Below, piece by piece: positions 1 to 64,000 of a stretch of 64,000 nucleotides of DNA. Origin of the DNA: Pseudomonas sp. GTDB taxonomy: Bacteria > Pseudomonadota > Gammaproteobacteria > Pseudomonadales > Pseudomonadaceae. The DNA lies in NCBI GenBank assembly GCA_030656145.1, contig JAUSOF010000042.1, positions 1-64,000 of the forward strand, read 5' to 3'. A model generated the notes under the pieces. It saw nothing but the letters and a program-made list of their open reading frames with translations. It had not been told where the DNA came from and did no database searches. Within the stretch, counting starts at the first letter, position 1. Each line of letters opens with the position of its first letter. Position numbers and translations under genes: made by a program.

Positions 1-120
1 TAACAGTCTTACCTCACAAGCACCCACACGAATTGCTTGATTCAATTGTTAAAGAGCGGTGGTTGATTCTTTCGTCTCAACCGAGGCGCGCATTCTACAG
101 CAGCCTCATGTTCCGTCAAG
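1..120 (-). promoter_or_regulatory. rRNA operon leader with boxA/boxC-like antitermination sequences (16S beyond left edge)
   Basis: Minus strand reads CGCTCTTTAACAATTGAATCAAGCAATTCGTGTGGGTGCTTGTGAGGTAAGACTG, the typical Pseudomonas pre-16S leader; boxA GCTCTTTAACA at 47-57, boxC-like GTGTGGG at 23-29. Confidence 0.85.
92..119 (-). promoter_or_regulatory. rrn promoter (proximal): TTGACG-N16-TAGAAT
   Basis: Reverse complement of 92-119; GC-rich discriminator GCGCGCC follows. Confidence 0.75.
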
Positions 121-210
121 CTTTTTTTCAAACCGATTTCCGAAGAAACCCTTTCTACTCAACCGCTTGCGCCTTCGATCAGCTCTAAGCTTCTCGTCAG
201 CGGGAGGCGA

Positions 211-238
211 ATAATACAGCGTTTAAAACCGCTGTCAA
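211..238 (-). promoter_or_regulatory. rrn promoter: TTGACA-N16-TATTAT
   Basis: Reverse complement of 211-238; near-consensus sigma70 boxes. Confidence 0.75.
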
Positions 239-314
239 CCACCTCATTACCGCTTCCGATTATCTCGGCTACATCGCCAGCAGCGCGTCTACTACCACCC
301 TGCCAGTCCGGCGC

Positions 315-342
315 ATTCTACACAGCTTTCGCTGCATTACAA
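315..342 (-). promoter_or_regulatory. rrn promoter: TTGTAA-N16-TAGAAT
   Basis: Reverse complement of 315-342; discriminator GCGCCGG. Confidence 0.6.
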
Positions 343-412
343 CCCCTCGCTTAAAGCTAACTTCTTGTTTTACAAGAGGTTTTAAGAGTGGCATGCGCCA
401 GAAGAGGTGCGG

Positions 413-440
413 ATTATAGGCCCAACAGAATCTACGTCAA
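413..440 (-). promoter_or_regulatory. rrn promoter (distal): TTGACG-N16-TATAAT
   Basis: Reverse complement of 413-440; -35 lies 4 nt past the tyrS stop codon. Confidence 0.7.
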
Positions 441-444
441 GGCT

Positions 445-1644
445 TTATTCGGCTTTTAGCGTAATACGCGCAAAAGCCTTCTTGCCCGCCTGGCAGACAT
501 GGGTTGCCCCCTGCTTATATATATAGAAGCGGTCTACCACCTCGCCATCTACCCGCACCCCACCGGAGCTGAGCAGGTCACGCGCCATGGCGGCGTTCTT
601 GACCAGGCCAGCCTTATTCAATAAGGCCGCGATCGGCATATCCTCAGTCGACACCAATTCGATTTCCGGTAAATCTTCTGGAAGCTCACCCTCCTTCATG
701 CGATTACCCGCCGAACGATGAGCGCTCGCTGCAGCCTCCTCTCCATGAAAGCGCGCGACTATCTCTTCCGCCAGCTTGATTTTGATATCACGCGGATTGG
801 CTCCGTTATCGACATCGAGCTTGAACTGAGCAATTTCTTCCATCGAGCGGAAGCTTAGCAACTCGAAGTAACGCCACATAAGCACGTCAGGGATGGACAC
901 AAGCTTGCCGTACATGACGCCGGGCGCTTCCTGGATACCCACATAGTTGCCCAAGGACTTGGACATCTTCTTTACGCCATCCAACCCCTCGAGCAAAGGC
1001 ATGGTGACAATGCACTGCGAGGCCTGACCATAGGATCGCTGCAACTCGCGCCCCATGAGCAAATTGAACTTCTGATCAGTGCCCCCCAGCTCGACATCCG
1101 CGCGCAAAGCAACGGAGTCATACCCCTGCACCAGTGGGTAGAGGAACTCGTGAATAGCTATAGGCTGATTGGTCGAGTAGCGCTTACTGAAATCATCGCG
1201 CTCGAGCATGCGCGCAACCGTGTACTGCGAGGCCAGCCGGATAAAGTCAGCCGGGGTCAGCTGATCCATCCACGTAGAGTTGAACGCAACCTCAGTCTTT
1301 GCTGGATCGAGGATCTTGAACACCTGGGCTTTGTAGGTTTCGGCATTCGCCAGCACCTGATCACGCGTCAACGGCGGCCGGGTTGCGCTCTTACCACTCG
1401 GATCACCAATCATGCCGGTAAAATCGCCGATCAGAAAAATCACCTGATGGCCCAGCTCCTGAAACTGCCGCAGCTTATTAATAAGCACGGTGTGCCCGAG
1501 ATGGAGATCCGGCGCAGTCGGGTCGAAGCCCGCCTTGATGCGTAGCGGCTGGCCACGCTTAAGCTTTTCTACCAGCTCGGATTCAACCAAAACCTCTTCT
1601 GCACCGCGCTTGATCAGCGCGAGCTGCTCTTCGACCGACTTCAT
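445..1644 (-). CDS. tyrS: Tyrosyl-tRNA synthetase (TyrRS-Z type)
   Basis: [19 protein letters not shown] start, HLGHT and KMSKS motifs, C-terminal S4 domain; the ORF-track start at 1737 is over-extended. Confidence 0.95.
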
Positions 1645-1856
1645 GACAGGACTCACGACACACAAATTTAAAGGGAACCAACAATACAAGATCGCTGACA
1701 AATAACAAGTTTTGACCTGAGCGTCACACGCCTGCAACCTAACGTGCCATTTAGGGTTGCCTCACAGACGATTTGGTTATATTTTATACAATTAGTGCAT
1801 ATTCATCGTGTTATTCATCTTTTCTTCTCACTTTTTACTAAAAGTCAAAGCCATCT

Positions 1857-4399
<2,543 letters not shown>

Positions 4400-4426
4400 C
4401 GGCTGACTTACCAGGTACAACCGACG

Positions 4427-4449
4427 ACGCCGCGAACTTGGCGCGGCGT
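4427..4449. terminator. Hairpin between convergent anmK and erpA
   Basis: ACGCCGCG-AACTTGG-CGCGGCGT; weak T-tract. Confidence 0.4.
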
Positions 4450-4470
4450 TAGACCAACGTGTTTAGGTTG

Positions 4471-4821
4471 TCAGATCGAGAAGGACGAGCCACACCCACA
4501 GGTAGTGGCTGCGTTAGGGTTCTTGATCACGAATCGCGAGCCTTCCAGGCCTTCCTGGTAATCCACTTCGGCGCCCGCCAGGTACTGAAAGCTCATCGGA
4601 TCTACGACAAGACTCACCCCTTCGCGCTCGACAATGGTGTCGTCATCGGCGACTTCTTCATCGAAGGTAAAGCCGTACTGGAAGCCCGAGCAGCCGCCAC
4701 CCGTAACGAAAACGCGTAATTTAAGACGAGAATTTCCCTCTTCATCGACCAGGCTCTTCACCTTGCTCGCCGCGCCCTGCGTGAATTGCAAAGCTGTAGG
4801 GGTGAAGGTTTCGACGCTCAT
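4471..4821 (-). CDS. erpA: Iron-sulfur cluster insertion protein ErpA
   Basis: A-type carrier with [11 protein letters not shown] and CGCGSSFSI. Confidence 0.95.
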
Positions 4822-4898
4822 GCTGACTATCTCCCGGCGCTAGGCGCCATACTGCGTTGAGGCCCTGCATTATCCACTTACCCTACAAAGGCGGTCAA

Positions 4899-5309
4899 CT
4901 ATTCTGCAGTAACCAAATTCTCCGGCAACTCCAATGGCCGTGACTGTTCGTTGAGTGGCCGTAAGCCTCCGTCTATCTGCGCGCCCATGGCCATCTCCAT
5001 CAAACCGTAATGCAGGGTACCGCACACACGCGCGTGACTGCCCAGTTCAAGGTGCTCGCTTGCATAAACATCACCTATCACTTCGCCGTTGATCACTACG
5101 CGCGGGGCGCGAATCTCGCCCTCAACCCGCCCCTCTGCACTGACTCGAACCATGCCATCACTAGCCTGAAGGTTGCCACAAACTCGGCCATCGACCTGCA
5201 CCGCGCCCAGAAACTGCAGGTTGCCATGCAACTCCGCACCCGTGGCAATCAGGCTGGTATTGCCCGTAAAACGCTGCAGGTCGGTCTTGCGTTTATCTTT
5301 AGTCCACAT
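4899..5309 (-). CDS. Bactofilin family polymer-forming protein
   Basis: Repeating beta-helix pattern (LQFLGAVQVDGRVCGNLQAS...GEIRAPRVVINGEVIGDVYASEHLEL). Confidence 0.85.
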   Translation of the reverse strand: MWTKDKRKTDLQRFTGNTSLIATGAELHGNLQFLGAVQVDGRVCGNLQASDGMVRVSAEGRVEGEIRAPRVVINGEVIGDVYASEHLELGSHARVCGTLHYGLMEMAMGAQIDGGLRPLNEQSRPLELPENLVTAE

Positions 5310-5318
5310 GGGATGCTG

Positions 5319-6050
5319 TTACTCCTGACCCATCCATTTAAATGTACGCACCAACGGCTTTCCGCCTTTGACCTCTGCGCGCACCCTGACCTGATGCGCT
5401 GTAAAACCGTCAGGCAACTTCAGCTCGGCAAAGCGCCCGGCCTCAGGAATTGCCTGAAAATGCTTGAAGGAGAAAGGCATTACCTGACCACGGAACTGAC
5501 CAGGCAAGTCTTGCGTCAATGCAGCCAGCGGCAAGCTGACCTCCTTTCCGCCCTGACGTCCCTCCACGACCACCGCCAACTCTCCCTCAAGCGGGTTGTC
5601 GTCCTTACCCACCCGACTGAGCAGTATTTTGTAGCGGTAATGCATCGGCGTGTCCGTGCCCTGCAACTCAAAGGAGCGAATGCGCAGACCCTCTCGACGA
5701 CTGGCTGGCGCCAGAACACCTTTGTAGAAGGCCAGGTCTTGCTGCTGCTTGAATATCTGCTCTTCGAGCAACTTGATGGTCAACCGGCTCTGCTCGTTGG
5801 CCTGCTGCGCGACGTTCTCACCACTACCGACCACGACGAGACGCTGGCGCAACCGGTCAAGCTCCTGTTCAAGTGCGATCAGGCGCTCACGCAGCGGCTG
5901 GTGTTCCACCTCAATCGACTGGGTCACGCGCAGCTGCCACCAGGTGCCGGCATAGAATGCGGCGGGAACAGCTAGCAGCAATAACAGCAGCATAAGCCGC
6001 TGCCGACCCGAGCGACGCGGGTCACTGGGGCGCACTTCCCAGCCAGTCAT
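5319..6050 (-). CDS. Membrane-anchored coiled-coil protein (DUF6776-like)
   Basis: N-terminal TM helix then coiled coil; sits between bactofilin and argC as in other pseudomonads. Confidence 0.55.
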   Translation of the reverse strand: MTGWEVRPSDPRRSGRQRLMLLLLLLAVPAAFYAGTWWQLRVTQSIEVEHQPLRERLIALEQELDRLRQRLVVVGSGENVAQQANEQSRLTIKLLEEQIFKQQQDLAFYKGVLAPASRREGLRIRSFELQGTDTPMHYRYKILLSRVGKDDNPLEGELAVVVEGRQGGKEVSLPLAALTQDLPGQFRGQVMPFSFKHFQAIPEAGRFAELKLPDGFTAHQVRVRAEVKGGKPLVRTFKWMGQE

Positions 6051-7084
6051 CAGGGCAACATGGCCGCATGCGACAGACCTAGACGCTCGTCCAGCCCGAA
6101 GAGGATGTTCATGTTCTGCACGGCTTGGCCGGAAGCACCTTTGACCAGGTTATCGATCACCGAAAGCACCACCACCAGATCGCCATCTTGCGGTCGGTGC
6201 ACAGCGATACGACAAACGTTGGCCCCCCGCACACTGCGGGTTTCCGGATGACTGCCAGCAGGCATCACGTCGACGAACGGCTCGCTGGCATAGCGTTTCT
6301 CGAACAGTGCCTGCAGGTCGACCGAGCGGTCGGCCACCGTCGCATACAGGGTCGCGTGAATACCGCGAATCATCGGGGTCAGGTGCGGCACAAAGGTTAG
6401 CCCCACAGCAGAGCCGGCCGCGCGCCGCAAGCCTTGGCAAATTTCCGGCAAGTGGCGATGACCTTTGACGCCGTAGGCCTTCATGCTCTCACCGGCTTCG
6501 CTGAACAACGAACCGACGCTAGCACCGCGCCCGGCGCCGCTGACCCCGGACTTGCAGTCTGCAATCAACCGCGACGTATCGGCCAGGCCGGCTTCCAGCA
6601 GCGGAATAAAACCCAGTTGTGCGGCGGTCGGGTAGCAACCGGGCACGGCGATCAGGCGCGCCAGCTTGATCGCCTCACGGTTGACCTCTGGCAATCCATA
6701 GACCGCCTCAGGCAGCAGATCCGGTGCACCGTGGGGCTGGCCGTACCATTGCCCCCACTCTTCGGCATCTTGCAGGCGGAAATCGGCAGACAGGTCGATC
6801 ACCTTGGTACCGGCCGCGAGCAACTCGCCGGCCAGGGCATGGGCGACACCATGCGGGGTGGCGAAGAACACGACATCGCAAGCACCCAGAGTCGCGACAT
6901 CCGGGACGCTGAAGAGCAGATCAGGGTAGTGGCCGCGCAGGTTCGGGTACATCTCGTCGACGCGCAAGCCCGCCTCTGAGCGCGAGGTGATGACAGCAAC
7001 CTGCGCCTGTGGGTGCTGCGCCAACAAGCGCAACAACTCCACACCGGTGTAGCCCGTGCCGCCGACGATACCGACCTTGACCAT
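6050..7084 (-). CDS. argC: N-acetyl-gamma-glutamyl-phosphate reductase
   Basis: [33 protein letters not shown]. Confidence 0.95.
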
Positions 7085-7218
7085 CACTTGCCCCTTGCAA
7101 AAAGCTATTGGAAAGCCGTCGATGATAAGGCCGTAACCGCCAATGGCCAACCGCGCAGATGACGTATCTGGCGCCGGCCACTACTATCGGAGCACTTTTA
7201 TTGCTCTGGAGTCGGACA

Positions 7219-7647
7219 ATGCTCTATCTGTGGCTCAAAGCCCTGCACATCATCGCCATGGTCTGCTGGTTCGCCGGACTGTTCTATCTGCCACGCCTGT
7301 TTGTCTACCATGCCATGAGCGAAGACGACGCCAGCCGCGAGCGCTTCTGCGTGATGGAGCGCAAGCTGTATCGCGGCATCATGCTGCCGTCGATGATCGC
7401 CACCCTGATTTTCGGCACCTGGCTGATCAGCCTTAACCCCAGCTACTACTTCAGCCAGGGCTGGATGCACGCCAAGCTGAGCCTGATCGTCCTGCTGATC
7501 GGTTATCAGCACCTCTGTGGCGCTCAACTCAAGCGCTTCGCCCATGGCGAAAATCGGCGCAGCCATGTGTTCTACCGCTGGTTCAATGAGGCGCCAGTCC
7601 TGGTTTTGCTCGCGGTGGTCATTCTGGTCGTGGTCAAACCTTTCTAA
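7219..7647 (+). CDS. hemJ: Protoporphyrinogen oxidase HemJ
   Basis: MLYLWLKALHIIAMVCWFAGLFYLPRLFVYH, signature N-terminus of HemJ. Confidence 0.88.
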   Translation: MLYLWLKALHIIAMVCWFAGLFYLPRLFVYHAMSEDDASRERFCVMERKLYRGIMLPSMIATLIFGTWLISLNPSYYFSQGWMHAKLSLIVLLIGYQHLCGAQLKRFAHGENRRSHVFYRWFNEAPVLVLLAVVILVVVKPF

Positions 7648-7666
7648 AATTCCCCGAGGAATCCGC

Positions 7667-8629
7667 ATGAGTCTTCCTGCACTGCTCGAAAAACGCCTGC
7701 GCCTGCCCGTGGTGGTCGCCCCAATGTTCCTGGTGTCCAACCCGCAGCTGGTTCTCGCCTGCTGCCGTAACGGCATAGTTGGCAGTTTCCCGGCGCTCAA
7801 CCAGCGCGACAGCGGCGCCTTCAAAGCCTGGCTGGAAGAGATCGAAGCAGGGCTGCAGGCAGAGTCGGCGCCCTATGCGGTCAACCTGATCGTGCATGGC
7901 AGCAATCCGCGCCTGCAGCCGGACCTGGCCATCTGCGTCGAGCAGCGCGTACCCATCGTCATCACCAGCCTCGGCGCAGCCAAGGAAGTGGTCGATGCGG
8001 TGCACAGTTACGGTGGCCTGGTATTTCACGACGTGACCACCCGCCGCCATGCGGAAAAAGCCGCCGAAGCCGGGGTCGATGGCCTGATCGCGGTCGCCGC
8101 GGGGGCTGGCGGCCATGCCGGCACCTGGAGCCCGTTTGCCCTGATTGCGGAAATCCGCCAGTTCTTCGACAAGACCTTACTCCTGGCTGGCTGCCTCAAT
8201 CACGGCCATGAAATTCTCGCCGCACAAGTGCTCGGCGCCGACCTGGCCTACCTCGGCACGCGCTTCATAGCCACGCAGGAGAACAACGCGACAGCGGCTT
8301 ACAAGCAGATGATCCTGGACGCTCAAGCCGCCGACATCATCCATACCCCGGCGGTATCCGGCGTGCCGGCCAGCTTTATGCGCCAGAGCCTGGAGGCAGC
8401 CGGCTACGACCTCAAGCAGTTGCAGAACAAGGGCGAAATCAACTACGGCGAGAAGCTCAAGCCGATCAGCGATGAGGCCAAGGCGTGGAAAACTGTCTGG
8501 TCGGCCGGCCAAGGCGTCGGCACCATCGCCGACCTGCCAAGCGTCGAGGTACTGGTAGCGCGCCTGGACAGCGAATACCGCGAGGCGCAGCGTCAGGCCC
8601 AGTTGCTGCAGCAACATTGGCCGCGATGA
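7667..8629 (+). CDS. Nitronate monooxygenase family flavoprotein
   Basis: LRLPVVVAPMFLVS N-terminus, GAGGHAGTWSPFAL motif. Confidence 0.88.
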   Translation: MSLPALLEKRLRLPVVVAPMFLVSNPQLVLACCRNGIVGSFPALNQRDSGAFKAWLEEIEAGLQAESAPYAVNLIVHGSNPRLQPDLAICVEQRVPIVITSLGAAKEVVDAVHSYGGLVFHDVTTRRHAEKAAEAGVDGLIAVAAGAGGHAGTWSPFALIAEIRQFFDKTLLLAGCLNHGHEILAAQVLGADLAYLGTRFIATQENNATAAYKQMILDAQAADIIHTPAVSGVPASFMRQSLEAAGYDLKQLQNKGEINYGEKLKPISDEAKAWKTVWSAGQGVGTIADLPSVEVLVARLDSEYREAQRQAQLLQQHWPR

Positions 8630-8881
8630 AAACGCACAGCCGGCCGGGCCTGAGCAATCGGCTGTCGACCCTCAGGTTCGCCACCCGGCATTCGACACCG
8701 AAACCTTGGCAGGCACTCTCGGCTGCATACAACTAAGGCCACTCTTTGCTCGGCCGCAGGACACCCCAGGCAAACCCGTGAAGCGGGTCCGATGTTTGTG
8801 CGCCGGGCGGCTTGTTCAGAAGCCTGCAGGCCCGCTAGGCTGTACTGACTATTTATCCAAAGCGCCGACAAGGAAGCTCGC

Positions 8882-9853
8882 ATGACCCAAGCCCGGTTCA
8901 AGATTGTCTTCAGTGGCGAGTTGATGCCAGACGTGGCACTGGAAACAGCCAAAGACAACCTCGCGCGCCTGTTCAAAAGTGACCGTTCGCGGATTAACGC
9001 ACTCTTCAGTGGCAGCACTATCGCAATCAAGCGCGATCTGCAGGAGAGTGAGGCCGATCAATACCTCGCCGCGCTGCACCGCGCGGGGGCTAACGCGCGC
9101 AAGGAGCCTGACCTGGCGGCCAGTCTGAGCCTGGTCGACACCGAGGATCACCGCACCGACGGATTGCCAAGCGGCGCCAGCAGCGAGATGACCTGCCCCA
9201 AGTGCAACCACCGGCAAGCCAAGGCCGTGCAATGCTCGGCTTGCGGCATCATCATTGAAAAGTTTACTGCGCGTCAGGCTGCGGCGAGCGCCCATAACAC
9301 TGCCCCAGCGAGCCCCTCGACCAATACCCCCTATGCCACACCCCAGGCGGCAGTCGGTGAAGTACTGCCAGCATTTGGCGAACTGAATGTATTCACCGTC
9401 GACAGCAGGATTGGCCGGTTGCGCTATCTGGCTTGGTCACTGGTACTGATCTTCGCGGTTACCGGGATCATGGCTGCGGTGGCCATCGTGATGGGCATTT
9501 CCGAAGTGCTCGGCGGCCTACTGGGGCTTGCAGTGATGATCGGCATGTTGGTCGTCAGCGTGCAGATCGGTGTCCAGCGCCTGCATGACATCGGCTGGAG
9601 TGGCTGGTTACTGCTATTGAACATCGTGCCAATCGTCAACAGCGTGTTCTGGCTGCTGATGCTGGTAGTCCCCGGCAGCCAGGGCGCCAATCGCTTTGGC
9701 TCACCGCCGCCAGCCAACAGCACTGCCGTCAAGATACTCGCAGGACTGTTCTTGGCAGTGCTGATTGGCAGCCTGCTGGCGCTGTTCCTCGGCGGCTTCG
9801 CGATGCTTGCCCTGGCGCTCAGCGGCATAGACTTCAGCGCGCTCAATAACTGA
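8882..9853 (+). CDS. DUF805 membrane protein with N-terminal globular domain and zinc ribbon
   Basis: CPKC...CSAC ribbon followed by DUF805-like TM region (GRLRYLAWSL...RLHDIGWSGWLLLL). Confidence 0.7.
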   Translation: MTQARFKIVFSGELMPDVALETAKDNLARLFKSDRSRINALFSGSTIAIKRDLQESEADQYLAALHRAGANARKEPDLAASLSLVDTEDHRTDGLPSGASSEMTCPKCNHRQAKAVQCSACGIIIEKFTARQAAASAHNTAPASPSTNTPYATPQAAVGEVLPAFGELNVFTVDSRIGRLRYLAWSLVLIFAVTGIMAAVAIVMGISEVLGGLLGLAVMIGMLVVSVQIGVQRLHDIGWSGWLLLLNIVPIVNSVFWLLMLVVPGSQGANRFGSPPPANSTAVKILAGLFLAVLIGSLLALFLGGFAMLALALSGIDFSALNN

Positions 9854-10012
9854 GCGCCGGCAAAACAAGTGAGACGCTGCCTTGAGCATGTGCCGACGCT
9901 CTTGCCGTAGCGCTCAATGTGCTCATAGCCTGGCCGGGGTAATTTAATCACCGGCCCAGGCAACCCAGAAGCGCCCATGCGGTCAAAGCTGCCCCCTTCA
10001 CGGAGAAACTCC

Positions 10013-10801
10013 ATGCACCCCTATGCCCTGATCACCGGCGCGTCCAGCGGTATAGGCCTGGCCCTGGCCGAGGCGCTGGCACGCAGAGGGCGCAACCTGA
10101 TCCTGGTCGCACGGCAGCGCGAAGCGCTGGACAGCATCGCTTGCGAGCTGACCCAGCGCTTCGGCGTGGAAGTCCTGTTCCGCGTCTGCGACCTGGCCGA
10201 GCCGCTGCAACTGTCCGGCCTACTGCATGAGCTGGAGCAAAGTGAGCTGTCCATCGACCTGCTGATCAACAGCGCGGGCGTGGGCACTTGTGGTGCCTTC
10301 GTCGCCCAGGACTGGCGCGGCGAGCAGCAACTGATTGAGGTGAACATCCTCGCGCTCGCCCGGCTCTGCCATGCCCTCGGCACAGTGATGGCCGGTCAGG
10401 GCAGCGGGCAAATTCTCAACATTGCCTCGTTGGCGGGATTTCACCCCGGCCCCGGAATGAGCAACTATCACGCGAGCAAAGCCTACGTCCTGCATTTCTC
10501 CGAAGGCCTGCGCGAGGAGCTCAAGGAGTACGGGGTCAAGGTTTCAGTGCTCTGTCCGGGGCCGACACGCAGCGCATTTTTCCGTTCGGCGCAAATCGAT
10601 AGCACGCGACTGGAAGGCGCAAAGCGGATGATGAGTGCCGAGGAAGTGGCACTGATCACGGTCAATGCACTGGAAAAAAACCGCGCAATCATCATTCCCG
10701 GCTGGCGCAACCGGCTGTGGTCTGTAGCACCACGCCTGGCCCCGCGCTGGCTGGTACGCAAAATAGCGGCTCGACTCAACCGAACGTTCAGCCGCTGCTA
10801 A
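10013..10801 (+). CDS. SDR family oxidoreductase
   Basis: TGASSGIG and YHASKAYV motifs. Confidence 0.88.
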   Translation: MHPYALITGASSGIGLALAEALARRGRNLILVARQREALDSIACELTQRFGVEVLFRVCDLAEPLQLSGLLHELEQSELSIDLLINSAGVGTCGAFVAQDWRGEQQLIEVNILALARLCHALGTVMAGQGSGQILNIASLAGFHPGPGMSNYHASKAYVLHFSEGLREELKEYGVKVSVLCPGPTRSAFFRSAQIDSTRLEGAKRMMSAEEVALITVNALEKNRAIIIPGWRNRLWSVAPRLAPRWLVRKIAARLNRTFSRC

Positions 10802-12280
10802 TCAGGCCAGGACCGTGCGCGCGTGAGCCCAGGCACGCAGCGCGCTGAGGTCTTCGGCCATCACCACCGACAAGGGTGCAGTGCTGTGGATGCTGTGCAA
10901 CAGCAAGGCCTGATCGACCGCCTGTTGTTGTGCCTGAGCGGCATACAGGGCACTAACCACCACCTGCTCGATCTCGGCGCCGGAAAACCCATCGCTGGCG
11001 AACGCCAGCATGGGTAGATCGAACCCGCCGGGTTCCAGCTCACGCCGCATCAGGTGAATGCGGAAGATTTCCGCGCGTACGGGCTGATCCGGCAAGTCCA
11101 CGAAGAACAGTTCATCGAAGCGGCCCTTGCGCACCAGCTCGGGCGGCAGGCGATCGATGGCATTGGCAGTCGCCACCATGAATACCGGCGCCTTGCGCTC
11201 AGCCATCCACGTCAGCAGGGTGCCGAGTACACGCTGGCTTACACCGCCGTCATGCTCGCCACTGGCCAGGCCTTTCTCGATCTCATCGATCCACAGCACA
11301 CAGGGCGCCATCTGTTCGGCAAGACTCAAGGCCTCACGCAGGTTGCGCTCGGTCTCGCCAAAGAACTTGTTGTACAGGCAGGCAAAGTCCAGACGCAGCA
11401 AGGGCAAGCCCCACAGTCCAGCCACGGCCTTAGCCGCCAGGCTCTTGCCACCACCCTGGACGCCGACCAACAGCATGCCTTTGGGCAGGTCGATGCTCGT
11501 ACCATCGAGGAAAACTCCCTGGCGTTCGGCCAGCCAGCGTTTGAGGTTGCTCAGGCCGCCGACATCGGCGAAGCGTGCGGTGTCGTACTCAAAGCTCAAC
11601 ACTCCTTCGAGGTCCAGCAACTTGAATTTGGTCTTATTCAGTTCCGGCAAGTCTTCCTGGGTTATGGCGCCGTCGTCACAAATCACCTTGCGCGCCAACA
11701 TCCGCGCTTCGCCATAACTCAAACCGCGCAGATTCTTCACCACTTGCTGCAAGGTACGATTGTCGGTGCGCACCCGGGCATTGCGATTACGCTCGCTCCA
11801 GCGGCTGGCTTCCTCGCGCACGATGACCAGCAACTGGTCTTCCGACGGCAGCGCCAGACTGAAGCGCGCGGCAAGGCGCTGCACCTCGGCCGGCAGCTTG
11901 CAGGCGTGGGACACCAGCACCAGGGTTGGCGCATGGGGCGTATCACGCATGGCGATTTCCTTGAGCAGGCGCACCAACGTCGGGTTGTCGGCAAGAAACG
12001 GATGCAAATCGCACAGCACATATAAATTCGCCTGCGGGTCAGCCTTGATCAGCCGCAATGCGGCCTCCGGATCCTGGGTCGCGCCATCACCCAACAGCTC
12101 ACCGCCGAAGCCCAGGCGCTGCAGACCTTCGGTCACCGACCAGGTGTGCAAACCGAGGCCACGCTTGACCGCCAGGCCAGTGAGGGTTTCCAACACGCGT
12201 GGCTCATCCCAGGACTCGATGAGGACCAGCTTGACCCTGGAGTCGAGCACCAGGCCCAGATCATGGATATCGTTCTTCAC
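10802..12280 (-). CDS. AAA+ ATPase (Ycf46-like)
   Basis: Walker A GVQGGGKSL, Walker B CVLWIDEIEKG; N-terminal regulatory region. Confidence 0.75.
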   Translation of the reverse strand: MKNDIHDLGLVLDSRVKLVLIESWDEPRVLETLTGLAVKRGLGLHTWSVTEGLQRLGFGGELLGDGATQDPEAALRLIKADPQANLYVLCDLHPFLADNPTLVRLLKEIAMRDTPHAPTLVLVSHACKLPAEVQRLAARFSLALPSEDQLLVIVREEASRWSERNRNARVRTDNRTLQQVVKNLRGLSYGEARMLARKVICDDGAITQEDLPELNKTKFKLLDLEGVLSFEYDTARFADVGGLSNLKRWLAERQGVFLDGTSIDLPKGMLLVGVQGGGKSLAAKAVAGLWGLPLLRLDFACLYNKFFGETERNLREALSLAEQMAPCVLWIDEIEKGLASGEHDGGVSQRVLGTLLTWMAERKAPVFMVATANAIDRLPPELVRKGRFDELFFVDLPDQPVRAEIFRIHLMRRELEPGGFDLPMLAFASDGFSGAEIEQVVVSALYAAQAQQQAVDQALLLHSIHSTAPLSVVMAEDLSALRAWAHARTVLA

Positions 12281-12363
12281 ACCCGCTCCTTGTGGCAGTC
12301 ATCTGACCGGGATCAGCCAGGGGGCTAGACTCGGGCTTCATTCACAGGCCAGGAGAGTGCGCC

Positions 12364-12687
12364 ATGGACTGTCTGTTCTGCAAGATCGTCGCAGGGCAGA
12401 TACCCGCACGCAAACTTTATGAAAACGATCGGGTGATCGCCCCCAAGGCTCCCGTGCATGTTCTGGTCATACCGAAAAAGCATCTCCGCAGCCTCAACGA
12501 ACTCGGCGAAGACGACAACGCCTTGGCGGGACACGTTCTCTATAGCGCTCAGCGCCTGGCCAAGGAACAAGGCTGTGACGACGGTTTTCGCATGGTGATG
12601 AACTGCAATGAATTGGGAGGGCAAACTGTTTATCACATCCATATGCATGTCCTTGGCCAACGACAGATGATCTGGCCACCAGGCTGA
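12364..12687 (+). CDS. HIT (histidine triad) family protein, apparently with a short internal deletion
   Basis: DCLFCKIVAGQIPARKLYENDRVIA and HIHMHVLG triad; the segment usually between VIA and PKAPVH is missing. Confidence 0.88.
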   Translation: MDCLFCKIVAGQIPARKLYENDRVIAPKAPVHVLVIPKKHLRSLNELGEDDNALAGHVLYSAQRLAKEQGCDDGFRMVMNCNELGGQTVYHIHMHVLGQRQMIWPPG

Positions 12688-12784
12688 TCAAGCCGTACGG
12701 TCAGCATAACGGCCCTGACACCGGTCAAGCCGCAGCACATGGATTGGAGTAAACTGGATGCTATCTTTTAGCCGGAGGTGCCCA

Positions 12785-13432
12785 ATGGCCAGCGAACGTC
12801 ACTACTCCCCCGTAGACCGCCTGTTCCTGCAAGCGGACGCAGCTCTGCGTACCTTGCTGCCTTTCAGCGGTCAGCCCACTCGCCCCTCGCCAGCTATCGT
12901 GCAGACGGAAGCTGAACTGGATGAACCGACCGCGCGGCATGTCGCCGGCCTGATGCGCATCAACCACACGGGTGAGGTCTGCGCCCAGGCGCTGTACCAA
13001 GGCCAAGCGCTGACTGCCAAGCTGCCAGACGTGCGCGCCGCGATGGAGCATGCCGCCGATGAGGAAATCGATCATCTGGCCTGGTGCGAACAGCGCATTC
13101 GCCAGCTTGGCAGCCAACCGAGCGTACTCAACCCGCTGTTTTATGGCCTGTCTTTTAGCGTTGGCGCATTGGCCGGTCTGATCAGCGACAAGGTCAGCCT
13201 GGGATTTGTCGCCGCCACTGAAGATCAGGTAGTCAAACACCTGGACGATCACCTGCAACAGCTGCCAGCCAACGACGACAAGTCGCGGGCAATACTTGAG
13301 CAGATGCGCCTCGATGAAGAACGCCATGCCACCAGTGCATTGGAAGCAGGGGGGCTGCGCTTCCCCGCACCGGTAAAATTCGGCATGACACTCTTGTCCA
13401 AGGTCATGACCAAGAGCGCCTATCGGCTATAG
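12785..13432 (+). CDS. coq7: 3-demethoxyubiquinol 3-hydroxylase
   Basis: Di-iron motifs [34 protein letters not shown]. Confidence 0.93.
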
Positions 13433-13531
13433 CCATACGCACATCAACTGGCGAGCGGGTCACGGCAATCAGCCCGCGAGCCAGGCTATACCCGCGCGGG
13501 TCGAACTTAGCGGAGGCGGATGACTTTGCCG

Positions 13532-13960
13532 CTAAGCCAGTTCGACAATCTCGTAGTCGTGGGTGATCGCAACCCCGGCGCGCCCAAGCATGATCGAGGC
13601 CGAGCAATATTTCTCCGCCGACAGCTCCACCGCACGCTTGACTTGAGCCTCTTTCAGGCCGCGGCCCTTGACCACAAAATGCAGGTGAATCTTGGTGAAC
13701 ACCTTCGGCTCTTCGGTGGCCCGTTCGGCCTCGAGAAAGGCTTCACAGCTTTCTACCGGCTGCCTGGATTTTTTCAGGATGCTGACCACATCGAAGTTAC
13801 TGCAACCGCCGAGACCGATCAGCAACATCTCCATCGGGCGCACACCCAGGTTACGCCCGCCGCTCTCTGGCGGGCCGTCCATCACCACCGCGTGACCACT
13901 GCCCGACTCACCGATAAACAGGGCTTCGCCAGCCCATTGAATGCGCGCTTTCATTACCAA
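13532..13960 (-). CDS. OsmC family protein (YhfA-like)
   Basis: GVRPMEMLLIGLGGCSNFDVVSILKK. Confidence 0.88.
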   Translation of the reverse strand: MVMKARIQWAGEALFIGESGSGHAVVMDGPPESGGRNLGVRPMEMLLIGLGGCSNFDVVSILKKSRQPVESCEAFLEAERATEEPKVFTKIHLHFVVKGRGLKEAQVKRAVELSAEKYCSASIMLGRAGVAITHDYEIVELA

Positions 13961-14345
13961 GCCTCCGCTGTTAAAAAGGGGTCGCAGCTTATCACAGCAT
14001 TTTTCGCTACTTGGTTTCAGCCTTCAGGCTGAATGTTCCTCGGCTAGATGTTAGCCGTGTCGCAAAACCGGCCCCTGGTTTGCCGTGCTTGTTAAGCCGA
14101 CGCCGGATTGCTGGCACACTTGGACCAGATAACTATAAGAAATGGCTCTGTACTCGTTAACCGTTGTAACGGTCGTCGCTTGAAGCGTGCGTCGGGTGGC
14201 AATCCGTTTTAGCCCACCGCCACCCGCACTGAACACATGATGGGCTAAAGCCAAACCCTGGTTTGCGCCCAGCAGTTGACGGAGACATAGCCTAAGAAAT
14301 TGCCTGTCGGACAAAGGCTTTCCTTTTCATTTTCGGGACTCAGGC

Positions 14346-14990
14346 ATGGTCGCAATTACCCTTACACCTAAAATAAAGAATCTCGACAAACTTCTCGCGC
14401 ATTGTCACCGTCGCCGCTATACGGCAAAAAGCACCATCATCTATGCAGGTGATCGCAGCGAAACCCTGTTCTTCATCGTCAAAGGTTCGGTAACCATCCT
14501 GATTGAGGATGACGATGGCCGTGAAATGATCATCGCCTACCTCAATCCCGGTGATTTTTTCGGCGAGATGGGCCTGTTCGATAAGGACGGCGCCGAGAAA
14601 GAACGCAGCGCCTGGGTGCGTGCCAAGACCGAATGCGAAGTAGCCGAACTCAGCTACACCAAGTTCCGCGAACTGACCCAGCAAGACCCGGACATCCTCT
14701 ACGCCCTGGGCAGCCAGATGGCCGAGCGCTTGCGCAACACCACGCGCAAGGTCGGCGACCTGGCGTTTCTTGACGTCACCGGCCGCGTCGCACGCACCCT
14801 GCTTGACCTGTGCAAGCAGCCGGACGCCATGACCCACCCGGACGGCATGCAGATCAAGATCACTCGCCAGGAAATCGGCCGCATCGTCGGCTGCTCGCGC
14901 GAGATGGTCGGCCGCGTGCTCAAGGCCTTGGAAGAGCAAGGCCTGGTCAACGTCAAAGGCAAGACCATGGTGGTATTCGGTACGCGCTGA
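14346..14990 (+). CDS. vfr: cAMP-binding CRP-family global regulator Vfr
   Basis: Cyclic-nucleotide fold ([10 protein letters not shown]) and [25 protein letters not shown]. Confidence 0.92.
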
Positions 14991-15005
14991 CCCCACTACA
15001 GAGAT

Positions 15006-15035
15006 AAAAAAGCCGACGCATGCGTCGGCTTTTTT
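15006..15035. terminator. Bidirectional intrinsic terminator between convergent vfr and trpC
   Basis: Perfect palindrome AAAAAAGCCGACGCA/TGCGTCGGCTTTTTT. Confidence 0.9.
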
Positions 15036-15049
15036 CTGCGTGCCTGTAA

Positions 15050-15886
15050 TCAGTCCACATCCAGCGAGCTGATGACTCGCTTGCGTTCGGGGAAGAACAA
15101 GCGCTCAAGCTCAACGCCTGGGTTTTCAGCGCGCATAAATGCCTCACCCACCAGAAAAGCGTACACCTCGTTGATCTCCATCAGCTCGACATCGGCGCGA
15201 TTGAGGATGCCGCTCTCGGTCACCACCAGACGATCGCGCGGAACTCGCGGCAGCAGATCCAGGGTGGTTTCCAGGTTGAGTTCGAAGGTGTGCAGATTAC
15301 GGTTGTTGATGCCCACCAGCGGCGTGTCCAGGGTATTCAGCGCACGCTCCAACTCGTCGCCATCATGCACCTCGACCAGCACGTCGAGGTCGAAAGCCTT
15401 GGCGGTGGCCGCCAACTCGGCCATCTGCGCATCGGACAGCGCCGCCACGATCAACAGCACGCAATCAGCGCCCAGAGCCCGAGCCTCGATGACCTGGTAG
15501 GGATCGATCATGAAGTCCTTGCGGATCACCGGCAGCGAACAGGCGCTGCGCGCCTCCTGCAGGTAGAGGTCGGCGCCCTGGAAGTAATCCTGATCCGTCA
15601 GCACCGACAGGCAGGTTGCCCCGCCAGCCTGATAGCTGCGGGCGATGTCCGCAGGCACGAAGATCTCACGCAGCACACCCTTGCTCGGCGAAGCCTTCTT
15701 GATTTCGGCGATCACCGCCGGCTGCTTGCGTTTGGCCTGTTCCTGCAAAGCCCGGGCAAACCCCCGTGGCGTATCAGCGGCACGGGCTTGCTGCTCGACT
15801 TCCTCAAGGCCGACGATGGCGCGACGCTCGGCCACCTCTTCGGCCTTGCGGGCCAGGATCTTTTCCAGAATGGTGGGAATACTCAC
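15050..15886 (-). CDS. trpC: Indole-3-glycerol phosphate synthase
   Basis: [25 protein letters not shown] motifs. Confidence 0.95.
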
Positions 15887-16929
15887 CCTTGATTCTCCTG
15901 CTTGAATACCGCGGTAAAGGACACCAGTTCCTGCAGCTTCTCCCAGGCCAACCCGGTATGCAGCGCATCATGGGCCAGTTGCACACCTTCTTTCAGGCTG
16001 CTGGCCAGGTCACAGGCATACAACGCCGCACCGGCATTTAGCACAATCATGTCGGCCGCCTTCTGGCCCTGCTCACCCTTGCGCTTGGTCAGCGCATCAC
16101 GAATCAGTGCCAGCGATTGTTCGGCGTCATCGACGGTCAACCCGATCAGGCTCTGACTCTTGATGCCAAAATCTTCCGGCTGAATGATGTACTCACTCAC
16201 AATGCCGTCTTTCAGCTCAGCGACAAAAGTAGGTGCCGCCAGGCTGATCTCGTCCAGACCGTCCTGGGCATGCACCACCAGCACATGCTCACTGCCCAGG
16301 CGCTGCAGCACTTCGGCCAGGGGCCGGCACAGTGCCTTGCTGAACACCCCCAGCACCTGATGCTTGACCCCGGCAGGATTGGTCATCGGCCCGAGCATAT
16401 TGAAGAGGGTACGCAGGCCCAGTTCGCGACGCGGGCCGATGGCGTACTTCATCGCACCATGGTGGGCCGGGGCGAACATGAAGCCGACCCCCACACTCTC
16501 GACGCAACGCGCCACCTGCTCGGGGGTGAGATTGAGGTTGACCCCGGCGGCCTCCAGCAGATCGGCGCTGCCGCTCTTGCCCGAGACCGCGCGGTTACCG
16601 TGCTTGGCCACCCGGCCACCGGCGGCGGCGACGACGAAGGCCGCTGCGGTGGAAACGTTGAAGATATTCATGCCGTCGCCGCCGGTGCCGCAGGTGTCCA
16701 CCAGATGACTGGCGTTGATGCGCACCGGGGCGGCCAGCTCACGCATGAGCTGCGCCGCACCGACGATTTCGTCGATGGTCTCGCTCTTCATGCGCAAACC
16801 CATGAGGAAGGCACCGACCTGCGCATCGGTGCACTGGCCAGTCATGATCTCGCGCATCACATCCTGCATTTCGGCAGTGCTCAGATCGAGCTGATTGACT
16901 ACCCGGTCGAGGGCTTCCTTGATATTCAT
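15883..16929 (-). CDS. trpD: Anthranilate phosphoribosyltransferase
   Basis: [17 protein letters not shown]; overlaps trpC by ATGA. Confidence 0.95.
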
Positions 16930-17522
16930 GCGCGCACGCCTCCTTGTTGCTTGAGGAAGTTGGCAAAGAGCTCATGGCCCTGCTCGGTGAGAATGGATTC
17001 CGGGTGGAACTGCACACCCTCGATGTTCAACGTCTTGTGCCGCAGGCCCATGATTTCATCGACAGCGCCGTCTTCGTGCTGGGTCCAGGCGGTCACTTCG
17101 AGGCAATCGGGCAGGGTTTCGCGCTTGACCACCAGGGAATGATAGCGGGTCACTGTCAGCGGATTGTTAAGACCGGCGAACACCCCGCTATTTTCGTGGA
17201 ACACCGGGCTGGTCTTGCCGTGCATCACCTGGCGGGCGCGCACCACATCACCACCGAAGGCCTGACCGATGCTCTGGTGACCCAGGCAGACGCCGAGAAT
17301 CGGCAGCTGGCCGGCAAAGTGCTGGATTACTGCCAGCGATACGCCGGCCTCGTTGGGCGTGCAGGGCCCGGGCGAAACCACAATGCGTTCGGGTTGCAGG
17401 GCGGCGATCTCGGCGACACTCAACTCGTCGTTACGGATCACACGCACCTCGGCACCCAACTCACCGAGGTACTGCACCACGTTGTAGGTGAAGGAGTCGT
17501 AATTGTCGATCATCAGCAGCAT
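16926..17522 (-). CDS. trpG: Anthranilate synthase component II
   Basis: [29 protein letters not shown]; start corrected from the ORF track. Confidence 0.95.
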
Positions 17523-17533
17523 GGCAAGACTCC

Positions 17534-19027
17534 TCAGCGCGGGTTCTGGTCGGGGACGGTTTGTTCGGCAAGCGCGACGGCGCGGAACATGGCGCGACGC
17601 TTGTTCAGGGTTTCTTCCCACTCCAGAGCCGGTACCGAGTCGGCAACGATGCCGGCGCCGGCCTGCACATGCAGTTCGCCGTCCTTGATCACTGCGGTGC
17701 GGATGGCGATGGCGGTGTCCATGTTGCCGTTCCAGGCCAGGTAACCGACGGCGCCACCGTAGACACCACGCTTGACCGGCTCTAGCTCGTCGATGATTTC
17801 CATCGCGCGGATTTTCGGTGCCCCGGACAGGGTGCCGGCCGGCAGGATCGCGCGCAGGGCGGCCATCGCCGTCAGGCCTTCCTTGAGCTGCCCGGTGACG
17901 TTGGAGACGATGTGCATGACGTTGGAATAGCGCTCGATCACCATCTTCTCGGTGAGCTTGACCGAGCCGGTGCTGGCGACCCGACCGACGTCGTTACGGC
18001 CCAGGTCGATCAGCATCAGGTGTTCGGCGACTTCCTTGGCGTCCGCCAGCAGATCCTGCTCCAGGGCCAGATCGGCCTCTTCATTGGCGCCGCGCGGGCG
18101 GGTGCCGGCGATCGGCCGCACCGTGACCAGACCGTCCTCGAGACGCACCAGTACTTCCGGCGAGCTGCCGACCACATGGAAGTCGCCGAAATTGAAGAAG
18201 TACATATAGGGCGTCGGATTGATGCAGCGCAGCGCCCGGTACAAATCGATGGGTGCGGCCTTGAACGGGATCGACATGCGCTGGGAAATCACCACCTGCA
18301 TGCAGTCGCCGGCGAGGATGTATTCCTTGATCGCACTGACCGAGCGTTCGTAGTCGTCGCGGCTGAAGCTGGAGCGGAATACCGGTTCGGCAGCGGGCGG
18401 CGCATTCAGGTCGACGCCCAGGCGCGGGGTAATCGGCTGGCGCAGCTTGCGCAGGATCTCCTGCAGACGTGCCTGGCCCTGTTCCAGGGCGCCCTCCTCG
18501 GCCGGATCGGCGAGGACGATGGCGTGCATCTTGCCGGCCAGATTGTCGAACACCACCACGGCGTCGGAGACCATCAGCAGGATATCCGGGGTACCCAGCG
18601 GGTCGGGATTGCTCCCCGCCGCCAGCTTCGGTTCGACGTAACGCACGCTGTCGTAGCCGAAGTAGCCGACCAGCCCGCCATTGAAACGCGGCAGCCCGGG
18701 CAGGGTCGGCACCTTGTAGCGTGCCTGGAACTGCTCAACGAAGGCCAGCGGGTCGGCGCACTCATGGCGCTCCACCTCGACGCCATCGACGCTGATGCTC
18801 ACGCGGTGACCATAGGCACGCAGCACAGTGCGCGCAGGCAGACCAATAATCGAGTAACGGCCCCATTTCTCGCCACCCTGGACCGACTCCAGCAGGTAGC
18901 TGTTGGCCTCGTCGGCCAGCTTCAGGTAGATCGACAGCGGGGTATCGAAATCGACCAGGGTTTCATAGGCAAGCGGAATGCGGTTATAGCCGGCAGCGGC
19001 TAAACGCAGGAATTCTTCGCGGATCAT
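17534..19027 (-). CDS. trpE: Anthranilate synthase component I
   Basis: [19 protein letters not shown]; chorismate-binding motifs (PVAGTRPRG-like [28 protein letters not shown]). Confidence 0.95.
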
Positions 19028-19094
19028 TATCAGCCTCGTGGCTTGAGGGTAAACGGTTGTGTGCAAACGCGCCGCCTAAGCGGCCAAGATCGGG

Positions 19095-19139
19095 TCAGAG
19101 GCGCCAGCGCCAGCGGGCCAGGGCCTTGATGATGTTCAT
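19095..19139 (-). CDS. Candidate trp leader peptide MNIIKALARWRWRL
   Basis: 14-codon ORF upstream of trpE with two Trp codons (TGG CGC TGG); within the 5' leader of a candidate promoter. Confidence 0.6.
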   Translation of the reverse strand: MNIIKALARWRWRL

Positions 19140-19210
19140 ACCGATTCTTGCGGACCAGCGCGTGCAGGTAACCACCACGGAGCTCTCTCAGGCAGGAGTA
19201 AAGTCTGGCA

Positions 19211-19239
19211 ACACTAGCGCAGCCGCCAGACCTAAGCAA
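19211..19239 (-). promoter_or_regulatory. Candidate trpE promoter TTGCTT-N17-TAGTGT
   Basis: Reverse complement of 19211-19239, between gph and the leader ORF. Confidence 0.45.
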
Positions 19240-19254
19240 CCCGGCCAGCGTGGC

Positions 19255-19944
19255 TTAGCCGGCAACCAGCAACTGGCGCAAATCATCCAGCACCCGCAGC
19301 GGTCCTTCTTCAGCGATTGGGCGACCGTGGTTGTAACCGTAACTCAGCGCCACGCAGGGCACACCGGCCGCCTTGGCCGCCAGCACGTCATTGCGTGAAT
19401 CGCCGATAAACAGTGCCTGCCGCGCCTCGACCCGGGCCAGCTGCAACACATGCAGCAGCGCCGCCGGATCGGGTTTTTGCTGTGGCAGCGTGTCGCCGCC
19501 AATGATCCAACGGAAATAGCTGCCCAGGCCCTTTTCATCCAGCAGCGGCGCGACGAAGCGTTCGGGCTTGTTGGTGATGATCGCCATCTCGACCTGCTGC
19601 GCACGCAGCCAGTCGAGGGTTTCCAGCACGCCCGGATAAATCCGGGTCAAGCTGTGGTCATCGGCATAAGCCTGCATAAAAAGTTCGAGTGCCTGCTCGG
19701 CGTCGGCGTCGTCGATGTGCGCGTGCTGCAGACCACCGGCCAGGGCGCGTCGCACCAGCACTCGCGCCCCATTGCCGACCCAGTCGCGCACCTGCAGGGT
19801 GCCGGCTGCAGGCTGCCCGAGCTGGAGCAGACTCTTGTCCACCGCAGCAGCCAGATCCGGAACCGAATCGACCAGCGTACCGTCCAGGTCAAACATCACC
19901 AGACGCGGCAGTTCGCCCGCGAACAGTGCATGCAGTGCCGTCAC
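19255..19944 (-). CDS. gph: Phosphoglycolate phosphatase
   Basis: HAD motifs [33 protein letters not shown]. Confidence 0.93.
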
Positions 19945-20615
19945 CCGTGCACCTGAGCCAGCTCGGCACGCATGGCATCGATCACGCGCTTATAGTCCGG
20001 CTGGCTGAAGATCGCCGAGCCAGCAACAAAGGTGTCGGCACCGGCGGCGGCGATCTCGCGAATGTTCTGTACATTGACCCCGCCATCGATCTCCAGGCGG
20101 ATCTCACGACCGCTGGCGTCGATCAGGGCGCGGGCCTCTTTGAGTTTCTCCAGGGTGTGGAGGATAAATTTCTGCCCACCAAAACCCGGATTGACACTCA
20201 TCAGCAGAATCATGTCGACCTTGTCCAGCACGTGCTTGAGCACCTCCAGCGAGGTGGCCGGATTGAACACCAGGCCCGCCTTGCAGCCGCCATCACGGAT
20301 CAGCTGCAGCGAACGATCGACATGCTCGCTGGCCTCCGGGTGGAAGGTGATATAGCTGGCGCCAGCGTCGATGAAATCGCCAATGATGCGATCCACCGGC
20401 TTGACCATCAGGTGCGCGTCGATGGGCGCGGTGATGCCGTACTTGCGCAGCGCCGCGCAGACCATCGGGCCGATGGTCAGGTTGGGCACATAGTGGTTGT
20501 CCATCACATCGAAGTGGACGATGTCGGCACCCGCGGCGAGCACCTTGTCGACTTCCTCGCCCAGGCGGGCGAAATCGGCAGAGAGGATCGACGGGGCGAT
20601 GGCGAAGGGTTGCAT
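19941..20615 (-). CDS. rpe: Ribulose-phosphate 3-epimerase
   Basis: [31 protein letters not shown]. Confidence 0.95.
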
Positions 20616-20760
20616 GGCGCACCTCGGTGGCATTCACGAAAGTGGCGCATTGTACCCGAGCACATTCTCAAGCGTCGCGGCAACAATGGTCGGCAGGTGG
20701 CGCGCCTTTTCAATCCACCATCGGGAAGGTGGATGGGTAAAGCGTCAACGCAGACAAGGA

Positions 20761-20782
20761 AAAACCCGCCGAAGCGGGTTTT
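20761..20782 (-). terminator. Intrinsic terminator downstream of gabT
   Basis: AAAACCCGC-CGAA-GCGGGTTTT hairpin. Confidence 0.8.
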
Positions 20783-20801
20783 GTGGGTAACGCGCTGGGG
20801 A

Positions 20802-22082
20802 TCAGGCCAGTTCGTCGAAGCACTCAGCAATGATCGCCAGGCCACGGTCGAGCAGTTCATCTTCGGCAGTCAGCGGCACCAGCACCCGCAACACATTGCC
20901 GTAGGTGCCGCAGGACAGCAGGATCAAGCCCTTGTCGCGCGCCTTGGCGACGATCTGCCCGGTCAGGGCAGCGTTGGGTTTGTGCAGATCGCCGTCCTCG
21001 CACAGCTCCATGGCGATCATCGCGCCCAGGGCGCGCACCTCGCCGATCGCCTTGTGCTTGGCCTGGATGGCCTTGAGGCCGGTGACCAGACGCTCGCCAA
21101 CTGCCTTGCAGCGCTCCAGCAGCTGTTCTTCCTCGAACACTTCCATCACGGCCAGGGCTGCGGCGCAGGCAATCGGGCTACCGGCGTAGGTGCCGCCCAG
21201 GCCGCCTGGAGCGATGGCGTCCATATACTCGGCCTTGCCGCACACGCCTGCCACCGGGAAACCGCCGGCGATGGACTTGGCGAAGGTGGTCAGGTCGGCG
21301 GCGACGCCCATCTGTTCCATGGCGAAGAAGGTGCCGGTACGCCCGGCGCCGGTCTGCACTTCGTCGGCGATCAGGAGGATGCCGTGCTGGTCGCAGAGGG
21401 CGCGCAGGCGCTGCATGAATGCTTTCGGCGCGACGTAGAAACCGCCCTCGCCCTGCACCGGTTCGATGATGATCGCGGCAATGTCGCGCGGCTCGGCATC
21501 GTTCTTGAACACCCGTTCGATGCTGGCGATGGCGTCATCCACGCTGACCCCGTGCAGTGCGCACGGGTACTGGGCGCGGAATACGCCGCCGGGCATCAGG
21601 CCCATGCCGGCTGAATAAGGATTGACCTTGCCGGTCAGCGAGAGGGTCATCATGGTGCGACCGTGGTAGGCGCCAGTGAAGGCGATTACCCCGGTACGGC
21701 CGGTGGCGGCACGGGCGATCTTCACCGCGTTCTCGACCGCCTCGGAACCGGTGGTGACCAGCAGGGTTTTCTTGGCGAAGTCGCCCGGTACCCGCGCGTT
21801 GATCTTCTCGCACAGTTCGACATAGGGCTCGTAGGCCAGCACCTGGAAGCAGGTGTGGGTGAGCTTGGTCAGCTGTTCCTGCACTGCGGCAATGACTTTG
21901 GGGTGCAGGTGGCCGGTGTTGAGTACCGCGATGCCGCCAGCGAAGTCAATAAACTCGCGGCCTTCAACGTCGATCACCGTGGCGTTCTGCGCCCGGTCGG
22001 CGAAGATCGGGTGGATCTGCCCGACGCCACGCGGAACGGCAGCGGTGCGGCGTTGCATCAAAGATTCGTTGGTCTTGCTCAT
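20802..22082 (-). CDS. gabT: 4-aminobutyrate (or 5-aminovalerate) aminotransferase
   Basis: MSKTNESLMQRRTAAVPRGVGQIHPIFADRA; class-III aminotransferase motifs; follows gabD. Confidence 0.92.
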   Translation of the reverse strand: MSKTNESLMQRRTAAVPRGVGQIHPIFADRAQNATVIDVEGREFIDFAGGIAVLNTGHLHPKVIAAVQEQLTKLTHTCFQVLAYEPYVELCEKINARVPGDFAKKTLLVTTGSEAVENAVKIARAATGRTGVIAFTGAYHGRTMMTLSLTGKVNPYSAGMGLMPGGVFRAQYPCALHGVSVDDAIASIERVFKNDAEPRDIAAIIIEPVQGEGGFYVAPKAFMQRLRALCDQHGILLIADEVQTGAGRTGTFFAMEQMGVAADLTTFAKSIAGGFPVAGVCGKAEYMDAIAPGGLGGTYAGSPIACAAALAVMEVFEEEQLLERCKAVGERLVTGLKAIQAKHKAIGEVRALGAMIAMELCEDGDLHKPNAALTGQIVAKARDKGLILLSCGTYGNVLRVLVPLTAEDELLDRGLAIIAECFDELA

Positions 22083-22094
22083 GCTGTCCTCGGG

Positions 22095-22148
22095 GTAGGG
22101 TGCGCCGTGCGCACCAGGAAAAAAGCAGGTGCGCGCGGCGCACCCTAC
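22095..22148. repeat. REP-like inverted repeat between gabD and gabT
   Basis: GTAGGGTGCGCCGTGCGCACC ... GGTGCGCGCGGCGCACCCTAC. Confidence 0.85.
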
Positions 22149-22168
22149 GGTGTTGAGCGGGGCGGCAA

Positions 22169-23626
22169 CTAAATGCCCATACACAGGTATTTGATTTCCA
22201 GGTATTCATCCAGGCCGTATTTCGAGCCTTCACGCCCCAGGCCGGAGGATTTCATGCCGCCGAACGGCGCCACTTCGGTGGAGATCACCCCGGTATTGAT
22301 GCCAACCATGCCGTACTCCAGCGCCTCCGCCACGCGGAACACGCGCCCCAGATCGCGGGCATAGAAGTAGGCCGCAAGGCCGAACTCGGTGTCGTTGGCC
22401 TGACGGATCACATCGCCCTCGTCGCTGAACCGGAACAGTGGCGCCAGCGGGCCGAAGGTTTCTTCACGCGCCACCGCCATGTCTGCAGTCACGCCGCTGA
22501 CGATGGTCGGCTCGAAGAAGTTGCCGCCCAGGCTGTTGCCGCCAGCGACCAGGGTCGCGCCCTTGTCCAGGGCATCAGCCAGATGCCGCTCGACCTTGGC
22601 CACCGCCTCGGCGTTGATCAACGGGCCGGTGGTGATGCCCTCGTGCATGCCGTTGCCGACCTTGAGCTTGGCCACGGCCACCTGCAACTTCGCGGCGAAA
22701 GCGTCATACACGCTGTCCTGCACATACAGGCGGTTGGCGCAGACGCAGGTCTGCCCGGCGTTGCGGTATTTGGAGATGATCGCCCCTTCGACTGCCGCAT
22801 CCAGGTCGGCATCGTCGAAGACGATAAACGGCGCGTTGCCGCCCAGTTCCAGCGAGAGCTTCTTCAGGGTCGGTGCGCACTGCTGCATCAGCTTGATGCC
22901 GACGCCAGTGGAGCCGGTGAACGACAGCTTGCGCACGATCGGGTTCTCGCACAGCTCGGCGCCCACCTCACGGCTGGCGTCCACGTCGGCCGGGATCACG
23001 CTGAGCAGGCCGGCAGGAATACCCGCGCGCTCGGCCAGAGCGGCCAGGGCCAGGGCCGAGAACGGGGTCTGCGGCGCAGGCTTGAGGACCATCGCACAGC
23101 CCACGGCTAGAGCCGGACCGGCCTTGCGGGTGATCATGGCGCTGGGGAAGTTCCACGGCGTGATGGCCGCGGTCACGCCGACGGGCTCCTTCTGTACCAG
23201 AATGCGCTTGTCCATGGCATGCGCCGGGATCACATCGCCGTAGGCGCGCTTGGCCTCCTCGGCGAACCACTCGATAAAGGAGGCGGCGTAGGCGATCTCG
23301 CCGCGGGCCTCGGCCAGGGGCTTGCCCTGCTCGGCGGTCATGATCCGCGCCAGGTCTTCCTGGTTGGCCATGATCAGGTTGAACCACAGCCGCAGGCGAT
23401 TGGCCCGCTCTTTGGCGGTCAATGCGCGCCAGGCCGGCTGCGCGATTTGCGCCGCTTCGATGGCGCGACGGGTTTCACCGCGGCCCATGTTCGGCACACT
23501 GCCGATTTTTTCAGCGTTGGCCGGATTGAATATCTCGGTGCGCGCGCCGCTGTCGGCCTCGCACCACTGGCCATTCACATAAGCCTGCTGACGCAGCAGG
23601 CTGGGGTCCTTCAACTCAAGGCTCAT
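22169..23626 (-). CDS. gabD: Succinate (or glutarate) semialdehyde dehydrogenase
   Basis: LELGGNAPFIVFDDADLDAAVEG, NAGQTCVCANR. Confidence 0.92.
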   Translation of the reverse strand: MSLELKDPSLLRQQAYVNGQWCEADSGARTEIFNPANAEKIGSVPNMGRGETRRAIEAAQIAQPAWRALTAKERANRLRLWFNLIMANQEDLARIMTAEQGKPLAEARGEIAYAASFIEWFAEEAKRAYGDVIPAHAMDKRILVQKEPVGVTAAITPWNFPSAMITRKAGPALAVGCAMVLKPAPQTPFSALALAALAERAGIPAGLLSVIPADVDASREVGAELCENPIVRKLSFTGSTGVGIKLMQQCAPTLKKLSLELGGNAPFIVFDDADLDAAVEGAIISKYRNAGQTCVCANRLYVQDSVYDAFAAKLQVAVAKLKVGNGMHEGITTGPLINAEAVAKVERHLADALDKGATLVAGGNSLGGNFFEPTIVSGVTADMAVAREETFGPLAPLFRFSDEGDVIRQANDTEFGLAAYFYARDLGRVFRVAEALEYGMVGINTGVISTEVAPFGGMKSSGLGREGSKYGLDEYLEIKYLCMGI

Positions 23627-23651
23627 GCGGACTCTCTTATTCGTTTGGCGA

Positions 23652-24479
23652 TCAGGTAGGTTGCTGGGTACGCATTTTTTCGCTGCGCCCGCGCAGCCAT
23701 TCCAGGGTCAGCAACAGCAGGATGGAGAAGCCGATCAGCAGGGTCGCCGCGGCGGCGATGGTCGGGCTGAGGTTCTCGCGGATGCCGCTGAACATCTGTC
23801 GTGGCAAGGTGGTCTGCTCCGGGCCGGCGAGGAACAGAGTAACCACCACTTCGTCGAAGGAGGTGGCAAAGGCGAACAGTGCACCACTGATCACCCCCGG
23901 AGCGATCAGCGGCAGGGTCACCCGGCGGAACGCCGTCAGCGGCGAGGCGCCGAGGCTGGCAGCAGCACGCACCAGGTTATAGTTGAAGCCCTGCAGGGTG
24001 GCCGACACCGTGATGATGACGAAGGGCACGCCCAGCACTGCATGCACCACGATCAGCGACAAGTAGCTATTGCCCAACCCCAGCGGAGCGAAGAACAGGT
24101 AGCTGGCCACACCGACGATCACCACCGGCACCACCATCGGTGAGATCAACAGGCTCATCACCAGGGCCTTGCCGCGGAACTCGCCGCGGGTCAGGCCGAT
24201 CGCCGCCAGGGTGCCGAAGACCATGGCCAGGGCGGTGGCCGCCGGGGCGATGATCATGCTGTTCTTCAGCGAGCGCATCCAGTCGGCGGAGGTAAAGAAG
24301 TCCTCGTACCAGCGCAGGGAAAAGCCCTGCAGCGGGTAGACCAGAAAGCTGCCGGAGTTGAACGACAACGGGATGATCACCAACACCGGCAGGATCAGAA
24401 ACAGCAGCACCAGGGCGCAAAGAGTGCGCAGGCTGTAGTACCAGACGCGCTCGACGGGTGACAGGTAGGGGCTGAGCAT
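23652..24479 (-). CDS. ABC transporter permease (PotC type; AgtD-like)
   Basis: PotC-like permease; EAA-like loop AAASLGASPLTAFRRVTLPLIAPG. Confidence 0.85.
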   Translation of the reverse strand: MLSPYLSPVERVWYYSLRTLCALVLLFLILPVLVIIPLSFNSGSFLVYPLQGFSLRWYEDFFTSADWMRSLKNSMIIAPAATALAMVFGTLAAIGLTRGEFRGKALVMSLLISPMVVPVVIVGVASYLFFAPLGLGNSYLSLIVVHAVLGVPFVIITVSATLQGFNYNLVRAAASLGASPLTAFRRVTLPLIAPGVISGALFAFATSFDEVVVTLFLAGPEQTTLPRQMFSGIRENLSPTIAAAATLLIGFSILLLLTLEWLRGRSEKMRTQQPT

Positions 24480-24565
24480 AGGGGCTTACTCCACTTGATC
24501 TTGTGCTTGAAGCGCCCTCTCCCAAAACGGGACAGGGCCATCAGATGCCTGCGACGCAGACTGTT

Positions 24566-25819
24566 TTAGGCCAGCCTCAACTTGCTTGCACCAACCAGCC
24601 AGCTGTACACCACATAAAGCACCAGGGTGGCACCCAGCAGCAGACTGCCAAGGGCGGTGGCCATGCCCCAGTTGATGGTGTTGTTGGTATAGAAGGCGAT
24701 GAAATAGCTGATCATCTGGTCGCTCGGGCTACCCAGCAGCGCCGGGGTGATGTAGTAGCCGATCGACAGGATGAACACCAGCAGACAGCCCGCGCCGACC
24801 CCGGCCAGGGTCTGCGGGAAGTACACCCGCCAGAAACTGGCGAAGGGGTGGCAGCCCAGTGATACCGCGGCGCGCATATAGGTGGGCGAGATGCCCTTCA
24901 TCACGCTGTAGATCGGCAGAATCATGAACGGCAGCATGATGTGCACCATGGCGATGTACACCCCGCTACGGTTGAACACCAACTGCAAGGGTTCATCGAT
25001 GATGCCCAGCGACAGCAGCGCGCCATTGATCAAGCCGCCCGACTGCAAGAGCACGATCCAGGCCGCGACCCGCACCAGGATCGAGGTCCAGAACGGCAAC
25101 AGCACCAGGATCATCAGCAGGTTGCTTTGCCGGGTCGGCAAGGTGGCCAGCAGGTAGGCAAGTGGGTAAGCCAGCACCAGGCAGATGACGGTGATCACCA
25201 GGCTCATCCAGAAGGTGCGCACAAAAATATCCAGGTAGATGGCCTGGTCCGGAGTGGCGCTCGCCAGCTCGCCGAGATCGTCGATGCGATGATCGAGGGC
25301 AGCCAACAGGTAATAGGGGGTAATGCTCGAACTGTTGCGGCGGATCACCTGCCAATAGGCCGGATCGCCCCAACGCTCATCCAGGTTTTCCAGAGCGTCC
25401 TTGTAGGACGCCGGTTCGCTGGCGAAAGGCAAAGCACGGGCGGTGCTGCTGACCAGGCTACGAAAGCCGGCCAACTCCATGTTCAACCGCTTGGACAGAT
25501 CACCCAGGCTGCGCTGCTTGCGCGCCTCGACGATATCCAGAGCCACGGCGCGATACACCGCCTCGCTCGGCAGTGCCTTACCATTCCACTCGGCGATGGC
25601 ATCGACAGTAAGCGGCAGGCTGGTGACCACTTCCGGGTTATCTACACTGCGCCAGAGCAAGGCACCGATTGGCACCAGGAAGGTCAGCAGAAGAAACACC
25701 AGCAAGGGCAGGATCAGCGCCTTGGACTTGAGCCGATTGAAACGTTCGGCGCGGGCCAGACGCTGCTTGAGACTGGGGCTGGTGATAGGCAGGTCGGTAA
25801 CAGGCAGTACGCTGGCCAT
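24566..25819 (-). CDS. ABC transporter permease (PotB type; AgtC-like)
   Basis: Extended periplasmic loop; EAA loop AAVSLGCHPFASFWRVYFPQTLAGVGAG. Confidence 0.85.
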   Translation of the reverse strand: MASVLPVTDLPITSPSLKQRLARAERFNRLKSKALILPLLVFLLLTFLVPIGALLWRSVDNPEVVTSLPLTVDAIAEWNGKALPSEAVYRAVALDIVEARKQRSLGDLSKRLNMELAGFRSLVSSTARALPFASEPASYKDALENLDERWGDPAYWQVIRRNSSSITPYYLLAALDHRIDDLGELASATPDQAIYLDIFVRTFWMSLVITVICLVLAYPLAYLLATLPTRQSNLLMILVLLPFWTSILVRVAAWIVLLQSGGLINGALLSLGIIDEPLQLVFNRSGVYIAMVHIMLPFMILPIYSVMKGISPTYMRAAVSLGCHPFASFWRVYFPQTLAGVGAGCLLVFILSIGYYITPALLGSPSDQMISYFIAFYTNNTINWGMATALGSLLLGATLVLYVVYSWLVGASKLRLA

Positions 25820-25895
25820 GAAAAACTCCGTATGCAACGGCCGCACGGGCCGACGAGTAACCCCGGCCTTGCAGCCGGGGTCGGGTCAGGCGGCT

Positions 25896-26930
25896 TTAGT
25901 TACGCGCAGCCCAGGCATTGAAGCGCTGTTCCAGCTGCTCGCCGTAGTCAGCCCAGAAGGTCACGTCGATGGCGACCTGGTCTTTGATGTTTTCAGGCGT
26001 GGTCGGCATGACGCTCAGACGCTCGGGTGCCAGCAGGTCGATGGCCTGTTTCTTGGCCGGACCGTAGGCAATGTTTTCGGCGAAGATTTTCTGCTGCTCG
26101 GCTTCCACCGAGAAGGCGATGAACTGCTTGGCCAGCTCCTGATTCTTGGCACCACGCGGGATCGCCCAGGAATCGAAGTCGTAGATACCGCCGTTCCACA
26201 CCACCTGCAGGTTGCTTTCGTCCTGCACGGCAGCGATCCGACCGTTGTAGGCCGAGCTCATCACCACATCACCCGAGACCAGGTACTGCGGCGGCTGGGC
26301 ACCCGCTTCCCACCACTGGATATTCGGCTTGAGCTCATCCAGCTTGCGGAAGGCGCGATCAACACCTTCGCGGGTCGCCAGTACTTTGTAGACGTCTGTC
26401 GGCGCCACGCCGTCAGCCATCAGGGCGAATTCCAGGGTGTATTTGGCGCCCTTGCGCAGACCGCGCTTGCCGGGGAATTTCTCTACGTCCCAGAAATCGA
26501 CCCAACCGGTCGGTGCTGCACTCAGCTTGTCGGCGTTGTAGGCCAGCACCGTCGACCAGACGAAGAAACCTACGCCGCACGGCTGGATAGCGCCGTCGAT
26601 GAAATCGTCCGGGTTACCGAACAATGCCGGATCGAGCGGTTCGAACAAGCCTTCGTCACAGCCACGCGCCAGCTCGGGCGATTCAACTTCGAGCAGGTTC
26701 CAGCTCACGCTGTTGGTGTCGACCATGGCCTTGACCTTGGCCATCTCGCCGTTGTACTCGCCGGCCAGAATCTTGTTACCGGTTTTTGCCTCGAAGGGGT
26801 CGTAGAAGGCCTTGACCTGCGCCACCTTGCTCGCGCCGCCAAATGAAATCGCAGTCAAATCGACAGCCATTGCCGGTACTGCAAGGGCCACCCCAACGGC
26901 CAGGGCCGCAAACTTCAGGGATCTCGACAT
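25896..26930 (-). CDS. ABC transporter periplasmic substrate-binding protein (PotD/F type; AgtB-like)
   Basis: Signal peptide MSRSLKFAALAVGVALAVPAMAVD; extracellular solute-binding fold. Confidence 0.88.
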   Translation of the reverse strand: MSRSLKFAALAVGVALAVPAMAVDLTAISFGGASKVAQVKAFYDPFEAKTGNKILAGEYNGEMAKVKAMVDTNSVSWNLLEVESPELARGCDEGLFEPLDPALFGNPDDFIDGAIQPCGVGFFVWSTVLAYNADKLSAAPTGWVDFWDVEKFPGKRGLRKGAKYTLEFALMADGVAPTDVYKVLATREGVDRAFRKLDELKPNIQWWEAGAQPPQYLVSGDVVMSSAYNGRIAAVQDESNLQVVWNGGIYDFDSWAIPRGAKNQELAKQFIAFSVEAEQQKIFAENIAYGPAKKQAIDLLAPERLSVMPTTPENIKDQVAIDVTFWADYGEQLEQRFNAWAARN

Positions 26931-26980
26931 TGTTGTTATCTCCTCTGTGTCACATGGGTAAGGATGAAGAATTGCCAGGT

Positions 26981-28090
26981 TCAGTCCGGCTGCTGCGGGT
27001 CGAGCGCACGGACGTGCTCGACATGCCAGCCGAGCGGCACCAGGTCGCCGACGGCCAAAGCGGAGTCCAGTTCGGCCACCGGCTGTTTGATGTAAAAGTC
27101 GCTTTTGCCGCAGACCTCCATGCGAATCCGCACGTGGTCGCCCAGATAGATGAACTCGGCAACGCGCCCGGAGAAGCGGTTCGGGCAGGCCTCGCTGTGA
27201 CCGTTCAAGCGGATTCGCTCGGGACGTACCGAGAGGGTCACCGGCTCGCCTGGCTGACCGACATTCACCGCCAGCGCTTCGACCCGCTCACCACGGGCCA
27301 GGCCGACCACACAGCGCTCGCCATCACGGCTGATCAGGTGACCGCTGAGGCGGTTGTTCTCGCCGATAAAGTTGGCGACGAAGGTATTGCTCGGCTGCTC
27401 ATACAGGGTGCGCGGATCGGCGATCTGCTGAATCTCGCCCTGATGGAACACCGCGACCCGGTCGGACATGGTCAGCGCCTCGCCCTGGTCGTGGGTGACG
27501 TAAACCACGGTCACGCCCAGACGCTGGTGCAGGTGCTTGATCTCCATCTGCATGTGCTCGCGCAACTGCTTATCGAGGGCACCCAGGGGTTCGTCCATCA
27601 GCACCAGTTGCGGCTCGAACACCAGGGCGCGGGCCAGGGCCACACGCTGCTGCTGGCCGCCGGAAAGTTGCCCGGGGTAGCGATTGCGGAAGCTATCCAA
27701 CTGCACCATCGACAGTGCACGTTTGACCCGCTCGCTGGTGTCGGTGCGCGACAGACCGCGCACGGTCAGGGGGAACGCCAGGTTCTCGGCCACCGTCATG
27801 TGCGGGAACAACGCATAGTTCTGAAACACCATGCCGATGTCACGCTTGTGCGGCGGCAGCTTGGTCAACGAACGACCACCGAGGAGGATTTCCCCGGCGG
27901 TGGGGGTTTCGAAACCGGCCAGCATCATCAGGCTGGTGGTTTTGCCCGAACCGGACGGCCCGAGCAGGGTGAGGAACTCGCCCTTGCGGATATCCAGATT
28001 GAGATCTTTAACGATCAGGTTTTCGCCGTCATAGCTCTTCTGCACGCCACGAAAGCTCACCAATACATCGCTTGCCTGAGACCCGGTCAT
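26981..28090 (-). CDS. ABC transporter ATP-binding protein (PotA type; AgtA-like)
   Basis: GPSGSGKTTSLMMLAG, LSGGQQQRVALARAL, TOBE domain. Confidence 0.92.
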   Translation of the reverse strand: MTGSQASDVLVSFRGVQKSYDGENLIVKDLNLDIRKGEFLTLLGPSGSGKTTSLMMLAGFETPTAGEILLGGRSLTKLPPHKRDIGMVFQNYALFPHMTVAENLAFPLTVRGLSRTDTSERVKRALSMVQLDSFRNRYPGQLSGGQQQRVALARALVFEPQLVLMDEPLGALDKQLREHMQMEIKHLHQRLGVTVVYVTHDQGEALTMSDRVAVFHQGEIQQIADPRTLYEQPSNTFVANFIGENNRLSGHLISRDGERCVVGLARGERVEALAVNVGQPGEPVTLSVRPERIRLNGHSEACPNRFSGRVAEFIYLGDHVRIRMEVCGKSDFYIKQPVAELDSALAVGDLVPLGWHVEHVRALDPQQPD

Positions 28091-28573
28091 TGCCACACCC
28101 TTTGTTGTTGTCTGCACGCTGATGACACAAGACTAGGGGGGATATACAGGTGGCAAAATCAGGCAGGATGACAACCTCTTATAAGGCGAGCGGAGAGATT
28201 GGCGTAGGGATTGCCCTACAAAAACAGCACCCTTGAGCAGCGCTCCATGAAGAGGCGCCCCGCGCACCAGAATGGTCAACTACACAGGGCCTGCAAGCCG
28301 CGGCGCGAGCGGACCTGGTGCTATCTCGACACAGGTTGAGCGCCCTATTGCAGAGCAGTTCGCCAGCGGTTATGAGGCAGCAGCGCTGCAGCAGTAGGCA
28401 GCGTTTTTTTCAGAGCGCTTCAGAGGGCATTTACAAAAGCAGCGCGCGATGACCAGACCGGAGCGCGCATTCGAGGCTGATTGACTCGCCCTGCGGGCTA
28501 GCCTTCGACTGTTACTCCGCCTCGCTACGTTGCAACGCAGCATGGCCGAGCGCAGTAATCTGCAAACGGCCGC

Positions 28574-29203
28574 TCAGACCAGGCGATGTTCCATGGCATA
28601 GCGCACCAGATCAGCCATCGAGTGCACGCCGAGCTTTTGCATCAGCCGCGCCTTGTGGGTGCTCACGGTCTTGTTGCTGATCGCCAGATGCAGGGCGATA
28701 TCGTTGACCCCTTCGCCGCGCACCAGACGCTCGAACACCGAGAACTCACGTTCGGAAAGCTGGGCATGGGGCGGCCGCGAATCGGTCAGGCCGACCTCAA
28801 AGACCATGCGGTCGGCCAGATCCGGGTCGATGTAGCGGCCACCGCCGGCCACCTTGCGGATGGCGGTGATCAACAGCGCCGGGTCACTGTCCTTGGTTGC
28901 ATAACCGGCCGCACCGATCTTCAGCGCGCGGGCGGCCATCTGCGCCTCGTTGTGCATCGACAGCACCAGGATCGCCGGGCCGTTGGCCAGCGCACGGATC
29001 CGTGGAATCGCCTCCAGGCCATTCACACCAGGCATGCTGATATCCAGCAACACCACATCGCAGGCAGTCTTGCGCAGACACTCGAGCAACAGCTCGCCAT
29101 TGCCTGCCTCGCCCACTACCTCGAGGTCGCGAGCCATGCCGATCAACTGTTTGATACCTTCACGCACTATGGCGTGGTCCTCAGCCACTATTACCCGAAT
29201 CAC
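28574..29203 (-). CDS. LuxR/NarL-family response regulator (AgtR-like)
   Basis: MIRVIVAEDHAIVREGIKQL receiver, C-terminal HTH; ATGA overlap with the sensor gene. Confidence 0.9.
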   Translation of the reverse strand: MIRVIVAEDHAIVREGIKQLIGMARDLEVVGEAGNGELLLECLRKTACDVVLLDISMPGVNGLEAIPRIRALANGPAILVLSMHNEAQMAARALKIGAAGYATKDSDPALLITAIRKVAGGGRYIDPDLADRMVFEVGLTDSRPPHAQLSEREFSVFERLVRGEGVNDIALHLAISNKTVSTHKARLMQKLGVHSMADLVRYAMEHRLV

Positions 29204-31608
29204 ACCACGTCCTCCTCAGCCACCGCTACTCGTGCGCACAGCGTAGTACCCTCGCCGGGCTGGCTGTCAATCTGCAACTGGCCGCCAAGCATCAATACCC
29301 GCTCCTGCATGCCGACCAGGCCGAACGATTGTCCCGGCTTGCGCTGCTCGGGGGCGAAGCCTTTGCCGTCATCGCTGACGCACAGGCACAGCTCGCCGTC
29401 CTCCAGATGCAGGCTCACCTGAACGCTGTGCGCGCCGGCGTGGCGCATGATATTGGTCAGCGCCTCCTGAAGAATGCGAAACAGGCCGATGGCCTTGGCA
29501 TCGCTGAGTTTCGGCAGGTTCTCCGGCACCTCGACCATGCACGGGATCTGGGTGCGCGCCTCGAAGCGGCGCACCTGCCACTCGATGGCCGAGGCGATGC
29601 CGGCATCGAGAATCGGCGGACGCAGCGCAGTGGCCACATCGCGCACCAGCTGAAACAGCTGGGCGATCAGGCGTTTCATGTTCTGCAGGTGCTTGTCCAG
29701 CTCCGGCATCTGACCGGAGCAGACCAGCTCGCACATGGCCGTTTCCAGTTTGAGCACGGTGAGCACCTGGCCCAGCTCGTCGTGCACCTCACGGGCAATG
29801 CGCGCCTTTTCCTCTTCGCGCACGCTCTCCAGATGCGCCGACAACTCACGCAGGCGCGCCCGCGATTCGCCCAGGGCCAGCTCCACCTGCTTGTTCTCGG
29901 TAATGTCCCAGACGATCCCGTCCCACACCACCCGCCCCTCACCCAGGCGCCGCGCGGTGGCCTTGATATCGGCCCAGCGCAGTTGCCCGGCGCGAGTAAC
30001 AATGCGCCCCTGCCACTGCCAGTCACTGTCCCCGGCGAGGGCCGCGTCCTGAGTGCGCCGGTAGCTGGCCTGATCGTCGGGATGCACCAGGCTGCGAATT
30101 CCGCGGTCAACGCGCTGCAACTCGACGGCCGGATAACCGACCAGTTCCGCGCTGGCCTCGCTGATGTAAGCAAACACCACCGGCTGCTCAATCGCGGCAC
30201 GCTCCAGGCGAAACACCAGACCGGGCACATTGCCGGCGATACCCTTGAGTCGCGCCTCGCTCTCCTGCAGGGCGGCGCGGGCACGGCGGCGCTCGGTGAC
30301 ATCGGCGAGGAACACCACCAGGTATTCCGCCCGATCGAAACGCAGGAAACTCAGCGCCACATCTACCGGCAAGCTGCTGCCATCGGCACGCCGACACTCG
30401 GCCTCGAAGCCCGGCAAGGCCTCGCCGCTGCTGCGCGCCAGCTTCCACAGGCTCAACCAGCGGTCCATATTCAGGCTGGGTTCCAGCGTCTGCAACGGCA
30501 GCTCCACCAGTGACCCACCGGCATAGCCGAGCATGTCTTCGGCGGCGCGGTTGGCGTAACGCACATGGCTGTCCCAATTGACCCAGAGAATGCCCACGGT
30601 GCTGTGGTCGATGGAAAACTGACTGAGGCGCAAGGCCTGCTCGGCCTGCTCGCGCTGGCTCAACTCCTGGCGCACACCGAGCAATTGCCGCTCCAGACTG
30701 CGACGCTGCTGGCGCAGATGCAGGACGATGGCCGCCGCGCTGAGCAAGGCCAATAACAGCAACAACGCAAGGCCGCGCCAGAAAGCCAGGGACTCGCCGA
30801 TCTGCGGGTACTTCAAGGGCAGCCAGCGCTCACGCAGGCGCTCGATCTCGCGCCCGGGCATGGCCTCGAGGGTGCGTTCGATGATTTCAGCCAGCAGTGG
30901 CTCGTCACGCCGACTGGCGACGCGCAGCAACTGTGGCAAACCAATATCACCGACGATACTCAGGGCCGCGAACTGCGGCTCACGCAGCAACAGGCTGAGG
31001 CGCGCCTCGTCGATCACCGCGTAGCTGACCTCCTGGCGCAACAGGCGCAGCAGGCCCACCCGCTCCGAACTCACCGCCTGCAGTTGCAGGTTGTTGTGGG
31101 TCTTGTACAGGTACTCGAACGCGGCGCTCGGTTCGCGCACCGCGACCAGTTCAGTGTGTCCCAGGCGATCAAGGTCGACCGCACTGACGCCGCGCCGCTC
31201 GCTCACTACCAGATGTGGCACCCGCATGTATGGCGCGGAGTAGAGCCATAAGCGCAGGCCGCGCGGAGTCTGCTGCAACCCTGGGGCGAGGTCGACCTCG
31301 CCCCGGCGCAAAGCAGCTTCCAGCTCGTCCTGATCGGCATAGCGCAACCAGACCGGCTGCACGCCCATGCCCTGCAGCACGCGCGTCATCAGCTCGACAT
31401 TAGCACCGGAAAGCCGCTGCAGACGCCGGTCATACAAGGCCCAGGGCGCTTGCATGAGCAGCCCTACACGCAGCTGCCGATGCTCGGCGAGCCAGGCCTG
31501 TTGCTCAACCGTGTAAAGCGGACGCAGGGGCAGCAGCGTATCTTCAGCCCCTGCAAAAAACGGCCACACCAGCAATAAAAAGAGAAAGCGCGACCACATG
31601 GAACTCAT
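29200..31608 (-). CDS. Sensor histidine kinase with periplasmic SBP-type domain, PAS domains and HisKA_3 (AgtS-like)
   Basis: Signal peptide, SBP_bac_3-like region, TM, two PAS-like regions, REVHDELGQVLTVLKLE H-box, HATPase. Start codon uncertain. Confidence 0.85.
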   Translation of the reverse strand: MSSMWSRFLFLLLVWPFFAGAEDTLLPLRPLYTVEQQAWLAEHRQLRVGLLMQAPWALYDRRLQRLSGANVELMTRVLQGMGVQPVWLRYADQDELEAALRRGEVDLAPGLQQTPRGLRLWLYSAPYMRVPHLVVSERRGVSAVDLDRLGHTELVAVREPSAAFEYLYKTHNNLQLQAVSSERVGLLRLLRQEVSYAVIDEARLSLLLREPQFAALSIVGDIGLPQLLRVASRRDEPLLAEIIERTLEAMPGREIERLRERWLPLKYPQIGESLAFWRGLALLLLLALLSAAAIVLHLRQQRRSLERQLLGVRQELSQREQAEQALRLSQFSIDHSTVGILWVNWDSHVRYANRAAEDMLGYAGGSLVELPLQTLEPSLNMDRWLSLWKLARSSGEALPGFEAECRRADGSSLPVDVALSFLRFDRAEYLVVFLADVTERRRARAALQESEARLKGIAGNVPGLVFRLERAAIEQPVVFAYISEASAELVGYPAVELQRVDRGIRSLVHPDDQASYRRTQDAALAGDSDWQWQGRIVTRAGQLRWADIKATARRLGEGRVVWDGIVWDITENKQVELALGESRARLRELSAHLESVREEEKARIAREVHDELGQVLTVLKLETAMCELVCSGQMPELDKHLQNMKRLIAQLFQLVRDVATALRPPILDAGIASAIEWQVRRFEARTQIPCMVEVPENLPKLSDAKAIGLFRILQEALTNIMRHAGAHSVQVSLHLEDGELCLCVSDDGKGFAPEQRKPGQSFGLVGMQERVLMLGGQLQIDSQPGEGTTLCARVAVAEEDVV

Positions 31609-31807
31609 TGCCAAAACTACTCTGTCAGGACGTGGGAAAAGATTCGCAAGGTGTCAAAACGACCATCAGCGCCGGGCCAACCCGGCACGAGGGCTCACGT
31701 CCTCATACCTTACTCCAGTCAAGGGCCCGCTCGCCAAGGGATAGCGCTGACAAAGCGCCGCGCAAGCAGTAGGCTAAAGCGCTTATTGTCCTGCTCTGGA
31801 GTCGCCC

Positions 31808-32824
31808 ATGCCCCGCGCCCTTCGCCCCCTGCTGACAGCCCTGAGCCTGAGCCTGCTACTGCCGATCAGCTCGTCACTGCAGGCCGAAGAACCCGGCACC
31901 GCAGACGACCAAGGCGCAGCACTTGATCCGACCGCGGCAGACCTGGATCGCCCAGCACAAACCGAGCGCAGCGCAGATGCTGCCAGCGCGCTGAGCCGCC
32001 TCTTACCCGACCAGGAACAGCAATTACTCCAGGCTGGAGAGGAGTCTTTCCTCGCCCTGTGGCTACCCGCCAATACGGCCGAGGCCCATGGCGTGGTGAT
32101 ACTGGTGGCTGGCGATGGCGAAAGCGCCGACTGGCCCAACGTGCTTGGCCCATTGCGACGCAAGTTGCCAGAGGCCGGCTGGCACAGCCTGACCCTGAGC
32201 CTGCCAGACCCACAGGATGCACTGCCGCCAGCATCCAGCATCAACCCCGCAAACACGGCTCCGCCAGCCGATGAACCGGTCAACAGCGATGAGACTGACG
32301 CTGCGGGCGCTACCGAGGAGCCGGCCCCAGCGGCCGACGCCGTAGAGCCGGCGCCAAGCATCCAGAACGATCAACCCGCGCAAGACCCCGCCGAACGTCA
32401 CGCCGAGCGCATCAAGCAGCGCATCAGCGCGGCGCTGGAACTGGCGCGCCAGCGGCAGGCCAAGCACATCGTCCTGCTCGGCCACGGCAGCGGCGGATAC
32501 TGGAGCACACGCTACCTCAGCGAAGAACAACCCGCCGACGTGCGCAGCCTGCTGCTGGTGAACGTCAAGCCGGCAGCCGATGCCAGCCCAGGACTGGACG
32601 AACTGCAAGCCAGCCTCAAACTGGCCACTGGCGACTTCTTCTACAAAGATCAACAGCTTGAACGCAACGCCGCTGCCAGACGCGTCCAGGCCAGCAAGCG
32701 CCAGGAACACCCGGCTTATACCCAGGTGGCCCTCAAGGCCTTGCCGGGTAATCTTGAGGTTGAACAGGAGCAGCTGTACCGCCGACTGCGCGGCTGGCTG
32801 ACGCTGCAACTGAAGGCGCGCTGA
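31808..32824 (+). CDS. DUF3530 family protein (alpha/beta-hydrolase-like) with Pro/Ala-rich linker
   Basis: Signal peptide; HIVLLGHGSGGYWSTRYL; PAPAAD/Asp-rich insertion. Confidence 0.7.
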   Translation: MPRALRPLLTALSLSLLLPISSSLQAEEPGTADDQGAALDPTAADLDRPAQTERSADAASALSRLLPDQEQQLLQAGEESFLALWLPANTAEAHGVVILVAGDGESADWPNVLGPLRRKLPEAGWHSLTLSLPDPQDALPPASSINPANTAPPADEPVNSDETDAAGATEEPAPAADAVEPAPSIQNDQPAQDPAERHAERIKQRISAALELARQRQAKHIVLLGHGSGGYWSTRYLSEEQPADVRSLLLVNVKPAADASPGLDELQASLKLATGDFFYKDQQLERNAAARRVQASKRQEHPAYTQVALKALPGNLEVEQEQLYRRLRGWLTLQLKAR

Positions 32825-32939
32825 GTGGCCATGGTGCACTGCCCGCGGCGAGTGACACGGATCGCGGGTTGCTCGGGGTAATTAATAGGCGCGCAGGACC
32901 CTGGAGGCGAGAGTTTTACAGGCCCTGCGGGAGCATCGC

Positions 32940-33698
32940 CTAACGAAAGCCGCGGCGCTGGCGAACCAGCCCATAGGCCTGGTGCAGCTCACGGGTCTTT
33001 TCCGTGGCTTCGCGCAGCCGCTCCGCCGATGCACCACTGCCGACCAGCTTGTCCGGGTGGTGGCGACTCAACAGGCGCCGGTAGGCGCGTTTGATCTGCG
33101 CCGGTTCGCTATCGGCAGTCACGCCGAGCAGCTGTAGCGCCTGCTGATAACTACCACCGCCGGCCGCGACCGACCCCTGTTTCGGCGCATAGGCCGCACT
33201 CAGCACTTGCTGGGTTGCCATCGACACGGCCAACCACTTGCCCCAGAGCAGAATCAACTCGCGCTCCGTCTGGCTGAGCCGACCGTCCACCCAGGCCATG
33301 CGCCAGCACGCACGCAACAGGGCTTCCGCCTGCGCGCGCTGGCGGCGCAGTGGCGCACGCAAGCCATCACGTCCGGTCTTGCCACGCGCGAAAGCCTCGA
33401 CCGCCCGCTGCCGCCCCGCGGCATCCAGGCCCAGGCGCTGCATCTCGGCACGCGCCTGGAGGATATGCGCCTGCAGCACCCGGCCATCGCACTTGGCCAG
33501 ACGACCCAGCAGGACAAACAGCAATTCCTCATCCCCCGGATGTGGCTTGCCGCCCAGCCGCTCGCGCAACGCCGACCAACTGTGCAAGCGCAAGCGTCGA
33601 TCCACGACCTGACCGAGCAGCCCGCCCAGCAAGGCGCCTGGAATACTGGCCAGGGCCAGGCCGCCGACGGCACCGAGCAGCGTCGCAGGCCAGAGCAC
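32940..33698 (-). CDS. djlA: DjlA-like protein (TerB domain plus C-terminal J domain)
   Basis: N-terminal membrane segment; J-domain HHPDKL. Confidence 0.8.
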   Translation of the reverse strand: MLWPATLLGAVGGLALASIPGALLGGLLGQVVDRRLRLHSWSALRERLGGKPHPGDEELLFVLLGRLAKCDGRVLQAHILQARAEMQRLGLDAAGRQRAVEAFARGKTGRDGLRAPLRRQRAQAEALLRACWRMAWVDGRLSQTERELILLWGKWLAVSMATQQVLSAAYAPKQGSVAAGGGSYQQALQLLGVTADSEPAQIKRAYRRLLSRHHPDKLVGSGASAERLREATEKTRELHQAYGLVRQRRGFR

Positions 33699-35392
<1,694 letters not shown>

Positions 35393-35516
35393 TACGAGGG
35401 TCTCCGACGGCGCTAGCCGTTACGCGGGTCATGCTTTATTATCCAGCATCTTTTTCAGCCCATCGAGAGGCGTGCGGCCCCTGGGCCCAATGCGCGCAGG
35501 AAGCCCGGAAAACAAG

Positions 35517-38291
35517 ATGGCAGTAAAATACCCTAGGTTCAGCAAAAAATTCCCTCTTCTGGTAACTGGCGGCCTTCTGGCCTTACAGCCAATGGCCAGC
35601 CAATTTGCTGTCGCTGCCGAGCAGTATAACTGCCAGGTATCCGCTACCGGGGGCTGGGCATGCGCCCCAAAAGCCAGTAGCGCTGCGGTGCCTGAACGGC
35701 CCGCGCAGGCAGCGACGCCAACCGCCACGGCCCAGCGCCAAGGCAGCCCTGACACCGGCCGAGCCTCTGGCACGACCCTGGTCACGGAGAGTGGCGGCAA
35801 AGCCCTGGCTTCACGCAGCGCCGACTACAGTCACCTCGACTGGGTGCCCCGCGAGAACCTGAGCGAGGCGCAACTGGCAGAAGTCGGCCCCTACTGTGCG
35901 GGCGGCTATGTCGAGCCAAGTCGGCCGGGAATGAACGACCAGACGCCGATGAATCAGGCGCCATTGTTCATTTCTGCCAAAGCCTCGCGCTACGCGCAGG
36001 AACAGCAGGTCGCCACCCTGGCCGGCGACGTTGTACTGCGCCAAGCCGGGATGCAGGTTGAAGCAGACGAAGCCAACTTGTATCAGGCCGAGAATCGCGG
36101 CGAACTGACTGGCAATGTGCGCCTGCGCGATCAGGGCATGCTGGTGGTCGGCGACCGCGCCGAACTGCAACTCGACAACGGTGAAGCCAAGGTCGAGAAC
36201 GCCGAGTACGTGCTGCACAAAAGCCATGTACGCGGCAGCGCGCTCTACGCCAAGCGCGAAGAAAGCGCAATTATTCGCCTGAAGGATGGTACCTACACCT
36301 CCTGCGAACCGGGCAGCAACACCTGGCACCTGAAGGGCAACAACGTCACGCTGAACCCGGCCACCGGCTTCGGCACGGCGACCAACGTGACCCTGCGGGT
36401 GAAGGACTTCCCGGTCTTCTACACCCCCTATATCTACTTCCCGATTGACGACCGTCGTCAGTCCGGCTTCCTGCCGCCGAGCCTCAGCAGCTCCAGCGAT
36501 AACGGCATGACGCTGCAAACGCCGTACTACTTCAACCTGGCGCCGCACTACGACGCCACGCTCTATCCGACCTACATGAGCGACCGCGGCCTGCTCCTCG
36601 AGGGCGAGGGTCGCTACCTGACCAAGAGCAGCGAAGGCCAGCTTGGCGCGGCCTACCTCGACGACAGCAACGACGACCGCAAACTGCAGTCCGAGTACAA
36701 AGACCAGCGCTGGCTCTACAGCTGGCAGCACAAAGGCGGCCTCAACTCGCGCCTGCTGGCAGAGGTCGACTACACCGACATCAGTGATCCTTATTACTTC
36801 CAGGATCTGGACACCGATCTCGGCATCGATACCGCCACCTACGTCAACCAGCGCGGCACCCTGACCTATCGCGGCGGCAGCTACACTGCGCGGCTGAATG
36901 CCCATGCGTATGAACTGGCCAATATCACCGATATCACGCCGTATAACCGTCTGCCGCAGATCACCCTGGATGGCGCCCTGCCATTCCAGCCCGGTGGCCT
37001 GAACATCAGCTACGGCAGTGAACTGGTGAGCTTCGACCGCGACCTGCGCTCTGGGTTCTTCACCGACGAAAATGGAAATACTGGCACCGAGGAGTTCCGC
37101 TGGTACGACGATCGACTAAGAGGTCTGGCCCGCGCCAACGGTACGCGCCTGCACCTGGAGCCGGCCGTCAGCCTACCGCTCGACTGGAGCTGGGGCTTCC
37201 TCAAGCCACAGGTCAAATACCTGCATACCAATTACGACCTGAGCCTCGACCAAAAGGGCAAGACCAGCCTGTTGCCTGAACAGGAGTTCAGCAGCAGCCA
37301 GGACCGTGGCGTCCCGATCTTCAGCGTCGACAGCGGCCTGTACTTCGATCGCGACACCACGCTGTTCGGCAAATCCTACCGCCAGACCCTGGAGCCACGA
37401 CTGTTCTACCTCTATGCCCCCGAGGAAGACCAGACCGATATCCCGGTATTCGACACCGGCGAGAGCACCTTCAGCTATTCGTCGCTGTGGCGCGATAACC
37501 GCTTCTCCGGTAGGGATCGCATCGGCGACGAGAACAAGCTGTCGCTGGGCGTGACCAACCGCTGGATCGAGAGCAACGGCTTCGAGCGCCAGCGCTTCAG
37601 TATCGGCCAGGCTTTCTACTTCGAAGACCGCAAGGTACAGATGCCTGGCATCGACTACCGCACCAACCAGGACGCACTGGCCTCACAGTCGCCTTACGCC
37701 CTGGAGTACCTGTATCGCTTCAACCGCGACTGGCGCTTCTCGTCGGACTTCAACTGGGACCCGGATACCCGCAGTACCCGTTCGGGTAGCGCGATGTTCC
37801 ACTATCAGCCAGAAGACAATCCGAACAAGGTGGTCAATGCCGGTTATCGCTACCGCAACGACACCGTGCGCTTTGACCAGACCAGCGGTAACTGGGTCGT
37901 CGGTGGCGGCGACTATGGCACGCCGGGCAGCGCGAACTACATCAAGGACTACTACAAGGTCAGCCAGCATGACGTTTCGGTGATCTGGCCGATCGTCCCG
38001 CAATGGAGCGCGATCTCGCGCTGGCAGTACGATTATGGTCGTGATCGCACCCTCGAAGCCTTTGGCGGCTTTGAGTACGACAGCTGCTGCTGGAAGCTGC
38101 GCCTGATCAGTCGCTACTGGATCGACTATGACGAAGTCAGCCTGAATCCGGCACTGAATGATGAGCCGGATCGCGGTATTTTCCTGCAAATCGTCCTCAA
38201 GGGCCTGGGCGGTGTGACAGGCAACAAGGTTGAGACTTTCCTCGATCAAGGCATTCAAGGTTATCGTAAACGTGAAGATCAAGCTTTCTGA
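35517..38291 (+). CDS. lptD: LPS assembly outer membrane protein LptD
   Basis: LptA-like N-domain ([43 protein letters not shown]) and beta-barrel; CCW near C-terminus. Confidence 0.95.
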
Positions 38292-39564
38292 TTGCGTGCG
38301 CCCGCTGCTGCTGGGCGCACTGTTTCTGGGTGCTGCGGCGCAAGCCGAGGTACAACCCCTCAACCGCGTCGTGGCCATTGTCGACAACGACGTAATCATG
38401 CAGAGCCAGCTGGACGTGCGCGTGCGCGAGGTGCAGCAAACCATCGCCAAACGCGGTGCCGAACTGCCTCCGGTGCAGGTACTCAGTCAGCAGGTGCTGG
38501 AGCGCCTGATCATTGAGAACATTCAGCTGCAGATTGGTGACCGTTCAGGCATTCGTATCACCGATGAAGAGCTAAACCAGGCACTGGCCAGTATTGCCCA
38601 GCGCAATAGCATGAGCCTCGAGCAGTTCCGTGCGGCCCTGGTACAGGACGGCCTGTCCTTTGACGACGCCCGTGACCAGGTGCGCCGTGAAATGATCATC
38701 AGCCGCGTGCGCCAACGCCGGGTAGCCGAGCGCATCCAGGTCACCGACCAGGAAGTGCAGAACTTCCTCGGATCCGACCTCGGCAAAATGCAGCTCTCGG
38801 AAGAGTTCCGCCTGGCCAATATTCTGATCCCACTGGCTGACGGCTCCTCTCCTCAAGACATCCAGGCCGCTGAACGCCAGGTACAGGAGCTGTATCAGCA
38901 GCTGCGCGCAGGCGCCGACTTCGCCCAAATGGCAGTCACCCGCTCGGCCAGCGAGACCGCTCTTGAAGGTGGCGAAATGGGCTGGCGCAAGGCTGCGCAA
39001 TTGCCACCGCCATTCGACGCCATGATCGGCGCCATGTCGGTCGGTGAGGTTACCGAGCCGATGCGCACGCCCGGCGGCTTCATCATGCTCAAGCTCCTGG
39101 AAAAACGTGGCAGCGGCACTCAGGTGCGTGACGAAGTCAACGTTCGGCACATTCTGATCAAGCCTAGCGAGATTCGCAGCGAAGCAGAAACCAAGCGCCT
39201 GATCGAGCGCCTGCACGAACGCCTACTGGCTGGTGAAGACTTCAGCGAGCTGGCGAAAAGCGTTTCTGAAGACCCAGGCTCGGCGCTCAACGGCGGCAGC
39301 CTCGACTGGATCGATCCCAGCGTGCTGGTGCCCGAATTCCGTGACGTCATGAGCAACACCGCCAGCGGCGAGCTGTCCAAGCCGTTCAAGAGCCCGTATG
39401 GCTGGCATGTGCTGCAGGTTGTTGGCCGTCGGGCCACCGATGGCAGCGCGCAGTTCCGCGAGCAGCAGGCGTTGACCGTGCTGCGTAACCGCAAATACGA
39501 CGAAGAACTGCAAGCCTGGCTGCGGCAGATCCGCGACGAGGCCTACGTCGAAATCAAACTCTGA
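38272..39564 (+). CDS. surA: Periplasmic chaperone/peptidylprolyl isomerase SurA
   Basis: [19 protein letters not shown], two parvulin domains; probable GTG start overlapping lptD. Confidence 0.93.
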
Positions 39565-39579
39565 CCGACGTTCGCAACG

Positions 39580-39609
39580 AAAAGCCCGGCCCACAACGCC
39601 GGGCTTTTT
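39580..39609 (+). terminator. Hairpin with T-tract between surA and pdxA
   Basis: AAAGCCCGGC-CCACAAC-GCCGGGCTTTTT. Confidence 0.8.
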
Positions 39610-39677
39610 CGTTCTGCAGCAGGCACAACCGCAGCGTAAAGTAGTGCTCCCCGCCCCTAGCCCAGGAGAATCTGTCC

Positions 39678-40670
39678 ATGACGGCACACCACCTCTTCGC
39701 ACTGACCCCAGGCGAGCCAGCGGGCATCGGCCCGGACCTGTGCTTGCTGCTGGCGCGCCAGGCGCAGCCCCACGCGCTGATCGCCATCGCCAGCCGCGAG
39801 CTGCTCACCGAGCGCGCCCACTGCCTGAACCTGAACATTCAATTGCTCGACGCAGGCCCCGGCTACTGGCCGACCGCCCCCGCACCGGCTGGCAGCCTGT
39901 TTGTCTGGGATACCCCGTTAAGCGAAGCTGTGCAGCCCGGCCAACTGAACCCGGCCAATGCCGCTTATGTACTGGAAACCCTGAGACGCGCCGGACAGGG
40001 CTGCCTCGATGGATATTTCGCCGGCATGATCACCGCACCGGTGCACAAGGGCGTAATCAACCAGGCCGGGATTGCCTTTTCCGGGCACACCGAGTTTCTT
40101 GCCGAGCTGACCCACAGCGAACAGGTGGTCATGATGCTCGCCACCCACGGCCTGCGCGTGGCTCTGGTGACGACTCACCTGCCACTCAAGGATGTCGCCG
40201 CCGCCATCACCGCCGAGCGCCTGGCACGGGTCAGCCGTATCCTCGATCATGACCTGCGCACTAAATTCGGCATCGCCCGGCCGCGCATTCTGGTGTGCGG
40301 CCTTAATCCGCATGCCGGCGAAGGCGGCCACCTCGGCCGCGAGGAGATCGAGGTGATCGAACCGACCCTTGCGCGACTGCGCGGCGAAGGCATGGACCTG
40401 GTCGGCCCGCTGCCGGCCGACACCCTGTTCACCCCCAAATACCTCGACCACTGCGATGCGGTGCTGGCGATGTACCACGACCAGGGCCTGCCGGTACTCA
40501 AGTTCAAGGGCTTCGGCGCGGCCGTCAATATCACCCTGGGCCTGCCGATTATCCGCACCTCGGTCGACCATGGCACGGCGCTGGATCTGGCGGGAAGTGG
40601 CAAGATCGACACCGGCAGCCTGCAGGTCGCCCTGGAAACGGCCTATCAGATGGCCGCCAGCCAGGCCTGA
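39678..40670 (+). CDS. pdxA: 4-hydroxythreonine-4-phosphate dehydrogenase
   Basis: [41 protein letters not shown]. Confidence 0.95.
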
Positions 40671-40812
40671 GGGCGCGGCCTCAAGCGCGTGCCGGAGTGA
40701 GAGTTTCACCCGGCAACGGCTTAAGGGTTGAGGCTTGTGGCTGCTTCACTGTTAAACTGCGACGTTTTACGTATTCGCTTTAAGCTGGCGGCTTGAAGCT
40801 TGGAGCTGCTCC

Positions 40813-41631
40813 ATGTCCGAACATCCTCAACACCGCGCGCGCAAGCGCTTCGGCCAGAACTTCCTGCACGACGCAGGAGTCATCCACCGCATCCTGCGCG
40901 CCATTCACGCCCGTGAAGGCGAGCGCGTGCTGGAAATCGGCCCGGGCCAAGGCGCCCTCACCGAAGGCCTGCTGAGCAGCGGCGCACAGCTCGACGTAAT
41001 CGAACTGGATCGCGACCTGATCCCGATCCTCAATGCCAAGTTTGCTGCCGAGCCGCGCTTTCAGTTGCATCAGGGCGACGCCCTGAAATTCGACTTCAGC
41101 AGCCTGAACCCCGAGCGCCATAGCCTGCGCGTGGTCGGCAACCTGCCGTACAACATCTCCACCCCGCTGATTTTCCACCTATTGAATAACGCCGCCCTGA
41201 TCCGCGACATGCACTTCATGCTGCAGAAGGAAGTGGTAGAGCGTCTGGCGGCAGTCCCGGGCGGCAAGGATTGGGGCCGGCTGTCGATCATGGTGCAGTA
41301 CCATTGCCGGGTGGAGCATCTATTCAATGTCGGCCCCGGTGCGTTCAATCCGCCGCCCAAGGTCGACTCGGCGATCGTCCGCCTGGTGCCGCATGACGTG
41401 CTGCCCCACCCGGCCAAGGATCACCGTCTGCTCGAAAACGTGGTACGCGAGGCCTTTAATCAGCGCCGCAAAACCTTGCGCAATACGCTCAAGGCATTGC
41501 TCAGCAATGATGAAATCGAAGCCGCCGGTGTAGATGGCAGCCTGCGGCCCGAGCAGCTGGACCTGGCCGCATTCGTCCGCCTCGCCGACCGACTGGCCGA
41601 GCAGTTGGCCCAGCAACCAAGCGCTGTCTGA
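40813..41631 (+). CDS. rsmA: 16S rRNA (adenine1518/1519-N6) dimethyltransferase
   Basis: RKRFGQNFLHD, LEIGPGQGALTEGL, NLPYNISTPL. Confidence 0.95.
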   Translation: MSEHPQHRARKRFGQNFLHDAGVIHRILRAIHAREGERVLEIGPGQGALTEGLLSSGAQLDVIELDRDLIPILNAKFAAEPRFQLHQGDALKFDFSSLNPERHSLRVVGNLPYNISTPLIFHLLNNAALIRDMHFMLQKEVVERLAAVPGGKDWGRLSIMVQYHCRVEHLFNVGPGAFNPPPKVDSAIVRLVPHDVLPHPAKDHRLLENVVREAFNQRRKTLRNTLKALLSNDEIEAAGVDGSLRPEQLDLAAFVRLADRLAEQLAQQPSAV

Positions 41632-41778
41632 GCCCGTTAAACTGACTCTTCACGCTGAACTGCGAAGGCTACTTTAGCCGAGCTTACGGGTTGTAGATGA
41701 GCCGCGCGATACATTGCGTTGCGGCTCACTTACAACACAGCATTACCCAGTGCAGCAGATCTCAAGCAGGTTTTGTCC

Positions 41779-42159
41779 ATGTCAGATTCTCGTTACCAGG
41801 TCGACGTCAAGATTGTTACCCGCTACCTGCCGGAGCAGTCGCAGCCGGAGCAGAACCGTTTCGCCTTCGCCTACAACGTGACCATCGTCAACCAGGGTGA
41901 GTTGCCGGCCAAACTGCTATCGCGCCACTGGCTCATCACCGATGGCGACGGCCACGTACAGGAAGTACGTGGCGCTGGAGTGGTCGGTCAACAACCGCTG
42001 ATCGCAGCGGGCGACAGCCACACTTACAGCAGCGGCACTGTAATGGCGACCCGCGTCGGCACCATGCAGGGCAGCTACCAGATGCTCGCCGAAGACGGCA
42101 AGCAGTTCGACGCCCTGATCGCGCCGTTCCGCCTGGCGGTTCCGGGCTCGCTGCACTGA
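41779..42159 (+). CDS. apaG: ApaG protein
   Basis: [11 protein letters not shown]...[28 protein letters not shown]. Confidence 0.95.
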
Positions 42160-42983
42160 TGGCGACGTATGCCGTCGGCGATCTGCAAGGCTGCCTGAAG
42201 CCTCTGCAATGCCTGCTAAAGCAGGTTGCCTTCGATCCAGCCACTGATCGCCTGTGGCTGGTCGGCGACCTGGTCAACCGTGGCCCCGAATCGCTCGCCA
42301 CCCTGCGTTTTCTCTACCAGATGCGCGATGCGCTGACCTGCGTCCTGGGTAACCATGACCTGCACCTACTGGCTGTCGCATGCAATATCGAACGCCTGAA
42401 GAAAAGCGACACCTTGCAGGAGATTCTCGACGCCCCTGATCGCGCCGACCTGCTCGACTGGCTGCGTCGCCAGAAATTGCTGCATTACGACGCCGAGCGC
42501 GACACCCTGCTGGTACATGCCGGCATCCCACCGCAGTGGCCGCTGCCCAAAGCCCTCAGGCGCGCGGCAGAGGTTGAGGAAGCCTTGCTCGACGACGCAC
42601 GCTTCCCGCTGTTTCTCGACGGTATGTACGGCAACGAGCCGGCCAAGTGGGACAAGGATCTGCATGGCGTAACCCGCCTGCGGGTAATCACCAACTACTT
42701 CACGCGCATGCGTTTCTGCACAGCCGATGGCACCCTGGACCTGAAAAGCAAGGAAGGCGTGGCCAGTTCGCCGCCCGGTTATGCGCCCTGGTTCAGCCAC
42801 AAACAGCGCAAGACTCGCGGCCACACGATCATCTTCGGCCACTGGGCGGCCCTGGAAGGACGCTGTGAAGAACCCGGCCTGTTCGCCCTGGACACCGGTT
42901 GCGTGTGGGGCGGCGCCCTGACCCTATTGAATATCGACAGCGGCGAACTGCACCGCTGTGACTGCAGCGAGGTGCACGCATGA
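42159..42983 (+). CDS. apaH: Diadenosine tetraphosphatase (symmetrical)
   Basis: [18 protein letters not shown]; overlaps apaG stop (TGATG). Confidence 0.95.
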
Positions 42984-43309
42984 GCGAATTTTCCCGTATC
43001 CCCCCGTCCGCCGCCCAGGTTTTGCGCCAGCAAGGCGCCGCAGTGGTCGACATCCGCGACCCGCAGAGTTTTGCCGCCGGCCACATCAAAGGCTCGCAGC
43101 ACCTGGACAATCATTCGCTGCATGATTTCATCGCCAAGGCCGATCTCGACCTGCCGCTGATCGTCACCTGTTACCACGGCAACTCCAGCCAGAGTGCCGC
43201 CGCCTACCTGGTAGGCCAAGGCTTTTCGGCGGTTTACAGCCTCGACGGCGGCTTTGAATTGTGGCGGGCGACTTTCCCCGACGAGATTGCGCAAACACCT
43301 GACGAATAA
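42980..43309 (+). CDS. glpE: Thiosulfate sulfurtransferase (rhodanese)
   Basis: Active-site loop CYHGNSSQ; overlaps apaH. Confidence 0.93.
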
Positions 43310-43357
43310 AAATTTACTCCCTCAAGGCCACGCCAACACTGGGCTACCGCCTCCCTT

Positions 43358-43388
43358 AACGAACGGTAATATCCTGTTATCGTTCGTT
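43358..43388. promoter_or_regulatory. 31-bp inverted repeat, candidate operator upstream of prkA
   Basis: AACGAACGgTAAtA...TgTTAtCGTTCGTT; 8-bp perfect outer arms. Confidence 0.55.
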
Positions 43389-43588
43389 GTCACTTGACCT
43401 TGCCGATTCCGAACTATCCTTTAGCTCAGGCCATCCAAAATCAAGGTAGAGCCGGCTAGCCGGCATCCGGGCCATCGGTAAGACCATTAGGTGTTCTGGG
43501 GAAGTCTTCTCGGCTAACGTGTCAGCCGATCACCCGCACCTGCTCGACCGATGCCACGGCGGCTCTAAGCAGCGAGCGAGGTGTAGTC

Positions 43589-45511
43589 ATGAGCATATTC
43601 AGCCACTTCCAACAACGTTTCGAGGCGACTCGGCAGGAGGAATACTCCCTGCAGGAATATCTCGAGCTGTGCAAGCAGGAGCGTAGCGCCTACGCCACAG
43701 CAGCAGAGCGCCTGCTGCTGGCAATTGGCGAACCTGAATTGCTCGATACCTCCAGCAATTCCCGGCTATCCCGAATATTCTCCAACAAGGTGATACGCCG
43801 CTATCCGGCCTTCGCCGACTTCCACGGCATGGAAGAATGCATCGACCAGATCGTCTCCTACTTCCGCCATGCGGCCCAAGGCCTGGAAGAGAAGAAGCAG
43901 ATCCTCTACCTGCTTGGCCCGGTTGGCGGCGGCAAGTCGTCACTGGCGGAAAAGCTCAAGCACCTGATGGAAAAAGTGCCCTTCTATGCGATCAAGGGCT
44001 CCCCCGTATTCGAATCACCGCTTGGCCTGTTCAATGTCGACGAGGATGGCGCCATCCTCGAAGAGGAGTACGGCATTCCGCAGCGCTACCTGAGCAGCAT
44101 CATGTCGCCCTGGGCGACCAAACGCCTGACCGAGTTCGGTGGTGACATCAGCCAATTCCGCGTGGTCAAGCTGTACCCCTCGATCCTCAACCAGATCGCT
44201 ATCGCTAAAACCGAGCCGGGCGATGAAAACAACCAGGACATCTCCGCCCTGGTCGGCAAGGTGGATATCCGCAAACTCGAGGAGTTCCCGCAGAACGACG
44301 CCGATGCCTACAGCTATTCCGGAGCCCTGTGCCGCGCCAATCAGGGCCTGATGGAATTCGTCGAGATGTTCAAAGCCCCCATCAAGGTGCTGCACCCGCT
44401 GCTGACCGCCACCCAGGAAGGCAACTACAACAGCACCGAGGGGTTGGGGGCGATTCCCTATAGCGGCATCCTGCTGGCCCACTCCAACGAGTCGGAATGG
44501 CACAACTTCCGCAACAACAAGAACAACGAGGCGTTCATCGACCGCATCTATATCGTCAAGGTGCCCTACTGCCTGCGCGTCACCGACGAAATCAAGATTT
44601 ACGAGAAACTGCTGTTCAACAGTTCCCTGGCCAAGGCCCATTGCGCGCCGGACACCCTGAAGATGCTCGCCCAATTCTCGGTGCTGAGTCGCCTGAAGGA
44701 ACCGGACAATTCGAACATCTACTCGAAGATGCGCGTCTATGACGGCGAAAACCTCAAGGACACCGACCCCAAGGCCAAGTCGATCCAGGAATACCGCGAC
44801 AGCGCAGGTGTCGACGAAGGCATGAACGGCCTGTCGACGCGTTTCGCCTTCAAGATTCTGTCCAAGGTATTCAATTTCGACCCCCACGAGATTGCCGCCA
44901 ACCCGGTGCACCTGCTGTATGTGCTGGAGCAGCAGATCGAACAGGAGCAGTTCCCCGCCGAAACCCGCGAGCGTTACCTGCGCTTCATCAAGGAATACCT
45001 GGCGCCGCGCTATATCGAGTTTATCGGCAAGGAAATCCAGACCGCCTACCTGGAGTCCTACAGCGAATACGGGCAGAACATCTTCGACCGCTATGTGCTG
45101 TACGCCGACTTCTGGATTCAGGATCAGGAATACCGCGATCCGGAAACCGGTGAAATCCTCAACCGCGTCGCGCTCAACGAAGAGCTGGAGAAGATCGAGA
45201 AACCGGCTGGGATCAGTAATCCGAAGGACTTCCGCAACGAGATCGTCAACTTCGTGCTGCGTGCCCGGGCCAACAACAATGGCAAGAACCCGACCTGGCT
45301 CAGCTACGAGAAACTGCGCGTAGTGATCGAGAAAAAGATGTTCTCCAATACCGAGGACCTGCTGCCAGTCATCAGTTTCAACGCCAAGGCGAGCAAGGAG
45401 GATCAACAGAAACACAACGACTTCGTCACTCGCATGGTCGAGCGCGGCTACACCGACAAGCAGGTACGCCTGCTGTCCGAATGGTATCTGCGGGTTCGTA
45501 AATCGCAGTAA
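43589..45511 (+). CDS. prkA: PrkA family serine protein kinase (YeaG-like)
   Basis: LLGPVGGGKSSLAEKLK; PrkA AAA and kinase C-terminal regions. Confidence 0.93.
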   Translation: MSIFSHFQQRFEATRQEEYSLQEYLELCKQERSAYATAAERLLLAIGEPELLDTSSNSRLSRIFSNKVIRRYPAFADFHGMEECIDQIVSYFRHAAQGLEEKKQILYLLGPVGGGKSSLAEKLKHLMEKVPFYAIKGSPVFESPLGLFNVDEDGAILEEEYGIPQRYLSSIMSPWATKRLTEFGGDISQFRVVKLYPSILNQIAIAKTEPGDENNQDISALVGKVDIRKLEEFPQNDADAYSYSGALCRANQGLMEFVEMFKAPIKVLHPLLTATQEGNYNSTEGLGAIPYSGILLAHSNESEWHNFRNNKNNEAFIDRIYIVKVPYCLRVTDEIKIYEKLLFNSSLAKAHCAPDTLKMLAQFSVLSRLKEPDNSNIYSKMRVYDGENLKDTDPKAKSIQEYRDSAGVDEGMNGLSTRFAFKILSKVFNFDPHEIAANPVHLLYVLEQQIEQEQFPAETRERYLRFIKEYLAPRYIEFIGKEIQTAYLESYSEYGQNIFDRYVLYADFWIQDQEYRDPETGEILNRVALNEELEKIEKPAGISNPKDFRNEIVNFVLRARANNNGKNPTWLSYEKLRVVIEKKMFSNTEDLLPVISFNAKASKEDQQKHNDFVTRMVERGYTDKQVRLLSEWYLRVRKSQ

Positions 45512-45521
45512 GGCAGCCATA

Positions 45522-45600
45522 AGCAGCAAGCTTCAGGCTGCAAGCACCAGCGCCCGCACGCCGGGGTCGCACTTGCAGCACGTAGCTTGTGGCTTGCAGC
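45522..45600. repeat. AGCTGCAAGC-type direct/inverted repeat cluster between prkA and yeaH
   Basis: AGCAGCAAGCTTCAGGCTGCAAGC ... TAGCTTGTGGCTTGCAGCT. Confidence 0.5.
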
Positions 45601-45616
45601 TCCTCGGAGGGGCCCT

Positions 45617-46888
45617 ATGAGCCATGTGATCGACCGACGCCTGAACGGCAAGAACAAGAGCACGGTAAACCGTCAACGCTTCTTGCGACGCTACCGTGAC
45701 CACATCAAGAAAGCCGTCGAAGAGGCGGTGAGCCGGCGCTCCATTACCGACATGGAGCATGGCGAACAGATCAGCATCCCCGGTCGCGACATCGACGAGC
45801 CGATATTTCATCACGGCCGCGGTGGCAAACAGACCGTCGTGCATCCGGGCAACCGGGAATTCACCACCGGCGAGCACATTCCACGTCCGCAAGGTGGCGG
45901 CGGTGGGCGCGGCGCCGGCAAGGCCAGCAATAGCGGCGAAGGCATGGATGAATTCGTCTTCCAGATCACCCAGGAAGAGTTTCTCGACTTCATGTTCGAG
46001 GATCTTGAACTACCCAACCTGGTGAAGCGCCACCTGACCGGGGCCGATACCTTCAAGACCGTGCGCGCCGGCATCAGCAACGAGGGCAATCCATCGCGGA
46101 TCAACATCGTACGCACGCTACGCTCAGCCCATGCCCGGCGTATCGCGCTGTCCGGCAGCAGCCGTACCAAACTGAAAGATACACAGTTCGAGCTGGAGCG
46201 ATTGAAGGCTGAAGAGCCGGACAACTTCAGTGATATCCAGGCACTTGAAGCAGAAGTCGGCCGGCTCCAGGCCCGAATCAAGCGGGTGCCCTTTCTCGAC
46301 ACCTTTGATCTCAAATACAACCTGCTGGTCAAGCAGCCCAATCCCAGCTCGAAAGCGGTGATGTTCTGTCTGATGGATGTCTCCGGCTCCATGACCCAGG
46401 CCACCAAGGACATTGCCAAACGCTTTTTCATCTTGCTGTACCTGTTTCTCAAGCGTAACTACGACAAGATCGATGTGGTATTCATCCGCCACCACACCAG
46501 CGCCAAGGAGGTCGACGAGGAAGAGTTCTTCTACTCCCGCGAGACCGGCGGCACCATCGTTTCCAGCGCACTGAAACTGATGCAGGAAATCATGGCCGAG
46601 CGTTACCCCTCCAACGAGTGGAATATCTATGGCGCCCAGGCGTCGGATGGCGACAACTGGAATGACGACTCACCGATCTGCCGGGATATATTGATCAAGC
46701 AGATCATGCCGTTCATGCAGTACTTCACCTACGTCGAGATCACCCCGCGCGAGCATCAGGCGCTGTGGTTCGAGTACCAACAGGTCAGCGAAGCCTTTGA
46801 CGACACCTTCGCCCAGCAGCAACTGGTGTCGGCAGGCGATATCTACCCCGTGTTCCGCGAACTGTTCCAGCGGAGGCTTGTGACATGA
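45617..46888 (+). CDS. yeaH: YeaH/YhbH family protein (DUF444, vWA-like)
   Basis: [40 protein letters not shown]-like motif. Confidence 0.93.
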
Positions 46889-48465
46889 CAGCGTATGACA
46901 GCAACGTACCAGCGAAGAAACGCCAACCGATTTCCACCGGCTCGGAATGGACCTTCGAGCTGGTTCGCGCCTACGACCGCGAAATCAGCCGCATCGCCGA
47001 ACGCTATGCGCTGGACACCTACCCCAACCAGATCGAAGTCATCACTGCTGAGCAGATGATGGACGCCTACGCCTCGGTCGGCATGCCCCTGGGTTATCAC
47101 CACTGGTCCTACGGCAAGCAGTTCCTCAGCACCGAGAAAAACTACAAGCGCGGGCAGATGGGTCTGGCCTACGAAATCGTGATCAACTCCGACCCCTGCA
47201 TCGCCTACCTGATGGAAGAAAACACCATGTGCATGCAGGCACTGGTGATCGCTCACGCCTGCTACGGCCACAACAGTTTCTTCAAGGGCAACTACCTGTT
47301 CCGCACCTGGACCGATGCCAGCTCGATCGTCGACTACCTGGTGTTCGCCAAGCAGTACATCATGCAATGCGAGGAGCGCCACGGCATCGACGCCGTGGAA
47401 GACTTGCTCGACTCCTGCCATGCCCTGATGAATTACGGCGTCGACCGCTACAAGCGCCCCGACCCGATCTCCGCCGAAGAGGAGCAGCGCCGACAGAAGG
47501 AGCGCGAGGAGCACCTGCAAAAGCAGATCAACGACCTCTGGCGCACCATTCCCAAGGGCGCAGGCAAGCGCGGCGACCACGACAACAAACGTTTCCCCTC
47601 GGAACCCCAGGAAAACATCCTGTACTTCCTGGAGAAACACGCACCGCTGCTCGAACCCTGGCAGCGCGAAGTAATCCGCATCGTGCGCAAGATCGCCCAG
47701 TACTTCTACCCTCAGCGCCAGACCCAGGTGATGAACGAAGGCTGGGCCTGCTTCTGGCACTACACCCTGATGAACGACCTGTATGACGAGGGCCTGGTCA
47801 CCGACGGCTTCATGATCGAGTTCCTCCAGTCGCATACCAGCGTGATCTACCAGCCGCCCTTCGACAGCCCCTACTACAGCGGCATCAACCCCTACACCCT
47901 CGGCTTCGCCATGTACCGCGACATCCGCCGGATCTGCGAAGAGCCCACCGACGAGGACAAACATTGGTTCCCCGATATCGCCGGCAGCGACTGGCTGACA
48001 ACCCTCAAGTTCGCCATGAGCAGCTTCAAGGACGAGAGTTTCATCCTGCAGTACCTGTCACCCAAGGTAATCCGTGACCTCAAGCTGTTCAGCATTCTCG
48101 ATGACGACCAGAAGGATGAACTGCTGGTACCGGCCATCCATGACGAGCCTGGCTACCAGAGCATCCGCGAAACCCTGGCCGCCCAATACAACCTGGGCAA
48201 TCGCGAGCCCAACATCCAGATCTGGAGTATCGACCGACGCGGCGACCGCTCACTGGTCCTGCGCCACCAGCAACACGACCGCAAACCGCTGGGCAACTCC
48301 ACCGACGAAGTGCTCAAGCACCTGCATCGCCTGTGGGGATTCGACATTCACCTGGAGACCCTGCAGGGCGACAAATTGATCGACACCCTGCACGTACCGC
48401 CCAAGAGTGACAGCGACCACGACAGTGAATACCCCCGACTCGACCTGATCATTCCGCCACTTTGA
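46885..48465 (+). CDS. SpoVR family protein (YcgB-like)
   Basis: SpoVR conserved blocks ([21 protein letters not shown]). Confidence 0.93.
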
Positions 48466-48671
48466 TCAAGCACCGCTGCCCACACCTCCATTAGCCGGGA
48501 TGGCGTGAGCAACGGTGCTTGAGGCACGCCGGGGTCCAGGACGTAGCCCGAATGCAATCAGGGAGCGATTTGTTGAGCACCACCGCACCGTAGAAGTTCG
48601 CCCGCCGTCTTCGACGAAGCGCTTTCGCGCAGCAAACTGAAGGAAATGGTGTCTGTCGGCTTGCGGGTACC

Positions 48672-48736
48672 TGTAGGAGGGGCTTTAGCCGCGAAGCTGT
48701 GCTGTGCAAGCTTTCGCGGCTAAAGCCCCGCCTACA
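48672..48736. repeat. REPIN-like inverted repeat
   Basis: TGTAGGAGGGGCTTTAGCCGCGAAGCT ... AGCTTTCGCGGCTAAAGCCCCGCCTACA. Confidence 0.9.
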
Positions 48737-48924
48737 AAGAACGTCATAACCCATAAAATCAATGGCATACGGGTAGTTTGATGAACGGCCTTGGCCGCGA
48801 TCCATGGCCAGGCCATATCCGGTCGCGGACAAGCCCCCTACCACCAGAACGCCGCAAAATGCAGTCAAGCATGGTCGCTCAGGCCTTCCAGCCGTTATGC
48901 TGTGGCGCCTACAGAGGAGCAGAC

Positions 48925-50148
48925 ATGCAGATCTACAAAGTCGGCGGTGCCGTGCGCGACCGCCTACTCGGCCGCGAAGTCACAGAGGTCGACTGGGTGG
49001 TGGTCGGTGCCAGCGCCGAACAGATGTTGGCGCTGGGCTATCGCCCGGTGGGCGCAGACTTCCCGGTGTTCCTGCACCCGCAGACCAGCGAGGAGTACGC
49101 CCTGGCGCGAACCGAGCGCAAGAGCGGGCGCGGCTATGGCGGTTTCACCTTCTACGCCAGCCCGGACGTCAGCCTCGAAGAAGACCTGATCCGCCGCGAC
49201 CTCACCGTCAATGCCATGGCCGAGGACGACCAGGGCCGCCTGATCGACCCCTATGGCGGCCAACGTGACCTCGACGCCAGGTTGCTACGGCATGTCTCCC
49301 CAGCCTTCGCCGAAGACCCATTGCGCGTGCTGCGGGTCGCCCGCTTTGCCGCACGCTATGCACCACTGGGCTTTCGCGTGGCGCCTGAGACTCTGGCACT
49401 GATGCGACAACTGAGCGACTCCGGCGAACTCTCGGCGCTGACCGCCGAGCGCAGCTGGAAGGAAATCTCCCGCGCCCTGCTCGAACCGCGCCCCGATGTG
49501 TTTATCCAGGTCCTGCGCGACTGCGGCGCACTCAAGGCGCTGCTGCCGGAAGTCGACGTCCTCTTCGGCGTGCCACAACCGCCCGCCCATCACCCGGAAA
49601 TCGATACCGGCCTGCACGTGCTCAGCGTCCTGCGCCAGTGCACCGAGCACCAGCAACCATTAGCGGTACGCTGGGCCTGCCTGCTGCACGATGTCGGCAA
49701 AGGCCTGACGCCAGTGGCTGACTGGCCACGGCATATCGCTCACGAGCAGCGCGGACTGAAGCTGATCCGTGCAATCAACGCACGCAGCAAGGCACCGAAA
49801 GACTGCCAGGAGCTGGCCCTGCTGGTCGGCGAATACCACACCCACGGCCACCGCGCACTGGAGCTGAAAGCCTCGACCCTGCTGGAGTTGCTGCAACACT
49901 TCGATGTATTTCGCCGCCCGCAGCGCTTCGAAGCGTTCCTTGCTGCCTGCGAGATGGATGCCCGCGGCCGGGACGGATTGGAACAACGCGACTACCCGCA
50001 GGCAGCCTACCTGCGCGGCGCCATGCAGGCCGCCCGCGCCGTGGCGGTACAGCCGCTGCTGGAGCTGGGTTTTCAAGGCCCCGAGTTGGGCGAGGCGCTC
50101 AAGCGCGCGCGTCTCACGGCGCTCAAGGCCTACAAGGCACAGCCGTAG
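48925..50148 (+). CDS. cca: CCA-adding multifunctional tRNA nucleotidyltransferase
   Basis: [30 protein letters not shown] domain. Confidence 0.94.
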
Positions 50149-50191
50149 GCGTGTGCCCCGGCGATCCACTGATGCGCGCAGTGCACCCTAC
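50145..50191. repeat. Degenerate REP-like inverted repeat at the cca 3' end
   Basis: GTAGGCGTGTGCC...GCGCGCAGTGCACCCTACG; same family as the gabD-gabT element. Confidence 0.5.
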
Positions 50192-50727
50192 GCTGGTTTA
50201 GGAAACGCCTGGAGCAACTCGCTCGGAGTCAGTTCGACGCCGCGCCACTGGAATGGCACGGGGCAGAGCTGCTGCTCGATCTGCGCCGCACGCCACAGCG
50301 CAGCAAAACTGCGCTGCTCTGCCGGGTGCAGGCGATCCGGTAGCAGCAGCGCCAATGGCCAGAGCACAAAGGCGTTTTTCAGAATTTCTGCGCGCGGCAA
50401 CACCAGCCCGTCGAAATTACCCACCTGATCGCCATACAGCAGCACATCGATATCCAGCGGCAGGCCCTTGCGCTCGGGCGCATAACGGCCATTATCCGCC
50501 TCGATGAATTTCAGCCGGCGATCAAACTCACCCAACGGCAGCTCGCTATAGCCCGCCACCACCAGATTGAAAAAGGGTCCGCTCTTGATGCCCACCGCCT
50601 GGCTTTCGAACACTGGCGAGCAGCGCATGTCACGCAGCACAGTGGCCAGCGCATCGAGCCCGGCCTGCAAATGCGCCTCACGCTCAATATTGCTGCCCAG
50701 GCCAAGCACAACGGGAGTTAGCGACAT
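50188..50727 (-). CDS. folK: HPPK (6-hydroxymethyl-7,8-dihydropterin pyrophosphokinase)
   Basis: LGLGSNIEREAHL, PLDIDVLLYGD, LVLPRAEILKNAFVLWPL. Confidence 0.92.
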   Translation of the reverse strand: MSLTPVVLGLGSNIEREAHLQAGLDALATVLRDMRCSPVFESQAVGIKSGPFFNLVVAGYSELPLGEFDRRLKFIEADNGRYAPERKGLPLDIDVLLYGDQVGNFDGLVLPRAEILKNAFVLWPLALLLPDRLHPAEQRSFAALWRAAQIEQQLCPVPFQWRGVELTPSELLQAFPKPA

Positions 50728-51074
50728 CCGCGCTCGATCTCCACACCAACACCGCCAACCGCCGCCGGCACCGCCCCAGGCTTGGTCAGCCGCAGACGCA
50801 GCCAGGGAATCTGAAACTCATTCATCAACACCTCGGCCAGCCGCTCGGCAAACGTCTCAACCAGAATGAACTGCGCGTCGCTGGCGAAAGCCTGAACACG
50901 CGCCGACACCGCCGCATAATCGAGCGCCTTGCCCAGGTCATCACCAGCGGCAGCAGGACGGTTGTCCCAGCCCAGGCACAAATCCAGGCGCAAGCACTGA
51001 CGAATGCTGCGCTCCCAGTCGTAGGCGCCGATGACGGTATCGACTTCCAGGCCTTCAATAAAAACTGTGTCCAA
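50718..51074 (-). CDS. folB: Dihydroneopterin aldolase (probable TTG start)
   Basis: DTVFIEGLEVDTVIGAYDWER; overlaps folK. Confidence 0.9.
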   Translation of the reverse strand: MDTVFIEGLEVDTVIGAYDWERSIRQCLRLDLCLGWDNRPAAAGDDLGKALDYAAVSARVQAFASDAQFILVETFAERLAEVLMNEFQIPWLRLRLTKPGAVPAAVGGVGVEIERGCR

Positions 51075-51322
51075 ACCCTTTCTCCACAACATGCTGACCC
51101 CGCAGCATATCGCTGGCTGGCCAAGTGACAACTACCGGGTATGACTATACGGCGTTGAAATCAGGTTTAAATGCTCATTTGCGACGCGCACGCCACGCTT
51201 TCGACGTGCCAGGCTAGCCCAGCGCGCCATAAAAGTAATACAGCCGAGGCATAGCCTGCGCTCGCTACCGTTTTCAACCGCCTGCTAGAATCTCGCCACT
51301 CCCTCAGCGTGGAATGGCTACC

Positions 51323-51892
51323 ATGTTTTGGCTACTGGCGATCCTCGCCTACCTGCTCGGCTCACTGTCTTTCGCCATCCTGCTCAGCCGCAAGGCGGGT
51401 GGGCCGGATCCGCGCATCAGTGGCTCAGGCAACCCTGGCGCTACCAATATGCTGCGGGTTGCCGGTAAACGCCTGGCCATTCTGACCCTGCTTGGCGACC
51501 TGCTTAAAGGCCTGCTACCGGTTCTGGCCGGCGCCCTGCTCGGCCTCAGCATGCAACAGCAAGCCTGGCTGGGCCTAGCCGCCGTCATGGGCCACCTCTA
51601 CCCGCTGTATTTTCGTTTCCGTGGCGGCAAAGGCGTCGCCACGGCGGCCGGCATGCTGCTGGGGCTTTACCCACCAGCCGCACTATTGGCCATCTGCGCC
51701 TGGCTACTGAGCTTCAACCTGACTCGCACCAGCTCACTGGCCGCACTGATCGCCACCCCAATCAGCTTACCGTTGCTGGCCTGGCAGCAACCTGAAGCGC
51801 TGCTCCCCATGAGCGTCGTAACCGGCCTGATCGTCTGGCGGCACCGCAGTAATCTACGCGATCTATTCGACGGCCAAGAACGGCATTTTTGA
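51323..51892 (+). CDS. plsY: Glycerol-3-phosphate acyltransferase
   Basis: [36 protein letters not shown]. Confidence 0.95.
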
Positions 51893-51995
51893 GTAGCCAC
51901 TGCAAGCCACAGGTGGGCTCGACGGCGGCGCGCCCGTCCTTATAAAAAAAAATAACTCGTTGTTTTATATTTAAAAAATAAATATTCCAAAGCCT

Positions 51996-52060
51996 TGTAG
52001 GAGCCAGCTTGCTGGCGATCTTTGCAGGTCAAAAGCATCGCCAGCAAGCTGGTTCCTACA
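51996..52060. repeat. REPIN-like inverted repeat
   Basis: TGTAGGAGCCAGCTTGCTGGCGAT ... ATCGCCAGCAAGCTGGTTCCTACA. Confidence 0.92.
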
Positions 52061-52126
52061 GAGTTTGCTGCGCGACAGCGCTAAGTCGAAGGCGGGGCGC
52101 CCCCTCTTATGGCTTATGGCTTTCGA

Positions 52127-53152
52127 CTAGAGCGGCGGCAATGCCTCCATCGGCCAACGCGCCTGCACCTTGATGTTCAGTTCTTCATGCTGGCCCGCCT
52201 TGAGGCGCTGACAACCGGCATAGGCAATCATCGCGCCGTTGTCGGTGCAGAATGCCGGGCGGGCATAGAACACCTGCCCGTTGAACTCGGCCAGCATTTC
52301 CTCCAGCCTCAAACGCAATGCCTTGTTCGCGCTCACCCCGCCTGCGATCACCAGAGAGCGCAGGCCAGTCTGCTTGAGCGCGCGACGGCACTTGATGGTC
52401 AGGGTCTCGACCACCGCCTGCTGGAACGCCAGGGCGACGTCACAGCGGGTTTGTTCGCCGTCGTCGCCAGCGGCGCGGCACTGCTGCCAGGTATTGAGGG
52501 TAAACGTCTTCAAACCGCTAAAGCTGAAATCCAGCCCCGGCCGGTCAGTCATTGGTCGCGGAAAAGTAAAGCGCCCTGGCGTGCCTTGCTCAGCGCGCCG
52601 CGCGATTTCCGGCCCGCCCGGATATTGCAGGCCCATCATCTTGGCGGTCTTGTCGAAAGCTTCCCCGGCGGCATCGTCGAGCGACTCGCCAAGCAATTGA
52701 TAGCGACCGATGCCGTCGACCCTCACCAGCTGGGTATGACCACCGGACACCAACAAAGCGACGAACGGAAAAGCCGGCGGATTTTCTTCCAGCATCGGCG
52801 CCAGGAGGTGACCTTCCATATGGTGCACGCCAAGCGCCGGAATGCCCCAGGCAAAAGCCAGCGCCTGGGCACAAGACGCCCCCACCAACAGCGCGCCGAC
52901 CAGCCCTGGCCCTGCGGTATAAGCAATCGCTTCGATATCGCCTTGCGTGCATTTAGCCTCGGCCAATACCTCGCGGATCAACGGCAGCATGCGTTTGACG
53001 TGATCACGCGAGGCCAGCTCAGGCACTACCCCGCCGTAAACGCGGTGCTGCTCGATCTGACTGAACAAGGCATCGGCCAGCAGGCCGCGCTCGCTGTGAT
53101 AGAGCGCGACACCGGTCTCATCGCATGAAGTTTCCAATCCCAGTACCAGCAT
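52127..53152 (-). CDS. tsaD: tRNA N6-threonylcarbamoyladenosine biosynthesis protein TsaD
   Basis: [28 protein letters not shown]. Confidence 0.95.
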
Positions 53153-53246
53153 GGGCAACGCCTTGATATCGAGGGGCTAAACGCCAGAAGGGGCGCATGA
53201 TAATCGGCGCTGGCGGACTCAGACCAGTCCTTTTCGATCAGAGGCT

Positions 53247-53275
53247 TTGCATTCCTCGCGATGAGGGGGTAACAT
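53247..53275 (+). promoter_or_regulatory. Candidate rpsU-dnaG-rpoD promoter TTGCAT-N17-TAACAT
   Basis: Upstream of rpsU with discriminator CCGC. Confidence 0.5.
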
Positions 53276-53357
53276 CCGCAACCCTTAAAACGTACGTTCT
53301 CCAGCGCCATTTGCCAGGAGTACGACACCCCCCGGTAATAAAGAAGGTACGCCCTGG

Positions 53358-53573
53358 ATGCCAGCCGTCAAAGTTAAAGAGAACGAACCCTTCGACGTAG
53401 CTCTGCGTCGCTTCAAGCGCTCCTGTGAAAAGGCCGGTGTTCTGGCCGAAGTTCGCAGCCGTGAATTCTATGAAAAGCCGACTTCCGAGCGTAAGCGTAA
53501 AGCAGCAGCCGCTGTTAAGCGTCACGCCAAGAAAGTACAGCGCGAACAGCGCCGCAGCGTTCGTCTGTACTAA
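53358..53573 (+). CDS. rpsU: 30S ribosomal protein S21
   Basis: [27 protein letters not shown]. Confidence 0.97.
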
Positions 53574-53625
53574 TACGTACAAGCGCAACGCCTGAATGCC
53601 CGACTTCGGCCGGGCTTCGCTTTCG

Positions 53626-53661
53626 GACTCCGCACCACTCATGAGTGATGCGGGGTCTTTT
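53626..53661 (+). terminator. Hairpin between rpsU and dnaG
   Basis: GACTCCGCACCACTCATGAGTGATGCGGGGTCTTTT. Confidence 0.7.
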
Positions 53662-53713
53662 AGTTTCCGTAATATTTGCCCGACTGCCTCGCACGGCAGC
53701 ATCCTGAGCGCCC

Positions 53714-55693
53714 ATGGCTGGCCTGATCCCACAGTCTTTTATCGATGACTTGCTCAACCGCACCGATATTGTCGACGTGGTCGCCTCGCGCATTCAGCTG
53801 AAAAAAGCCGGCAAGAATTACACCGCCTGCTGCCCCTTCCACAAAGAAAAAACACCCTCTTTCAGCGTCAGCCCGGATAAACAGTTTTATTACTGCTTCG
53901 GCTGCGGCGCGGGCGGCAACGCCCTAGGGTTTATCATGGACCACGACCAACTGGATTTCCCCCAGGCAGTCGAGGACCTGGCCAAGCGCGCCGGCATGGA
54001 CATACCTCGCGAGGAAGGCGCACGCAACAGCAAGCCACGCCAACCGACCGACTCACCGCTCTACCCGCTACTGACCGCCGCAGCAGACTTCTATCGCCAA
54101 GCCCTGAAGAGCCATCCGCAGCGCAAAGCCGCCGTGGACTACCTCAAAGGCCGCGGCCTGTCCGGGGAAATCGCCCGCGACTTCAGCATGGGCTTTGCCC
54201 CTCCCGGCTGGGACAACCTGCACAAACACCTTGCCAGCGACAGCCTGCAACAAAAAGCCATGATCGATGCGGGCCTCCTGGTAGAAAACGCCGAGAGCGG
54301 CAAGCGCTACGATCGCTTCCGCGACCGCATCATGTTCCCCATCCGCGACAGCCGCGGCCGGGTGATCGCTTTCGGCGGACGCGTGCTGGGCGATGACAAG
54401 CCCAAATACCTGAACTCCCCGGAAACCCCGGTATTCCACAAGGGCCAGGAACTTTACGGCCTGTTCGAGGCACGCAAGCACAACCGCGACCTCGACGAGA
54501 TCATGGTGGTCGAGGGCTACATGGACGTCATCGCCCTGGCCCAACAAGGCCTGCGCAACGCCGTCGCCACCCTCGGTACCGCCACCAGCGAGGAGCACCT
54601 CAAGCGCCTGTTTCGTGTCGTACCGAGCGTCTTATTCTGCTTCGACGGCGACGCCGCAGGGCGCAATGCCGCCTGGCGCGCCCTGGAGGCCACACTACCA
54701 AGCCTGCAGGACGGCCGACGTGCGCGCTTCCTGTTCCTGCCTGACGGCGAAGACCCGGACACCCTGGTACGCAGCGAAGGCACCGACGCCTTCCGCGCGC
54801 GCATCAACCAGCACGCACAACCCCTGGCTGATTACTTCTTCCAGCAACTCAGCGCCGAAGCCGACCCACGCTCACTCGAAGGCAAAGCCCACCTGGTGAC
54901 CCTGGCGGCCCCGCTGATCGACAAGATCCCCGGCAACAACCTGCGCACCCTGATGCGCCAGCGCCTGACCGAAATTACCGGGCTCAGCGGCGAAGCCTTG
55001 AGCCAGATGGCGCCGACCGCCAAAAGCAGCGCCCAACCCAGCACTGGCGCAGCACCCGGCGACTACTACCCGGACCACGGCGAAATACCCGACAGCGCCT
55101 ATTACGACACCGCCCCCAGCCACAATGAATATGAAAACCCCAGCCCGACAACGGGTTTCGAGCGCAATAAAGGCAAGGGCGACTGGAAGAAAGAAGGCAG
55201 TAAATGGAGCAAAAAGGGCCGCGGCGACTTCACTCCACGCGCACCCCGCACTGCTGTCAGCGTCGAATCGCCGCACTTGAGCGCCTTGCGCACCCTGCTG
55301 CATCACCCCGAACTGGCACAGAATGTTGAAGACGTCAGCCACTTCGCCGCTGAAGACGACACTTACGCACAGCTGCTGGTAGCCCTGCTCGGCGCCCTGC
55401 AAAAAAACCCGAAACTGCGCGCCCTGCAACTGATCGCGCGCTGGCACGGCACCGAGCAGGGCCGCCTGCTACGGGCCCTGGCGGAAAAGGAATGGCTGAT
55501 TTCAGCCGACAACCTTGAACAACAGTTTTTCGACACTATAACTAGCCTAGTGGCTCGCCAGCGCGAGCGCAGCCTGGAACATTTGATCAACAAAGCCCGT
55601 CAAAGTGAGTTGAGCGCAGAGGAAAAAAACCAACTGCGCAACCTGCTAAGCCGTAATGCATCACCGGTAATCCCGAGCCCAACTGGCGCATAG
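53714..55693 (+). CDS. dnaG: DNA primase
   Basis: Zinc finger CPFHKEKTPSFSVSPDKQFYYCFGCGAGG; TOPRIM EGYMDVIAL. Confidence 0.96.
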   Translation: MAGLIPQSFIDDLLNRTDIVDVVASRIQLKKAGKNYTACCPFHKEKTPSFSVSPDKQFYYCFGCGAGGNALGFIMDHDQLDFPQAVEDLAKRAGMDIPREEGARNSKPRQPTDSPLYPLLTAAADFYRQALKSHPQRKAAVDYLKGRGLSGEIARDFSMGFAPPGWDNLHKHLASDSLQQKAMIDAGLLVENAESGKRYDRFRDRIMFPIRDSRGRVIAFGGRVLGDDKPKYLNSPETPVFHKGQELYGLFEARKHNRDLDEIMVVEGYMDVIALAQQGLRNAVATLGTATSEEHLKRLFRVVPSVLFCFDGDAAGRNAAWRALEATLPSLQDGRRARFLFLPDGEDPDTLVRSEGTDAFRARINQHAQPLADYFFQQLSAEADPRSLEGKAHLVTLAAPLIDKIPGNNLRTLMRQRLTEITGLSGEALSQMAPTAKSSAQPSTGAAPGDYYPDHGEIPDSAYYDTAPSHNEYENPSPTTGFERNKGKGDWKKEGSKWSKKGRGDFTPRAPRTAVSVESPHLSALRTLLHHPELAQNVEDVSHFAAEDDTYAQLLVALLGALQKNPKLRALQLIARWHGTEQGRLLRALAEKEWLISADNLEQQFFDTITSLVARQRERSLEHLINKARQSELSAEEKNQLRNLLSRNASPVIPSPTGA

Positions 55694-55760
55694 GGGTCTT
55701 ATTCGGGTATAATCCGCGGCTTGTTTTTAGCCCGCCAAGACCTTCAATGGATAGGGTGTT

Positions 55761-57608
<1,848 letters not shown>

Positions 57609-57610
57609 CA

Positions 57611-57642
57611 GCAAACCCCCGGCCCAAACCGGGGGTTTTGCT
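57611..57642 (+). terminator. Intrinsic terminator after rpoD
   Basis: CAAACCCCCGG-CCCAAA-CCGGGGGTTTTG. Confidence 0.85.
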
Positions 57643-57837
57643 ATCTGCCTAGCCGAGCCCCACGCACCAACCATCACCGCCCGCGCCACCCTTCTGCTGG
57701 CCGCGGCACGCAACTCCTGGCGATCGCCAAAGGCATAAAAACCAAGACCCGGAAGCTGCACCTCAACACCGGAGGCCGCGAGCCGAGCGCAGACAGCTCC
57801 AGCGCAGCCCATAATCCGCCTCGACCCACGCGTTCGG

Positions 57838-57867
57838 TTGGCACTACAGAGCAAGCACCGGTATAAT
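57838..57867 (+). promoter_or_regulatory. Candidate tRNA promoter TTGGCA-N18-TATAAT
   Basis: TATAAT ends 13 nt before tRNA nucleotide 1. Confidence 0.6.
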
Positions 57868-57880
57868 CCGCCGGCTTCTG

Positions 57881-57957
57881 GGGCCCATAGCTCAGTTGGT
57901 TAGAGCAGAGGACTCATAATCCTTTGGTCCACGGTTCGAGTCCGTGTGGGCCCACCA
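57881..57957 (+). tRNA. tRNA with CAT anticodon, probably tRNA-Ile2 (lysidine-modified), encoded CCA
   Basis: Full cloverleaf GGGCCCATAGCTCAGTTGGTTAGAGCAGAGGACTCATAATCCTTTGGTCCACGGTTCGAGTCCGTGTGGGCCCACCA; C4-G69/C5-G68 pairs and AGAGCAG...TTGGTC resemble E. coli ileX rather than metT. Confidence 0.92.
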
Positions 57958-57962
57958 CCTTT

Positions 57963-57986
57963 AAAGCCGCGCACTGCGCGGCTTTT
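57963..57986 (+). terminator. tRNA terminator
   Basis: AAAGCCGCGC-ACT-GCGCGGCTTTTT. Confidence 0.85.
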
Positions 57987-58014
57987 TGCTGTGTGGGCTG
58001 CGCCGAAAACAAAC

Positions 58015-58161
58015 TCAGCGCTTGGCGATGACCTGCACCGCATGGACGATTCCGGGGATGTAGCCGAGCAGGGTCTGCAGGAGGTTCAGCCAGAAGGCAC
58101 CATTGCAGAAACACGCCGAGCGGCGGCAAGAGGATGCGCTCAGGATACGGATCAGGCCCAC
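58015..58161 (-). pseudogene. YqaE/Pmp3-family small membrane protein gene with two compensating frameshifts
   Basis: GTG frame gives VGLIRILSASSCRRSACFCNGAFWLNLLQTLLGYIPGIVHAVQVIAKR; the expected ILLPPLGVFLQ block is encoded at ~58102-58136 in another frame. Confidence 0.8.
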
Positions 58162-58600
58162 GGGCGTTCTCCTTGAGCGGGTTAATCAACCCTACAAAAG
58201 CTCGACTGTGCAGGCCAGGCTGCTGTTCAGCGCAAGCATGGTGGCGAGGTAACCCGTCGGGTTGAGAAGGCACGTAGTGGGGAGATTGCAGCGGGCGAGC
58301 GCCCAAAAAAAGAAAACCCCGCTGGTACGGGGCCTTTGCAGACTGTGTACTGACATCCGTGTTGCGCGCACCATCCTGGCGGCTATCCAGCGTGTCCCTT
58401 TTGGTTACTCTGCGCTTCCTGCGCTACGTCCATGCCAATAAGATTAGCCCTCCTGCGCCGATCGCAGTAGTGGCGATCTGCAGCACGCCCTGTAAGCTAA
58501 AGCTTACATGTTGCCAACCCAGTTACTCTCGTGGCGTTATGATGTGACGTCGACTACAAAAACAACAGACCCCGAACACGGCGGTCAGCGGGGCCTTATC

Positions 58601-59263
58601 ATGCGCGCAGTAATTATCGCCCTCGGTTGCTTGGCGCTCGGTTTCAGCCTGCCAGTCCTGGCCAATGGTCAGAGCGAGATTACCGATCAGAAAGTCAGCG
58701 AGCACTTGTTCTGGACTGAGCTATACGGCGCCGGCGGCACTTCGCTGTACTGTGCCAAGGCCTTCACTGGAGCCAGTGGTGGCGGACTGCTCAGCGCCAG
58801 TCCGATCTACAGCAGCAAGCAGTTGAAAAGCGCCCTGCGCTGCAGCACCGATCGCCAATGCAACATCATGAACCCGGGCTATGCCTATATGGCCGCCGAC
58901 CTGCATAACCTCTATCCGGCGTTGAACAGCGTTGAGCAGGCGCGGCGCAACGCCCAGTTCGGCGAACTGGGCGCGGACGGCCAGAGTGCGTTCGCCGACA
59001 TAGGCTGCGACCTCAAAAGCAGTTTCAAACTGCTGGAGCCGCGCGACGCCGCCAAGGGCAATATCGCCCGGGCGATCTTCTATATGCACATTGAATACGG
59101 CCTGCCCATCGTCGGTCAGGCGAGCATGTACAAACGCTGGCACCAGATGGATCCGCCGGATGCCGAAGAGAATGCGCGCAACGACAAGATCGGAAGCCTG
59201 CAGGGCACCCGCAATCGTTTTATCGACGACCCGGCCCTGGTCGATCAATTGATCGCCGACTGA
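58601..59263 (+). CDS. Endonuclease I (EndA)-like secreted protein lacking the usual EH catalytic motif
   Basis: Signal peptide; MAADLHNLYPALNSVEQARRNAQFGEL; IARAIFYMHIEYGLPI; RWHQMDPPDAEENARNDKIGSLQGTRNRFIDDP. Confidence 0.72.
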   Translation: MRAVIIALGCLALGFSLPVLANGQSEITDQKVSEHLFWTELYGAGGTSLYCAKAFTGASGGGLLSASPIYSSKQLKSALRCSTDRQCNIMNPGYAYMAADLHNLYPALNSVEQARRNAQFGELGADGQSAFADIGCDLKSSFKLLEPRDAAKGNIARAIFYMHIEYGLPIVGQASMYKRWHQMDPPDAEENARNDKIGSLQGTRNRFIDDPALVDQLIAD

Positions 59264-59467
59264 CCCGGCGGTGGGACCAGGCAGCGGCCAGATTGCCGTA
59301 CCAGACAGCTGGCGCATAACGGCGCTGCCGTTGCGCTACTTGGGCCTGTACGAAACACTGAATTGATACATCACCTGGAAAAATGCCGCTCACTTGCTTG
59401 AAGTGAGCGGCATTGCAGGGCATGGCACGGGGCGTGCTCAGTGCGATTGACGCTGGCCGAGAACGGC

Positions 59468-60472
59468 TTACCAGCCGATGCCAAAGCCCAGGCTGTAGCG
59501 GGTCTCGTCCAGCTCGCCTTCCGAGCCACTGACCAGGTCTTTCTCGGCCTTCATGTTCAACGAAGCCCAGTCGGTGACCTTGTAGCGCAGGCCCACCGCG
59601 GCATCCAGGGTGTAATCGGCAACATTGGCCAGCGGCTTGCCGACCTCGCCGCTGCTGAACAGCTCGAAGCTCTTGCCGACCAGATAGCGGTTGTAGTCCC
59701 ACTTCATGCTCACGGCGTAGAAGTTATCTTTTTCGCCATTGGCATACTCGTAGTCGGTGCGGTTGAGCAGGCCGGCCACCGAGAATGCGCCTAACTCGTT
59801 GTCCCAGAACTGGTAACCAGGACCGGTACCGACGGTACGCTGACGGGCCAGCTCCTCGATCTGATCGCGCTTGTACTCGAGGCGCCCCTGCCAGAACCAG
59901 TGCTCGTCGAGAAAGCGGTCGAGGGCGTATTCGGCACTCCAGTTATCGGTCGTAACCACGTCGCTCTGAAACTCGCGGTCGTAAGAGGCTTCTGCGTTGT
60001 GTCGCCACAGGCCATGCCGAGCCTGGGTTTTCAGGTCGAGGTCATAATCGTCGGTGTCACGCTCACCACGCTTGTAGTCCATCGCCACATCGACGTTACC
60101 CTTCCAGGTCAGGTCCTCGACCAGCGGCTTGGGCTTCATGATCCGCTCGATGCTTGCCAGCTCGATGGTTCTCGGTCCGTCACCATTGGCCAGGGTGACC
60201 TTGCCCTGCTCGGCGGCCAACAGGGCCTTGGCCCGCTCCCCGGTAACCTTACCTTCCTTGACCAGCAACTCCTGGTCGCTTTCAAGGGTCGCAACTTTCT
60301 TCCAATCCAGCGCAATGGAGCCACCGTAATCGGTTTCCAGAAGCAGCTTTTTCCCTTCGAAGAATTTGATGGTACCGGTCAGCCGATCACCATTTTTCAA
60401 CCACACGGTATCGGCCAACAGGGGGCTGGCGGCTACCGAGAGCGCCAGGCATAACAAGGTTTTGGAAGTCAT
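59468..60472 (-). CDS. DUF481 family outer membrane protein (copy 1)
   Basis: Signal peptide; DTVWLKNGDRLTGTIKFFEGKKLLLETDYGGSIALDWKKV; beta-barrel C-terminus ending GFGIGW. Confidence 0.8.
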   Translation of the reverse strand: MTSKTLLCLALSVAASPLLADTVWLKNGDRLTGTIKFFEGKKLLLETDYGGSIALDWKKVATLESDQELLVKEGKVTGERAKALLAAEQGKVTLANGDGPRTIELASIERIMKPKPLVEDLTWKGNVDVAMDYKRGERDTDDYDLDLKTQARHGLWRHNAEASYDREFQSDVVTTDNWSAEYALDRFLDEHWFWQGRLEYKRDQIEELARQRTVGTGPGYQFWDNELGAFSVAGLLNRTDYEYANGEKDNFYAVSMKWDYNRYLVGKSFELFSSGEVGKPLANVADYTLDAAVGLRYKVTDWASLNMKAEKDLVSGSEGELDETRYSLGFGIGW

Positions 60473-60601
60473 AGGTAGGCGTGGATAGCTCTGATTGAAT
60501 AAAAGCTGGGCATTATGCGCAAGCCCAAGCACTGAACAAGCACTGACCGTCGGATTTTATCGGAGTTCAGGCTAAACGACCGGCGCCATGCCGGCGCAGC
60601 C

Positions 60602-61600
60602 TTACCAACCGACCCCCACGCCCAGCAGATAATGACGCTCGGATGAGGTGCCCCCAAGGCCACGAATTTGATCCAGTTCGTAGAGCAGCGACAAACGCGC
60701 CCAGCTGTTGAGCCGATAGCGCAGACCGATCTCGCTGTCGAGTACATAGTCGATTTCAGCGATTTCAGGGATCTGCAGTTCGGCGTTGCTATAAAACTCC
60801 AGGCGGGTGCCCCACAGCAGACGCTTGTAATCCCATTCCAGGGAGAAGGTGTCGAAGTCCAGAGTGCGGGTAGTCGTTTCGAAGTGAACACGATTGAACT
60901 GGCCGATCAGGTCGAAGCGGCCTAACTCGTTGTCCCAAAAACGGTAGCCGGGCCCGGTGCCGACGATGCGCTGGCGCCTGACGAACTCGAATTGGTCTTC
61001 CTGCTGCTGGCCGCCAACCCGCCAGAACCAATGTTCGGTGAGAAAGCGGTCAAGGTCATACTCCAACGCCCAGTTATCGTCGACCTTGGTGCCGTTCTTG
61101 GTCTCGTACTCCAGATCGCCGGTGAGGACATGACGCCAGCGCCCATGTTCGAGCCGGGTGTTGCCCTTGAGCTTCCACTCATCGGAGTCATCCGCTTTGC
61201 GCTCCATGTCCAGCTTGGCGTCGAGATTGCCCTCCCAGAGTCGATCCTGCAGCACCGGTCGCGGCGGGACCATACGGGTAATACTGGCCAGCGGCACGGT
61301 CTGGGTCGTCGCATTGATGACCCGCACCATGCCTTTGCCAGCCGCAGCCAACTGTTTGCTGTGTTCGCTGTCCAACCCCTGGCGGCGCAGCAACAGGGGT
61401 TTGTCCGAACGCAAGGTATCGATATCCTTCCAATCAATCAGCACTTGGCCGGCATAGCGGGTTTTCAACGCCAGCTTGCCGCCATCGAGCAGCAGGATTT
61501 CGCCACTTAGTCGGTCGCCATTACTCAGCCAGACCGTGTCCGCCGACACCGGCATGACCAAACCAACGAATGCAGATAACAGCAGGGTACGCAGCAGCAT
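60602..61600 (-). CDS. DUF481 family outer membrane protein (copy 2)
   Basis: Paralogous to the preceding gene: DTVWLSNGDRLSGEILLLDGGKLALKTRYAGQVLIDWKDI; ends GVGVGW. Confidence 0.8.
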   Translation of the reverse strand: MLLRTLLLSAFVGLVMPVSADTVWLSNGDRLSGEILLLDGGKLALKTRYAGQVLIDWKDIDTLRSDKPLLLRRQGLDSEHSKQLAAAGKGMVRVINATTQTVPLASITRMVPPRPVLQDRLWEGNLDAKLDMERKADDSDEWKLKGNTRLEHGRWRHVLTGDLEYETKNGTKVDDNWALEYDLDRFLTEHWFWRVGGQQQEDQFEFVRRQRIVGTGPGYRFWDNELGRFDLIGQFNRVHFETTTRTLDFDTFSLEWDYKRLLWGTRLEFYSNAELQIPEIAEIDYVLDSEIGLRYRLNSWARLSLLYELDQIRGLGGTSSERHYLLGVGVGW

Positions 61601-61991
61601 GATCGGTCAACAACCAACAGGTCAGGATGGGGGAAGCAAGCATGCCGCGTCCCCCCTGGCAGCGGCAAGCCAGGAAGCACGGCGCGAGGCACTTTATATG
61701 GCGCTTGCGCACGTTCCGTCGGGCCAGGTAGTCAGCTATGGTCAACTCGCAGCGCTCGCGGGCCTGGGCCGTGCAGCGCGCTGGGTCGGACGCAGCCTCA
61801 GCCAGTTGCCGCAAGGCTCGACGCTTCCCTGGCATCGGGTGATCGCCGCCAGTGGTCGCCTGAGCCTGCCGGCGGGCAGTATTGCCGGCGCAGAACAACG
61901 AGCGCGCTTGCGTATCGAAGGTGTGCTCGTGGTCAACGACCGCGTGGATATCCGACGGCACGGCTGGCGTCCAGTGGAGCACAGCGGTTAG
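61599..61991 (+). CDS. Alkyltransferase-like (Atl/MGMT-fold) DNA-binding protein
   Basis: VPSGQVVSYGQLAALAGLGRAARWVG and LPWHRVIAASGRLS: Trp replaces the alkyl-acceptor Cys of PCHRV. Confidence 0.8.
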   Translation: MIGQQPTGQDGGSKHAASPLAAASQEARREALYMALAHVPSGQVVSYGQLAALAGLGRAARWVGRSLSQLPQGSTLPWHRVIAASGRLSLPAGSIAGAEQRARLRIEGVLVVNDRVDIRRHGWRPVEHSG

Positions 61992-62034
61992 AGTGCGGCC
62001 TTTCATTCATTCTCAGCAGACAGATACCCGCTCA

Positions 62035-63603
62035 ATGCCCCGTAAAAGCTGGCGCGAAGCCATAGCCGCCTATTCCAGCCCCTCCACGCTGGTGCTGTTG
62101 CTCCTCGGGTTCGCCGCCGGCCTACCCTATATGCTGGTGTTCTCCACGCTCTCGGTGTGGTTGCGCGAAGCAGGCGTGGCGCGTGAAACCATTGGTTTTG
62201 CCAGCCTGATCGGCTTGGCTTATGCCTTCAAATGGGTCTGGTCGCCACTGCTTGATCAGTGGCGCCTGCCGCTGCTCGGCAGGCTCGGCAGGCGCCGTTC
62301 CTGGCTGGTCCTGTCCCAGGTGCTGATTGCCATCGGCCTGGCCGGTATGGCGCTGTGTGACCCACAGACCAAACTGACCTGGCTGATCTCCCTGGCGGTG
62401 CTGGTGGCCTTTGCCTCTGCCACTCAGGACATCGCCATCGATGCCTACCGCCTGGAAATCGTCGAGGACACCCGCCAGGCGGCCCTGGCCGCCAGCTACA
62501 TGGCCGGCTACCGGGTCGCGGCCTTGCTGGCCACCGCGGGCGCCTTGTACTTCGCTGAAGGTTTTGGTTCTACCGTGCAGCTTTACCAGCACAGCGCCTG
62601 GGCCGGCACCTACCTGATGTTCGCCTTACTGATGTTGCCGGGCCTGATCACCAGCCTGTGGATGCGCGAACCGGCAGTGCCGCTGCAAACCCAACTGGCG
62701 GCCGCGCGCTATGGTTTCAGCCATCAGATCGCCTCAGTGCTGGTACTGATCGTGCTGCTGGTCTCGGTGCCGGCGATGTTCACCCAGTTTTATTACACCG
62801 ATTTCGCCAGCCTGGTGCGCGGTGAAATCAGCCTGCTCAATCTGCTCCTCGAAGACCGCGCCTTCCTGCGCGCCCTGCTGTACAGCATTCTCACCACCCT
62901 GTGCCTGTCGACCATGGGCCGCCGCGGGCTGGCGCCGGTACTGACGCCGATCAACGACTTTATCGTCCGCTACCGCTGGCAGGCCTTCCTGCTGCTCGGG
63001 CTGATCGCCACCTACCGCATGTCGGACACCGTAATGGGCGTGATGGCCAACGTGTTCTACATCGACCAGGGCTTTACCAAGGACCAGATCGCCAGCGTCA
63101 GCAAGCTGTTCGGCCTGGTCATGACTCTTCTCGGGGCTGGTTTTGGCGGTTTGTTAATCGTGCGCTTCGGTATTATGCCGATCCTGTTCATCGGTGGCGT
63201 GGCATCGGCCGCCACCAACCTGCTGTTTCTCATGCTCGCCGGCATGGGCGCCGACCTGCAGATGTTGATCGTCACCATTTCCGCCGACAACTTCAGCGCC
63301 GGCCTGGCCACAGCGGCGTTCGTCGCCTACCTGTCGAGTCTGACCAACCTGCAGTTCTCGGCCACCCAGTACGCGCTCCTCAGCTCGATCATGCTTCTGC
63401 TGCCGCGACTGATCGGTGGCTACTCCGGAGTAATGGTGGAGAAATACGGTTATGCCGAATTCTTCCTGATTACTGCCTTGCTGGGCATCCCGACCCTGAT
63501 CCTGATTGCCTTGCAATGGCGACGCGAACGCCCATTGCAAGAGGGTTCGACGCCACCAGAAGCGGTCGATACACCGCCATTGAAAACTGAAGCCAACGGC
63601 TAG
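62035..63603 (+). CDS. ampG: AmpG-family muropeptide MFS transporter
   Basis: LLLLGFAAGLPYMLVFSTLSVWLREAGVARETIGFASLIGLAYAFKWVWSPLLD. Confidence 0.88.
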   Translation: MPRKSWREAIAAYSSPSTLVLLLLGFAAGLPYMLVFSTLSVWLREAGVARETIGFASLIGLAYAFKWVWSPLLDQWRLPLLGRLGRRRSWLVLSQVLIAIGLAGMALCDPQTKLTWLISLAVLVAFASATQDIAIDAYRLEIVEDTRQAALAASYMAGYRVAALLATAGALYFAEGFGSTVQLYQHSAWAGTYLMFALLMLPGLITSLWMREPAVPLQTQLAAARYGFSHQIASVLVLIVLLVSVPAMFTQFYYTDFASLVRGEISLLNLLLEDRAFLRALLYSILTTLCLSTMGRRGLAPVLTPINDFIVRYRWQAFLLLGLIATYRMSDTVMGVMANVFYIDQGFTKDQIASVSKLFGLVMTLLGAGFGGLLIVRFGIMPILFIGGVASAATNLLFLMLAGMGADLQMLIVTISADNFSAGLATAAFVAYLSSLTNLQFSATQYALLSSIMLLLPRLIGGYSGVMVEKYGYAEFFLITALLGIPTLILIALQWRRERPLQEGSTPPEAVDTPPLKTEANG

Positions 63604-63618
63604 CCTGGCGCACCATGC

Positions 63619-63657
63619 AAAACGCCGCTTCCCCATTCAGGGTGAAGCGGCGTTTTT
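63619..63657 (+). terminator. Intrinsic terminator after ampG
   Basis: AAAACGCCGCTTC...GAAGCGGCGTTTTT. Confidence 0.85.
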
Positions 63658-63757
63658 CCTTAAGCGCAGAGCTTTATTGGCCATGCGTTTGCGCGCGGGA
63701 ATGAGTTCGGCAGCGCCGCCTATAACGGGCAATTATCGCCAGCGCCCTTACATAATC

Positions 63758-63787
63758 AAAAAGCCCCGATCATGGATCGGGGCTTTT
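63758..63787 (-). terminator. Terminator of the minus-strand gene at the right edge
   Basis: AAAAGCCCCGATC-ATG-GATCGGGGCTTTT. Confidence 0.85.
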
Positions 63788-63806
63788 GCGTTACCGGGTG
63801 TGCGCG

Positions 63807-64000
63807 TTAGAACTGCGCCGCATCCAGCAGGTACAGGCTTTCGCTGCCAGCCTTGACCGAGGCGGTCAGGGAGTGGATGCGCGGCAGGATACGGGCGAAG
63901 AAGAAGCGTGCGGTGCCCAGCTTGCTGACGTAGAAATCGTCCTGATCCTGCTTGGCCAGCGCAGCCCGGGCCATCAGCGCCCACATGTAGGCGTAGGCGG
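63807..64000 (-). CDS. Acyl-CoA dehydrogenase C-terminal fragment (truncated by window edge)
   Basis: Minus-strand translation AYAYMWALMARAALAKQDQDDFYVSKLGTARFFFARILPRIHSLTASVKAGSESLYLLDAAQF*. Confidence 0.75.
   Translation of the reverse strand, partial: AYAYMWALMARAALAKQDQDDFYVSKLGTARFFFARILPRIHSLTASVKAGSESLYLLDAAQF

Follow-up and report, generated by a model that had tools for sequence, protein, structure and literature searches.

Four predicted sigma-70 promoters in series upstream of a Pseudomonas rRNA leader

Introduction

What is known about the regulation of rRNA promoters comes mostly from Escherichia coli, the rrn operons of which carry two tandem promoters (PMC4696680). At one end of the window studied here, i.e., the whole stretch of 64,000 nucleotides of Pseudomonas DNA analyzed, an initial annotation had placed four promoters upstream of a 16S gene. 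This raises the question as to whether four promoters actually serve a single rRNA operon at this locus, how they arose and what purpose they might serve. In our opinion, four separate promoters of the sigma-70 (RpoD) type, arranged in series and sharing a single leader, very probably make up this rRNA operon control region. Three- and four-promoter arrays of this kind, in which the number of promoters varies between operons and an IHF-like site is conserved, would provide a natural test of the role of extra rrn promoters, and would extend the two-promoter prediction published for KT2440, an engineering strain.

Promoters located between tyrS and the rRNA leader

Read on the minus strand, positions 444 to 1 begin where tyrS ends and continue into an rRNA leader. 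The features of this region, listed in the order of transcription, are as follows:

445 to 1644, minus strand: tyrS (tyrosyl-tRNA synthetase), an ORF of 399 amino acids with up to 97% identity to named Pseudomonas TyrS proteins; the tyrS-rrn neighborhood also occurs in relatives.
413 to 440, minus strand: P1, TTGACG-N16-TATAAT, discriminator CCGCACC, predicted start at about 406-404 (sequence and consensus scan).
315 to 342, minus strand: P2, TTGTAA-N16-TAGAAT, discriminator GCGCCGG, predicted start at about 308-306 (sequence and consensus scan).
211 to 238, minus strand: P3, TTGACA-N16-TATTAT, discriminator TCGCCTCC, predicted start at about 204-202 (sequence and consensus scan).
92 to 119, minus strand: P4, TTGACG-N16-TAGAAT, discriminator GCGCGCC, predicted start at about 85-83 (sequence and consensus scan).
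61 to 82, minus strand: boxB-like hairpin of the antitermination leader, GGTTGA...TCAACC (sequence; kept in relatives).
47 to 57, minus strand: boxA, GCTCTTTAACA (sequence; conserved), which served as the anchor for comparisons between rrn regions.
19 to 29, minus strand: boxC, GTGTGGGTGCT (sequence), named after the analogous element of the E. coli leader.

The named TyrS nearest to that of the window is the P. tumuqii protein (97% identity), and the window belongs to Pseudomonas. The four minus-strand box pairs of the sigma-70 type described in the initial annotation, each with a spacer of exactly 16 bp, were all found between tyrS and the boxB/boxA/boxC leader, the only slip being the start of P1, which lies at 440 and not at 435. 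These promoters do lead into the boxA/boxC leader, as had been stated, whereas the 16S gene is absent from the window: the contig (C14) ends at window position 1, and the 16S gene lies off the contig. In two relatives (L113 and L036), it is present at the homologous position. An Rfam search on the first 3 kb of the window gave no matches, as was to be expected since the 16S gene is off the contig.

The distances from one -35 start to the next are 98, 104, and 119 bp. A consensus scan of positions 1-2000 on both strands returned exactly these four sites, as compared with a mean of 1.3 in shuffled sequences, and sites with an N16 spacer occurred on one strand of the 444-bp region at a mean rate of 0.05 per shuffle, with a maximum of 2, in 5000 dinucleotide shuffles. 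Nowhere else in the 64 kb did a 400-bp stretch carry at least three of these sites on the same strand. The four sites exceed chance, and more than one sigma-70 promoter is present in series and conserved. No terminator-like (intrinsic) site was recognized between P1 and boxA.

The GC-rich discriminators previously reported were also recovered, the GC content of the first 7 nt being 71-100% at all four promoters versus 61% in the window. The 24 nt upstream of each -35 box, which correspond to the UP-element region, are 50-62% AT in this 61% GC window.

Conservation of the promoters

Three rrn upstream regions were identified in the draft assembly, on contigs C14, C72, and C81, each of which has the complete set of four promoters with N16 spacers; the assembly being a draft in 96 contigs, the true number of rrn operons may exceed three. 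Across the genus, P1, P3, and P4 occur in almost all the tyrS-linked rrn operons of named Pseudomonas species whose contig reaches them. P2, in the form TTG[CT]A[AC]-N16-TAGAAT, is conserved in a subset of lineages: it is present in P. seleniipraecipitans, Pseudomonas sp. G34, P. composti, P. chengduensis, P. turukhanskensis, P. fluvialis, and two Stutzerimonas, and absent from the fluorescens-, putida-, syringae-, and aeruginosa-type species examined. On the TyrS tree, the presence of P2 requires at least five changes, the divergent lineage L086, which looked P2-positive in the operon scan, being scored as unknown; since the root of this tree was not inferred, it does not distinguish between the gain and the loss of P2. 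Three promoters are the usual state in the Pseudomonas set examined and four are present in a subset of lineages, and the four-promoter state is therefore not peculiar to this genome but one version of a layout found across the genus.

The length of the spacers was nearly constant: among 76 distinct rrn regions, it amounted to 16 bp at 232 of the 251 sites scored (lengths of 14-19 bp being allowed), although these counts come from related regions and are not independent data. P4 is present in every region kept in this comparison, where it served as the selection criterion, and its universality cannot be read from this set. In 10 homologous four-promoter regions, the identity was 0.91 in the box columns versus 0.66 elsewhere (p = 3e-9, a value which again does not come from independent data, the regions being related); because these regions were picked partly for their four promoters, the informative part is the contrast between boxes and spacers. 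None of the spacers in these 10 regions showed any gaps, and the spacer identity was as low as 0.41 in P1 and 0.55 in P2 without any change in length, while the P3 spacer (0.90) was conserved like its boxes. Likewise, in 43 distinct P1 sequences, the spacers drift while the boxes and the distance between them stay fixed; the 16-bp distance is almost invariant even where the P1 and P2 spacer sequences drift. No loss of the boxes was observed in the close relatives, and they are also kept in the other rrn copies. The comparison across the genus makes each of the predicted promoters credible, and what can be read directly from the sequence is a series of four candidate promoters with rrn-type GC-rich discriminators and a shared leader, the boxes and spacing of which are conserved.

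Alternatively, only two or three of the promoters (P3, P4, and perhaps P1) might be active, P2 being a weak relic retained partly through shared descent. P2 has the weakest -35 box of the four (TTGTAA, 4/6 to the consensus) and is missing in lineages of the fluorescens, putida, syringae, and aeruginosa types; in some of these, the P1-P3 length is unchanged at 203 bp. However, where P2 is present, the identity of its boxes amounts to 0.93 as against 0.55 in its spacer (10 four-promoter regions), and P2 occurs in lineages as distant as Stutzerimonas, P. composti, and P. fluvialis. We consider the relic explanation unlikely, although it deserves to be kept in mind, and retain that involving four working promoters.

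Origin of the array and changes in promoter number

It had initially been suggested that the array arose by promoter duplication for a high initiation capacity, which is taken here to mean a recent tandem duplication of one promoter. The equal spacers, the similar boxes and discriminators, the roughly even spacing, and the 12-nt string TGTAGAATGCGC common to P2 and P4 are in keeping with this idea, but the strings common to the units consist of the consensus -10 box plus the discriminator, and the flanks of the units gave almost no similarity: neither the 45 bp upstream nor the spacers resemble each other from unit to unit more than shuffled sequences do, and the 25 bp downstream show a marginal likeness in the case of P1-P4 and P3-P4 only. 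Recent duplication, which is very improbable in view of the little that the units share beyond the consensus parts, was rejected; a very old duplication is still conceivable.

One change in promoter number could be traced, in Pseudomonas sp. 8Z, which carries one four-promoter operon and one tyrS-linked three-promoter operon. In the latter, the sequence upstream of P1 is joined to that downstream of P2 exactly at the shared TAGAATGCGCGCC; when the two loci (L117 and L116) were compared, the hybrid P1/P2 join was found at an identical 13-bp -10/discriminator repeat. This fusion, the sole traceable event of its kind, is a loss, and the sequence of the join is consistent with a deletion between promoter cores. 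In addition, the tandem rrn copies located directly behind a 5S gene, in 8Z (L118) and in another genome (L115, in G014), have P4 only. The 8Z and tandem-copy cases therefore bring the range of promoters per operon to one to four.

That P1 might serve another transcript or the regulation of tyrS instead of rRNA synthesis, as its location 4 bp past the tyrS stop codon and about 350 bp from boxA might suggest, is very improbable: no gene was recognized in the stretch separating P1 from the rrn leader, and this promoter is in place on contigs C72 and C81, where the upstream sequence is not tyrS and the similarity to the window ends at the P1 -35 box or within about 20 bp before it.

IHF-like site and dyad in the P3 spacer

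Another conserved element was found between P1 and P2:

358 to 370, minus strand: IHF-consensus-like site AAACAAGAAGTTA, matching WATCAANNNNTTR at 8 of 9 positions; it forms the right half of a dyad at 381-359.

A match of 8-9 out of 9 to WATCAANNNNTTR is present 40-42 nt after the -10 box of nearly all the Pseudomonas P1s, including those of P2-less operons, as against about 1.5 scores of 8 or 9 per 109 in shuffled sequences, and the column identity of the site is 0.87 versus a background value of 0.66. This match with the consensus, at a fixed place across relatives, is a putative IHF site. The only other near-match in the genome, on contig C74 (2 mismatches to a longer pattern), immediately precedes TGGCAC-N5-ATGC, a sequence similar to a sigma-54 promoter; such a position is a usual one for IHF. 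As regards the dyad after P1, the covariation exceeded that of column shuffles, but slid controls scored equally high and RNAalifold predicted no pairs; on these grounds, the idea of an RNA hairpin was dropped and a DNA site was favored.

A conserved dyad, ACAGC-N10-GCTGT, lies within the P3 spacer. In this genome, the whole motif was found at the rrn copies and nowhere else, and its interpretation as a general operator was rejected.

Comparison with known systems and proposed mode of control

The E. coli rrn operons resemble the window in that two sigma-70 promoters, P1 and P2, lie about 120 bp apart before a boxB/boxA/boxC leader (PMC4696680) and the discriminator is GC-rich (PMC7822876); they differ from it in the number of promoters (two versus four). 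At E. coli rrn P1, a strong UP element and Fis sites are known. The E. coli rrnB P1 spacer measures 16 bp, and a 16-bp spacer is a feature of rrn P1 promoters.

Serial promoters also precede the mycobacterial rrnA operon, located downstream of murA, where up to five have been described in M. chelonae (PMC10218544); this array is unrelated in terms of both sequence and lineage, and promoter usage was measured there, whereas it is predicted from the sequence here. In P. putida KT2440, two rrn promoters per operon have been predicted, which the authors state are not characterized in detail (PMC6505042); the one proximal to the 16S gene corresponds in kind to P4, and the second one upstream most likely to P3. 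In our scan, by contrast, a third promoter, P1, was present in the putida-group operons, which have no P2 as defined above. Since two promoters per operon were predicted in KT2440, the third promoter and the P2 variant appear to be under-annotated. Streptomyces coelicolor rrnD has four tandem promoters, the same number as the window, in a different lineage and with different promoter types. No description of four-promoter Pseudomonas rrn operons was found in the open-access literature searched, and no rrn start positions were found in the parts consulted of the published Pseudomonas start-site maps, including the PAO1 dRNA-seq map (PMC5870498). Multi-promoter rrn regions are already known in other bacteria, and the present array, though real, is a fairly ordinary variation on a known mode of bacterial rRNA synthesis.

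In the scheme proposed, each promoter would start a transcript running through the shared boxB/boxA/boxC leader into the 16S gene, so that a common antitermination signal, provided by this leader, would be present in all four transcripts. All four promoters would fire, P4 acting as the core promoter and P1-P3 adding an output that differs with the growth state. The most likely reason for having several promoters would be their differential use with growth, by analogy with E. coli, where rrn P1 and P2 are used differentially in this way (PMC4696680). The four-promoter state would be one state of a genus-wide array, in which the number of promoters might change when P2 is lost or gained and when promoter cores recombine with each other. 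On a broader and more tentative level, which we regard as possible rather than probable, the Pseudomonas rrn control region could be a modular array comprising one to four units and an IHF site integrated after P1, in which the number of units varies between lineages and between the operons of a single cell, the turnover occurs by recombination between identical -10/discriminator cores, and the whole serves as an evolvable dial on rRNA output.

GC-rich discriminators have been linked to DksA/ppGpp sensitivity in E. coli (PMC7822876). The combination of a GC-rich discriminator with a non-optimal spacer, which characterizes stringently controlled promoters of the rrn P1 type, occurs at all four promoters (71-100% GC; spacer of 16 bp in each case). 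It is plausible that the GC-rich discriminators confer stringent control: together with the short spacer, they may lead to unstable open complexes and hence to sensitivity to ppGpp/DksA and the initiating NTP, as in E. coli rrn P1.

Elsewhere in the window, at 57838-57957 on the plus strand, there is a tRNA-Met gene with a promoter-like TTGGCA-N18-TATAAT and a GC-rich discriminator; the GC-rich discriminator is common to this site and the rrn promoters, and the 16-bp spacer is not.
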